Positions 1 to 64,000 of a stretch of 64,000 nucleotides of DNA are shown one piece after another. The translations under genes were made by a program, and so were the position numbers. Under the pieces are notes generated by a model, which searched no databases, was not told where the DNA came from, and was given only the letters and a program-made list of their open reading frames with translations. Position 1 is the stretch's first letter; each line of letters starts with the position of its first letter. Source of the stretch: Planctomycetota bacterium (lineage in GTDB: Bacteria > Planctomycetota > GCA-2746535); NCBI GenBank assembly GCA_002746535.1, contig NVWA01000016.1, positions 64,001-128,000 on the forward strand, given 5' to 3'.

Positions 1-866
1 ATCAAAAAAGTTAATTGAACGGCCAACACAATTGGTATCAATAGAGCCAAAAAATAATCAAAATGAAGATTGAAGCTATAACACAAAAATAAACAGAAGG
101 CTAAATTCATAACAATACAAATAATTAAATTAAACATTAACCGTATCTTTCGGCAAACAAACCAAAGACAAACTAATACACCTAATAAACCTAGTAACCC
201 TTTCGATAGCAAATTATCTAGCAAACTATCTTGCAATTCTTTTTTAATAATTGGCACACCCACGGTATATATTTTAAATTTATCTGATCTATATTTATCA
301 ATTACATTGTTAATTTTGGATACGAATGCATCAAGTTCAAATTTTGTATTAATAGAATCTTCAAAAAGACACAAGGTAACAGAAGACTTCATGTCTTCAG
401 ACATTATTAAGTTTTTTATGTAAGAGGTCTCTAAGGCTTTTTCTCTAACTTGTTTCCAATTTATTTTCTCCAACGTAATTTTATCCGGTACCAAAAGTTC
501 AAATCGTGGTTTTAGCTTGCCATTTTCGATCATGGCAGGAACTAAAATATTGGATAATCCGATCATATTATAGTTGTTGGGCATGTTGTATAAATCATCT
601 GCCATTGAACTATAAGTACGATAAGAATCAATGTCAAAAATATCATCACACTCCACTAAAACAACAACCCAGATGTCTTTTTGCAGTGATTTTTTAATGA
701 GAGCATCCGTATCAAAGGTACGGACATCCCCTTTCATGATACTAAGAGTATTATCTTTATATAAAAATTGTGTGCGAGCATTGTATAAAAATAAAATTAA
801 TGGAAAAAGTAAACCAATAATTAAAAGAGAGACATACTTTGCATATTTGGTGAAAATAAAAGGCAT
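1..866 (-). CDS. RND/MMPL-superfamily exporter-like protein, N-terminal part, truncated by window edge
   Basis: Reverse-complement translation from ATG at 866 stays open to base 1: MPFIFTKYAKYVSLLIIGLLFPLILFLYNARTQFLYKDNTLSIMKGD...DIWVVVLVECDDIFD...VGVPIIKKELQDSLLDNLLSKGLLGLLGVLVCLWFVCRK. N-terminal TM, periplasmic loop, then TM cluster as in RND/MMPL proteins. Not in ORF track because not closed. Confidence 0.6.
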   Translation of the reverse strand, partial: MPFIFTKYAKYVSLLIIGLLFPLILFLYNARTQFLYKDNTLSIMKGDVRTFDTDALIKKSLQKDIWVVVLVECDDIFDIDSYRTYSSMADDLYNMPNNYNMIGLSNILVPAMIENGKLKPRFELLVPDKITLEKINWKQVREKALETSYIKNLIMSEDMKSSVTLCLFEDSINTKFELDAFVSKINNVIDKYRSDKFKIYTVGVPIIKKELQDSLLDNLLSKGLLGLLGVLVCLWFVCRKIRLMFNLIICIVMNLAFCLFLCYSFNLHFDYFLALLIPIVLAVQLTFL

Positions 867-875
867 CTGCTCAAC

Positions 876-915
876 AATAAAAAAACGCAGGGTAGAAGCA
901 ATTTCTACCCTTTAA
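876..915 (-). terminator. Rho-independent terminator of nrdAB
   Basis: Stem GGGTAGAA (890-897) / TTCTACCC (903-910), 5-nt loop, followed on the minus strand by TGCGTTTTTTT; lies just after the nrdB stop. Confidence 0.75.
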
Positions 916-939
916 TTACGTTTTTAAAATATAGTTTTA

Positions 940-1983
940 TTAAAAATCATCCATACTAAGACTACCTTTAGAGTAGTTCGTTACGGTAGCTTCAAAGAAA
1001 TTTACTTTTTGCTGGTTAAAGTTTGAAAACTTATCCACCCATTTAATAGGATTTTCAACATTATAAAGAGGTTTCATTTGAACCCCCTTCAATCTTAAAT
1101 CAGCTAAATATTGAACGTACTGCAAAATGATGGCGTCATTAAAGCCCAATATTTTACCGTCCGCAACATGGCATCCCCATTCAGCTTCTAATGAAACGGC
1201 CTCCTTGAACATTTCATAAACTTCAGTTTCAAGTTCTTCAGTAAACAGTTCAGGGCGATCTTTTCGAATTGAATTAATCATCTGCTTAAACAATGTTAAA
1301 TGGGTTAATTCATCTCTTTGAATAAAACGAATCATTTGGGCACTACCTAACATTTTCCCACTTCTTGCCAAAGAATAAATAAAGGCAAATCCTTGATAAA
1401 AATATAAGCCTTCTAAAATTTGATTTGCAAATAGCGCTAATAGTTTTGCCTTAGAGGTAGGGTTTGTTTCCAAGCTTTCATATACTTTAGCAATGTAATT
1501 ATTCTTTTTAAATAATACTTCGTCAGTTCGCCACATATTATAAATACTATCTGTGTTTTCTGAAACAGATTCGACCATAACCGCATAACTAGAACTATGC
1601 AACGCTTCTTCAAATGCTTGACGAACTATCAATACATTTACTTCTGGTGCTGTTATATAGGGGTTAATATTATCCGTTGTATTATTTGTTTGAATACTAT
1701 CCATGAAAATCAATTGTGATAAGATCAAGTCATACATTCTTCTTTCTGCAATAGACAAGGTTTTATAGTCTTTTGCATCTTGAGTCATGTCAACTTCTTT
1801 TGGATACCATGAGTTTGCCAACATTGTATCCCACAGAGGTATTGCCCACTGGTATTTAACTTTTGTTAGCTCTATTAAACCTGTAGGATCTCCATCAATA
1901 ATACCTCGTGCATTTAATGTTTCAGTAGAAGAAGGGTTATAAATTTTCTTTTTTCCAACCATAACTGGTCTTAATTGATCCAT
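940..1983 (-). CDS. nrdB: Ribonucleoside-diphosphate reductase beta subunit (class Ia type)
   Basis: [16 protein letters not shown]...; [35 protein letters not shown] (metal ligands and radical Tyr). Start set at 1983, giving a TGATG overlap with the nrdA stop rather than the ORF-track start at 2001. Confidence 0.93.
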
Positions 1984-4364
1984 CACTGACACCCCACACA
2001 TTCTACACTTCGATCCATAACATCATCTTTATTTTCAGCCGATTCACTTCTTAAATAATAAGTTGATTTACAGCCTAACTTCCATGCTAACATATAAATA
2101 TCATTCAAAACTTTACCGCTAGCTTGATTTATTTTTATGAAAATATTTAACGATTGGCCTTGATCAATCCATTTTTGTCTTACAGCAGCCGCTCTCACCA
2201 AATCTCTTTGATCTAAGTCGTATGCTGAAATATAATACTCATTAGTTCTTGGTGTGATATTGGGTGCTGTTACAGGTATCAATCCCGATAAGTTTTCTTC
2301 AAACCATTTTCGTTTATAAATTGGCTCAATTGTTTGAGTGGTTCCCGTTAATATTGAGATACTTGAAGTCGGAGCAATTGCCATTAAATAGCCATTGCGT
2401 ATGCCATCTTTTTTTACCTTTTCTCTAAGACTTTCCCAATCATACACATATTCTCTTTTTGTGAGATCTTTCGCACCTTGATTGGCTGAATCAATTGGAA
2501 ATATCCCTTTACTCCATTTAGAACCTTCGAAGGTTGCGTAATTGCCTTTTTCCAAAGCTAATTCACTTGAAGATAAGATAGCATTATAACTAATGCTTTC
2601 CATCAACTCATCAACTAATTCAAAGTGCTCTTGGCTACCCCAATAAATTCTCTTTTCTGCCAACCACTGAGATTCCCCCATCACACCTAAACCAATAGAT
2701 CTTGATAGCAAATTAGTTTCTTTCACTTTAGAAACAGGATAAAAATTTAAATCAATTACATTGTCTAACATTCTCACCGCAATTGGTGTTACTCTTTCAA
2801 TATCTTCCTTTGTATTAACACGACTCAAGTTTATCGAAGCCAAATTACATACGGCTGTCAAACCATTAATAGGTTCCTTGTCAACCATGAAAATTTCTTT
2901 TCCATCCAGTGAATCCAAAGAGGTTAATTTACTGGCCCTTTTGTTCAATCCACTGTCAGTTGTAATTGCCTCTTCTTCATCAAACAAGATAGTACTACCA
3001 TCATGAAAGTTCACCTTAACCTTGTATGAATTTGGAGACGTATTTTGGAAAATTTCAGTACACAAATTTGAACTTCTGATAATACCAACATGGTTATTTG
3101 GATTTGCGTCATTTGCCGTATCCTTAAAACATAAAAAAGGACTACCAGATTCAAAATAACATAACAAAATTTTCTTCCATAGATCTTTTGCTTTTACAAC
3201 TCTTTTAGGTACACCATCATCAGCTTCATATTTTTCATACAAGGCTTTAAATTCTTCACCATGTGCTTCTTTAAGACCTTTAGCAACAAATGGATCCATC
3301 AAGGACCAATCTTCATTTGCTTCAATTCGCTCCATAAACAAAGAGTTTATCCACAACGATGGAAACAAATCATGTGTTCTTCTTCTTTCTTCACCTGAAT
3401 TTTTCTTTAGATCAATAAAATCATCTATATCTGAATGCCATGGTTCAATGTAGATTGCGATAGCTCCTTTTCTAGTACCAAGTTGATCAACTGCTACAGC
3501 CAAATCATTCGTCATTTTCAAGAATGGAATTATTCCTCCTGCTGCATTTTTATGTCCATCAATAAAAGATCCTTGAGATCTTACCGACGTCCAATCCCAT
3601 CCAATTCCTCCACCAAATTTAGACAGCAATGCCATTTCTTTGTAACCATCAAATATTCCTTCAATGTTATCAGGGGCAGCGCCAATGAAACAAGAACTTA
3701 GCTGATGTCTTGGTGTACGAGCGTTAGATAAAGTTGGAGTTGCACACATAACTTCAAATTTTGAAAGGATATCATAAAACTTTTTTGCCCAAGACTGACG
3801 ATCTTTTTCGTTTTGAGCTAGAAACATAGCTACTCCCATAAAGAGCTGCTGAGGCAATTCAATTGGGTTGCTGTGTTTATCTTTTAATAAATAGCGGTCG
3901 AATAATGTTTTGATTCCCAAATAATTAAATAAGTAATCTCTTTCAGGTTTAATATAGTTGTTTAGATCTTCGATGTCATATTTTTCTTTTAACCCAAGTA
4001 CAATCCTGCCAGCTTCTTCGCCAACTTCAAAATATTGGCTCAAAGGACAGTAAGGCTGACCTTTGGTACCTTCAATTGTTTTTCCTACTTTATGATAAAG
4101 ATCAAATAAGAATAATCTTGCAGCGACATATGTCCAATTAGGAAACTCAGTATCGATCTTATCAGCTGCTGTATGTATGATAGTTTCTTGAATCTCTTTT
4201 GTGGTAATTCCATTTCTGAATTGTATTCCCGCATCGACTTCCAGTTCAGATTGACTAACACCATCCAAACCTTCACAGGCTTTACTTGTTTTAACTTGTA
4301 TCTTTTGAATATTTAAAAGTTCCACTTCTCCGTCTCGATTTACGACCTCGATTTCATCTATCAC
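1983..4364 (-). CDS. nrdA: Ribonucleoside-diphosphate reductase alpha subunit
   Basis: N-terminal ATP-cone-like region, [31 protein letters not shown]-terminal SVECVGCQ; strong purine RBS before ATG. Confidence 0.95.
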
Positions 4365-4453
4365 TAATTATCCCCCCTCTTTTTGTTAAAATATTACAAT
4401 TTTCAACAGAATTTATTAATTTAGTCTAAATATAGTATTTTTTAGTGCCTCTA

Positions 4454-4499
4454 CAACCAAATATTGTGTGTTATTTATAAATATCACAACATCTTGTGG
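4454..4499 (-). promoter_or_regulatory. Candidate tandem NrdR boxes upstream of nrdAB
   Basis: CAACCAAATATTGTGT (4454-4469) and TCACAACATCTTGTGG (4484-4499) each match about 12/16 of acaCaATATaTTGtgt; start-to-start 30 bp. Confidence 0.6.
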
Positions 4500-5190
4500 T
4501 AGAGACGGATGTTCGATTATAGTTTTCACTGCTGATTAGAAATAGATAAATCTAAAAGATTTAAAAAAGATGTTATTTTGTCAAATTAGTTAAATTAAGG
4601 CCACTTTACTTTCCAAAAAGTATAAATTTTATGCCCTTTAATATGCTTTATACTGAAATAATTTACTAAAACTAAATCTTATAATTTTATAGGGAATCAA
4701 AAACCTTCATTTTTATCATTTTTAAAGTGATAAAAACATGACACATGATTTTATGATTAAAGTCATAAATAGATCTCAAACATGCTTACAACGCCACCTC
4801 AATCAATATATAAATAAAACCGACAGCTAATGATTCTTTATTAATAAGTTAATACTTTTGGCCATACACCTTCCAATAGACACAAGCTATGCATTAAAAG
4901 ATTAATCCAAATTAAAAAATTATTTTTAGGATAGCGAAATCACTTATTAAGAATAAGAACTGCTTTATGGAGCCCATATCCGGATAAAAATGCCCTTTTA
5001 CTCTATGGATAATAAAGATACGAAAAATGAACTAGATGAATAATTTAAGAAACACCTATTCGGTAAAAGAAATCTGGAAAATGAAATTGGCCATGAATTT
5101 TTATAAGATTCAGCCATAAATAAGAGTCATTTAGTACAAGGAAGTAAAAGAAATAATTTAAAAATATCAGGGAGATCGGGCAGAAAAAAA

Positions 5191-5262
5191 TTCCCCCATA
5201 AGGACTTGAACCTCAAACGCTTGTACCAAAAACAAGTGTGTTACCAATTACACCATGGGGGA
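5191..5262 (-). tRNA. tRNA-Gln (anticodon TTG)
   Basis: Cloverleaf on minus strand: acceptor TCCCCCA/TGGGGGA, anticodon arm CTTGT-TTTTGGT-ACAAG (TTG), T arm TGAGG-TTCAAGT-CCTTA. CCA not encoded. Confidence 0.9.
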
Positions 5263-5328
5263 ATTTAAGAGCGCGATTTATATTCTATTCAGTTCTTTTG
5301 TCAACCAAGTTTTATCAATTCGAGAGTT

Positions 5329-6174
5329 TTAAGTCAAAAAACGATCAGACAAAGAAAGCTCTTTTATTACATGCTGAGGGCTATTTGGGTACACTTTACT
5401 CATTAATTCATTGATTTCTTTTTGCTCGGATTCCGACACTTTTTTATACCAAACTTTGTTATCAGCATCCCACCTAAATCGGGCTGCCTTCAACATATCT
5501 TTGGATGCAAAAGGAGCCTTAACTGCATGTACAAAAAATTCTTTCTTTTGCGCATTATCAAAAAGCTCCTTCAAAAATATTGCCCCGCCTCTATCATTTG
5601 ATAATAATTTGAGGGTCGCCAAACAGTCAATTTCAGCCCGATGTCCTTCAAAGTAGAATAGGCAATCATTGCATAAATGCTGTAATGTTCGACATCCAAA
5701 CCCATTTGAGCGCCAGTTAACGTCATCCATCGAGCAGGCCCATAATTTATCGGATGAACTCTTAAATTTCTGATGTATAAACCCTCGGTCAAATCGAGCA
5801 TTATGGGCAATTATGATATTGGCATTTGAAAAGTGGCTATCAATTTTACCCATATCAAATGATTGATCTTTCAGTATCTCATCTGTCAATCCCGTTAATT
5901 TTACTATTTCTGCAGATAAAGGCTGACCCGGATCTTGTAAGAAATTATCGACTTTTAAAACTTCCGTGATTTTTCCCGAAAGACTATCAAACTGAAAAGA
6001 GACTAAGCCTATCTCAATGATTTTATCTTTTCTGGAATCCAATCCTGTTGTTTCGACATCCACCATTAAACCTGTCAAAATATCCGCGTCACCATCAGCA
6101 GTGGAAATAAAATCTTTTTCACCATCATAATAATTAATAATTCTAGGTTCTTTTTTAACCATTTGATTCTCCAT
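5329..6174 (-). CDS. DnaQ-like 3'-5' exonuclease family protein
   Basis: MVDVETTGLDSRKDKIIEIGLVSF exo I motif, IIAHNARFDRGFI exo II, HRAEIDCLATLKLL exo III. Confidence 0.85.
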   Translation of the reverse strand: MENQMVKKEPRIINYYDGEKDFISTADGDADILTGLMVDVETTGLDSRKDKIIEIGLVSFQFDSLSGKITEVLKVDNFLQDPGQPLSAEIVKLTGLTDEILKDQSFDMGKIDSHFSNANIIIAHNARFDRGFIHQKFKSSSDKLWACSMDDVNWRSNGFGCRTLQHLCNDCLFYFEGHRAEIDCLATLKLLSNDRGGAIFLKELFDNAQKKEFFVHAVKAPFASKDMLKAARFRWDADNKVWYKKVSESEQKEINELMSKVYPNSPQHVIKELSLSDRFLT

Positions 6175-6176
6175 TT

Positions 6177-7343
6177 TTATCTAATAAAAGAGTCGCCTCT
6201 TTGTTCACAAAACTTAATGACTTTTTTTCGTCCGCTTTCTCCAACGCCTATCCAAAAGACATACCAATCACCAACTCGTTGATGTCCGTCTGCTTTTTTA
6301 AAATACCATGCTTGCAAAGGATTCGTCTTTTTTGTTCGCCAAAAAAAGGGCTTATCAATTGAACAGATTTCTCGCCATAAACTATTACCCCAACCTTCAC
6401 TTTGATGTCCGGGATCCACTACAAATTTATCTAGATAGTACATTGACCCCACTTTTTTCAATATTGCAAAAGCGGAGGAATTCTCATTTTTAAAAATAAT
6501 ATCGTTTTTCGCAAATGTATAGTTCTCATTTAATTTAAAACCAAAACTTTTCTCTATAGTTTTTTTTAATTTTAAAACATCAACTTTACTGTAGCCATTA
6601 TAAAAATGGACTTCGTTCCGAAGATTTAAGTAGGTTCCACTCCCCTGAACAGTAAATAATTCCTTAAGAAGACCTTCAGAAGAGACTAATTGGACATGCA
6701 CTTTCTTTTCATATGCACGCGCCTGTTCAAGCAATATCTTATATTTTTTAATTTCACTATAAACTTTATGTGTGATTTCTTTATTCTTATTTAATCGCTC
6801 TAAATCCGGATCTATTTCTAAATAACTTATTAAAGCATTTGATTTCAATTTTAATCCTCCACTATTGGAAACAACTAAAATTTTTCTAGGATGTAATTGT
6901 TCAAGCAATAGTTTTGCTAAGTCTAATGAATTGAATTTAAAGGCAGGACATTTTTTTATTTCCAATATTGGCTGAAAACCAGAAGCGATCGTTTTAATTA
7001 CTGAATCAGTTAATTTCTTAGTATTCAAAGACTTTTTAAACGTCTCTAGAGGAATTCTTTTCAAACTACCATCACTTTTTTTGACTAAAGCAATCAAACG
7101 TTTAATCAAATCCTCCTCATCTTTGTTTTTGATATTCACCAATATAATAGGAAACAACTTCAGTCGAGCTAAAAAAATCAAATCCCATGCGAATAGTTCA
7201 AAATTCAATTTGAGGACGTCGGGGTCTAAAAGAAGAACGGCAAAATTTTCCGGTGATTGAGAATGAAAAATATTTAAAAACATTTCTCGTTCTTTTTCAG
7301 TGCCTAATATTTTAAAAAGGCCTTCTACTATATTTCTAGGCAT
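6177..7343 (-). CDS. Amino-acid-kinase-like domain fused to NAGS-type (DUF619) acetyltransferase domain; N-acetylglutamate synthase-like
   Basis: C-terminus YLDKFVVDPGHQSEGWGNSLWREI...FFWRTKKTNPLQAWYFKKADGHQRVGDWYVFWIGV matches the NAGS NAT domain layout; central GTYLNLRNEVHFYN... linker; N-terminal half looks like a degenerate amino-acid kinase. Confidence 0.65.
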   Translation of the reverse strand: MPRNIVEGLFKILGTEKEREMFLNIFHSQSPENFAVLLLDPDVLKLNFELFAWDLIFLARLKLFPIILVNIKNKDEEDLIKRLIALVKKSDGSLKRIPLETFKKSLNTKKLTDSVIKTIASGFQPILEIKKCPAFKFNSLDLAKLLLEQLHPRKILVVSNSGGLKLKSNALISYLEIDPDLERLNKNKEITHKVYSEIKKYKILLEQARAYEKKVHVQLVSSEGLLKELFTVQGSGTYLNLRNEVHFYNGYSKVDVLKLKKTIEKSFGFKLNENYTFAKNDIIFKNENSSAFAILKKVGSMYYLDKFVVDPGHQSEGWGNSLWREICSIDKPFFWRTKKTNPLQAWYFKKADGHQRVGDWYVFWIGVGESGRKKVIKFCEQRGDSFIR

Positions 7344-8840
7344 TTATGATAATTCATTTAGGTGGGATTCTATTTCTTTTCTAAACTCCATAGCACTACT
7401 AAAGCGATCCTCCATACCAAATTCCAACGCTTTATCAACAATATCACAAATCCAAATAGGCAGATCTGGAACTAGAGAATTTAATTTGGGCAAGGGCTCC
7501 TCCCCAACCTTCATTAATATTTCTATGGCACCGACACCCTCATAAGGTGGTCGGCCTGTTAACATATGAAAAAGCGTTGCCCCAATGCCATACACATCTG
7601 TTTGAACAGTCACATTCTTGGCTGTTTTAATTTGCTCTGGAGCCATATAAGATGGTGTTCCAAGAGTCACCCCAGTCACGGTTGTTAATCCCGTTTGGGA
7701 TGCTTCTAAATTTTTCATCAATCCAAAGTCAGTTATTCTTACATTAAGCTCCTCATCAACCAAAACATTTTCTGGCTTAATATCTCTATGAATAATGCCT
7801 GATCCATGTGCTTGCTCCATAGCTTTAAGAACTTTTAAAATTATGTTAACTGATACAGGTAAAGTCAAGACACCATGAATGCTAATATATTCACCTAAAT
7901 TAAATTTTCCAAAATACTCCATAACAATATAATTCAAACCATTAAATTGACCCGCATCAAGGTATTGAATAATATGGTCACTATGTAATTGTTTTAAGAC
8001 ATTTTTTTCTTTATTAAATCTATGCTCTACTCCTGGCTCATCTTTACGTGAAGCTCTCAAAACTTTTACAGCTACTTCCTGACCATTCTCGACATTATCT
8101 GCGAGATAGACAACACCCATCCCACCTTTTCCGAGGTTTTCTTTAATTAAATATTTACCCATTTCAACACCAATTAACATATCAGTGATGGAAGATTCTC
8201 CAATTATATGACTTGAATCGTTATCATATTTTATTTTTACAGATTCAGTTTTCTTTGACATTCCAATAACTATTCGAATATGCTTACCCAATCTAATTGT
8301 GTCGCCAGCTTTGATATAAGCTTCAGATATTTTTTTTCCGTTTAAATAAGTACCATTTCGACTTCCTAAATCAATCAACTTATATCGACGGCCAAACATA
8401 CGAATCACGCAATGCTTTCTCGATAAATCAATATCATCTAAACAAAGTTCACATTGCTTTCTTCTTCCAAAATAAAAATTATCCGTTTTAACAATAAACT
8501 TAAGACCGGCGTCTTTAACAAATAGACTTGGAATATATTCATCCCAAAAATAATGGTTTTTAATTTCAACACCACATTCAACACATGTTTTTTCATCAGA
8601 ATCATGATAATCTACATTAGGAGAGAAATAATATTCTCGGCCACAACAGGAATAAATGCGGGTCTTAGACTCTTCAAGTAAAAGGTCCATTACTTCATTT
8701 GGAATTGACAACTCTGTTTCTAAAAACAGTCGATATTCGCTTAAACTATCGAAATAACGTCCTTGAAGCTTCTCAAGGGGGACCATCTTTTTTTCTTCGA
8801 GTAAATCAGAAACTGCCTGACATATTAACTGAACGTGCAT
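7344..8840 (-). CDS. Zinc-ribbon/FHA/Ser-Thr protein kinase
   Basis: CCGREYYF...CVECGVEI; FHA FYFGRRKQCELCLDDIDLSRKHCVI...LIDLGSRNGTYLNG; kinase GKGGMGVVYLA, VAVKVL, HRDIKPENVL, DFG, APEQ. Confidence 0.92.
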   Translation of the reverse strand: MHVQLICQAVSDLLEEKKMVPLEKLQGRYFDSLSEYRLFLETELSIPNEVMDLLLEESKTRIYSCCGREYYFSPNVDYHDSDEKTCVECGVEIKNHYFWDEYIPSLFVKDAGLKFIVKTDNFYFGRRKQCELCLDDIDLSRKHCVIRMFGRRYKLIDLGSRNGTYLNGKKISEAYIKAGDTIRLGKHIRIVIGMSKKTESVKIKYDNDSSHIIGESSITDMLIGVEMGKYLIKENLGKGGMGVVYLADNVENGQEVAVKVLRASRKDEPGVEHRFNKEKNVLKQLHSDHIIQYLDAGQFNGLNYIVMEYFGKFNLGEYISIHGVLTLPVSVNIILKVLKAMEQAHGSGIIHRDIKPENVLVDEELNVRITDFGLMKNLEASQTGLTTVTGVTLGTPSYMAPEQIKTAKNVTVQTDVYGIGATLFHMLTGRPPYEGVGAIEILMKVGEEPLPKLNSLVPDLPIWICDIVDKALEFGMEDRFSSAMEFRKEIESHLNELS

Positions 8841-8944
8841 AAATTAAACCAATACTCTTCGAAATCGTAAAACGATAAATAATAACTCTTTTATTATAGG
8901 ACATATTCTAGCTAGATTCAAAATCTATAAAGAGAATTTTAGAT

Positions 8945-11900
8945 TTAAGCCAAGGAATCTAAGTGGCCATCACTATTGATACCTTTAATGGCATTTGAAG
9001 GTTTGTCAGGAATTTGCGACGAAGCACTGTTAAGAAAAATTAATTGAGAATGAAAGGGGATTTCTTTAAGCTTCTCATCGAGCTCATCTTTATGCTCTTC
9101 TGCTAAAGATTTAAAATTATTATCTTCAAATGTTAAAAATATTTGCTTACCGTGCTCTGAAGTTACAAGTCGACCCTTAACCTCTCCCAAGGAACTGAGT
9201 TCAACTTCTATATTTACTGAATATGAATTTGTCTTACCAGCTTCTTTTGAAAAATCTTCTTGTGCAACAGAAACATTAGGTGGCTTAATCTCAACATCTG
9301 GCTGTAAACTAAAAGTTAGACTTTGAATTTGATCTCTATGTGTAGAAACTCGATCAGCAATATGTTGTATACTTAAGTTTTGTTCTAACTGCCTTGTCAA
9401 TTGATGCAACCGACGAAGCTGCTGAGTCTGATTATCATTTTCAAATCGTTTAGTTTCAAATAACTCTATCTCAGATATTAATTGCTCAATTTTTTGGGGC
9501 AAGAGCAACTCGTATGTACTAACTGGTTTTAATGCATCGAAAGGTTTTGGAAATAATGACTCTTTTGGTGGAACTAATGAAGAAAGTAAATTTTTAAATT
9601 CTTGGGTAATTTCGCCTTCTATTACTCCATTTTTTGAATGCAAAAATGATGTTAATATTTCTTCAACATTTAGATCTTCATTTGCTAATTGCGCTAATTC
9701 ATTTAATAAAAATTCTGGAGATAATTTGTTTTTAATCTTACCATTAAAATCATTTAATAATTTCTGAAATGTATCCACCTCCTTTAAAAGATTTTCCGCT
9801 CCTTCAACAGTTTGTTTTTCCAGCGAGACATTAGAGTCAAAATTTATTTTACTAATTTCATTTGAAAGAATTTTAACTAAATATTCAGGAGGATTATCCT
9901 TTATAGGTAAAAATTTATTTTGATTTTCTCGACCAATTGATTCTTCTTGGTTTTGATCTTTGTCACCCACTACTATATTTTGATTACTCATGTTCTCTTC
10001 AATATTTTTTTCAATCTTCATGGAAGCGGCTAAAGGCTTCTCTAAGTTTTCAAAAATCACCTCTTGAGTATTTTTGGTATTTAAGCTATTGTTAACAATA
10101 GATTTAGTTTCGACGATCGCGTTTTCATCCAATGGTTTTCTATTGATTGTTTCAATTGTAGGTTCGCTTATTTTTATATTCACCAGAACCTCTTTTGCTG
10201 GTATGGATTCATTGGACTTACCAGCACCCATATTGCTATTAGAATGGGTCGGAGGGGCTTCAGTTTCGACATTTGAAGGATAGGCTATTTTTGCAGCTTT
10301 ATATAAAAATTCTTTAAAATCAGGTACCTTTTTTTCGTATGAAATATTTTTTTCAATCGGTTCAGGCAATGTTTGATTTTTCTGATCCGATTCAGTTGTC
10401 GTAGTATTATTGCTACTCGGAATTTTCGCAATCGTGCCTGGCTTCTTTTCTTCGATATGCAATTCTAGATCGTTTTTTATAGGTAATTCAATAGGCTGAT
10501 TACCTTCCATTTTAAAAAACAGCTCAAAGGTTTTAATTGTATCTCGAATTAAAGTTGAAACCTTTTTGTGAATTTGAATGTGATCTTTATTTATCTCAGA
10601 TTTTTTGATTTGTTTCCCATCATCAATAAGGATATTTTTTTTCTTTTCATTAGGAGCGATCGCAGCAGAAATATTCTTATTATCACCTACTAAATGATTC
10701 TCTTTAATATTCTTCGTCTCGATATCTGAATGATTTTTTTCAAATTCAATTGTCGTCTCAATCAAATTACTTTTTTGAGTCAGCATTTGAGTTGGATTCC
10801 CTATTTCACTTTGGGTAATTTTCTTATAATTAATCAATGAGCTTGATTTTTGTTCACTAGGAATGGCTGGTTGCTTCACGTCATCTGCTTTGACAACTTT
10901 ATCTTTTTTCCCCATAAATAAATCGCTGGGCTTCAATGGCTCATCGGACTTAGCGGCTTCTGAGAACTGATTATTATCAATTTCCTCAGAATATCCTGCC
11001 TCAACTGATTTTGATGTATTAGAAATAAAATCATCCAAAAGTTGTTTAATGACTTTTTTAACATCAAAATTTAATACTTCTTTTTGTTCATTTAATTTAT
11101 TTACCCCAAACTCAAATTCACGAACTTCATTACTCTTAATTCTATTATCATGGGAATAGGCAGACTTTATTTTATCTCTAGGTAAATCATTTATTTGAAT
11201 ATATTTTTTACTGCTAGTAGCTTTTTCTGGAGATTGCTTAGAAATTCGGCTAATAATATCACTTGCTTCATTAAAGCTTTCAACTGGCTCAACACCTTTA
11301 CCAGATAAGATCTGAAAAACTTTTTTGGAAAGATCGTCTGTATAATTTGCCAATTTATTAATCTGCAAGACTGTATCAGGCTTCTCATCGCCTTTCAAAG
11401 TTTTAGCGGCTCTATTTACTTCTCTATTAATGTCATTTGTTGGTTTTTCAACGGAGCTATTTGGATCAATATTAACCAATTCGGGTAATGATATTTTTTC
11501 AGAAACGAAAGGGGTGATTTTCTTATAAGTTACAATGCTCTTATCTTCATTTTTAGTTTTTGAAAATAACGCTTTCTCTTCTATTTTGGGGGACTCTTCA
11601 TTTTTCTGAGTTTCAGGCACAGCCTTTTCAAAATACTCTACAGCCTTTTTCAAAACGAAACTTAATTCTATTTCAATTGGGGTATTAGTTGATGTATCAA
11701 CCGATGTTTCAAATTCAAGTTGCTCTTCACTAACAGCTGGAAGTAATTGTTCTATTTTTTTGGCAGAAATAATAATATCAGAAAACTGCTCTTTAATTTC
11801 GCTGCTTGAGTTTTCAAGTGTAACCACTAATGCTTCGGTAACTTTATTTTCTGGCTTCGAGTCTATGTTTTCTATTATTTTGTTTTCAACATCATTTTTT

Positions 11901-12529
11901 AATGCACTAACTTGATTTAGAAACTCTGCTTTGCTTGGCTTAACTTCTGAATCAGGATGAAGATTTGCAAGAGGAATATTATGCTCAGTATGTTTTTCAG
12001 TTTCAGAAATATTGCTTTCAGATACCGTCTCCGTTATTTTTTCAAGCAATTCTTCTTTAACAGAAACAGGAATGGGCAATTGATGAATTTCCGTTTTAAT
12101 TTCCTGAATTAATTTCTCAGCTGGCAAATCATTTGTCTGTTGAATTATACTACTAGCTGTTTTAGAATCTGATATTAAAGAAAGAATCTCAATAGCCTCG
12201 TCTCTGGTTATAACATTACTCTCAGGCTTCTGATTGTTTTCGGGGACTTCATTTTCAATGGAAAGAATTAATTCAATATTTTCCTTTGTTGGCACTACAT
12301 CTTTTTTTATTAATTCATTAACGACCTTGATTGATTCTTCGGTAATTTCAACATCTAACTCTTTTAAAATATGCTTACTCTCAACATTAGATTCTATAGA
12401 ATCTTCATTGATAATGTTTTCAGCTTTTGCGTCAATTGATTCAGGGTTTTTTTTTGAATTAGATTTGGATTTATCGGGATCTTGAAGATTTATTTGCTTC
12501 TTTATTTCAATAGAAAATCCATCATTCAT
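8945..12529 (-). CDS. Large low-complexity Lys/Glu/Asn-rich protein with possible FliK-like C-terminal domain
   Basis: 1194 aa, mostly acidic/polar disordered-looking sequence; C-terminal VNIEVELSSLGEVKGRLVTSEHGKQIFLTFEDNNFKSLAEEHKDELDEKL resembles the hook-length control C-terminal domain. Confidence 0.5.
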   Translation of the reverse strand: MNDGFSIEIKKQINLQDPDKSKSNSKKNPESIDAKAENIINEDSIESNVESKHILKELDVEITEESIKVVNELIKKDVVPTKENIELILSIENEVPENNQKPESNVITRDEAIEILSLISDSKTASSIIQQTNDLPAEKLIQEIKTEIHQLPIPVSVKEELLEKITETVSESNISETEKHTEHNIPLANLHPDSEVKPSKAEFLNQVSALKNDVENKIIENIDSKPENKVTEALVVTLENSSSEIKEQFSDIIISAKKIEQLLPAVSEEQLEFETSVDTSTNTPIEIELSFVLKKAVEYFEKAVPETQKNEESPKIEEKALFSKTKNEDKSIVTYKKITPFVSEKISLPELVNIDPNSSVEKPTNDINREVNRAAKTLKGDEKPDTVLQINKLANYTDDLSKKVFQILSGKGVEPVESFNEASDIISRISKQSPEKATSSKKYIQINDLPRDKIKSAYSHDNRIKSNEVREFEFGVNKLNEQKEVLNFDVKKVIKQLLDDFISNTSKSVEAGYSEEIDNNQFSEAAKSDEPLKPSDLFMGKKDKVVKADDVKQPAIPSEQKSSSLINYKKITQSEIGNPTQMLTQKSNLIETTIEFEKNHSDIETKNIKENHLVGDNKNISAAIAPNEKKKNILIDDGKQIKKSEINKDHIQIHKKVSTLIRDTIKTFELFFKMEGNQPIELPIKNDLELHIEEKKPGTIAKIPSSNNTTTTESDQKNQTLPEPIEKNISYEKKVPDFKEFLYKAAKIAYPSNVETEAPPTHSNSNMGAGKSNESIPAKEVLVNIKISEPTIETINRKPLDENAIVETKSIVNNSLNTKNTQEVIFENLEKPLAASMKIEKNIEENMSNQNIVVGDKDQNQEESIGRENQNKFLPIKDNPPEYLVKILSNEISKINFDSNVSLEKQTVEGAENLLKEVDTFQKLLNDFNGKIKNKLSPEFLLNELAQLANEDLNVEEILTSFLHSKNGVIEGEITQEFKNLLSSLVPPKESLFPKPFDALKPVSTYELLLPQKIEQLISEIELFETKRFENDNQTQQLRRLHQLTRQLEQNLSIQHIADRVSTHRDQIQSLTFSLQPDVEIKPPNVSVAQEDFSKEAGKTNSYSVNIEVELSSLGEVKGRLVTSEHGKQIFLTFEDNNFKSLAEEHKDELDEKLKEIPFHSQLIFLNSASSQIPDKPSNAIKGINSDGHLDSLA

Positions 12530-13016
12530 CTTGTTTCTTTTTTATTAAACTGGTTATAAGTTTAACTTCACCTTCTAGCATTTTCAGATGAGAAGCAATT
12601 TCTTTTGAACTCAAACCCGCAGTAAACAGTTCATTTACCTTTTGGTATATTTCAGCTTGAGTAGGGTTATTTAAAGGGATATTTTTATTATAAATACCCT
12701 TCTCACCCTCAGTAATTTCACGCCCCTCAACATGAACTCTATTAAGCTTTTTATCGGCTTCTTCCACCAATATGTTTAAGGCTGATATTCTATTTCCCAT
12801 ACGAGCGCCAAATTCTCGCTCTAATTCATGAAATTTGATGTCCATTTGATCTTCAAATTTGCGCATTACCAATTCTTCTCTTTTAGTTAACTTTAAAGCT
12901 TGAGTAGTGGAAGCTTCAGGACTATTAGGTCTTCTCTTATAGCGAATATAAAACAGCATATAAATTACAAATATGAAATTAACTATTGGAAGAATCCAAC
13001 CTTTGACTTCATCCAT
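12522..13016 (-). CDS. DUF2802/DUF6115-like single-TM protein
   Basis: N-terminal TM IVNFIFVIYMLFYIRY, C-terminal IYQKVNELFTAGLSSKEIASHLKMLEGEVKLITSLIKK helix-turn-helix-like motif found in flagellar-cluster proteins. Confidence 0.5.
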   Translation of the reverse strand: MDEVKGWILPIVNFIFVIYMLFYIRYKRRPNSPEASTTQALKLTKREELVMRKFEDQMDIKFHELEREFGARMGNRISALNILVEEADKKLNRVHVEGREITEGEKGIYNKNIPLNNPTQAEIYQKVNELFTAGLSSKEIASHLKMLEGEVKLITSLIKKKQDE

Positions 13017-13018
13017 AA

Positions 13019-13585
13019 TTAGACCTTCGGCGACAAAAGGGTTACTTCACTGACACCAAATTCTCTTTGGTTAACAACTTCAAAACCATCAACATCTTCA
13101 AAGAGTCTTTTGGGATGTCTAAAGACAATGGCACCATCAACATCAATGAAAGGAAGTAGCTTTTGCATTTCTTTTTGAAGATGAGAATAGGATTTTTTAA
13201 CCAATGGAAAAGGAGGATCGTAGAAAACTATTTTATATTTTTCATTTGAAAGATTTTTTAAAAACTCAGAAACAGAGCTATTAATTACAGACGTATTTTT
13301 AACAAGATTAGTTTTTTCTAAGTTCTTATTAATCACTTCAACACAATCAGGATCCGCATCCACAAAATCACATTGAGTGGCTCCACGGCTTAATGCTTCA
13401 ATACCCATTGATCCTGTGCCAGAATATAAATCCGCCACAGGCTCTCCAATAAAAAATGGTTGGATCATATCAAAAAGTGATGTTTTAATTCTAGACGTAA
13501 TCGGTCTTGTGGTACTTTTATTAACATCAAATAATCGTAAACCACGTGCTGACCCAGAAACAACTTTAAGCATTTTGAAAATCAA
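13019..13585 (-). CDS. rsmD: 16S rRNA (guanine966-N2)-methyltransferase RsmD
   Basis: VSGSARGLRL...RPITSRIKTSLFDMI...DLYSGTGSMGIEALSRGA...FYDPPFP. Start is TTG at 13585 or ATG at 13573. Confidence 0.93.
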   Translation of the reverse strand: MIFKMLKVVSGSARGLRLFDVNKSTTRPITSRIKTSLFDMIQPFFIGEPVADLYSGTGSMGIEALSRGATQCDFVDADPDCVEVINKNLEKTNLVKNTSVINSSVSEFLKNLSNEKYKIVFYDPPFPLVKKSYSHLQKEMQKLLPFIDVDGAIVFRHPKRLFEDVDGFEVVNQREFGVSEVTLLSPKV

Positions 13586-15021
13586 TGCTCCTTACGTTTA
13601 ATTGAAGATGGTACCCCAAGTTGTTCGCGATATTTAGTGACAGTTCGCCTGGCAAGTTTTAATTCATCTCTTTTTAAAATCTCTACTATAGCTTGATCAC
13701 TTAATGGTTTCTTTTTATTTTCACCATCTATAATATCTTGAATCTTCTGTAGAACACTTTGAGTAGTTGTGCTTCCATCCTCACTACCACTACTATTAAC
13801 AAAAAAGTATTTAAGCGGATAAGTTCCTAACGGGGATTCTAAATATTTATTCGCTACTGTTCGGCATATCGTGGATACATGCATACCAACTTTATCGGCA
13901 ACTTCCTGCATCATCAATGGTTTTAAACCAGAAACGCCTTCTACAAAAAAATCTTTTTGGGTTCTTAATAATTCAGTAGATATTTTATATAACGTTTCTT
14001 TTCTCTTACTAATTGATTCAATTATTTTTTGGGCATTGCTAACTTTTTCTTTAATGTATTTTTTAGACTGAGGGTCAACACTTTGATCTAATAGCTCCAT
14101 ATAATAAGAACTAATTCCAAGTCTAGGAATCCCTTCATTTGAAATCTTCAAAATCAACTCACCCTCAACTTCTTCAATAATAACATCAGGCTTAATAATG
14201 TCAGCGGATGCAATAGAATATGCCGCCCCCGGTTTTGGATTCAAATGTTTTAAGAGTTTCATTAAGTCCTTCAACTCTGTAATCGTCATATCCAAACCTT
14301 TTGCAACCTTGGGCAATCTATTCTGAACGACATCGTGGAAATATTCTTTAATAAGTTTTTCAAGAAGAGGTAATTGCATTTCTTTCAATTTTAGCTGCAA
14401 CAACAACGAATCTTGCAAACCAAAAGCTCCGATTCCATCAGGCTCTAATGATTGCATAATATCAACGGCACCATGCCATTCTTCTGCAGAAGCTTCAATT
14501 GGATTATTCTCAACAATTTCCTCAAAGGATTCCTTAAAGAAACCTTCGGCTGATAAGCGATAAGCCAAATGCTCTACTAACATCTTTTCTCTATCACTCA
14601 TATCTAAAAATGTTAATTGATTAATAACATGATCTACGAGCGTACCTGTTATCTCAGCAGTATTCTCAATTGCATCCATTTTAGAAAACTTATCATCATT
14701 TTGATTTCCATAACTTAATTGTTGCTCTTCATCAAAATTACTATCAAGCTGGCTGGGTTTTTCAAAGTTCTCAAACGTTTCTGTATTTGCTATGGATTCT
14801 ATATCTGTGGTAAGTTTTTCAGAATCTGGTTTATCGTGAACAATTTCAGCTGCTGGTTCTTCAATTTCCAACACAGGGTTCTCAACTAATTCTTTATCTA
14901 TTTGGGCATTTAATTCCACAATCGGCATTTGCAACAAATCCAACCCATGAATCATTTGGGCTGTTAATTGCATTCTCTGCTGAAGAGATTGTGTTTGATT
15001 AAGACCTAAAGAAAAATCCAT
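13582..15021 (-). CDS. rpoN: RNA polymerase sigma-54 factor
   Basis: MDFSLGLNQTQSLQQRMQLTAQMIHGLDLLQMP activator-interacting region; ARRTVTKYREQLGVPSSIKRKEH RpoN box. Start set at MDFSL. Confidence 0.95.
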   Translation of the reverse strand: MDFSLGLNQTQSLQQRMQLTAQMIHGLDLLQMPIVELNAQIDKELVENPVLEIEEPAAEIVHDKPDSEKLTTDIESIANTETFENFEKPSQLDSNFDEEQQLSYGNQNDDKFSKMDAIENTAEITGTLVDHVINQLTFLDMSDREKMLVEHLAYRLSAEGFFKESFEEIVENNPIEASAEEWHGAVDIMQSLEPDGIGAFGLQDSLLLQLKLKEMQLPLLEKLIKEYFHDVVQNRLPKVAKGLDMTITELKDLMKLLKHLNPKPGAAYSIASADIIKPDVIIEEVEGELILKISNEGIPRLGISSYYMELLDQSVDPQSKKYIKEKVSNAQKIIESISKRKETLYKISTELLRTQKDFFVEGVSGLKPLMMQEVADKVGMHVSTICRTVANKYLESPLGTYPLKYFFVNSSGSEDGSTTTQSVLQKIQDIIDGENKKKPLSDQAIVEILKRDELKLARRTVTKYREQLGVPSSIKRKEH

Positions 15022-15280
15022 AAACTTTACTTTTAAATCAAAATGAATTATGACGAGTGTATTTAGCAATTATTGTACCGCTAAAACAAGCAACTTACAA
15101 CTCAAAAGAAATAAAAGCTAATAATTTAAATTAACAGGTATGTGTAGCAAATCAAAAAATCAAAAAATTTTCATAAACGTAAAAAATATAATGCAAAATA
15201 GAACATTCAAGCAAACATTTGTTTACAAGTAAATAAAAGAAAAATACATTTTAAAAAATAGAATTATGATCCTTGATAGA

Positions 15281-16042
15281 TCAAAAAAGGTCTTGAGAAT
15301 TTTCCTTCTCTTTAATTTCTTGGTACTTTCGAACAACACTCTTCATATCTTGCCAAACACCTTTTTTGACAGAAGGCTTTGAAATAATTTCATCTAAATC
15401 ATAAGTGGATATTAATGGTGTACCCAAATAACTTTCCCAGTTTTCTCGCTTAGTATGAATTTTCGGCTCTTCGTTCATTAAGGCTTTATAAGCAATCGGT
15501 CCTAAAGTTACAATTATCCTTGGCTCAACAATCTCTATTTGTTTTGTTAAATAAGGTAGACACGCTTTTATTTCTTCTGTTCTTGGCTCTGTACCTTTTG
15601 GTGGATGACATTTTAATACCGTCGTAATAAAAAATTCCGAAAGTTTTGTTTTCATTGCACGTATAATTCTATTTAATAAATCACCCTTGTTATCACCATA
15701 AATAATTTCAGTAAAATCATCCATCTCAGAAGGGTAACCACCTATAAACATAATGCTTGCTTTTGAATCACCTCTACCAAAGACCACATGCTTTCGGGTA
15801 TAAAACAATGGACACTTCTGACAACTCTTAGCATAATCTCTTAACTCACATAACTGCTTGGCTTTATCATTCATTCGCAATGGAGATACTTGAGATTTTT
15901 CTAGATCTTCAAGAGATATTAACTCTTCTTGAATAGTAAAGGGCATATCTTCCAAGTGAGTATCAAAAGAACTCACGCCTACATTTTCAAAATATTGCAT
16001 ATGCTTTAATACATCTTTTAAGATTTTGTCATGTGATGTCAT
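15281..16042 (-). CDS. Divergent family-4-like uracil-DNA glycosylase-fold protein
   Basis: CQKCPLF...VVFGRGDSKASIMFIGG...LLNRIIRAM...TTVLKCHPPKGTEPRTEEIKACLPYLTKQIEIVEPRIIVTLG. Start at MTSHDKIL with GAGGAGG RBS. Canonical catalytic motifs altered (see findings). Confidence 0.7.
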   Translation of the reverse strand: MTSHDKILKDVLKHMQYFENVGVSSFDTHLEDMPFTIQEELISLEDLEKSQVSPLRMNDKAKQLCELRDYAKSCQKCPLFYTRKHVVFGRGDSKASIMFIGGYPSEMDDFTEIIYGDNKGDLLNRIIRAMKTKLSEFFITTVLKCHPPKGTEPRTEEIKACLPYLTKQIEIVEPRIIVTLGPIAYKALMNEEPKIHTKRENWESYLGTPLISTYDLDEIISKPSVKKGVWQDMKSVVRKYQEIKEKENSQDLF

Positions 16043-16071
16043 GATTTTAACCTCCTCGGAAATTCCTGATA

Positions 16072-16101
16072 ATGGTATAATATACCATATATTGTGGTAT
16101 T
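16072..16101 (-). promoter_or_regulatory. Palindromic operator candidate overlapping the promoter of the UDG-like gene
   Basis: Perfect palindrome ATGGTATA-A-TATACCAT (16072-16088), third half-site TGGTAT at 16096-16101; minus-strand promoter TTGAAA-N17-TATTAT overlaps. Confidence 0.55.
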
Positions 16102-16229
16102 TCAAATTTAAAGCACAATTTACGCTTGGTGAAGGAGAAAAAGACATCTTGAAAACTATCGGGCAAATTATTGTAAAATAGTAAATAGAATTCTCTTATA
16201 GACAAATATTTACTTCGATAAATAAAAAG

Positions 16230-16261
16230 ATGGCCCATGGCTTTCAAAAAAACTAGGCCAT
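16230..16261 (-). terminator. Hairpin downstream of decayed amidohydrolase gene
   Basis: ATGGCC (16230-16235) / GGCCAT (16256-16261), T-run after on minus strand. Confidence 0.35.
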
Positions 16262-16286
16262 TTTAGATAAGGCTCCTACCATATCA

Positions 16287-17366
16287 TCAATGAATTTTAT
16301 AAATTTCAATTACGTTTAAATAACTAAATTTATTTTTTATTTTCGTGGACAGTAAATCTAAAAGAAAAAAAGTTTTCTGTGCTCTATCTGGTAAAGATAA
16401 ACTAAATTCTGGCGCTTGATAAAACTGATCACTTCCTAAAATAAACCGACTCGGATATTTTTTGAAGACAGCCAACCATTCGGTGCTTAATGTTCCATCA
16501 GCTTCTATCATTCTATTCTGTATTGCTGTTTCCGTTATTTTAATTGAATGATAAAGATTAGAATGATCTCCCAATAATTTATCACAAAGAGTACTTATTT
16601 TATTGCCCATCACAACCCAACCTGTATGAGCCCAAAATATTTTTGCACTTTTACTATGATCAAGTAATCTTTCAAGTAAGGTGATATTCTCTTTCATCTA
16701 TGTAGGATTTGACGGATTAGATGCAAATTGAGTAGGGGTCGCAATCTCTTCCGTAACGGCCTCCATATGCAAATCTGTGGGCAAATTGTTTTCGCCTGCA
16801 ATGTCAGCGAGCTTCTTAAATAAAAAATGATTTGGAGGCAAATGTACATAAGGTTCTGTCCCACCAATAATAATATGTTCCGCTGCTAATTCACCAAAGC
16901 CGACAATCCCTTTATTTATTAATTCGAGTGCTTTCTCCTCAAATTCCTCTTCTGTTACAACGCCACCATTGACTGACTTTTGAATCAGAACATTCAATGT
17001 TCCCCCCACCACCTACAACATAAAAACGATCAGAATAAGTATTATATACAGTTAGCAAGGGATCGACCTCATAGGTATGATCCCAATTTTCAGGAAATGG
17101 AGTAGGCATTATTATGGACCGCTTAATTCCCAATGTATCCATTTTTAAAATAACTGCGTCCGCCGCACCCAAATAATTTTTAGTGCTTCCAACAATACCT
17201 GAAAGATGAACATGCGTATCAGACCAATGGTTTCATACTTACTTGTATCAACTGTTGTTTCACTTATTGTACTACTAGAGGTACTATCATTAGTACCTTC
17301 GTTAACAGATAAAGAAGAACTACAATCACAAACACCAAGAAAAAAAAGGCCAATAAAACGAGCCAT
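16287..17366 (-). pseudogene. Decayed amidohydrolase lipoprotein gene
   Basis: Collinear fragments in different frames: lipobox N-terminus MARFIGLFFLGVCDCSSS (17366..), SDTHVHLSGIVGSTKNYLGAADAVILKMDTLGI.., GELAAEHIII.., FWAHTGWVV..RFILGSDQF. Two frameshifts and an in-frame TAG at 16698-16700. Confidence 0.75.
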
Positions 17367-17510
17367 TTAATAGAACAGACTTTCAAAATTATTTTTAGCA
17401 ACAAGCGCACCTCATTTCAATTAATCACCCGAATCAATGCAGCATATCCTTAGTAATACCGCGGTTTAATTAAATTTCATTTAGAAAACTACAGCCAACT
17501 TATAATTTAT

Positions 17511-17560
17511 TATGCATATTACGCATTGTTTATTAATTAATAATGCATATTATGCATTAT
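17511..17560 (+). promoter_or_regulatory. Paired palindromes, candidate IclR operator
   Basis: TGCATA-T-TACGCA (from 17513) and TGCATA-T-TATGCA (from 17544), 31 bp apart, 5' of the IclR gene. Confidence 0.6.
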
Positions 17561-17596
17561 TATGATTTAACTTCAATTTGATAAGTAGAGATAATT

Positions 17597-18397
17597 ATGA
17601 ATGAAAAAGAACCACCCGATGGGGCAAAAGCATTAACTCTAGGATTAACTATTTTACGATTGCTGATTCAATCTGAAAAGGCGATGACATCCACAGAAAT
17701 TGCTCAACTGGTGAATGTTCATCAAAGTACTGCCTCAAGAATTCTGAGGGCATTAATTGCTGAAGGGTATGTTCGAAAATCAAACTACCGCTCCTTTGTT
17801 CCTGATTTAGGTGTTTTAGCTATGGGAGGTAAAGTCATACAACATTTTCCCTTAATCAAAAAGTTCATAGAACCTATGCAAGCTATCGCGCAAGATATAA
17901 ATGGTCTTTCAGTTACCCTCGCAACTTTATGGCAAGGGTCTCTGTTATATTTAATTCGGTGCCATCAAGACCAAGAACCCGTTTTGGGATACACAATTGA
18001 ATTTCCTCTACACCTATCATCAATAGGACTAAAGCTTTGCCTCGATCTTCCTCAAAACGAAGCCGAGAAATTACTTGAGAATTCAAAAGAAAAATATGGT
18101 TGGTCCAGACCTACTCAAAATGTTCCAACAACATTAAAAAAATGTCTACCAGAAATAAGAAATTTTTTAATACAAGATATCCTGGTTCTAAAAGATTATC
18201 AAAAATCAGACTTTATTAACATGGCTACCGATATAGGTGATTTTTTTGATGAAAACAATCATCCAATGGCTTTAGCCATATTTGGATCCGCATCATTAAT
18301 GGAACAAGATAATGTACACCTTCTACTACAAAAGGCAAAAAAACTGCTACAAAATGCAATGTATCCATCATCCCCTCTCAACAGGAATGTTTCATGA
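17597..18397 (+). CDS. IclR-family transcriptional regulator
   Basis: ALTLGLTILRLLIQSEKAMTSTEIAQLVNVHQSTASRILRALIAEGYVRK winged HTH and IclR effector domain. Confidence 0.9.
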   Translation: MNEKEPPDGAKALTLGLTILRLLIQSEKAMTSTEIAQLVNVHQSTASRILRALIAEGYVRKSNYRSFVPDLGVLAMGGKVIQHFPLIKKFIEPMQAIAQDINGLSVTLATLWQGSLLYLIRCHQDQEPVLGYTIEFPLHLSSIGLKLCLDLPQNEAEKLLENSKEKYGWSRPTQNVPTTLKKCLPEIRNFLIQDILVLKDYQKSDFINMATDIGDFFDENNHPMALAIFGSASLMEQDNVHLLLQKAKKLLQNAMYPSSPLNRNVS

Positions 18398-20802
18398 ATA
18401 ATAAAAAAAAAATAGAAGAACACACGTTTGATTTTGTAGTCGTTGGTGGAGGCACAGCCGGTTTAGCGACAGCAATTGCTGCTGCTAGACATGGTACAAA
18501 GACGGCAATCATTCAAGATCGTCCTGTTTTTGGCGGAAACTCATCTAGTGAAATTCGTGTCAGCCCTCTTGGCTCCTCAACATTCAATGCATGGAGCCGA
18601 GAAACTGGCATAATAGAAGAATGGATACTTGATGAAAGAGCAAGAAATCACGCTGATGTCTATGATGGAATGGGAAATAGTAATTATGATTTGACCTTAC
18701 ACGAATCAGCGAAAAAGGAAAAAGATTTAACTCTTTTTATGAACACAACCATAAGGGATGTCAATACTGTTGATCTTCATAATCGTCCATCAGAATATTC
18801 AAAAAAAATAATCTCAATTCATGGTTCACAATTAGCCAGTGAAAAAGAGTTTCTTATCAACGCCACCCAATTTGCTGATTGCACTGGCGATGCAACATTA
18901 GGAGCTTTGGCTGGAGCTGAATTTCGATATGGCCGTGAGTCTCGATCTGAATTCAACGAACCTATGGCACCAATAAAATCAGACAAACAAACCATGGGTA
19001 GCAGCATCACTATGCGCGCAAGAAACATTGGTCGACATGTAAAATATCAAGCTCCAGACTGGTCAGAGAAGTACTATACTCTAGAAGACATTGGACCCTT
19101 TAGAAAACCAAGTCCATTTAATAAAATTGATTATGGTGGTTTTTGGTGGATGGAAATCGGAACACCATTTCATCAAATCGACGACAACCAGGCTATCACA
19201 GACGAACTACTAAAGCATGTTTTTGGGGTTTGGAATTTTATTAAGAATCATAGTGAAGATAAAACAAAAGCAGAAAACTATGCCATAGAATGGGTTGGGA
19301 TGGTTCCTGGGAAAAGAGAAAGTCGTCGCCTCGTCGGTGATATCATTTTAACAGAGGACGACACGCACAATGATAAAGCATGGCCCGATAGAATATGTCA
19401 TGCGGGATGGTTTATTGATTTACATACGATGGGTGCACTTCTAAACAAAAATGAACCCGGCGAGCCAGCCCACGCAGATCTCTATTACAGAAACTGGACA
19501 CGTGTATCCCCTTTTAGCATTCCGCTAAGATCGCTGTATAGCAAAAATATAGAAAATCTTTGGATGGCAGGAAGAAATATAAGTGTAAGTCATGTAGCAT
19601 TGGGAAGCACAAGAGTTATGATGACACATGCTGAACAAGGTCAAGCCATAGGAACCGCAGCTGCCATTGCTATTGCCAAACAAATTAATCCTCGCCAAGT
19701 CTCAAATCCAGATAATACCTTTATAAAAGATGTTCAACAAACATTAATAAAAGATGATGCGCAAATTCTAAATTGCCAAAATGAAGATATAAATGATTTG
19801 GCTTTGCAAGCGCAAGCAGAAAGTAGCAGTGATAGTGTTTTAGATTTTGGTGATCCTATAACAGATAACTTTTACCCATTAGATATTTCTCGTGGTGTCA
19901 TTTTTCCACAAAGCGAAAAATTTATAGAAACAATAGAAGTTTACATTAAAAATTTAAAAGAAACTAAAGTAAATTTAAAGATAGAATTACAGGAACTAAA
20001 TCGAATTTGGGATAGAGACAATGGCATCATTATCCAAAAAATGGAAATTACTGTAGAGCCTAATTTTGAAGGTTGGTTGCCACTTCCATTTAATACAAAA
20101 ACTACTCCTGAAAAACCAATGCGATTAGTGTTACATAAAATCGATGGTATTTTCTGGGCCGAATCCACATTCTTTCCTACTGGGACAAACATACAAGACC
20201 TCGCCATATCGCCAGGAGGATGTGAATCTAAAAATAAACACATGAATACGTTGCAACACCACGAAACAGCCATACCAGCCTTTGAATTATGGACATCCGT
20301 CAGATCAAGAATGCCTTTATCCATTCAATTAACACCCATGTCGAAACCTTATTCATCCACAAATGTAAATAATGGATTCGCATGGCCTATTTCCATGCCC
20401 AATTTATGGGTGTCTGATCCAAATCAAAAATTCCCTCAATCTTTAACTTTAAAACTGAACGAAGAAGTAGAAATTAATACTCTTTATATCTCATTCGATA
20501 CCCATCTAGATTATTCATACCAAAAAATGAAAGCATTTTGGAAACCAAGTGCCGCCGTAAAAGACTGGCATTTACATGCAATGATAGATGGGAAATGGGT
20601 AGTAATTTATTCTGAAAAAGGAAATCACAAGCGAAGAAGAAAAATAACTTTTAATTCTATAAAAACAGAAAAAATTAAAATTAAAATTGATTCAACCAAT
20701 AAACCTGAAGAACCTAATTCATCTGATAATATCAGAGAATTAGCCGAGCAATCGCAAGGGAATTCAGCAAGAATTTATGAAATAAGAATTTATAAAAATT
20801 AA
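18394..20802 (+). CDS. FAD-dependent oxidoreductase (FAD_oxidored family)
   Basis: FVVVGGGTAGLATAIAAARHGTKTAIIQDRPVFGGNSSSEIRV; DCTGDATLGALAGAEFRYGRES; NLWMAGRNISVSHVALGSTRVM. Confidence 0.9.
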   Translation: MNNKKKIEEHTFDFVVVGGGTAGLATAIAAARHGTKTAIIQDRPVFGGNSSSEIRVSPLGSSTFNAWSRETGIIEEWILDERARNHADVYDGMGNSNYDLTLHESAKKEKDLTLFMNTTIRDVNTVDLHNRPSEYSKKIISIHGSQLASEKEFLINATQFADCTGDATLGALAGAEFRYGRESRSEFNEPMAPIKSDKQTMGSSITMRARNIGRHVKYQAPDWSEKYYTLEDIGPFRKPSPFNKIDYGGFWWMEIGTPFHQIDDNQAITDELLKHVFGVWNFIKNHSEDKTKAENYAIEWVGMVPGKRESRRLVGDIILTEDDTHNDKAWPDRICHAGWFIDLHTMGALLNKNEPGEPAHADLYYRNWTRVSPFSIPLRSLYSKNIENLWMAGRNISVSHVALGSTRVMMTHAEQGQAIGTAAAIAIAKQINPRQVSNPDNTFIKDVQQTLIKDDAQILNCQNEDINDLALQAQAESSSDSVLDFGDPITDNFYPLDISRGVIFPQSEKFIETIEVYIKNLKETKVNLKIELQELNRIWDRDNGIIIQKMEITVEPNFEGWLPLPFNTKTTPEKPMRLVLHKIDGIFWAESTFFPTGTNIQDLAISPGGCESKNKHMNTLQHHETAIPAFELWTSVRSRMPLSIQLTPMSKPYSSTNVNNGFAWPISMPNLWVSDPNQKFPQSLTLKLNEEVEINTLYISFDTHLDYSYQKMKAFWKPSAAVKDWHLHAMIDGKWVVIYSEKGNHKRRRKITFNSIKTEKIKIKIDSTNKPEEPNSSDNIRELAEQSQGNSARIYEIRIYKN

Positions 20803-20811
20803 TTAAAGATA

Positions 20812-23034
<2,223 letters not shown>

Positions 23035-23185
23035 TTATTCCTGACATATTAAAATGGAGTAGGTTTAAGCCGTGTATGATATCCTACATATCCTTTTGTC
23101 AAGGCAGAACAATTGCCTGAACGACATGTTCATCGAACAAAAATTTATTGCATATTTAAATTATAACAAAGGGGAAATAGAGAAA

Positions 23186-23214
23186 TTGAATCAGGCCAAA
23201 TAGACCTGATTCAA
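23186..23214 (-). terminator. Hairpin downstream of lipoprotein gene
   Basis: TTGAATCAGG / CCTGATTCAA, 10-bp perfect stem, 9-nt loop; 3' of 23227..25185. Confidence 0.6.
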
Positions 23215-23226
23215 TAAGAAAAAAAA

Positions 23227-25185
23227 TTACTGAGCAGTAATAGTTATTGAGAACTCACCATCAGTTAATGTAGATGTCGCGCTAGCAGAAGAATCTGTTG
23301 CAACAATATTAACAGTACCTTTAACAACTGTACTTGTAATTTCAGTAATCACAACGGAACCAGAGCCAAATGAACCATTAGCTGATAAAGTCGTTGTGGT
23401 AAAACCTGAAGTGCCGCCCACAACAATCGAAATGATATTTGCAACACTTGAACTTGTAAACGTATGCGAGCCAACTTCAGCTGGAACTGTAACAGAAATA
23501 GAAACTGAAGAACCAGTTGAACCTACAGCATGTCCTGTAGTTATTGTAATAACACCAGAAGAAGTTACAGCTGCCAAACTTGACGTTGTAACAGTACTAC
23601 CAGCCTGATTATCAAAGGCAACACTGTCTAACGAGCCTTTGAAAAAACCTGATGTATCAGTCGTAGTAGTATCAGTCGTGGTTGTATCTGTAACTGGAGT
23701 ACCAGAAACTGAATCAAGACTTGATGTCAAAGAAACACCTACTGCTGATGTGTATTCAGTACCGCTGGTACCTTCTTTTACGAATGTCTTGATTGTTATA
23801 TCACCTCTTACAACAGCAGTAGCAGTAATCTTTAAAGTACGTCCTGATGTTGATGCTGGTATTAAACCCGCAGTTGTATTCAATTTTTCAGCAATTAGTT
23901 TTGCTTTTACTTCTGCCAAAGCAACTGCCAAATCAATTGTACCTGCAGTAGCATTAATGGCATTTGTGCTTAATTTAATTACTAAGTCACCAGTATAAAG
24001 ACTGACATCACCATCAACTTCAAGGCCAATTGCACCTTTTTTAAGATCAACTTTAATTGAAATTGGCTCTGAGCCACCAAGCACTTCAGCACTTAAAGTA
24101 TGCTTATCACCTTCTAAAGCATTTGTGGCAGAATAAGTAATAGTATCATCACCCGTACCACTTCTTGTAACTGTTATTGTAATTACTGAAGGAGCTGCTG
24201 CAACATCAGTTACAGTTGTACTAATAGTTGTATCAGTAGTAGAATCAAGAACTAAAGCGGTAACTAGTGCATCAATTTCTTTCACTAGATCAGCCGTTTT
24301 AACAGCGTCTTTAATAGTGTTTGAAGTTACAACATCATTTATTAGGTTTTCGTAAGAAATAGATTTACCTTCAGCTTCTTTTGTTGCTAAAACATTACTA
24401 ATTGAAGCATAGAATTTAGGATCATTAAGTACTGACCCACCATCACTACCAACCGTGGAAGCATTTACTCTAGCTGAAATGAATGCCAATGGATCTACTC
24501 CATCACCAACAAAATTTGCTAACGCTTGCAACATAATGATTTCTGACGAATCAGCTTTAAGCCCATCATTTAAAAAATCTCCTGCAGAAACAGCAGGGTT
24601 ACCTGAGGCATCAACACCAAAAATAGAGACCAAAACAACATTTGCACTCGTTTCAATTTCTTCTTTTGTTATATTTAATTCTCTAGCTAATGAATCCAAT
24701 AGAGAGGTGTTTGTTACAGCTCCACCTGCAACCGCATTTGCAATTACAGAGGTAATATCAATGTCTAAACCAAGTGCATTTAATGCTGCAACCGTGATAA
24801 TATTAATATTTACTTTATCTTGACCATCACCAACAAGAGCCGTTAGTGCATTAGCACCAGTTCCCACTTGAATTATTACCGAACCTTTTACCTCTTTGCC
24901 TTTTTTACCTGAACTAGCTGTACCTGCTAATAATAGAGAAAATGCACCATCAGCACCAACTTTACCTGATGCTGTGTTTCCATTTGCATCAACTAATGAA
25001 ACAACAGTACCAGTCGCAAAAGCAATTCCTGCTGCATCAATCGCAACACCTTGAATCGTTTTTTCACTAACCAAGTCACCAACACTTGTACCACCACCAC
25101 TACTTCCACATCCAGCAAACCCAATTGCCAAGATAGCTAAAGAAAGTATTGATAGAGTCCGTTTGAAATTTTTGAAATCAAACAT
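23227..25185 (-). CDS. Secreted lipoprotein of unknown function, Ser/Thr-rich
   Basis: Signal peptide and lipobox AIGFAGCGSSGGGTS; TDTTTTDTTTTDT tract; shared N-terminal layout with 25475..26923. Confidence 0.75.
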   Translation of the reverse strand: MFDFKNFKRTLSILSLAILAIGFAGCGSSGGGTSVGDLVSEKTIQGVAIDAAGIAFATGTVVSLVDANGNTASGKVGADGAFSLLLAGTASSGKKGKEVKGSVIIQVGTGANALTALVGDGQDKVNINIITVAALNALGLDIDITSVIANAVAGGAVTNTSLLDSLARELNITKEEIETSANVVLVSIFGVDASGNPAVSAGDFLNDGLKADSSEIIMLQALANFVGDGVDPLAFISARVNASTVGSDGGSVLNDPKFYASISNVLATKEAEGKSISYENLINDVVTSNTIKDAVKTADLVKEIDALVTALVLDSTTDTTISTTVTDVAAAPSVITITVTRSGTGDDTITYSATNALEGDKHTLSAEVLGGSEPISIKVDLKKGAIGLEVDGDVSLYTGDLVIKLSTNAINATAGTIDLAVALAEVKAKLIAEKLNTTAGLIPASTSGRTLKITATAVVRGDITIKTFVKEGTSGTEYTSAVGVSLTSSLDSVSGTPVTDTTTTDTTTTDTSGFFKGSLDSVAFDNQAGSTVTTSSLAAVTSSGVITITTGHAVGSTGSSVSISVTVPAEVGSHTFTSSSVANIISIVVGGTSGFTTTTLSANGSFGSGSVVITEITSTVVKGTVNIVATDSSASATSTLTDGEFSITITAQ

Positions 25186-25428
25186 TTAAAACCTCCAGAA
25201 AAATGAGGGGATTATTTACCCCAATGATTAATTTAATTATTACAGAACTAAGTTTTCAAATTGAAAATAAATAGGCGTTAGCCTCCTATTTAAGTCGGGA
25301 CATTATACAAAGATAACAGCAATAGAAAGCAAGAGTTCAGCCAGTAATGGCAATTTATGAGGTAATTTCAGGCGAAAATCGAATGAGACTTAAATACTTT
25401 AGGAAGGTTTAACCAGAAGGAAATAAGA

Positions 25429-25452
25429 TTAGCGAGGGAAAACCCTCGCTAA
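25429..25452 (-). terminator. Hairpin downstream of lipoprotein gene
   Basis: TTAGCGAGGG-AAAA-CCCTCGCTAA, 10-bp stem just 3' of 25475..26923. Confidence 0.6.
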
Positions 25453-25474
25453 CCTATTAAAGAAAAAAACTTAA

Positions 25475-26923
25475 TTAAAGCTTAACGCCACCTGAAGAGG
25501 CTACAGTTGTAGATCCAGAAGTGATAAAAGTGTCTACATTATCAACACCACTTCTTTCAATAGCAGTTCCAGACATTTGAACATCATAGTTAACTGATGA
25601 AGAAGGGATTTTATCTGCCAAGGTTGTCTGACCGGCAGCAATAAGAGCAGCCTTAGCCTCTGAGAGGAAAGTTGCTAAATTTATAGTTCCACTACTAATT
25701 GCTTGTGTATTTTTAATTGTAACAGAGACATCCCCTGAAGTAACAACAGCTGAAGCATCACCTGCCGAGAGAGATCCTGAACCAGCGGAAGTTAAAGTTA
25801 CAGAAACAGTCGCTTTAATTTCAGTTCCTGAACTAATGACGAAAGCTGCATTTGTTTTGTCACCACTTTTGTCATTGGCAACAGAATAAGTAAGTGTATC
25901 ACCAGATCTACTAACAGTAATTGTGACTGTAGGGGCACTTTCAGAAATTGAAGTCACGCTAGATGTAACAGATGTCGCAAATGCATCAGCAGCTGTTGAA
26001 CCAGCTTCAATAGCAGTTACCACTGCATCCAACTCAGTTGCTAAAGCAGCCAATTCCGCTTCTAATTCAGAACTCTCAACAACGTCTTTCAACAAATCAC
26101 TTAGTTTCTTATCTCCAGTATCAGTCGCTACTTCTTCAGCTAATTCTGTGTAGAAACTACTACTATTTAAAAGAGAGCCATCTGTAGTAACACCTGCTGA
26201 TGGATTATTTACAGCTGCAACAGCCGATGCAGCAACATCTGTTAAAACATCCGCAGCAGCTTTCAACAATACAGCTTCATCAGAATCAGCATTACCATTT
26301 AAGAAACCTGATATGTTAACAGCCGCTTTACCAGTGCTATCAAAACCAAACAGTGCGCCTACGACTGAAGTCACAGCACTTTCAAAAATATCTTGAGAAA
26401 TTTCTGCTACTTTTCCAAGCTCAGCAGAAGTGATTACAACATTTCCATCTGCATCGGCAGTAATCGCTATATCAGCTGCTGAAAAAACACTACTTAAATC
26501 TATGCCGCTAGATTGAAGCAAAATAGCAACCGCAGCTACTGTAACAGCATTAACATTTACACTACTTTTTCCGTTAGGAACAATAGCTTGAACTTGATTA
26601 CCAGATGTGTCTTTAATTCTCAAATAAGTGTTTCCACTTACTAACTTACCTTTTTTAGAACTAGAAGTACCCTTTAAGACAACTTTAAAGTTACCTTTAT
26701 CATCAGTAACCGTTCCTGCTGCAGCATTACCATTTTCATCAACAGCAATAACAGTTGAACCTTTAGCAAATACATCACCTGCAGCAGTTAAAGCAATACC
26801 TGTGATTGTTTTCTCCGTAGTATTATCACTACTTCCACCACCTGAACTACCACAACTAACAATACCAACTGCCAAAATAGACATGAAACAAAGACTTAGT
26901 AATTTTTTTAATGAAAATTTCAT
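25475..26923 (-). CDS. Secreted lipoprotein of unknown function, paralog of 23227..25185
   Basis: AVGIVSCGSSGGGSS lipobox; TEKTITGIALTAAGDVFAKGSTVIAVDENGNAAAGTVTDDKGNFKVVLKGTSSSKKGK aligns with the neighbour's N-terminus. Confidence 0.75.
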   Translation of the reverse strand: MKFSLKKLLSLCFMSILAVGIVSCGSSGGGSSDNTTEKTITGIALTAAGDVFAKGSTVIAVDENGNAAAGTVTDDKGNFKVVLKGTSSSKKGKLVSGNTYLRIKDTSGNQVQAIVPNGKSSVNVNAVTVAAVAILLQSSGIDLSSVFSAADIAITADADGNVVITSAELGKVAEISQDIFESAVTSVVGALFGFDSTGKAAVNISGFLNGNADSDEAVLLKAAADVLTDVAASAVAAVNNPSAGVTTDGSLLNSSSFYTELAEEVATDTGDKKLSDLLKDVVESSELEAELAALATELDAVVTAIEAGSTAADAFATSVTSSVTSISESAPTVTITVSRSGDTLTYSVANDKSGDKTNAAFVISSGTEIKATVSVTLTSAGSGSLSAGDASAVVTSGDVSVTIKNTQAISSGTINLATFLSEAKAALIAAGQTTLADKIPSSSVNYDVQMSGTAIERSGVDNVDTFITSGSTTVASSGGVKL

Positions 26924-27263
26924 TTTTTCACTTCTCCAAATAATAATTAAAGTTTAACTTCTTCTAATAACAATAGTACACCAATACTGGTGTACTCTGA
27001 TTTTCAATATACGAATCCTTTAATCTTGGTCACCCAAGATATTAATGCGCAGTAATATACCCGTTTTATTGACGCTTTCCATAATTAAACTCAATATAAT
27101 GTTATGAAGCATAATGATTATTATCTAAGTGCAAACAAGTTCGCTGGGAACAAACTTACTGTATTCTGAATAAAATATAGTCAACTTAAAAAGGATAGGA
27201 ACCAAAGTGAAACCTTTTGGATATCAAATTCCTAAAATAAGCCAAGACCTTCTAGATTGTAAT

Positions 27264-29387
27264 CTAACGATCATATCGTTGCGATAAAACCGGAATCATT
27301 TGTAACAAAAGTGCCTTGTGTTCATCTAATATTTCAGGAACTTTTTTAACAACTGATGTAATGGGAGATAAATTAACTATTTCACGTTTTAAAAAGCCAC
27401 TTTCCTCCAACTCTTTTAATTCTCCTAAAATGGATGTAATGTGTTGAAATCTAGGAAAATCTAAACCTACTCTTGAATTCATCAGATGTGCTAAATCATC
27501 AAGGTATTCTACATTTCTAAACAAATCACCATTTAAAACAACCATCCCTTTCCAATTTTTGATTCTGCGATGAATTATAAATTTTAACCATGCCCCACTA
27601 CCACTTGCAGGTAATGGGTTTTCCACTAAGCGTTCTAACATCATCATTGCTTCAGGAGCTTCTTCACCTTCATTTGGACGAGCTCTTATCACCTGAAAAC
27701 CATTACCAACTTTTCTCACAAACAATTGTTTTAATAAAAATAAGGCATCTAACTCCTTACATACTTCTTTAAAATGCTCTAATTTAAAAATAGAAAAAAC
27801 GTCGGAATAACCAATGACATCAAATTCGCCTGAAATATTCCATCGATGACGTAGCGCATTTTCCTTGAGGTCGCCCCACTCTAATATTAATTTATAAATA
27901 GTTTTATCCACATCATCCTCAAAGGTATCAATCATCCCACCTTGAAAATACACCCAACCTTTTGAAATCCAAATGATGTGTTTTGTAGATAGCTCTCGTA
28001 TAAACCCCATAATCTTTTGGCTAACTTCTATAAGAGCATCGTGATTCACGTCGTCAGTTTTATGGCTCAAAAACAATATCGATATTTCTCGTGCTAACTC
28101 ACGACTTCTTAATTCTTTTTCAGCTAAATCAAAAGCTGGAAACAAAGTAAGAGTGGCAACACTAACCGATTTTTCTTTATCTTCATCCTTTTTATTGCCT
28201 TTAAATATTGACTTAATTCGATGAAAACGACCTTCATTTTCACCTTCCGCAGACTTATTTTGAGCCACATCATATTTGTATAATATTTTCTGAAGTGCTA
28301 ATTTGAAATCATTAATTTCTACCTCAGAATTTGTTTTATATAGGTTTGAATGAGAAATAACATGAATTGATTTATATAAATCATCATTAGCTTTATCCTC
28401 AACTAATCCAATAAATAACTGCTCTTCCTCACCATAAAATCTTTCTAAATCAATCTCTTTTAAACGATCCTTTATTAAGTCATCACCATACTCATCTAAA
28501 ACCCAGATGATTAAATTAATAGGAACAAATCTAGGCGTTCCAATCATCAAAAATATCAAATAAGCCAAATCTAAACCTTCTAGACCGAAAGACCCTGTTT
28601 CATCATTGTAGAGAAAAGATTTCTCTACGCCGATATTTCCATCACCTTTAACAATATTTTTAAGGACATTATTTTGGTGCCCATCAAGAATTTTTTGCAA
28701 TGAATCTTCATCTTCAAGCAATACATCAATGACACCACTCTCGGAAAGAGCATTTAAAAATTTAGAGATATTATTTGCAAATGATTTAGATGGAATCTTA
28801 ATACACTCTTTACCGTCAAAGGTAAATGTTCGCACACATAAATACTGAATGTATCTTAAAAATAAAAAATAATAAAGGCGCCTAGCCCCTCTACTAAAAA
28901 TAAAATAAGGATGAAGCTCTTCTCGATATCGATCACCTTCTATTACAAGTTCTATACGCACTAATGCTTTATTATTATCAATGGAAAAAGGCTCAATCAA
29001 TTCAGCGCTTTTAAATTTCATAGGATTTTTTTTAGGACCAGACAAAATAACTCTGATTCGATTCTCTAACTCATCACCCAAATGGTTGATAATTTCCCAG
29101 AATATACGAGCAAAATTTTTAGGTACCTTGTTCTTCTTGCCTTGAATTATTACGATTTCTGTTTCATTGGAAGTAACCAACTCTTCTTCCAATAAAGAAT
29201 GTGTATAAACAGTAACGCCTGCATAACCTATTGAAGGCTCTTCTGAGTTGACCTTTACACCATAACCAATAAGAACCTGTTTTTCTTGTTCAAAATAACC
29301 TGCTTTTACAATGTATATGGAACCTTTAACTTGCTTTAACAAGCCCAGTAAAATATTTATACCCTTTTTCTTAAACAACCGAATCAC
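27264..29387 (-). CDS. Hypothetical protein, 707 aa
   Basis: Long ORF; no recognised family; mixed alpha/beta composition, no signal peptide. Confidence 0.65.
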   Translation of the reverse strand: MIRLFKKKGINILLGLLKQVKGSIYIVKAGYFEQEKQVLIGYGVKVNSEEPSIGYAGVTVYTHSLLEEELVTSNETEIVIIQGKKNKVPKNFARIFWEIINHLGDELENRIRVILSGPKKNPMKFKSAELIEPFSIDNNKALVRIELVIEGDRYREELHPYFIFSRGARRLYYFLFLRYIQYLCVRTFTFDGKECIKIPSKSFANNISKFLNALSESGVIDVLLEDEDSLQKILDGHQNNVLKNIVKGDGNIGVEKSFLYNDETGSFGLEGLDLAYLIFLMIGTPRFVPINLIIWVLDEYGDDLIKDRLKEIDLERFYGEEEQLFIGLVEDKANDDLYKSIHVISHSNLYKTNSEVEINDFKLALQKILYKYDVAQNKSAEGENEGRFHRIKSIFKGNKKDEDKEKSVSVATLTLFPAFDLAEKELRSRELAREISILFLSHKTDDVNHDALIEVSQKIMGFIRELSTKHIIWISKGWVYFQGGMIDTFEDDVDKTIYKLILEWGDLKENALRHRWNISGEFDVIGYSDVFSIFKLEHFKEVCKELDALFLLKQLFVRKVGNGFQVIRARPNEGEEAPEAMMMLERLVENPLPASGSGAWLKFIIHRRIKNWKGMVVLNGDLFRNVEYLDDLAHLMNSRVGLDFPRFQHITSILGELKELEESGFLKREIVNLSPITSVVKKVPEILDEHKALLLQMIPVLSQRYDR

Positions 29388-29522
29388 TCATTTTAAAGAA
29401 GCTAAAACACACTAAGTCTATATATCGAAAGTACCTAACTAATTATCAAGTCACTTTCTACAGTTCTTAATTTTATCAAGTAATCTCATGATGTGTTCGA
29501 AACATGTCAGGAACATTTTTAG

Positions 29523-31625
<2,103 letters not shown>

Positions 31626-31663
31626 ATACAGTAAAAATATAAATTGAGAATCCAAATTAAATC

Positions 31664-33640
31664 ATGAAGTTATTGGAAGACATCTTTAAACAAGACGGCA
31701 CCCTATCAAAAAATTTATCAACTTACGAATTTAGACCTGAACAACTTGAAATGGCAAATGAAGTTTTTGATGCCATGCTTGATAAAGAACATTTAGTCGT
31801 TGAAGCTGGAACCGGGATTGGGAAATCTTTTGGTTATTTAATACCCGCAATTCTCTCTATCGATAAAACAAACGATCCAATCGTCATCTCTACCAACACA
31901 ATCAATCTTCAAGAACAACTAATTAATAAAGACTTACCTTTTATAAGACGATTCTTAGGAATTCCTTTTATCTATAAATTAGGTAAGGGTCGAAATAATT
32001 TCATTAGTATAAGAAGAATGCAAATTGCTCTTGAAAAGCACACAACACTTTTCGAAGATGCCGAGCAATTCCATGAACTAAGTGAAATTTATCAATGGTC
32101 TAAAGTCACTAAAGATGGTTCAAAATCAAGTTTGGTAACGAGACCATCACCGGCTGTTTGGTCAGAAGTTCAATCGGATAAAGACAATTGCCTAGGCAAG
32201 CGTTGCCCTTTCTACAGTAAGTGCTTTTACTTCCAATCAAGATTAGCTCTTCAAAAAGCAAATATTATTGTTGTAAATCATGCCCTACTATTTACAGACC
32301 TACAATTGAAACCAATGAACAAAGGAATCCTTCCCAAATATCAAAAATTAGTAATTGATGAAGCTCACAAAGTCGAACCTGTTGCTTCTGAACATTTTGG
32401 TATCACCGTTTCAAGGCGAGGCTTTCAAATCCTTTTTTCAAAAATTTTGAATCCTTCCAAAAATAAAGGCTTTTTTGCGAACCATGAATTTCGCCATGCC
32501 ATCGAAGATTTGATGATCAAAATGCCAGAATTCCTAGACGAATTTTATGGTGACATTTTCACCTACTTCAATAGCCAAACGAAATTTAACGAAAAAATAT
32601 TACGCATTAGAGAAAGCGGTTTTGTAGATACGACAGCGCTGACCCATTTAAGGGATCTCTATGATAAATTAAAAGAAGCCCTCGCAATTTGCCAAGATGA
32701 TAATGAAGAAGTACAAATAAATTCCTTCATGGAGAGTATCGTAACGTTATCGCAAAGCTTAACCTTCATATTATTCAGAGAAGGGAACGAAGAATATGTT
32801 TATTGGATTCAACTAAGCGGAAAATCAAATCACAATATTACACTAAATGCAGCCCCCATTGATATCGCAAATCAACTGAATAATTTATTGTTCAAGAATG
32901 TTAATTCCGTTACCCTGACAAGTGCTACCCTCATCATTAATAATACCAAAAATGGCTTTGACTATTTTAATAAGCGAGTTGGCTTACAAGAATCAAGAAC
33001 GCTTCAAGCTGGCTCACCTTTTGATTATCAAAAAAATGTTTCAATTCATATCCCACTTAGAATTGATGCGCCTAACACAGATAATTATGATTCTCAAATG
33101 ATCGAATGCGTACGCTACTATGTACATGCCACTCAAGGTGGAGCCTTTATCTTATTCACTAGTTACTCTGCTCTTCAAAAAGCATTTTTAGCACTACAAC
33201 ATGAATTTAAAAAAGCTGGTTATCAGATTCAATGCCAAGGCAACAACCAATCCAGATCTCAAATGCTTGATGATTTTAAAGAGTCAAATAATAGTGTTCT
33301 TTTCGGAACAGATAGTTTTTGGGAAGGTGTTGATGTTCAGGGAGAAAAACTGCGCAACGTAATCATCACAAAATTACCCTTCTCTGTCCCCACTCACCCT
33401 GTCAATCAAGCAAAGTATGAATTAATAGAGAATCAAGGCAAGAATTCATTTAAAGAATTATCACTACCTCAAGCGGTACTAAAATTCAAACAAGGCTTCG
33501 GACGATTAATTCGCTCCAAAGAAGATAAAGGTATCGTCTGCATATTAGACACTCGCATAATAAATAAATTTTATGGCATGCAGTTTTTATCGGCAATTCC
33601 AAAATGTGAAATTATTCGAGATGAAATTCTATACAATTGA
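31664..33640 (+). CDS. DinG-family ATP-dependent helicase
   Basis: RPEQLEMANEVFDAMLDKEHLVVEAGTGIGKSFGYLIPA; VIDEAHKV; FGTDSFWEGVDVQGEKLRNVIITKLPF; Fe-S cysteine cluster C-LGKRC-PFYSKC. Confidence 0.9.
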   Translation: MKLLEDIFKQDGTLSKNLSTYEFRPEQLEMANEVFDAMLDKEHLVVEAGTGIGKSFGYLIPAILSIDKTNDPIVISTNTINLQEQLINKDLPFIRRFLGIPFIYKLGKGRNNFISIRRMQIALEKHTTLFEDAEQFHELSEIYQWSKVTKDGSKSSLVTRPSPAVWSEVQSDKDNCLGKRCPFYSKCFYFQSRLALQKANIIVVNHALLFTDLQLKPMNKGILPKYQKLVIDEAHKVEPVASEHFGITVSRRGFQILFSKILNPSKNKGFFANHEFRHAIEDLMIKMPEFLDEFYGDIFTYFNSQTKFNEKILRIRESGFVDTTALTHLRDLYDKLKEALAICQDDNEEVQINSFMESIVTLSQSLTFILFREGNEEYVYWIQLSGKSNHNITLNAAPIDIANQLNNLLFKNVNSVTLTSATLIINNTKNGFDYFNKRVGLQESRTLQAGSPFDYQKNVSIHIPLRIDAPNTDNYDSQMIECVRYYVHATQGGAFILFTSYSALQKAFLALQHEFKKAGYQIQCQGNNQSRSQMLDDFKESNNSVLFGTDSFWEGVDVQGEKLRNVIITKLPFSVPTHPVNQAKYELIENQGKNSFKELSLPQAVLKFKQGFGRLIRSKEDKGIVCILDTRIINKFYGMQFLSAIPKCEIIRDEILYN

Positions 33641-33846
33641 TTTGTAATAATAAATTTTGCATCCGTAATAAATGATCAAATCAATTGAAAGCTGAAACCA
33701 TCGAAGACATTATTGAAATCGCTGCGGAACTCTAAAGCAATCTGAGTTTACAAATTGAAAGTTTTTGAAAATAATTAATTTTTCTGTTAAATAAATCTAG
33801 TGCTGCGTGTTAACCTATTTAAAAGGATATTTCACCAAGAATTCAT

Positions 33847-36800
33847 ATGAAACAATTAATTGAAGACATCATCAAAACAAATGACCAATCCAAGTGGAGT
33901 CAGCTAATTGATACAATTCATAATGACCTTCTAGCCCAATCTTATCGACTAATCCCTCATGGCGATTTGCATCAAGATGCTCTGCAAGAAAGCTGTATAA
34001 GTATCTATAAAAATCTCAATGCGTTTTACATAAAAAATAAAAAATATGACGATTACGAATTCACCATCAACTTTTCTAAGTGGTCCAGAACAATCGTTCG
34101 CAACACATCTTTCAATACTTTAAGACATAGAAAAAACCAAAATAAATTACTTGAACTCAATCCAAATTATCAAGAAAAATTAAACGAACAGATAAAAGAA
34201 AGTAAAAAAGATTCTTTTGAATTAAAAGAATATCTTAGCCAAATGCTTTGTAGCTTGAAACAAAAAGAACACAAGCTTTTGGTACTTAAATATTTTGAAG
34301 GGATGACCAATTTGGAAATCTCTACTGAAACTGGTTATCAGATTAATTCTATTCCAGTTTTAATTAACCGAGCATTAGGTCAGCTAAGAAAGCGCTTTGA
34401 ACACGTTGGCCTAACAATCGCAGCTGCAACACTTACAGAAGTTTTAGCACAACAAAATGTAACCACTTCTGTAATTACTACAATTCCTCCGGAGGTATTT
34501 CATTCAATCAAATCAATCCCATTAAAAATTGGGATTTTAACGTCATCATTGAAAGGACTACTTATGAAAAGTTTATTAATTTTAATCACCGCAACGGTGC
34601 TGAGCACTTCCATTCTGTATCTACAAACAAATGCAGAATCGGAAAAAAAAACAATCACTACTAAAAAAGAATCAACTATTACTACTAATAAAGAGGCTCT
34701 TACCAAGAGTAAAACTACTGACCAAAAGTCTAACTCTGAAGAAATAATAATTCCTGAACAAACAAGTGGGAACACTACCTCTATAAACAAACAGACTAAA
34801 ATTTATGGACTTAAAAAACCATTAGTTAGTCATATCCTACCAAATATCCAACAGTTCAGCCAATTTTTTAAAGATACCGCCTACGGGAAAATATGGGCTG
34901 ATAAAAAAATAAAAGAACAACTATCAAAAGTGAATTGGGAATTAATAGCTCCGGAACTGTTTAATATGGTCGATATCGACAGTACTTTTTGCACAATTGA
35001 CGAGTACTTATTTCTAAAAACATTACTTTCAAATACAGATGAAATAACTATTGAAGCCAACAAAAGGGAGTTTTCAGCAAGATTAAAAATCAAAAATGAA
35101 GTAGAAGAGAACTCTTTAAAAATTAAATCTGCGATAGATCTCTTAAAAAAAAGCTACAAGCTTAAACACGATAAACTTGCTGAAGTGAAACATAACATTA
35201 CATCATCCGATGGAGCTGTTTCAGTAAGCACTACTAGTATTTATCAAGATAATATTAAAAGCCTGAATAACTTAAAATACAAAACAGAAAATAATTACTT
35301 TTATATTTACATTGGTAACTTAGTCGAAATCCAAAATAAAAGCAATGAGAATAATAAAGAACTAATCTTTCGAGGTAAAACGAGACCATCAAAATCTTTT
35401 GATATTGGTAACAATGATCTTATTAGACACCCTTTTATGTATACAGATACCTCAGAAGTAACTTTTGAAACAAAATTTCAAAACAACCAATTTCATGAGC
35501 GTTCCATATCAACTAATTTGGATAAAAAATGCCTTCTCAAACCATTTATAAAATCAATTAGTGAAGAAGGTTTTACAAGTGACCAAGAAAAAAATATTTA
35601 TGCTGCCGCAAATTTCAACCTAGATGAATTTATTCTTTGGGCAAAGCCTGTTTTAAAAATCGCTCTTTCAATTTCACCATTTATGGTGGAACAAATTTCT
35701 TCCCAAATAAAAGAAAACTTAAGTGGTGAAGTCTTCATGTCATTAGGTAAAGATGGAGATATTACATTCATTAAAGCCAAATCACCCGAAAAGGCACAAG
35801 CCATGATGACAGCCTATTCATTATTCGCTACTCCCTATGGAATTATAGTTGAAAAAGGTCCAAACAACTGGATTAAAATTAAAACTTCTGACAAGTCATT
35901 TACAACAATAGAAGCTAATCTAAAAATAAAGGGATTCCTTGCCATAGCTAACTATAGTAATAAAGGACTCATCAATGGCATCTCAAAGTTTTTATATCCT
36001 ATTGCTGTCAAATACCAGCATGCAAAAGATTATAAAGAAATGGTTAAACCATGTCTGCCTATATTGACACAAAAACATTATCTAAAATATTTTGGTCAAT
36101 CAAAAATTTCAATTACAAAAAAGAACAATGTAATTATTGTAGATCAAACAACAGATATTCCCTTTCTCAGCATCACAAGCTTTTTTAATTATTTTGAAAC
36201 GTTAAATCAAAAAACACCTTCTAAAAAAATATTTAAAAATGAAGGACAAATAACAATTACCAACGCGAAGTTTAAACAAGAACTAAACTATGAAAATGGG
36301 AAAAAACAAGGTCTATGGAAAACAACTGATTTAAATGGTGCCCTTTACAGAGAAACAAATTACGATCAGGGAAAAAAATCCGGAATTCGTAAAATATTTT
36401 TTAATAATGGCACCCTCTCACATGCAATCAACTTTAAAAGTGATTCAAAGCATGGTAACTACAAACGATTTTATGGTACAGGGAAATTAAAGGAGCACGG
36501 ACAGTTTAAAAATGGTAAGAAAACTGGTTCTTGGAAATATTACCATTTAAATACATTTGTCAGCTCATCAGGAATATTCTCAGATGGACATAAAACAGGA
36601 ACATGGGAACATTTTGATGAAAATCAAAAAAAAGTGATGACATTGAACTACTCTAAAGATTCAAGCATTCCAATGCAATCTATCGTTTATCACCTCAATG
36701 GTTCTCCTAAAATCAGTATCGATCTAAAAGACCAAATTCATACCATTGAACAATACAACCAACAATCAACCTTAATAAGAATAAGCCATTATTACAATGG

Positions 36801-37488
36801 CAAAAAAGTAGGTCATTGGAAGGAATTTAACCACAATGAAAAGTTAATAAACGAGTGGAAATATAAGATGGAGTTTATACAAAATAGAAGATCATACTAC
36901 GATAACGGAAATCTAAAGAGCATCATCAATTACGAGAATTCAATGTATGACGGAAAGCAACTTTTATATTATCCTAATGGAAACATTAAATCATCCATTT
37001 CATTTTCTCTAAACTCACCGATTCCGGTATGGAAAAGATATTCACTAGATGGCGTTCTCAAAGGAGAGTGGAACATAGACGGCAAGTTCTCTGGGACTTT
37101 AAACGAACAGTATGTTTCAAAACAACTCTCAATATTCAATATTTTTGAAACTTTCGAAGATCAATTGATACTAATATCACTCAGTGGTGATGTAAGTATC
37201 AACAGTTCAAAAGTTATCTCAGCAACCAAACTGTTCAGAGGTCAAACGATTAGTTCGATTTCAAAAAATTATGGAAGTCTACTTGACTCCGATACATTAA
37301 AAGAATCTATTCTCTACCAAGAATATCATCTTAATAACCCATCAATAAATACATTTATAAAAGAAAAAATGGGTGGTGAAAAAAATTACTTTTTAATGAA
37401 TAAGAAAGTTCTGGTAAAACTTTCAACCAAAGGGAAAGTGGTAACAGAACAGGATTATTTAGAAATAAAAAATCACCCTCTAGAATAA
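33847..37488 (+). CDS. ECF-type sigma factor / TM / MORN-YwqK-like repeat fusion protein
   Basis: aa 1-185 sigma-70 r2/r4-like (DLHQDALQESCISIYKNL; LKQKEHKLLVLKYFEGMTNLEISTETGYQINSIPVLINRALGQLRKRF); TM SLLILITATVLSTSILYL; C-terminal repeats YENGKKQGLWKTTDLNGALYRETNYDQGKKSGIRKIFFNNGTL... Confidence 0.75.
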   Translation: MKQLIEDIIKTNDQSKWSQLIDTIHNDLLAQSYRLIPHGDLHQDALQESCISIYKNLNAFYIKNKKYDDYEFTINFSKWSRTIVRNTSFNTLRHRKNQNKLLELNPNYQEKLNEQIKESKKDSFELKEYLSQMLCSLKQKEHKLLVLKYFEGMTNLEISTETGYQINSIPVLINRALGQLRKRFEHVGLTIAAATLTEVLAQQNVTTSVITTIPPEVFHSIKSIPLKIGILTSSLKGLLMKSLLILITATVLSTSILYLQTNAESEKKTITTKKESTITTNKEALTKSKTTDQKSNSEEIIIPEQTSGNTTSINKQTKIYGLKKPLVSHILPNIQQFSQFFKDTAYGKIWADKKIKEQLSKVNWELIAPELFNMVDIDSTFCTIDEYLFLKTLLSNTDEITIEANKREFSARLKIKNEVEENSLKIKSAIDLLKKSYKLKHDKLAEVKHNITSSDGAVSVSTTSIYQDNIKSLNNLKYKTENNYFYIYIGNLVEIQNKSNENNKELIFRGKTRPSKSFDIGNNDLIRHPFMYTDTSEVTFETKFQNNQFHERSISTNLDKKCLLKPFIKSISEEGFTSDQEKNIYAAANFNLDEFILWAKPVLKIALSISPFMVEQISSQIKENLSGEVFMSLGKDGDITFIKAKSPEKAQAMMTAYSLFATPYGIIVEKGPNNWIKIKTSDKSFTTIEANLKIKGFLAIANYSNKGLINGISKFLYPIAVKYQHAKDYKEMVKPCLPILTQKHYLKYFGQSKISITKKNNVIIVDQTTDIPFLSITSFFNYFETLNQKTPSKKIFKNEGQITITNAKFKQELNYENGKKQGLWKTTDLNGALYRETNYDQGKKSGIRKIFFNNGTLSHAINFKSDSKHGNYKRFYGTGKLKEHGQFKNGKKTGSWKYYHLNTFVSSSGIFSDGHKTGTWEHFDENQKKVMTLNYSKDSSIPMQSIVYHLNGSPKISIDLKDQIHTIEQYNQQSTLIRISHYYNGKKVGHWKEFNHNEKLINEWKYKMEFIQNRRSYYDNGNLKSIINYENSMYDGKQLLYYPNGNIKSSISFSLNSPIPVWKRYSLDGVLKGEWNIDGKFSGTLNEQYVSKQLSIFNIFETFEDQLILISLSGDVSINSSKVISATKLFRGQTISSISKNYGSLLDSDTLKESILYQEYHLNNPSINTFIKEKMGGEKNYFLMNKKVLVKLSTKGKVVTEQDYLEIKNHPLE

Positions 37489-37508
37489 TATATTTTATTT
37501 TAACCCAA

Positions 37509-37555
37509 AGCACTCCTTTCTATCAATGTAAATTATTATTTTTGTCAGGAGTGCT
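37509..37555 (+). terminator. Large inverted repeat 3' of the sigma fusion gene
   Basis: AGCACTCCT (37509-37517) / AGGAGTGCT (37547-37555). Confidence 0.35.
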
Positions 37556-37759
37556 CACAACTACATTCTATACCAAAGCTTACAAAATTTCTAAATACTA
37601 GTATCATTATGGCCCTTGATGGCTTTACAATCTCAACTTGATATTATCCTTGAAAACCCTATACTAGTTTCTAATCAACTTGAACAATTACCTTCTCTGT
37701 GGTAAATCAAGTTACATTCACACCCTCTCTATAAATTATTTATACGCTAAGGAGTAATC

Positions 37760-40576
37760 ATGAAATATCTTTTTTTATCAATAGGCATTTTCTTTATCCT
37801 TTTTTGCAACACTATTGTTTTAGCTAGCGACTGGGATGAGTTTAAAGTAAAAAGGGAAAACAACTTTGAATTTGTGACTAAACCCACTATCACAAAAAAA
37901 GAGAATAGTTTTGTAATCTCCTTTGAAACTAAAAGTTTTTGTGACGTTACCATAGCTATCGAGAATAAAAGTAATGGTAAAATTTTACGCCATTTAGTAT
38001 CTGGCGTTTTAGGGAAAAACGCACCTACCCCCTTGAAACCAAATTCTAAAAAACAATCTATAGCTTTTGATGGCAAAGACGATGCCGGAAAATACATCAA
38101 AGAATTTTCGGATGTCCAAGTCAGAGTATCACTTGGGCTTAAACCAGTTTTTGACAAAAGCCTTTTTGATGAACCTAAAAGAAGACACTCTATAGCAAGA
38201 ATTCAAATGGCCACTCATCAAGATGGTGTCTATGTATATGATGGAGGTAATGGTATCGACTTTGTTAAGCTTTATGATTTTGACGGAAATTATAAAAAGA
38301 CCATTTACCCATTCCCTGCCAATAAAATTAAAGAAATTAAAAATTTAAAACACAAAGAGCTACCCAGCAAAGATGGAAAATATCCTGCAAAAGTAAATTT
38401 TCTCGGGACATCCTTTTTAAGAACTGGATCAAACTATGCACTGAATCTTGTCACACCTACAATCTTTGGAAGTAAACACTATGGTATGTATGGCAAAGCT
38501 GCGTCATTCATAGCCGTAAGCAAAAAAAATATCACGATTGGAATGGGGCATCTAGCAAGACTTGACAATACCGGTGGCTCCGGGGGTTTAGATTTTCATG
38601 GTCCACAAGTTGGCCCAATAATAAGTTATGGTAAAGATAGAACAAAAGCTATTGTTCCTCCAACAAGTGTAGCATTTAGTCCAAATGGAAAAAAACTTTA
38701 TCTTGCAGGATACCACTATTGTGTATATGGGAAAGCTTCTGGTGATATCATCACAAGTGGTAATTGGAAAACCCAACATATGGTCTATGAATTAGACTAT
38801 AACAGCAATGAAAAACCAAAAGTATTTTTGGGCAACCCTAATAAACCAGGTAATGATAATAAGAGTTTTAATTTGCCCATTAGTGTTACAACGGATGAAA
38901 AAGGTAACGTCTATGTCTGCGATTATTTTAATGATCGGGTGCAAGTTTTTAGTGCTGAGAAAAAAATTCTAAAATCTATTCCAGTCAAACGCCCCACCTA
39001 TATTACTATTCTTCCAAATACAAAAGAAACAATTGTAATTTCATATACTATAGCCACTCAAAAAAATGTAACAAAAAACAATCCAACGACATTAACTAAA
39101 CTTGGAAAATTCCCCAATCTCAAAGCAGGTAAACCAATTCTATTGCCAAAAGAGTACGGAACAAAGGGCGAAGGGTATTTATATTCAGGAACAGGTTTCC
39201 CCATAAGCACAGTCCTTTCAGACAATAATGGAAAGATTCGTCTTTGGGTATCAAAAGAATTAACTAGAGCCAATAGATTAACGAGAACAAAAGGAATCCG
39301 AAGGACAAATATAAAAATTTGGGAGTTAACAGGAACTAAATTTAAATTAATAAATGACTTTTCAAAAACAACAAAAGAAAAATTCATTGACTCAAAACCT
39401 GTTTATTACAGTCGCGAAAGAATTCAATACAACCCAAAAGACAAACACCTCTATTGCACAAAAACAATTCATGGCTTCAACGGAAAATCTTTTAAACATT
39501 TGTATAAAATAAATGTCAGTACAGGGAAAATATCTATTATTGACTTACCCTTTGATGCAGAAGATTTCTGTTTTGACAACTCGGGCTATCTATATTTGAA
39601 ATCAATTGATATTGTGGCAAGATATGACCCCTCTAATATGAGAGAAGTTCCTTGGGACTATGGCATAGAAATCAAAACAGCGACAAGTTCTTCATCTGAT
39701 AGAAAATTAGGTAGCGTTATATCTGGCATTAAAACACCTGTAAATAGTGGTTGGCACTCAGGAGGAATTTACGTAAATGCAAAAGGAGACTTTGTAATTT
39801 CTGGAGCAACTTATGCAGACAATAAAGAAGATAATCTCTCTAGTTCATTTAATATTTATAAAGGCAGGGCTAAGAACTCAAAAACGGTCAACTTAATTCA
39901 CATATACGATAAATATGGAAAATTGATAAAATCAGATGTTGTTCCAGGGCTTAGAGAAAACTATGGTGTTGCAATTGATTCGAATAAAAATATTTACATG
40001 ATGAACGCTTCTACAAGAGTATTGGACGGAAAAGCATACCCCGATTCATTAACGGGTACAATAATAAAATTCCCTGCAACTGGTGGACGTATTATTAAAA
40101 AAGGTACAAAACAAGTTTCGGTCCCTTTAGACCCTAGCGAAGAACCAAAAAGACCCGTAGATTTAAAAGGCGCTTGGGCTGAAAATGCTTCTTGGTTCTA
40201 CGGTGGTGTCGGCTTTTCTGGTAAGAATGGTACAAGAAACTTATTAAGTGGTACAGGATGCGCCTGTTGGAATGCAAGAATGACTTTTGATTATTTCAAC
40301 AGAACATTTGCACCAGAATTAAATAGGTTTAAAGTCGCTGTTTTAGATTCCAATGGTAACTTGATTCTCAACATTGGGCGATATGGCAACAGAGATACTG
40401 CCGGTGATAAAGGTTCCGTTAAAGTAGGAGGCGATGGCGTTACCTTAATGCACGGTGCCTATTTAGCAACTCACTCAGATAAAAGATTATTTATTGCCGA
40501 CCCTGGCAATGATCGAATAGTAGTTGTTAAATTAAATTATCATCAAAATGAAATCTTAAGTTTGCCTGAAAAATAA
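37760..40576 (+). CDS. Secreted NHL/beta-propeller-like protein with FlgD-type Ig segment
   Basis: Signal peptide; NGKILRHLVSGVLGKNAPTPLKPNSKKQSIAFDGKDDAGKYI; VTTDEKGNVYVCDYFNDRVQVFSAEKKILKSI; LFIADPGNDRIVVVKL. Confidence 0.65.
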   Translation: MKYLFLSIGIFFILFCNTIVLASDWDEFKVKRENNFEFVTKPTITKKENSFVISFETKSFCDVTIAIENKSNGKILRHLVSGVLGKNAPTPLKPNSKKQSIAFDGKDDAGKYIKEFSDVQVRVSLGLKPVFDKSLFDEPKRRHSIARIQMATHQDGVYVYDGGNGIDFVKLYDFDGNYKKTIYPFPANKIKEIKNLKHKELPSKDGKYPAKVNFLGTSFLRTGSNYALNLVTPTIFGSKHYGMYGKAASFIAVSKKNITIGMGHLARLDNTGGSGGLDFHGPQVGPIISYGKDRTKAIVPPTSVAFSPNGKKLYLAGYHYCVYGKASGDIITSGNWKTQHMVYELDYNSNEKPKVFLGNPNKPGNDNKSFNLPISVTTDEKGNVYVCDYFNDRVQVFSAEKKILKSIPVKRPTYITILPNTKETIVISYTIATQKNVTKNNPTTLTKLGKFPNLKAGKPILLPKEYGTKGEGYLYSGTGFPISTVLSDNNGKIRLWVSKELTRANRLTRTKGIRRTNIKIWELTGTKFKLINDFSKTTKEKFIDSKPVYYSRERIQYNPKDKHLYCTKTIHGFNGKSFKHLYKINVSTGKISIIDLPFDAEDFCFDNSGYLYLKSIDIVARYDPSNMREVPWDYGIEIKTATSSSSDRKLGSVISGIKTPVNSGWHSGGIYVNAKGDFVISGATYADNKEDNLSSSFNIYKGRAKNSKTVNLIHIYDKYGKLIKSDVVPGLRENYGVAIDSNKNIYMMNASTRVLDGKAYPDSLTGTIIKFPATGGRIIKKGTKQVSVPLDPSEEPKRPVDLKGAWAENASWFYGGVGFSGKNGTRNLLSGTGCACWNARMTFDYFNRTFAPELNRFKVAVLDSNGNLILNIGRYGNRDTAGDKGSVKVGGDGVTLMHGAYLATHSDKRLFIADPGNDRIVVVKLNYHQNEILSLPEK

Positions 40577-40758
40577 GATTGATTAAGCCTGTTAACTATT
40601 TAAGCGAGAACAATTTCTCGATTAAACAATTCAACTGATACAACTCATGAAATTCCTACTTGATATTTACTATAAATTGCAGATAACATTCAATTAATAT
40701 TATGTAATGATGATTAAAAATAATGGCGCTTATTTCCATTCACAAAAAAGGACTTTCC

Positions 40759-42300
40759 ATGAAAAAAATATTACTCCTTAACTTCTTAATACTTATGTTT
40801 GTAAATATACAATCCCAAGAAATAAAAAAAGATTCTAATAAGAAAGTTAAAACAGTCATCAAAAGCAAAGCACCAAAAGAAGACAAGAGCAACACCTATA
40901 AAGTAAAGAAAGAAAAGTTTAAAATTACTTTCAAATCAAAAGGCCAACTCGTACCAACAAAATTTCAAACGATTTCATTAAATCCTAAAAAATGGAACCT
41001 CTTTAAAATTACTAAATTAAAAAAACATGGCGACATGATAAAAAAAGGTGAATCGATAATTGAATTTGACCAAAAGCCATTAGATAAAAACATAAAACAA
41101 CAAGAACACCTTTTAATTGTTTCCCAACTCACATTAAAAGAGTCTTTATTGAAACTAGAAGAAATGAAATCAAGCCAAGAAATTAATCTTGAAACAGTAA
41201 ATAAAAAATCAAAACGATTAAATGAAGATATAAAAGAATATTTTAAAAACGGTCAGAAATGGGATAAAAAATTTAACGAAGACTATCGAAAACGTGTCGC
41301 CGAATACCTTTTATACAATATGGAAGAACTCAGACAATTAGAAAAGATGTATAAAGAAGATGACTTAACTGAAGAGACCGAAGAAATTATATTAACCCGC
41401 CAAAAAAATTCTGTTAACCACATGAAGTTGTGGGCTAGTCATTCTGATTATCGTAGCAAACAATTCAACATAAAATATCTTCCACGTATGAGTGAAGATC
41501 AAAAATCTCTCTTAAAACAGGACAAAATCTCTCTTAAAACCTTAAAAGAAAGTATACCTTTAGCGATTGGTATACTTGAAAAAGGCATTGAAAAACAAAA
41601 AGAAACCATTTTAGATTTAAAAATAAATCTAAAGAAATTAAGTGCTGATAAACAATTGTTCAACATTAAAGCTACTATGAACGGTATCGTTTATTACGGT
41701 CAATTAAATGGTGAAGGATGGCTCAATGCTCAAAACTCAGCAAATTCATTGAAGATACACTTAAATGCGCGTTTATTTACAACCATGATGACAATTGTCT
41801 CCTCAGATAAATTAATTGTTTATTCCCAAATCTTAGAAAACCAATTGCGATGGATGAACGAAAATCTAAAAGGGAAAATGAATCCTATTGCCTATCCCAA
41901 TCAAAAATACAGCTGCAAGCTTTTAAAAATTAAAAAAATACCCTCGAGCAAGTTAAAATTCAACACACACTTTTCTATCAAACCTCTCTCAAAAACCCCA
42001 AGTGACTTATATCCAGGTTACAATGTAAATTTAAAATTTACTCCCGTAGACCTAAATGATGTTATCAGCATTCCGCTTCCATTTTTGCATGAAGAAGATG
42101 AACTTAAATTTGTCTACTTGAAAAGCGATAACGAACTTAAGTTTATTAAAAGAGAAATTACAACTGGATTGAAAAATAAAAAAACTATCCTGGTAACAAA
42201 TGGTTTAACGCTTGATGATATATTATTAAAAAAGAAGCCAAAAAAGGAGGCTGCGAAAAAGACTAAAAAAGCCGAAAGTAATCAAAAAGATGAGAAGTAA
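40759..42300 (+). CDS. HlyD-like periplasmic adaptor protein
   Basis: Signal peptide; beta-barrel/lipoyl-like VKKEKFKITFKSKGQLVP..TKLKKHGDMIKKGESIIEFDQKPLDKNIKQQEHLL then long helical hairpin. Start at MKKILLLN (40759). Confidence 0.55.
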   Translation: MKKILLLNFLILMFVNIQSQEIKKDSNKKVKTVIKSKAPKEDKSNTYKVKKEKFKITFKSKGQLVPTKFQTISLNPKKWNLFKITKLKKHGDMIKKGESIIEFDQKPLDKNIKQQEHLLIVSQLTLKESLLKLEEMKSSQEINLETVNKKSKRLNEDIKEYFKNGQKWDKKFNEDYRKRVAEYLLYNMEELRQLEKMYKEDDLTEETEEIILTRQKNSVNHMKLWASHSDYRSKQFNIKYLPRMSEDQKSLLKQDKISLKTLKESIPLAIGILEKGIEKQKETILDLKINLKKLSADKQLFNIKATMNGIVYYGQLNGEGWLNAQNSANSLKIHLNARLFTTMMTIVSSDKLIVYSQILENQLRWMNENLKGKMNPIAYPNQKYSCKLLKIKKIPSSKLKFNTHFSIKPLSKTPSDLYPGYNVNLKFTPVDLNDVISIPLPFLHEEDELKFVYLKSDNELKFIKREITTGLKNKKTILVTNGLTLDDILLKKKPKKEAAKKTKKAESNQKDEK

Positions 42301-43453
42301 AATAAATTATTGTTTTATTTTTATTCTGGCTGAACTGCTTATATCGTGTACAAAAATTTCGGTTCAATCTCCATTAGATTCTTGTTCTAAAGCCATCGAA
42401 AAGGGCACCACCTATTTAATTGAAAATCAACACCCTTCAGGAAATTGGGGATCAGCTACAAGAACTAAAGGTTTAAATATTTATGCTCCAATACCAGGAG
42501 CACATCATGGTTTTAAAATGGCCTCAACGGCCTTATGCCTTTCAGCTTTGCTTAAATTAGACTCCAAAAATAAAAAAGTTGGACAAGCAATTATAAAAGC
42601 TACCCATTGGATAATAAAGGAGATACCAAAGGTTAAAAGGGCTACTCCAGATGTGATCTATAATATATGGGCGCATGCCTATACAATAGAAACACTTATT
42701 CAGCTGCATCAATATTACAAATCTTTGAAAATCGATAGCTATCAATTAAAAATTGAAAAACTAATCAACCATCAAATAGCGATGCTTTACAAATACGAGG
42801 TTGTCGACGGCGGCTGGGCCTACTATGATTTTAATATTGGTTCAAAGAAACCGGCGGGGTCTAGTTCAAGCTTTACCACTGCAGCAACACTTATATCATT
42901 AAAATATGCTGAAAAAAATGGCTACAAAATAAATCAAAAAATAATTAACCGAGCAATTAAAGCATTAGTAAGAATGCAAAAACCAGATAAATCATATCTA
43001 TATGGCGAATATTTAAAGTGGCGTCCCATGCACCCTGTTAACCGACCTCCAGGAAGTTTAGGCCGAACCCAATCCTGCAATCTAGCACTTTATTTATGGA
43101 GCCATGAAAGTATTCAAGAACAACATTTATTAACCGGCACTGACAAGCTCGCCCGTAAACACTACTGGCTAGATGCTGGAAGAAAAACAGTCGTACCACA
43201 TGAATCTTTTTTTGCTATTGCAGGATATTTTTATTATCATGCCCTTTATTATGGAAGTAAAAATCTATCCCACCTACCTAATCTACATAAAAAAAGATTA
43301 TCAGAAACATTTATAAAGTATTTATGCAAACGCCAAGAAAAAAATGGCTCTTGGTGGGATTTCCCCTTATATAACTATCATCAATTTTATGGTACAGGCT
43401 ATGCTCTATCAGCATTGATCGATTGCCGAAAAGCTCAAATTAACAATCCCTAG
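42290..43453 (+). CDS. Prenyltransferase/squalene-oxidase-repeat-like lipoprotein
   Basis: Lipobox AELLISC; alpha-alpha toroid repeats AIEKGTTYLIENQHPSGNWGSATRT, HQIAMLYKYEVVDGGWAYYDF, KYLCKRQEKNGSWWDFPLYNYHQFYGTGYAL. Confidence 0.65.
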   Translation: MRSKINYCFIFILAELLISCTKISVQSPLDSCSKAIEKGTTYLIENQHPSGNWGSATRTKGLNIYAPIPGAHHGFKMASTALCLSALLKLDSKNKKVGQAIIKATHWIIKEIPKVKRATPDVIYNIWAHAYTIETLIQLHQYYKSLKIDSYQLKIEKLINHQIAMLYKYEVVDGGWAYYDFNIGSKKPAGSSSSFTTAATLISLKYAEKNGYKINQKIINRAIKALVRMQKPDKSYLYGEYLKWRPMHPVNRPPGSLGRTQSCNLALYLWSHESIQEQHLLTGTDKLARKHYWLDAGRKTVVPHESFFAIAGYFYYHALYYGSKNLSHLPNLHKKRLSETFIKYLCKRQEKNGSWWDFPLYNYHQFYGTGYALSALIDCRKAQINNP

Positions 43454-43722
43454 ACTTTAGCAAGCATACGATCATACTCGTCTTGTGAAATTCTTTTAAG
43501 ATGAAATAAGGTTAACAAATAAGCTACCCCAAATTTTTTCTTGTTGCTCGAAAATTTCTGTAAATCTTCATCTAGTTTAACTCTAGAAAATATGTCTTGA
43601 ACAAATGTATCTTTAAAATCCAATTCTAACATTACCGTTGCAGCTTTTACCGCTTCCTTAACAGCATCATTAATGTCACTATCAGGGTTATAAGATCTGT
43701 AAATATCTTCAATCGATATCAT
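43450..43722 (-). CDS. Small hypothetical protein (90 aa)
   Basis: ORF convergent with the previous gene; no recognised family. Confidence 0.5.
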   Translation of the reverse strand: MISIEDIYRSYNPDSDINDAVKEAVKAATVMLELDFKDTFVQDIFSRVKLDEDLQKFSSNKKKFGVAYLLTLFHLKRISQDEYDRMLAKV

Positions 43723-43856
43723 AAAATAGTTCCTAAAGGAATATAATTAAGACGTATAAGAATATTATACCCCATAAAATTGTAATTAATTCAACGGATC
43801 ACACATCAATTTAAAATAATGTGTGTCCACAATTCACTCATTATAAATTAAAATAT

Positions 43857-44609
43857 CTATTTACTTTTCAAGACTTCGTTTAAAAAACCTGTGAATCTAG
43901 CCCATGATTTTTCATCAGCATCTTTTCGATAACGCTCAGAACCAAAAACTGAAAAGGCGTGGGGAGCGCCACTATAAGTTACCATTTCATGAATGATTTT
44001 TTTGCTCTCAAGCTCAACAGCAAGTTTTGAAAAATGTTCCATCGTTACATGTTTATCAGCGGTACCATGCAGTATCAACAATTTCCCTTTTGTTTTTGTG
44101 TAATCTTTGCCCTCTGGAATACTGAGCCCGCCATGAAACGTCACAAAACCTTTTAAAGTTTTTCCCGAACGAGCGTATTCAAGTACGCAAGTTCCACCAA
44201 AACAATACCCCATAATAATAGCATTGGCAATATTACCGCCGGCAGATTTGGCAGCATTCAGACCACCATTTAACAATGCAATCATTTTTGGTCTGTCTTT
44301 ATAAAGAGCGCCCGTTAAAGCCTTCTTGTCTTTAAATTCTTTTGGCCGAATTCCTTTGCCAAACATATCAAGGGCAAATACAGCATAACCTTCTTTGACT
44401 AACATTTCAGCTCTTTTTATTTCATAATCAGTCAAACCATCCCAATCATGCACCAACAGAATTAAAGGTGCCTTTTTATCAGGGCTAACATAATAACCTT
44501 CGTAATCGTTACCGTCAACTTGGTAAACAACTAATTTACCCGCCGCACCTAGCGAACCCATAAGAAATGAAACTAATAAAACAATAAGGACTTTTTTCAT
44601 ATTAATCAT
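43857..44609 (-). CDS. Dienelactone hydrolase family protein, secreted
   Basis: Signal peptide; GYCFGGTCVLEYA nucleophile Cys; LILHGTADKHV; APHAFSV. Confidence 0.88.
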   Translation of the reverse strand: MINMKKVLIVLLVSFLMGSLGAAGKLVVYQVDGNDYEGYYVSPDKKAPLILLVHDWDGLTDYEIKRAEMLVKEGYAVFALDMFGKGIRPKEFKDKKALTGALYKDRPKMIALLNGGLNAAKSAGGNIANAIIMGYCFGGTCVLEYARSGKTLKGFVTFHGGLSIPEGKDYTKTKGKLLILHGTADKHVTMEHFSKLAVELESKKIIHEMVTYSGAPHAFSVFGSERYRKDADEKSWARFTGFLNEVLKSK

Positions 44610-44614
44610 ACCTT

Positions 44615-45607
44615 TTAAATTTGAATTTCTTTTGAACAGTAATCATGACCACTCATGATCATTTTATATAAATCTTCTCGAATTACTTGTGTTGCATATG
44701 TATTATCTAATGTAGAGCTAGACAAAGAATCCCCTTTCAAAAGTTCCACAAAAGCCTTATGTTCATTTAGAATACCACCTAAACCAGATGAGTCATCCTC
44801 ATCGATGCCAAAGTCAACAGCACTTTTATGCTGAGTCACTTGATTATTTTCATGTAACTCTACAAAACCAGGAGTATCATACATACCCACTTGCGGGAAA
44901 GAAATAAGAACGGATTTATCAGTACCTTTCAATACATATTTTTCCTCAGCTGAACCTGTATTAGGTGTAATCAGTATATCAAAACGAATATTAGATTTAG
45001 ACCAACCGTTAATATAAAAATTAGCCACACCCCCTTTGCGAATTAATTCCATTTTTCCTTTTTCAAATTCTTCGCCACTCAAAAATTGAGTCGTATCTAT
45101 GGGATGGACAGCCGTAGAAGAAAATTCTTCATCCATTCTTTTAAAACGACTGAATTGTGCCGTTACGCTCAATAACTCTACGCCTTCCATCCATTTTCTA
45201 GCTTGTTGAATATAAGGTGAAAAACGACGGTTATATGCAATCAGGTGTTTAAGTCCATTCGCTTTAAGTGCCAATTTTTTATGTAATGCTGATTCTTTAA
45301 CCGGAGGCTTTTCACACATAAAAGGTATTTTATATTCTAATGCTGTTTCAATCAATTGGTGAGAAACTCCCGGCGGAACCAGTATAACCAAACCTTCAGC
45401 CTTCTTTTCGCCAAGCATTTTATTCACATCAGTATAAATATTTTCACAATTAAGTTCTTTAGCATATTCCTGTGCTTGGGCTTCTTGTAAATCGCATACT
45501 CCAACGACATCTATTCGTTCTTCATTAAGCATACATTTAAATGCAGGCAAATGCATCGCACGTGACCAGTGCCCTGTACCTACTATGCAAATTTTCAGAC
45601 CACTCAT
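44615..45607 (-). CDS. Gfo/Idh/MocA family oxidoreductase
   Basis: KICIVGTGHWSRAMHLPAFK...VVGVCDLQEAQAQEYAKEL..; CEKPPVKE; YNRRFSPY. Confidence 0.9.
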   Translation of the reverse strand: MSGLKICIVGTGHWSRAMHLPAFKCMLNEERIDVVGVCDLQEAQAQEYAKELNCENIYTDVNKMLGEKKAEGLVILVPPGVSHQLIETALEYKIPFMCEKPPVKESALHKKLALKANGLKHLIAYNRRFSPYIQQARKWMEGVELLSVTAQFSRFKRMDEEFSSTAVHPIDTTQFLSGEEFEKGKMELIRKGGVANFYINGWSKSNIRFDILITPNTGSAEEKYVLKGTDKSVLISFPQVGMYDTPGFVELHENNQVTQHKSAVDFGIDEDDSSGLGGILNEHKAFVELLKGDSLSSSTLDNTYATQVIREDLYKMIMSGHDYCSKEIQI

Positions 45608-46094
45608 ATCAGATTATCCTTAACATTCTAGAAGACCAATTGAAATTTTTGACTTGAATCTCAGTAAGCCTCCAGTTTATATTTTCTTCACCAAAATCCA
45701 ATTTTTCAGAAGAACTTTTAAAAAATGTAATAAAAACTACTTTGCATTGATTCAGTGCTGATTCTTTAAATATATAATCTTTCATAAACTCATTTATACT
45801 CGTAATTTACAATATTAATTTTCATATTTTTATAATGAATTATTGAATAAAAACAATTAACAATCATTTCAAATATTCACATTAAAGCTCTAAGATACTC
45901 TCGTCTTCTTCACTTTCTCAATAAAAAGAATTATTCAGCTCTTTACTTTTTTGGTAATTACAGAGCAAATGTTCATATCGGCTCTTTATATAATATCTCA
46001 AAATACATTCAACTTATTTACAAATCAAACATTTTGCCCTTGCACTTATCAAAATATAGTTATGATACGAATTATTTGATAGCGAAGTATTATT

Positions 46095-46541
46095 ATGAAA
46101 TATAGAGAAACTGATGTGTATAAGTTCTTATTAAAGCTTTTAAAGACTTCTCACAATTTACAGGTAAAAGCGGGTGATTTCTTAAGCCAATACAATTTAA
46201 CTCAAGTTCAATTTAACGCTTTGATGATTCTGAAGCATGAAGAGAAAAAAGGATGCTCTCAAAAAGTCCTAGGAGACCATTTGTCTGTAAAAGGTCCAAA
46301 TATATCGACCTTAATTAAAAGACTTTTAAAACTAGAGGTTATCACGCGTACTCCAAACGAAAATGATGATCGAGAAAAGTTAATCAAACTTACCAATAAA
46401 GGTTTAAAGATAATTACAAAAATAGAACCATCGTACTACAAGAAGGTGCAGACAATTTTTTCAGAAATCAATCATAAAAGATTAAAAGAAGCCATGGCTA
46501 TCCTGAATCTTATTGATGAAAATAGTAAGAAAGCCCAATAG
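46095..46541 (+). CDS. MarR-family transcriptional regulator
   Basis: LTQVQFNALMILKHEEKKGCSQKVLGDHLSVKGPNISTLIKRLLKLEVITRTPNENDDREKLIKLTNKG. Confidence 0.9.
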   Translation: MKYRETDVYKFLLKLLKTSHNLQVKAGDFLSQYNLTQVQFNALMILKHEEKKGCSQKVLGDHLSVKGPNISTLIKRLLKLEVITRTPNENDDREKLIKLTNKGLKIITKIEPSYYKKVQTIFSEINHKRLKEAMAILNLIDENSKKAQ

Positions 46542-46578
46542 ATTAATTGGTTAAGAATAAAATTTACGGAGAAAACAT

Positions 46579-49500
46579 GTGACTGAATTAAAAAACTTGA
46601 GCATTCAGTTAGCCAAAAAATATTCAGATCGCCCCGATCTTCATGGGCCTTTAATTAAGTTAATTACTAAATATTCTTTTCCACAATTAGATTCAAAGGA
46701 TAAGCCCTCTATCCTTGAAATGGCCGAATCGATAACAACTATAATTAAAACAATACAAGATTACGACACAAAACATCAATTAACCTTTTTCTTAAATGAA
46801 GTTAGCAAAGAGGCAAAGGGGATAGTAGCACAAGTTCTACAATCTAGTGATCAAAAACCAATTGATCTAAATTTTCAAAATAATGCTTTAAATATTCATC
46901 CCTCTTATTTGGAATCAGCCGCTGATTTTAAATCTCAAAAGGTATTTGAAAATCTATCACAGATCAATCAAGAAATATTATTTATTAAAAAACAAGATCG
47001 TCCTCAATTAAACAATTTATTAAACCAGCTTGAAAAAGAAAAATCAAATTTATTAGCTAAGAATTCTTGGCTGATAGACAATCTTCTATATTGCATCACC
47101 AATTCGCCCCTGCTGGATGAATTACCCAATTCCTCCGAGTTAAAAAATAAAATCTTTGATCGAATAAATTCAAAATCAAAACAATCCAAAGATGCCGTAA
47201 AAGAAATTCTCAGCGACCTTGACTTTACACCATCAAGAATTTGCGATGGCTTTAAACATCTGGATGAATTAAAAAATAATCAAGGTGTCTATTTTATAAA
47301 ATCAATTAGCGAATTATTTAATGAGTACGAACACGAAATCGTAAATTACCTCGTATACTCAAATTCAGTACAAAGCTACCAAATATTATCCAGCAAATCC
47401 CTTAATTGGAACAATCACACAGCTGCATTAACAATGCTGAATTTAAAATTCCCCGAAAGTTTAAACCAAACCCCCCAAAAAGTAATTGGTGAAAGATTTA
47501 ATCAACATAAAAAATTGGTGAATAGCATAGAGGAATATATTCAACAATTTCCCCTTTTCAGCATAGTCGACATTATATTAAATCTAAACCTCGATGATGG
47601 TACTACTAAAATAGAGAACATTATTCCTGCACCTAAAACTTTAACCGCTCATGAGTTTCTAGGCCAAAGAAATGTAACACCAGAAGAAAAATCATTAATA
47701 CTGAATACCCCCGAAAACTCAGATAACATCGAATCAATAGATGCTTTGGAAACAAAAGAAGGCACGATTAGCAAAGCAGCTAAATTTGCCGCCGACATCC
47801 TACTTGACAAACCGGACATCTCAGCAATTGAGAAAATACCCCTCGCAAGTGTTAAAGTGCAATCAGAAGAATTCTCGAGAAGACAAAAAGATTTTATCCA
47901 AAACACAAACACCATTTGGCATAAACATGTTCAGCCTTTTATAAAACAAAATATTTTTCCACTGGTGGCATCCATTTGTATTTTTATTGGAGTACTATCT
48001 TTGATTGTTGCCTTTTGGGATAAATCCCCCTTCATTAGATACCTGGCGACACCCCTATCTATATTATTAGCCGGGCTGGGTTTACATAAAATAGGTAACT
48101 GGCTATATCAGCTAGATGAAAAAAGTAAGACCCCAGCAAGTATACTTAAAGCATTGTCTCTCTTCTTGGCACCACTAAGCTTTATTATGGTTTCAATACT
48201 AAGCACAGATCCCGAGATTTCATTAATGGTAAAATTTGTTGCGACACCTCTATTAGCGATTGGATTATTAGTTGGTTGGAGAATTGTATTCAAAAGCAGT
48301 ATGAATCTCATCAACCCAATAATGCAAAAACCACACACTATTTCATTATTAATATTGAACGGGCTGCTTTTACTACTGCCAATATATTATTATGCTGATA
48401 ATCATATTACCGATAATCTTATTTTAAGTAAATCTATATTAGTACTTGGATTTTATTTAGGATTTGGATTTCTATTCTTAAAAGTTAAAGGCATCTTAAA
48501 AGAATTTTATAAAGACGAAGCCATTACTAGCCAATTGGCTCCACTATTCTTTATTATCACTACAATAGGCACCTATATAACGGTATGGGGTATAACCCAT
48601 ATTCGACTAAATGAATTACCTGAAGCATTCACCTATTCAATCCTCGTATGCTTCTTTGGTTTAATGACCTATGTAATTGAATTTTACATAAGACGTAAAA
48701 ACCGACTTACCACACTTTCATATGTGGGCACCTCATTTCTAATATTAGGAAATTTGCTGGCTATTTTTAACCCAACAATACGACCAATTGTTCTTCTTGT
48801 CACTGCCAGCATTTGGTTCTATCAAGCTCATCACCGAAAAGATGAAAGGCACTATACCATAAGTATAATTCTAGTATTATGCGGAATTACTTCATTTGCC
48901 TTTTATAAAGATTTCCCAACCTTTCTTTTTCCTTATTTGATAGCTCTTCAAGCTTTATCACTAATATTCACATCTAAGAAATTTAAAATCTTCAAAAACA
49001 TCATTCCAATAATTTTTTATCCGTTTGTAATTATAGGAACATTGATCTCTCTATACTTCACATGGACACAGCCAACACTTCAAATAATTAGTGCTCTTGG
49101 ACTAATACTACTAAGTGGATTAATTATTTATAAAGCAAACCAAGACAAACAAATTGAACAAATCCACACGGGTCTTCTGATTTCAATAACGGCACTCCCA
49201 TTCTTAGGTCTAGCTGATACGATCAACAAAATTTACCTCGGGAATATACTACTTTTTGGCTTTAGCATGTTAGGGTTTTTATGGATCGGTCTTTGTTATC
49301 ATTATAAAGAATCGTTCCTAGTAAAGGCAAGATCAACAGGATTATTTATTATCGCCATCATAGCCTTTTGTGTACTTCTGGTGAACTTATCTTTTGGTCC
49401 AGATCCTTTAAATTCAGACATTCGCCAATATTTAGTAATGGCAGGCCCTATATTGCTAAGCGTGATCTTTTTTATCAATGGATTTAAAACAAGATCTCAA

Positions 49501-52500
49501 ATACCCGTGTACCTAGGTCTGTTTACCCTTGTTTTTATATTCCCTGAAATAAAAAATCATTATAACATTGTCATGAAATCAGGACTAGGTAGCGCAGTCT
49601 CAATGGCTTTTATGCTGGCAATTGCCTATGGATTAAAACATATTAAGCAACTTAAAGATCTCGATGATGGCGATATGATTCTAGATAAAACACCATTCCC
49701 TCTTCATAAAAAGGATCACCGACTTTTCACAGAACCACTTATATTGGCAGCCCTTGTTTTAATAGCAAGGACAGTATTTAAATCATATCCTGTCAATATT
49801 TATCATGGTTACTTTGATAATTCAATTGAATCAGCAGATCCTTTTGAGATCAAGACACTTTTCGCATTAGCAATTCAGAGTGTTGGATTATTATTCTATA
49901 CTTTATGGTATAAGAAAAGTATTTTCACTTATATTGGCTTAGCACTTTCATTCATTACCGCTATTCATTTTTCTCATTTTATAAACATTGAACTTATAGC
50001 GATATATATGCTAGTACTCTTTTTCTGCTGGGAAGGCCTTTCTTATATATCCCAACGAAAAAATATTTCCGATAATTTAATTCAAAGCCCTATTCGAAAT
50101 GCATTTCTACTGGCAATGATTGCCTTCACTTTCATCTTATATCCCCTTTATACTTTAAATGATTTTCAACTCCCTCATTTATTTGCCGTACCACTATATT
50201 TATTTTTTATTTTCAAATCTTATCGATTTAATATCTCCAAACCCTGTCTTCCTCATATTACGATACTTTTTCTGTTGTGTTGGCAAACATTTATTTTAGT
50301 GTCTACCAATGGCATGTCCATTTTAAGTTTGATGAAACCAGACTCACCCTTTTATCTTTTTTCATTTATATTCATCTCTCTCTGGGCACTACCAACTTAT
50401 TATTTCGAATTTAAAAAACAAGAATCTTTATTTCGCTATTTCTACCAAAGCCTTTTTCTGCCACTAATTATTTGTTTAATAATCACTGTCCATTATATAA
50501 AAATGATGTATCTACCAGGATATGTACAACTTGAACTGGTCACAGCGCCATTCACCTTAGTCGTAGCAACAATAGCATTAATTCTACTAGCGAGATTAAT
50601 CAGAATATCATTTAATTGGCTTTGGATTACTTTAATCGTCTATGCACTATTTATAAGCTTTATATTTCCAGACATTTCTACCGCAATGATTTACCATCCC
50701 ATTGCACTAACAGTATTGATTATCAGCACAAATATCTTTAGCTTTCTCATTACTAAGTTTGACCATTATTTTATTCCTAAAATTAAAGCACCACTCATCA
50801 TACAAAAATTGCCTAGCACACAATTAGTACTGACCATCTTTGGCCAATTGATAAAACTAAGCATCGTTTTCTATTTAATATGGGTTGCTCCTTTCAAATT
50901 CACACCATTTACAACGGTTGCACTATACCTCATTGCCATTACTTCAATACAAGATGCTAAATTCCTTAAAATCAGTAAAGCATTTTATTTCTGGCTATTC
51001 TTCACATTCACAAATATATATTTAGTACTCGCATTAAACAATAGCTTCCCTGATTTTAGATTTTTTAAACATCTCCATATCAATCATTTGATTGCCATAG
51101 GATTGTTCATTTCGTTGTTGATAGCCGTTGTTTTTGATAAGCTAAAATTCTTCAAAGATAATACAAATAAATCCAGCTTCTATTTAATAAAATACGTTGC
51201 TGCAGCCTCTATTCCCTTTTTAATTTTTATTCAATATTGTCTGATCAGAAATATAAATATCCCATGGGAAAGAAGTGTCGTTTCTGCCGCATTAGCTCTT
51301 GGATCTGCCTTATATTTAAGGTATATGGTCCCAGACCAAGATAAGCAAAAAAGCTATGGGTTATTTACCTTCAGCCTATCTATCAGTATTTTTTGTATAG
51401 GTTTATTGATACTTGAAAAAGTCATGAAAATTGAAATGACACCTATGATTGCCTTTGCCATTCTAGCTCTTTCGCCATTTTGGTTTGCAATCAAAGCCGA
51501 ATTAAATTTTAAAAATAACAACATACACAATAGCGCAAGAGATGCCGCACAAATTTTATTGACTCTCTTGATGGGTTTTTATGTATATCAAAACATCTTT
51601 GATATTTTCTTCTTGCCTGGTACTGAAACCAGCATGACCTATTATTTTCAAAATGCATTTGTTTGTTTCATTGCATCTGTCTTAATGTGGCGTACTCATA
51701 AAATGAAAGGGCATTCCGCGATACCCTATCTCAGTATATCTATGATGCTCATTTCTTTATTTTTTATGTTTAATAATTTCACGCCAATAAACCTAACCAT
51801 AAATCCAGCCATGTCATGTTATACAGCAATAATACTAGGGGTCATCATTTGGTTAAATATTGAAAATGATCAACCACTCTATAATCTACTTAAGAATTCT
51901 GCTAAACTGAGTGATGAAGAATGGGTTAATATCAAATCAATAATACACACAATTGTGATTATTGGGTCACATATACTTTTCTTATTAGCCCTATTCGAAG
52001 GAACTGAAGATAACAATGCCGCCCTAATTCTAGTTGGCTTGGCTAGCTTATGGAGCTATTTGGGGATCTCTAAAAGAAAAACTCGTTTCTTGCACTTAGC
52101 CTTCTTTTATTTATTACTCGTCTGTTTAATAATTCCTCATACTTCAAAATTCATTCCAGATCATCTGACTGTTTTGCTATTAACATCTATGCTAGCCGGA
52201 TTACTAATAACATATCAAATCTTCTTAAAAAATCATTTCATCGAACAGTCACATAAAATCGTAAAAGTTATTGTTACTTGGTCTACTTTATTATTTACAA
52301 TAATTTTCTTTATTTCATTCCTGGAAATAGGAAACCACAAAAACATCATCCTTACATTATTAGCAACATCTTGGCTTCTAGTCTTATGCTCTCCATTTAT
52401 AAATAAAAATACTTCTAATGTTTTTGAAAAAATGTTAGTTTTAAGTTTTATGAATTTGCCCTGTTTAATATTAGCTCAAATATTTCATACAGGTCTTTTT

Positions 52501-53700
52501 TATAATGTAATTGTATTGCTACTCTCAATCACATCGATCAATTTAGGGGTTTACCTTTTGGATCATAAAAAGAAATCTGACTGGAGCGCTAAACATAAAA
52601 GTATCAATAGATTTGGCAGTTATATCATCGTTCATTATTTCCAACCAACTACGCGTTATGCCAGAATCTCTTTATATATGGCCAGTACAATTTCTCTTGC
52701 AATTCAACTAATTTATTTTGCAACAAGCTATTCTTCTTTTCAAAATTCTCACATCATTTACATGCTTTTTTTACATGCGCTAACACAATTGTTATTAATC
52801 GCCTTTTTATTTCTTGAAGCTAAAAGAAGTCAAAAAGTTATTTTTATGGTTATTGCAGAATTAATATACTTCTCATTTTATATGCAGATGAGATTAGCAT
52901 TACCTGTAGCATTCAACATTATATGGGATTCCGCATATGATGTTTACTTTTTAATGATTCAATCTTTTATTGTTGTTTCTCTACATTCAATAATTCAAAA
53001 ACAAGAGTCCTATATTCAAAAACCTATCAACTTCTCAATTTTAGGGTTTCCAATCTTAACCATTATGCTTTGCATGTATTTTAATATCGATCAAAATCTT
53101 ATGATGCATACGCTACTCTTTTATTCCGGAATATTTATCTGGCAATCGTACAACGAAAGAAGTAGGTTCATACTCTCATACGCTTTTTTAGGTTTAAATG
53201 CTTATGTCTTACTACAGTTATTTCACAATCATATTCATTCAGTACAAGCCTATGTGGCTCCACTGTGCATAACTTTATTAATTTATTCTCAAATGTTTCG
53301 AGATCGTACTTCAAAAACTACTGCTAATATATTGCGAACTATATCGCTGATAGCTATTTTGGGGACATCAGGGTGGGAAATAATTGCTAAAAATTTAACA
53401 TCCCCTTCTCATCATGCCATCCTAATTATCTTATGTAGTGCCGCCATATATTTTGCTGCTGTTTTTAAAGCGAAAATTTATGCCGTCATAGGCTCAACTG
53501 TTTTTCTTTTAGACATCGGAACTATCATTTATCTGTTAGTAAAAAATCAGGATAAAAATATGATTATAATTAGTCTTGGATTATTACTAACTATTGGGGG
53601 CAGCATTCTTCTCGGAGGGTATATTTATTATCGCAAAAACGAAAAAGCTATCGACGAAAAAATAGAAAAATTAAAATCTTTGATTAAGAGATGGGATTAA
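46579..53700 (+). CDS. Giant polytopic membrane protein, unknown function
   Basis: 2373 aa; about 450-aa soluble N-terminus then dozens of hydrophobic segments. GTG start with GGAG RBS. Confidence 0.75.
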   Translation: MTELKNLSIQLAKKYSDRPDLHGPLIKLITKYSFPQLDSKDKPSILEMAESITTIIKTIQDYDTKHQLTFFLNEVSKEAKGIVAQVLQSSDQKPIDLNFQNNALNIHPSYLESAADFKSQKVFENLSQINQEILFIKKQDRPQLNNLLNQLEKEKSNLLAKNSWLIDNLLYCITNSPLLDELPNSSELKNKIFDRINSKSKQSKDAVKEILSDLDFTPSRICDGFKHLDELKNNQGVYFIKSISELFNEYEHEIVNYLVYSNSVQSYQILSSKSLNWNNHTAALTMLNLKFPESLNQTPQKVIGERFNQHKKLVNSIEEYIQQFPLFSIVDIILNLNLDDGTTKIENIIPAPKTLTAHEFLGQRNVTPEEKSLILNTPENSDNIESIDALETKEGTISKAAKFAADILLDKPDISAIEKIPLASVKVQSEEFSRRQKDFIQNTNTIWHKHVQPFIKQNIFPLVASICIFIGVLSLIVAFWDKSPFIRYLATPLSILLAGLGLHKIGNWLYQLDEKSKTPASILKALSLFLAPLSFIMVSILSTDPEISLMVKFVATPLLAIGLLVGWRIVFKSSMNLINPIMQKPHTISLLILNGLLLLLPIYYYADNHITDNLILSKSILVLGFYLGFGFLFLKVKGILKEFYKDEAITSQLAPLFFIITTIGTYITVWGITHIRLNELPEAFTYSILVCFFGLMTYVIEFYIRRKNRLTTLSYVGTSFLILGNLLAIFNPTIRPIVLLVTASIWFYQAHHRKDERHYTISIILVLCGITSFAFYKDFPTFLFPYLIALQALSLIFTSKKFKIFKNIIPIIFYPFVIIGTLISLYFTWTQPTLQIISALGLILLSGLIIYKANQDKQIEQIHTGLLISITALPFLGLADTINKIYLGNILLFGFSMLGFLWIGLCYHYKESFLVKARSTGLFIIAIIAFCVLLVNLSFGPDPLNSDIRQYLVMAGPILLSVIFFINGFKTRSQIPVYLGLFTLVFIFPEIKNHYNIVMKSGLGSAVSMAFMLAIAYGLKHIKQLKDLDDGDMILDKTPFPLHKKDHRLFTEPLILAALVLIARTVFKSYPVNIYHGYFDNSIESADPFEIKTLFALAIQSVGLLFYTLWYKKSIFTYIGLALSFITAIHFSHFINIELIAIYMLVLFFCWEGLSYISQRKNISDNLIQSPIRNAFLLAMIAFTFILYPLYTLNDFQLPHLFAVPLYLFFIFKSYRFNISKPCLPHITILFLLCWQTFILVSTNGMSILSLMKPDSPFYLFSFIFISLWALPTYYFEFKKQESLFRYFYQSLFLPLIICLIITVHYIKMMYLPGYVQLELVTAPFTLVVATIALILLARLIRISFNWLWITLIVYALFISFIFPDISTAMIYHPIALTVLIISTNIFSFLITKFDHYFIPKIKAPLIIQKLPSTQLVLTIFGQLIKLSIVFYLIWVAPFKFTPFTTVALYLIAITSIQDAKFLKISKAFYFWLFFTFTNIYLVLALNNSFPDFRFFKHLHINHLIAIGLFISLLIAVVFDKLKFFKDNTNKSSFYLIKYVAAASIPFLIFIQYCLIRNINIPWERSVVSAALALGSALYLRYMVPDQDKQKSYGLFTFSLSISIFCIGLLILEKVMKIEMTPMIAFAILALSPFWFAIKAELNFKNNNIHNSARDAAQILLTLLMGFYVYQNIFDIFFLPGTETSMTYYFQNAFVCFIASVLMWRTHKMKGHSAIPYLSISMMLISLFFMFNNFTPINLTINPAMSCYTAIILGVIIWLNIENDQPLYNLLKNSAKLSDEEWVNIKSIIHTIVIIGSHILFLLALFEGTEDNNAALILVGLASLWSYLGISKRKTRFLHLAFFYLLLVCLIIPHTSKFIPDHLTVLLLTSMLAGLLITYQIFLKNHFIEQSHKIVKVIVTWSTLLFTIIFFISFLEIGNHKNIILTLLATSWLLVLCSPFINKNTSNVFEKMLVLSFMNLPCLILAQIFHTGLFYNVIVLLLSITSINLGVYLLDHKKKSDWSAKHKSINRFGSYIIVHYFQPTTRYARISLYMASTISLAIQLIYFATSYSSFQNSHIIYMLFLHALTQLLLIAFLFLEAKRSQKVIFMVIAELIYFSFYMQMRLALPVAFNIIWDSAYDVYFLMIQSFIVVSLHSIIQKQESYIQKPINFSILGFPILTIMLCMYFNIDQNLMMHTLLFYSGIFIWQSYNERSRFILSYAFLGLNAYVLLQLFHNHIHSVQAYVAPLCITLLIYSQMFRDRTSKTTANILRTISLIAILGTSGWEIIAKNLTSPSHHAILIILCSAAIYFAAVFKAKIYAVIGSTVFLLDIGTIIYLLVKNQDKNMIIISLGLLLTIGGSILLGGYIYYRKNEKAIDEKIEKLKSLIKRWD

Positions 53701-53705
53701 TTTTA

Positions 53706-54836
53706 TTATTCTATCTTTAAAAGCCCTTCTACTCTTTTTATAAATTGATTAACCGCAGGCCTTGGGGACATTTCTTTTTTTGGTATCGCTTTTTGTAACC
53801 AAACTCGAAAATCATTAATTCTTTTCCCAGGCGGGAAGTGGTCGCCTTTATATTCAACATATACATGCTCATACTTCAATCGTTTTAATTCTTTTACCAT
53901 TTTCCTAGGACCAGAAACGGGAATATGATCTTTATCTCCATGTAAAATATAAATCGGAACAAATTTGAATTTTTTTACAGCGGCAACAGGTATCGCTGGC
54001 ATTCCAGAAAAGCTTCCTGCTCTGGAAAATAACATCGGGTGATTAGCAACAATTGACCAAGTACCCATACCACCTCCTGATCCTCCACACAAAATAATTC
54101 TTCTTGGATCAATTCTGTAATTCATTGAAATATAGGCAATTAAATTATAAAGGTTTTCTATCTCAACAGGGTCCTGCCAGAATCTGCGACCAGTTGTCCG
54201 AGGAGCCAAATGAAAACAGCCGTTTTTAGTTACATGATGCATATGAGATGACATGGCGACAGGATTATCATCGGTGCCATGCAAGCTGATGACTATTGGG
54301 TATGATTGTTTTTTAGGATCATAATTTTTTGGGATCTTAAACATAAAAATTGCTCTAGCGTTATCCTTTAACCAAGGCGTATGCACCGTAACAACTTTTT
54401 TATTGGCCTTAGGGTGCTTAAGTGGTCTTAGCCACTGCTCCATTACACTAAGTGATGGTAAATATTCCTTAATATCTTGGCTTGCAGATTCATAAATAAG
54501 CTTTCTCTTATCGCTGGTATTTAATAAAAGAATTTTATTTTCTAAAACTACAATTTCCTCATCCACCTCGATTGTTATCGTAGGCAGAGGTTTCTTCATG
54601 GTAAAAAAAACATCGCTTTCTTTTTGTTTATTCAAAGCCTGTCTGGATTTATAAATTCCATGAACCATGCGAGCTGGAAACCGATAGAGATTTCGCCCCT
54701 TTTTAACGGTAATTAGATTACCTTTTTTAGAAACCTTACCAACATATTCTTTTCCATTTCTTAATACAACTATATCTGCTATTAAGTTATTTAATGACAT
54801 TATTAGTAGAAATAAAAATGAACTGTATTTAATCAT
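53706..54836 (-). CDS. Secreted alpha/beta hydrolase (esterase-like)
   Basis: Signal peptide; SYPIVISLHGTDDNP; ILCGGSGGGMGTWSIVANHPMLFSRAGSFSG; ILHGDKDHIPV. Confidence 0.8.
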   Translation of the reverse strand: MIKYSSFLFLLIMSLNNLIADIVVLRNGKEYVGKVSKKGNLITVKKGRNLYRFPARMVHGIYKSRQALNKQKESDVFFTMKKPLPTITIEVDEEIVVLENKILLLNTSDKRKLIYESASQDIKEYLPSLSVMEQWLRPLKHPKANKKVVTVHTPWLKDNARAIFMFKIPKNYDPKKQSYPIVISLHGTDDNPVAMSSHMHHVTKNGCFHLAPRTTGRRFWQDPVEIENLYNLIAYISMNYRIDPRRIILCGGSGGGMGTWSIVANHPMLFSRAGSFSGMPAIPVAAVKKFKFVPIYILHGDKDHIPVSGPRKMVKELKRLKYEHVYVEYKGDHFPPGKRINDFRVWLQKAIPKKEMSPRPAVNQFIKRVEGLLKIE

Positions 54837-54984
54837 AGGAACTCTCCAAAATCTATAATTATAAATTAATATACAATTAGATTAATTCAATCTCAAGTTC
54901 ATAATTTCAGAAAACTGTCTGCAATATGAATTATTAAAAATAAAATTAGAAATAATTAATAAATTCTGACAGGAGACACTCCTT

Positions 54985-55530
54985 CTATGTTTTGCGAGTA
55001 TTTTTCCATTGCAAAGCTCTTTGGATTAAGTCTTTTATCAAAGCATCTTTCCCTCGCATGTATCCAATATTATCATATTCATTTTCTGCAGCAATTTTAA
55101 TTTTATGATCGCCATATTCTTTTACATCATTAGGGTGTTTTCTTAAATAATCCCGAAATATTAAATAGGCATCATTATCAGGATGGCCGTCATGACAAAC
55201 ATTAACATGCGTAACATGTTTAGTCTCAATAATTCTAGGAAAATAAAATCGACCTGCCGTACCTGGAATTATAGCATCAAGACATTCACCTCTGCATTCA
55301 AATCCAGCATGAAGCATTTGATCATAATACTCAGGTATCATGGTTCCTTTTGAAACAACACACAACATATCAATTGTTGGCTTTGCGGTCATCCCAGGAA
55401 TAGAGGTGCTTCCTATATGATAAATAGACAAAACGGTATCACCAAAAATTGTCGTTATTTCTTTTTTGGCTATTTCAAAATTAATGGGCCAGCTTTTATC
55501 ATACTCTTGAACCACCATTCGTCTTTTCAT
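54985..55530 (-). CDS. GrpB family protein
   Basis: VQEYDKSWPINFEIAKKEI..IYHIGSTSIPGMTAKPTIDMLCVV; HVTHVNVCHDG; FRDYLRKHPNDVKEYGDHK. Confidence 0.9.
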   Translation of the reverse strand: MKRRMVVQEYDKSWPINFEIAKKEITTIFGDTVLSIYHIGSTSIPGMTAKPTIDMLCVVSKGTMIPEYYDQMLHAGFECRGECLDAIIPGTAGRFYFPRIIETKHVTHVNVCHDGHPDNDAYLIFRDYLRKHPNDVKEYGDHKIKIAAENEYDNIGYMRGKDALIKDLIQRALQWKNTRKT

Positions 55531-55533
55531 TTT

Positions 55534-56316
55534 TTAATTCAAACATTCAGGGCAAGAATTTGTATCGACATAAAGAGTACCTTCATATTCTAATAATATA
55601 GATGCTGGTAATTCATTTGTAATTGCAGCAGTTTTAAAAAGTTTTTCAAGAATGGGTCTCTTAAGACCTAGAGGTACAATGGTATATATATTTGCCGCTG
55701 AAAATAACGCTGGTATGGTCATTGTAATTCCTTTTAAAGGTATATAACCTAGGTCCTTAAAATTAGGGTCATCCATTAATTGGATCTTAGATTGTTTTGC
55801 TAAATCAACAACTTTAACCCATTCCTCATCTTTGAAATCCGTATCAAAAGGTTCATTTAGTGCTAAATGCCCCGATGTACCTATACCTTGACAAAGGATA
55901 TCAAGATCTTCTTCCCGCAAAAGTTTTTCAAACCTTTCAGCTTCTTCTTGTGGATCAGAGGCATTATATTTTACAAGATACACCTGCTTTGGCTTAACTT
56001 TGTTATATAATTGCTGACTGGTTTGAAACCCACAAGTAAATTTTTCAGGCATGTTAACATCGTGAAAATCATCCAAGTTAAAACACACAATTCGTTGCCA
56101 ATCGATATTTTTTTCCTCTGCCAATGCATTTAAAAAAGTCATTTGACTTTCACCTGCTGCAAAGACTATTCTCAATTCATTTTTTACTTCGAGCAGTTCT
56201 CTGATTTTTATAGCCACATCTAAAGCCACTTTTGAACCTAATTCGAATTCATCTTTACTGATCAAAACGTTGGTTTTTCCATAATTCATTATTAATTCCA
56301 ATCTCATAAATACCAA
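55534..56316 (-). CDS. Glucosamine-6-phosphate deaminase-like protein
   Basis: LRIVFAAGESQMTFLNAL; FNLDDFHDV; CQGIGTSGHLALNEPFDTDF; KGITMTIPALFSAANIYTIVPLGLKRPIL. Confidence 0.8.
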   Translation of the reverse strand: MVFMRLELIMNYGKTNVLISKDEFELGSKVALDVAIKIRELLEVKNELRIVFAAGESQMTFLNALAEEKNIDWQRIVCFNLDDFHDVNMPEKFTCGFQTSQQLYNKVKPKQVYLVKYNASDPQEEAERFEKLLREEDLDILCQGIGTSGHLALNEPFDTDFKDEEWVKVVDLAKQSKIQLMDDPNFKDLGYIPLKGITMTIPALFSAANIYTIVPLGLKRPILEKLFKTAAITNELPASILLEYEGTLYVDTNSCPECLN

Positions 56317-56494
56317 AAAAATATCTCATAATTTTAATCATATGAAATAGATGTCAAAGATGTAACCTTCTGATATTTAAAGATTTACAACACATAAGAA
56401 CACGTAACAACACATAGAGGAAACTCACTTAAAACTTGCAAATAAGGTTATCCTAGATAATATACTAGTATTATAATCTACCTTAGGAAAAAAT

Positions 56495-58624
56495 ATGAAA
56501 CCACATGTATTAATCGTATCTGTTCTTTTAAGTCTATTTATTAGTCTGTCCGTTTCAGCTGAAAAAAAGAAAAAAACGAAACCAATTCGCCTTCGCGGTC
56601 TCCATGTTAGAGGTTCTAAAATTCAATGGGGTAGTACCTGTCAAAAACCAACAGGCAAAGGATTATTATTCGGTGGTTCTGAAAATAATGATGATGGAAG
56701 ACCACACACGCAAATTTTTAAAGGCGGTAAATGGACTTCAATAGTAAAAACTTTAAGAAAAAAGAATCCATTACAAACCCACTACACCAAAACATGGTTA
56801 ATAAGAAATCAAACCAAAGATCTACTTGCCATCATAAGGAAAATTTATTTCAAAGGTCTAACGCCTAAAGATGAAAAAAAACAATTAGGATTAGTGATAA
56901 CACCTGTGCAAAATAAATTAAAAGGTGATTTAGCAAAATTAAAAGCAGCCATAGAGAAATCAAGTGCCACAGATTATAATAAGGAGGTTACGGCATTCGC
57001 ATTAAATAAAATAAAGATAGCAGAGAAAATAATTAGCCGTGACATCAGTAGCGTTTCTGCAAAATTAATTATGTCTTGGCATACATCACAAATTAATTTA
57101 GAAAAAGCGGCCATTGTCTTGGATGCCGAACCACCCGCTCGTACTTTATCACCCCTAGCATATGACTCTAAAACAGGTCTATACGTACTTTTTGGTGGAG
57201 ATCATTTTGATTATCTAACAAATGATACTTGGATCTTTGATCCAAAAAAGAAAAAATGGATGATTAAATTTATAGAAAATTCACCTTCACCAAGAGCCAA
57301 TCATAAATTAGTGGCCAGCAACGGAAAAGTTAAACTGTCTGGTGGGTATAAATATTATTCAAATATGGATTATTGCGGAGGTCAATACGTTAATATTGAT
57401 GATGAAGGTTGGACTTATGATATTGAAAAAAATACTTGGATAGGAGGAATATTAACATCAAAAGCTGGCACAAGACAATACCGCGAAAAACAATTTCATC
57501 CCAACTTTTATTTACAAGGTGAGAAGCCAAATGCTAAAATTTGGGAAGAGAAATTAAAGAATCTTCCAGTTAACGAATGGATCTTAGCTAATCCTCCCTA
57601 TCGACCAAAATTAAATAGAGACTGGGGCTTTGCAGCCTATGACCCCAATCAAGACGTCATGTTACGATGGAGTGGTGGACATTCTGCCCATGGTGGTTCT
57701 GATGTCCCCCATTATCATTTCTCTACAAATCGATGGGAATTGTCTTTCCCCGTCGAGTTCCCACTAGATTGTCTTTATAGCAATACTACTTACCCAGATG
57801 GATTTAATTTCAATCTAAGACCATGGATAACGGGGCATACCTATCAAAATTATAATTACGACCTAGCCAGTAAATTAATGGTTTTTACTCCGCGTGGGAA
57901 ATTATATTTCTACGACACAGTTAAAGGTGATTGGTTAACCAAACGAAGCGATAAACCTAAAGAAATGAAATACAATAGCTCTTTCTACACACTTACGGCA
58001 ATAACAACCCCGAAGAAAATATTTTGCTGGACAGCCCAAGGTCGAATGCTTGGTATGGATTATAGTAATTTAACCTTCAAGGCTATAAAAACAGGTGGTG
58101 AAAAACTTGGAAACGTCAAAGTTGATCGCACTACATTTTGTTATGATGCTAAAAGAAAACGAATCTTAATGATGATAGGCTCTAAAAATTATTCTGGGCA
58201 GTTACAAAGTATGGACATTAAAACTAATGTTATATCAAATATAAATCCAAAGAATTCTAAATTTGCATTCGGAATTAAACAATATGATCGAGCTTGTTAT
58301 GATAGTAAAAATGATCTTTTTTTTATCGCTGCCAACTTAAAGAACTTTGGAAAAAACACACCAACCCCTGTATATGATTGTAAAAATAATCGCTGGGCCA
58401 TGATCGACATTAAATATAAAATCAGTAAACATTGGAGTGGTCGCACAACTAGGCATTTCCCTCACGGTCATAGTGGTGGCATCATGTATGATACCAAGCG
58501 AAATTTATATTGGGGAACAGATACCAATAGTCAGGTATATATTCTTAGACTAGATCTAACTAAGTCACCACTAAAAGATTTGGAAGCTGGAAATATAATG
58601 CCTCCGCCTAAAAAGAAAAAATAA
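56495..58624 (+). CDS. Secreted kelch-repeat-like protein
   Basis: Signal peptide; LAYDSKTGLYVLFGGDHFDYLTNDTWIFDPKKKKW; FAAYDPNQDVMLRWSGGHSAHGGSDVPHYHFSTNRW. Confidence 0.7.
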   Translation: MKPHVLIVSVLLSLFISLSVSAEKKKKTKPIRLRGLHVRGSKIQWGSTCQKPTGKGLLFGGSENNDDGRPHTQIFKGGKWTSIVKTLRKKNPLQTHYTKTWLIRNQTKDLLAIIRKIYFKGLTPKDEKKQLGLVITPVQNKLKGDLAKLKAAIEKSSATDYNKEVTAFALNKIKIAEKIISRDISSVSAKLIMSWHTSQINLEKAAIVLDAEPPARTLSPLAYDSKTGLYVLFGGDHFDYLTNDTWIFDPKKKKWMIKFIENSPSPRANHKLVASNGKVKLSGGYKYYSNMDYCGGQYVNIDDEGWTYDIEKNTWIGGILTSKAGTRQYREKQFHPNFYLQGEKPNAKIWEEKLKNLPVNEWILANPPYRPKLNRDWGFAAYDPNQDVMLRWSGGHSAHGGSDVPHYHFSTNRWELSFPVEFPLDCLYSNTTYPDGFNFNLRPWITGHTYQNYNYDLASKLMVFTPRGKLYFYDTVKGDWLTKRSDKPKEMKYNSSFYTLTAITTPKKIFCWTAQGRMLGMDYSNLTFKAIKTGGEKLGNVKVDRTTFCYDAKRKRILMMIGSKNYSGQLQSMDIKTNVISNINPKNSKFAFGIKQYDRACYDSKNDLFFIAANLKNFGKNTPTPVYDCKNNRWAMIDIKYKISKHWSGRTTRHFPHGHSGGIMYDTKRNLYWGTDTNSQVYILRLDLTKSPLKDLEAGNIMPPPKKKK

Positions 58625-58638
58625 ACGGGAGATTTAAC

Positions 58639-59613
58639 ATGAATAACATTTCATCTATTATTCTCAGTATCTTTTTACTGTTCATAAGCACATTTCTTTT
58701 TGCAGGTAATAAAAAGTCGGTTTTAAGCAAAACGATAAAATCAATGAAAGCAGGTGAATGGAAGAAGTTTGAATCAAAAGGTTTCAGCAAAGAATTGCTC
58801 TACTCAAGTAATAAAACAATCTTACCTTATGCAAATAAGGCCGGGTGGGATGCAAAAACCCAAACCATTCATTTTATTGGCATGTGTCACATGACTCCAC
58901 CCATGAAACATATTACTTATTCTTCAAAATCAAATTCATGGAAAGCACAACCACCTGAAGATTTTTATAAAACTAGCAAATGGTTTCATGCCTACGATAA
59001 CAGCACCGCCGGTAAAGGAATTTATTATCATAATTTTTGGGGAAGTAGTGTTTGGCAATTCGATATTGCAAAAAAAACTTGGGCACAACTACCTAAAGTA
59101 ATTAAAAAAGGTAGTCACGGTGCTTCATTAAGTTTTTTCCCAGAGATGGGAACTAAAGGCTCTCTCATTCATTTGTTTGGAAGAAATGGCATCCAAATTT
59201 TTGATTTAACCACTAAGAAATGGAGACTCAGCAAATCAAATCCAACAACTATAGGACCTTACCACAATGTATCTATGTACAATGCCAAAAGAAAAACGGT
59301 TATTCTTGGTGGCGGAAATGGATGTAATTTTTTATATGAACTAAACCCAAAAGGACAATTAACACAAACAAAAGAAGCTCCCTTCCCAATTGGTGTTAAC
59401 AGCTCAACATTTGTGATTGACCCAGCTAGTGGTGATCTTTTAATCTTTAGCAAGAAATTAGGTTTTTATTATTTAAACCTCACCAAAATAGATTCTGATT
59501 GGAAAAAAATCGAAGGCAAAAAAGGTTTAAGCGGAGTAGTCATTTCACTAGAAAATCTTGGGGCAACTATGTGGTTTAATCTGAGCGGAACATTTCTTTA
59601 TAAACATAAGTAG
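58639..59613 (+). CDS. Secreted kelch-like protein
   Basis: Signal peptide; MYNAKRKTVILGGGNGCNFLYELNPKGQL; WQFDIAKKTWAQLP. Directly 3' of another kelch-like gene. Confidence 0.65.
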   Translation: MNNISSIILSIFLLFISTFLFAGNKKSVLSKTIKSMKAGEWKKFESKGFSKELLYSSNKTILPYANKAGWDAKTQTIHFIGMCHMTPPMKHITYSSKSNSWKAQPPEDFYKTSKWFHAYDNSTAGKGIYYHNFWGSSVWQFDIAKKTWAQLPKVIKKGSHGASLSFFPEMGTKGSLIHLFGRNGIQIFDLTTKKWRLSKSNPTTIGPYHNVSMYNAKRKTVILGGGNGCNFLYELNPKGQLTQTKEAPFPIGVNSSTFVIDPASGDLLIFSKKLGFYYLNLTKIDSDWKKIEGKKGLSGVVISLENLGATMWFNLSGTFLYKHK

Positions 59614-59691
59614 ATATATATACAAACATACTTAAAAAAGAAAGTGAGACTTCCTGGCTTGCACAATACGATAAATCTTTTTTCGACTTAG

Positions 59692-59716
59692 GCCGGCAAG
59701 ATGCCGGCGCACCCAG
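59692..59716. repeat. GC-rich palindromic REP-like element
   Basis: GCCGGC-AAGAT-GCCGGC-GCACCCAG in an AT-rich intergenic region; other frames read GAPASCR / AGKMPAHPA. Confidence 0.55.
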
Positions 59717-59723
59717 CAAAAAC

Positions 59724-61487
59724 TTATTTTTTTGATTGGCTTCTATCGCCCCACTCTGGATTTTTACGGCCAGTAATAACCGCACCAATATCAGGGGCTT
59801 TTCCAGTGAACCCATCTGTTACGGCAGGAATTGCTACACCTGCACCAAGAGCCTTACTTTTCTTTGAAAGTTTTGGAATATATTGCTTTTTTATTTCTGT
59901 TAAAAAATCTGGACCTAGTTTTATTTCTTCAGCAAATTGATTTGCACCAATAATAATATCATTTTCATGCCTCTTAGTACTTTTACCAAAAACAGGTTTT
60001 GTTGCTGGAAGTTTTTTTCTAACGGCATCCATACTACGAGCAGAACCGCCAGTACCTGTCCACCAAAAACTTTTATCCGGATACCAACCATTATTAGTAA
60101 AATCTAATGGGTTTTGCCCTCTAGATTCCATAGCAAAAGTATTTCCTTTACCGTGCCAGATTAATAAATTATTACAATAGCCCCAAGCCACTAAAGGACC
60201 ATTATTAAATTGAACCCAACCCCAACTCTTGCCAGATCCAAAACCATTGGTTCTCACAACAGTATTATTATAAATAAATAAGCCAGTATTTTTATTATTT
60301 AATTTATAAGGTCCGCGACCAGTATTGATTGAAATGTTTCTAAAACAAAAAACAGGCCCACCTAACATAGGGTCCATTGAAATAAACGTCTGAGAATTTT
60401 GAATACGGTTATCATAAAAAGTGATATTCCGATGACCATAATCACCTTCAAAAGCATCATCACCCGTCATTAGAATATCATTTCTAAAAAAATGAACACC
60501 AACATTAAATACTCGATCATTCATCGCCAAGCAATCACCAAATCCATAAAAAGTATTGTTAAAACAAGAATTTCCTTGCCCAGGAATTCGAATACCATCG
60601 TCATTCCAAGTGCTATTGGTTGTAATAATCTCCCTTTTCCAAAGGTTGTTACCATTAAATGTATTATCATAAATCAGAACACCTCTAATAGCTTTGGAAG
60701 CCATAATTCCCATGTCCACACCACGAATGTTCAAATTACGAAAAGTAAAATTTACTTGCGGTTGTGATGCCGTCCAAAAGCTTACCGCTTTTGAGGCTGA
60801 TTTTGTTCCAGAATCTTTACCTGAACCTTCCAACGTTAAATTTTCAAGTGTTATGTAAGAGCACTCTAAGACTTGTATAATATTTCCCTTTACATCTTTG
60901 AGAATAACGCCTTCTCGACTTTCACCTCTGATAACTATAGGCTTATCAATTGAACCACTTGTTTTGAACTGAAGTCTATCTACATTATAGGTTCCATTAG
61001 CAAACTCAATTATATCACCTGGCTTAGCGGCATTCCAAATCGATTGAATTTGTGCTGAAGTTGAACTTGCTGCAATCTTTGTCGTTGCCTTGCCAGTAAC
61101 CGGTGGAAGTGTTCTGGTTTTTAAAGATATTTTTTTAACCGATGAAATGTCACCTTTTTTTAAGGTGACCTCAATATTGTAAGTTGTACCTGAAGTTAAA
61201 TCCCAAAGAACTCCTGCGTATGCTTTTTTCGGAGCTTTCCGACCAGTTGCTGCAGGACGAATACGATGCAAAGGATGACCTATCAACCATTTTGAAGTAC
61301 CATCTTTTTTATATTTCACATGAGCAATAATAGACTCATCCAATTCTCCTGTTACTGGCAAATATAATGAGATTTGCTCAGGAGTGGCTGGACCATCTTG
61401 AATTAATTTCCCTAAAGGAAAATCCTCCGCTGAAAGAGATAACACAAAAATAAATAATAAAAAACATAAATAGAGATTACGTAACAT
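59724..61487 (-). CDS. Secreted right-handed beta-helix protein, polysaccharide lyase family 6 (chondroitinase-B/alginate lyase)-like
   Basis: IQSIWNAAKPGDIIEFANGTYNVDRLQFKTSGSIDKPIVIRGESREGVILKDVKGNIIQVLECSYITLENLTLEG; later parallel-helix turns. Confidence 0.65.
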   Translation of the reverse strand: MLRNLYLCFLLFIFVLSLSAEDFPLGKLIQDGPATPEQISLYLPVTGELDESIIAHVKYKKDGTSKWLIGHPLHRIRPAATGRKAPKKAYAGVLWDLTSGTTYNIEVTLKKGDISSVKKISLKTRTLPPVTGKATTKIAASSTSAQIQSIWNAAKPGDIIEFANGTYNVDRLQFKTSGSIDKPIVIRGESREGVILKDVKGNIIQVLECSYITLENLTLEGSGKDSGTKSASKAVSFWTASQPQVNFTFRNLNIRGVDMGIMASKAIRGVLIYDNTFNGNNLWKREIITTNSTWNDDGIRIPGQGNSCFNNTFYGFGDCLAMNDRVFNVGVHFFRNDILMTGDDAFEGDYGHRNITFYDNRIQNSQTFISMDPMLGGPVFCFRNISINTGRGPYKLNNKNTGLFIYNNTVVRTNGFGSGKSWGWVQFNNGPLVAWGYCNNLLIWHGKGNTFAMESRGQNPLDFTNNGWYPDKSFWWTGTGGSARSMDAVRKKLPATKPVFGKSTKRHENDIIIGANQFAEEIKLGPDFLTEIKKQYIPKLSKKSKALGAGVAIPAVTDGFTGKAPDIGAVITGRKNPEWGDRSQSKK

Positions 61488-61568
61488 AACACTTCCTTTA
61501 CATGAAAAGAGTCTGATTAATTTTATGGTGAGCCCAAGGAGATTTTTGGGAATATAAGGTGATAAAAC

Positions 61569-61925
61569 TTAATTGATAATACTTTTTTTATTACCGTCTT
61601 CGTCAACACTAACAAAAGTAATATTTGTTTGAAACAATGGATTTGTTTGATTTTCAGATCCTTTTTCACCGAAAACATCTACGTGATATTCAACAGATGT
61701 ATTACCCATCTTACTTTCATTAACAGCAAATCGCAGTATTTGTCCACAGGCAATGGGCTTCTTAAAAACAACATTTTCTAATGCTATTGTCAAAAAATTT
61801 CTATTTGGATAATCGATGTTAACCATAATATAAGCATACTCATCAAGCCACTTTAAAAGGTAACCGCCAAATAAAGCACCTTGGTCGTTCATGTGCTCTG
61901 GCAAAACTAATTTATGATGATCCAT
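61569..61925 (-). CDS. Acyl-CoA thioesterase (hotdog fold)
   Basis: VLPEHMNDQGALFGGYLLKWLDEYAYIMV; VVFKKPIACGQILRF. Confidence 0.85.
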   Translation of the reverse strand: MDHHKLVLPEHMNDQGALFGGYLLKWLDEYAYIMVNIDYPNRNFLTIALENVVFKKPIACGQILRFAVNESKMGNTSVEYHVDVFGEKGSENQTNPLFQTNITFVSVDEDGNKKSIIN

Positions 61926-62003
61926 ATAAATTCCAAAAGAAATTAAGATGGATTATAAACAAGTTTTAAAACTATTCAGTGATTTAAAATTTCAGGATAA
62001 AAA

Positions 62004-62399
62004 TTATGAGGCGTATTGCTGCAGAAATCCAAGAAACTCAATCGCTTCTTTTTCAGTACTACAGATTTGGACGTTAATACCAATTTTCCTTAATAAAGGC
62101 AACATGAATTCAGTAATTTCTTTGGCGCGTTGGTTATCCGCCCAAAATACAGATAAAGAGTGACCTTTTATCTGCCACAATTCAACCAAAGCTGCTAAAT
62201 GAACCGAATCAGAATATTTCAACTCTAGATCCTCAACAAAGCTCATATCTACTATTTCGGAAAAATGACCCTGAATGTCACGTTCTTCAGATACATCTCT
62301 TAAATGATCAATAATTTCGGTTCCACTGAGTAAGCCTCGTGCTTCGGATCTGACTAAATCTTCTTTTTGGTCAAATTGAAAGTTTATAGGCATATACAA
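62004..62399 (-). CDS. STAS/SpoIIAA-like single-domain protein
   Basis: FQFDQKEDLVRSEARGLLSGTEIIDHLRDV..FSEIVDMSFVEDLEL..HSLSVFWADNQRAKEI. Confidence 0.45.
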   Translation of the reverse strand: MYMPINFQFDQKEDLVRSEARGLLSGTEIIDHLRDVSEERDIQGHFSEIVDMSFVEDLELKYSDSVHLAALVELWQIKGHSLSVFWADNQRAKEITEFMLPLLRKIGINVQICSTEKEAIEFLGFLQQYAS

Positions 62400-62543
62400 T
62401 ATCTCTCCAAATATTATTACTTAGTTAGAGTATCACCCATAAACCAAACAGAATCTAAATAAAAGATCAAAATAAATAAATTTAAATAAATATAGACATA
62501 CAGTAAAAAATGAGGGTACTTATGAACGATACTTATCGCTTTA

Positions 62544-63014
62544 CTAGGTATTATCTGGGATCAATTGCTCATATAACTTGTAGTTGGTTTCAGCCATACC
62601 TAGTTTCTTATAGGTACTTTGCGCCTTCATATTATCTTGTTCCACATACAACCGGAAACCACAAACATTATCTTCTTTTTGGGCAAGTAGTTGCACGTGA
62701 TTATATAGCTGTCGATAAACCCCTCGACCTCTAAAATCAGCCATAACATAAACACTTTGAATCCACCAAAAAAGACCATTTCTCCAATCACTCCATTCTT
62801 TGGTAATCATCAAACAACCGATTATTTTTTCCTCAATCGTTGCTACCAAATAAAAACCATGCGATGGATTGGCAAGCATATTTTTAACACCAGCAGTGAT
62901 CACAGCCGGTATTAATTTTAATTCTTCTGTCTCGAAAGCCATATCGATATTAAATTGGGCAATGATTTCACAATCTGCTTCACTAGCAAATCTAATTTCA
63001 ATGATATCACTCAT
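62544..63014 (-). CDS. GNAT family N-acetyltransferase
   Basis: IEIRFASEADCEIIAQFNIDMAFETE; WIQSVYVMADFRGRGVYRQLYNHV; GFRLYVEQDNMKAQSTYKKLGM. Confidence 0.92.
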   Translation of the reverse strand: MSDIIEIRFASEADCEIIAQFNIDMAFETEELKLIPAVITAGVKNMLANPSHGFYLVATIEEKIIGCLMITKEWSDWRNGLFWWIQSVYVMADFRGRGVYRQLYNHVQLLAQKEDNVCGFRLYVEQDNMKAQSTYKKLGMAETNYKLYEQLIPDNT

Positions 63015-63444
63015 CAGAACCTACTGACTCATTTTGTTTTCCACTTCTAGTAGAATTAGCCCAATCAATACCATCTTGGAGACTATTAAAAATTTTAAAT
63101 TCAATTTTTGGATGGCTATTCAATGAAAAAAACATTCTAGCAAAACCATGCTGCTCATCGTTAGAAACAATAAAGGCAGATTTAACTTTATCGGGCAAAT
63201 AAGCCATCATTCTCTTTTTAGCGAGACCAGACACTTCATTATAATCCAGCTCGATGCTGGTTGTTTCTCTCAAATCCGTAACCCGATTAAAGAAAGGCGG
63301 GTTGTTTTTTTCCATTATTTCAAATTCTTTGAGGGCCAACAATAGTCCAGAAAAGTCTATATCACCTGAGAAATGAGTGAGATACCAACCTTCATTAACT
63401 TCAAATCTGAATTGCATCAATAGTGCCTCAATATACAAATTCAA
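63007..63444 (-). CDS. STAS/SpoIIAA-like single-domain protein
   Basis: FRFEVNEGWYLTHFSGDIDFSGLLLALKEFE..FNRVTDLRETTSIELDY..KSAFIVSNDEQHGFARMF; same layout as 62004..62399. Confidence 0.45.
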   Translation of the reverse strand: MNLYIEALLMQFRFEVNEGWYLTHFSGDIDFSGLLLALKEFEIMEKNNPPFFNRVTDLRETTSIELDYNEVSGLAKKRMMAYLPDKVKSAFIVSNDEQHGFARMFFSLNSHPKIEFKIFNSLQDGIDWANSTRSGKQNESVGSDE

Positions 63445-63500
63445 ACAATTTTAATAAATAATTCTTCATTACAATGAAATCATATCAATTGTGAAATTAT

Positions 63501-64000
63501 TTAGGATTCTTTTAAAACAGTCTTATTATTGACAATTTCAAATACACTTTTAGCAACTTCAAGAGCCGATTCTGTTTTAAACATGATCTTTTCAACATGA
63601 GTTTCTCTTAATTTCTGAAGGATATGATGATCTTTATCTAAGCCAGAATAAACAATGATTTTGACCTCTTTATAATTTTCCTCTTTAAAAATAAACTCAA
63701 CAAAATCAGAGCCATCCATTTGCGGCATTCGCAAATCAGTGACAACAACATCAGGGACATTCTCACCAAGTTTTGCACAAGCCTTATACCCATTATCGGC
63801 TTCATCAACGATGACATTTTTGAAAACAGTGTGCAAAGATTTAACAATAATTTTTCGAATTTTTTCTTCATCTTCAACCACCAAAACTCGAGGAACCTTA
63901 TCTATAGAACGTTTGCTTGGCAATACTCCGGGTGTCCCATTTAGGGCATGCTTTTCAATCGTTGTGACTATTTCAATTTTTTTAACTGGTTTAGATAAGA
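63501..64000 (-). CDS. Response-regulator receiver protein with N-terminal extension, truncated by window edge
   Basis: RVLVVEDEEKIRKIIVKSL..PDVVVTDLRMPQMDGSDFVEFI..IIVYSG. Frame upstream of the listed start stays open to 64000 (..KPVKKIEIVTTIEKHALNGTPGVLPSKRSIDKV). Confidence 0.8.
   Translation of the reverse strand, partial: LSKPVKKIEIVTTIEKHALNGTPGVLPSKRSIDKVPRVLVVEDEEKIRKIIVKSLHTVFKNVIVDEADNGYKACAKLGENVPDVVVTDLRMPQMDGSDFVEFIFKEENYKEVKIIVYSGLDKDHHILQKLRETHVEKIMFKTESALEVAKSVFEIVNNKTVLKES

Follow-up and report, generated by a model that had tools for sequence, protein, structure and literature searches.

The gene at positions 33847-37488 (plus strand) of the window, by which we mean the whole 64,000-nucleotide stretch of planctomycete DNA analysed, probably encodes a transmembrane signalling sigma factor made of a single polypeptide, which would be freed by regulated proteolysis and would activate its own promoter first. 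From N- to C-terminus the product is predicted to consist of an ECF sigma part, a linker, one transmembrane (TM) helix and an extracytoplasmic sensor. The frame runs without interruption from ATG to stop (1213 aa), and the reading of the ORF, the profile matches and a paralog confirm what the initial annotation had described, a single open frame going from an ECF sigma factor to MORN/YwqK-like repeats. The paralog, on contig C40, shares this architecture and is 51% identical across the whole length; because it is full-length, the artefact against which that annotation had warned, two genes joined by an assembly error, is excluded.

Profile matches, sequence similarity to PDB entries and the predicted fold all strongly support the assignment of the N-terminal part to the ECF sigma factors. 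The NCBIfam profile TIGR02937 (sigma70-ECF) matches aa 1-186 with E=2.9e-15 and 56.3 bits (cut-off 42.9), in line with the sigma-70 identity proposed earlier; of the Pfam profiles, Sigma70_r4_2 falls slightly below its cut-off in the window protein (24.9 vs 25.7) and Sigma70_r2 is weak (15.8, with a cut-off of 24). The best sequence relative in the PDB is SigW (E=3.8e-6). An AlphaFold2 model of aa 1-265, based on 42 family members (mean pLDDT 84.4), is confident for region 2 (aa 1-105, 33847-34161, plus strand; pLDDT mostly 87-98) and for region 4 (aa 126-186, 34222-34404, plus strand; about 91-96), and it has regions 2 and 4 but no region 3, as expected for the ECF class. Using Foldseek, the nearest folds were those of SigW, AlgU, sigma-E and SigK, mostly in complexes with anti-sigma factors. 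Region 2 aligns to that of sigma-E with a TMt of 0.72-0.79, and domains superposed singly give an rmsd of 2.5-2.8 A for region 2 and 1.1-1.3 A for region 4, the relative placement of the two regions in the model differing from that in the Foldseek structures. It might be argued, from the score of region 2 below the Pfam cut-off, that this part is no longer a sigma factor and belongs to an envelope protein in which it now only binds DNA or is vestigial. We consider this very improbable, given that Sigma70_r2 exceeds its cut-off in the C40 paralog (28.5), that TIGR02937 is above threshold, that the two paralogs have kept 92% identity in region 4 while their sensors diverged, and that both genes share a promoter-like element, discussed below.

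The strongest hydrophobic segment of the window protein lies at aa ~234-260 (34546-34626, plus strand). Its score was reached somewhere in 339 of 2000 whole-protein shuffles and is therefore unexceptional alone; when only a stretch equal in length to aa 187-300 was considered it was reached in 35 of 2000. The claim of a TM segment is thus weak for the window protein alone but strong through its family, since each of the 33 sigma-TM proteins of the genome (33/33) possesses one hydrophobic segment at the equivalent position (near aa 204-250 and 25-60 residues past region 4). AlphaFold2 also predicts aa 227-264 as one helix. The net charge of 15 residues, summed over the 33 proteins, is +71 before the segment and -21 after it, the N-side value being the larger in 29 of them, and hydropathy and charge together suggest an N-in/C-out orientation. 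Moreover, of 16 other MORN_2-type proteins read in the genome, 15 begin with an export signal, an N-terminal membrane segment or a lipobox, in agreement with a location of the MORN_2 repeats outside the cytoplasm. Tethering of the sigma factor to the membrane with an extracytoplasmic C-terminal part, the arrangement put forward by the initial annotation, is therefore well supported by these sequence comparisons.

An alternative is that the C-terminal part is cytoplasmic, the segment being a buried helix and the extension an interaction scaffold. Some sigma-TM proteins of G039, another genome of this phylum, do bear ankyrin repeats, which are more usual inside cells. A scaffold role of this kind has been proposed for ECF57 (WD40) and ECF42 (TPR), whose extensions are thought to act by protein contacts (PMC8999054). 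We regard this as improbable here: against it stand the single segment and its positive-inside charge pattern, seen across the 33 paralogs, the export of the MORN_2 proteins of the genome, and other outer domains of usually exported kinds (CarboxypepD_reg, SpaA, SdrD_B, STN-like). Planctomycete ECF proteins, of the class noted for WD40, have also been found in Triton X-100 and SDS fractions (PMC8567305).

The genome count of homologs, which had been suggested as a check, revealed a large family. A scan with Sigma70_r4_2 gave 65 matches, 57 of them above cut-off, and 33 of the 65 are proteins of 342-1341 aa that possess one hydrophobic segment, in the equivalent position; as this count comes from the long-frame proteins among the region-4 matches, read individually, the set comprises at least 33 members. 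About half of the ECF sigma matches of the genome thus carry anchor and sensor in cis. Their outer parts vary, including CarboxypepD_reg/SpaA-type sandwiches (some with a PDZ-like end), squalene-cyclase-like and STN-like domains and others with no match. A model of the sigma-linker-TM part finds long-frame members in many genomes of the phylum. At two G039 loci (L062 and L064) the ankyrin repeats are in the outer part of sigma-TM proteins, an unusual place for them. The subfamily alignment, scanned against named genomes, gave three distant matches and, in a Bacteroidia MAG, one segment of 100% identity: at L140 (JAESSM010000135.1, labelled Bacteroidia bacterium NORP286), 229 aa are identical to the sigma-linker-TM part of L010, and the contig is probably a misbinned piece of the source organism or of a very close one.

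Concerning the outer part, the TM helix is followed by a Lys/Thr/Ser-rich stalk (aa 261-315, 34627-34791, plus strand) and by a sensor domain of unassigned fold (aa 316-790, 34792-36216, plus strand), for which no family above cut-off was found in Pfam or PHROGs and no sequence match in the PDB. Comparing it with other outer domains by hhalign gave nothing usable, and an impression of likeness to DUF3352-like domains could not be supported. In AlphaFold2 the fold of the outer 952 aa was not predicted from the two-sequence alignment (pLDDT 32). Among 392 genomes of the phylum the sensor domain is confined to the window gene and its paralog, and scanning the alignment of the two against named genomes gave no match. 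The repeats that follow (aa 810-1085, 36274-37101, plus strand, degenerate mid-way) belong to the MORN_2/YwqK type, the profile PF07661 matching with E=7.7e-14 and 50.6 bits (cut-off 29.6). The initial annotation was correct on their presence, but they end at ~37100 rather than ~37060 and give way to a C-terminal tail with no repeats and no family (aa 1086-1213, 37102-37485, plus strand). We also observed that at least 10 short MORN_2-type proteins have in common an N-terminal membrane signature (LLNPLVVSAFILVLMLGSLAHLMYGSCQTSKWHY-like; L003, L005, L009, L017, L021, L022, L029, L104, L105 and L107) and represent an expansion of exported proteins in this genome.

Identity between the window protein and its paralog is unevenly distributed. 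It reaches 64% in region 2, 92% in region 4, 77% in the juxtamembrane linker (45-50 aa; aa 187-233, 34405-34545, plus strand; modelled as a helix at 190-202 and then with low confidence) and 81% in the TM helix, but only 24% in the stalk, 38-47% in the domain without family, 39-58% in the repeats and 48% in the tail. It appears that the domain reading the -35 box has been kept together with linker and TM, while the sensor has drifted between the paralogs. Since linker, TM and region 4 are more conserved than stalk and sensor, the linker probably does more than tether passively and is a candidate built-in inhibitory or signal-passing segment.

A bipartite promoter-like element (33784-33816, plus strand) is present upstream of the gene and also upstream of the C40 paralog. 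It is formed by TGTTAA (33785-33790), a spacer of 17 nt and TGTTAAC (33808-33814), and it ends about 30 nt before the ATG. The ungapped similarity between the two upstream regions scores 22, a value never approached in 500 shuffles (none above 13), and in 6.76 Mb the extended pattern, allowing up to 2 mismatches, occurs only upstream of these two genes, against 2 chance matches for the reversed control. When the genome was searched for TGTTAA-N16..18-TGTTAAC, 4 places were found vs 3 for the reversed control, so that only the register common to the paralogs carries weight. A second subgroup, with 14 members, possesses in most of them an upstream TGTC(A/C)C-N15/16-TG(T/C)CAT, where the boxes are conserved and the spacer is varied. 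Its strict scan returned 9 places (control 0), of which 7 are directly before sigma-TM genes and the remaining 2 are in or beside other frames, not preceding a gene; with longer patterns and up to 1 mismatch, all places (7/7) precede sigma-TM genes. A regulon search beyond the sigma genes gave no other targets, the list nearing background at 2 mismatches, and no such conserved upstream element was found for the subgroups L122/L125/L129, L099/L120 and L006/L077.

The elements are thus almost confined to positions upstream of sigma genes, pointing to self-activation, and TGTTAA-N17-TGTTAAC can be considered a candidate autogenous ECF promoter. We infer that the sigma factor itself reads its upstream element, which alternatively could be the binding site of another regulator or have been retained from duplication. 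Upstream of L010, L011, L019, L074, L076, L085, L098 and other loci a further conserved block, TTTTCAA..CAGAAAC..TATTTTGATATAATTTAAAAT, was noticed on the 5' side of their bipartite element; it may be a duplication remnant or else an upstream promoter element rich in A/T.

Pairwise comparison by segment within the family revealed an apparent natural chimera, L008 (G000:C69:37122-37787), which combines the promoter and sigma part of L076 (C87) with an L007-type (C55) linker, TM and outer domain; the labels L078, L081 and L090 denote L007, L008 and L019 again. The sigma parts of L008 and L076 are 88% identical and their outer domains are not common, whereas L008 and L007 are 93% identical in linker-TM and 87% in the outer domain but only 61% in sigma. 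The upstream sequence of L008 follows the same division, being close to that of L076 (score 52) and hardly to that of L007 (score 11). From these identities, promoter and sigma seem to travel together, and the putative exchanged cassette is the linker-TM-sensor part. L008/L076, with sigma and promoter in common, and L007/L008, with the sensor but less of the sigma in common, constitute a natural domain-swap series, in which short constructs could show what linker, TM and sensor each do and whether cleavage is needed; the self-promoter is a ready reporter for each sigma factor. It is tempting, though somewhat doubtful, to generalize that this lineage wires many different envelope sensors to a few common, self-activating promoter classes by cassette exchange behind near-identical sigma modules, with the short zinc-free linker as built-in anti-sigma, and that such proteins form a major signalling class.

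As for the mechanism, membrane and linker would keep the tethered sigma factor from core RNA polymerase. A change in the outer domain, caused by an envelope component being bound or a partner being lost, would expose the stalk to a site-1 protease, after which an S2P-type protease would cut in or near the TM helix. The freed sigma factor would transcribe its targets through TGTTAA-N17-TGTTAAC, its own gene first and probably that of the paralog too, and two paralogs with nearly identical region 4 (92%) and diverged sensors would bring two signals into one promoter class. Proteolytic release is possible by analogy with IutY, which has the same layout and is released by Prc and then RseP (PMC5411451, PMC8999054). 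S2P-family proteases are present in the genome, but this says little because they were found in all 14 control genomes as well. The main rival explanation is that the sigma factor is active while tethered, recruiting RNA polymerase near the membrane, and that the outer domain acts allosterically, without proteolysis. Conservation of linker and TM is close to that of the sigma module, as expected if a conformation is passed through them, and in ECF41 and ECF238 control is exerted by C-terminal extensions that change conformation (PMC8999054); nevertheless we judge activity in the tethered state unlikely, considering that IutY, the closest studied layout, needs cleavage by RseP and is activated by removal of its extension alone (PMC5411451, PMC8999054).

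Where the mechanism is known, most ECF sigma factors are kept in check by a separate anti-sigma factor (PMC8103513). Around the window gene lie genes for LigA, a DinG-like helicase, a beta-propeller and a squalene-cyclase-like protein, and a product that matches no Pfam family; no anti-sigma gene was found among these neighbours, consistent with the one-protein system originally suggested. That such a system would be unprecedented is not supported, since the kind is already established by IutY and by the actinobacterial ECF52, and this genome alone contains 33 proteins so built. IutY of Pseudomonas putida (ECF243) has been studied experimentally and joins a cytosolic ECF sigma factor, one TM and a periplasmic domain in one polypeptide without a separate anti-sigma factor (PMC5411451, PMC8999054), an arrangement that here is predicted only. 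Its periplasmic CSS anti-sigma domain, however, works with an outer-membrane receptor; in the window protein no CSS (FecR-like) domain was found with Pfam, and no receptor gene was found among the adjacent genes tested. ECF52, represented by SCO4117 of Streptomyces coelicolor and described as restricted to Actinobacteria, has the order sigma, zinc finger, TM and carbohydrate binding (PMC5826349). As in ECF48 and ECF53, its sigma factor is joined through a TM to an outer binding domain and regulated release has been proposed, but these groups have a zinc-binding anti-sigma motif, HxxxCxxC, placed ahead of the TM and after the sigma part, and this motif has no match anywhere in the window protein.

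The large paralogous sets and the long, varied C-terminal extensions recall ECF57 (PMC8999054, PMC8567305), and some planctomycete extended ECF proteins were recovered in detergent fractions (PMC8567305). With Pfam the window protein has no WD40 match, and the two conserved cysteines that link regions 2 and 4 in ECF57 are missing, no cysteine being common to both paralogs. The ECF01-Gob group of Jogler 2012 is said to consist of planctomycete ECF sigma factors with WD40 extensions. A named ECF group may exist for the window subfamily, as our comparison was made apart from the classifications of Jogler 2012 and Casas-Pastor 2021. What appears new is the unmatched sensor joined to MORN_2 repeats, which in this genome usually belong to stand-alone exported proteins or lipoproteins and here are fused to a sigma factor, together with the zinc-free linker, the size of the set, the exchange of exodomains and the private promoter signatures; in the literature searched, no description was found of so large a set of interchangeable proteins with promoter signatures of their own.

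Elsewhere in the window, two long frames, of 2373 codons (46579-53700, plus strand) and 1194 codons (8945-12529, minus strand), have no Pfam match at E 0.001. Near the window gene, at 42290-43453, lies an exported squalene-cyclase-like (alpha/alpha barrel) protein, and two other sigma-TM proteins (L131 and L089) carry a domain of this kind as their outer part.
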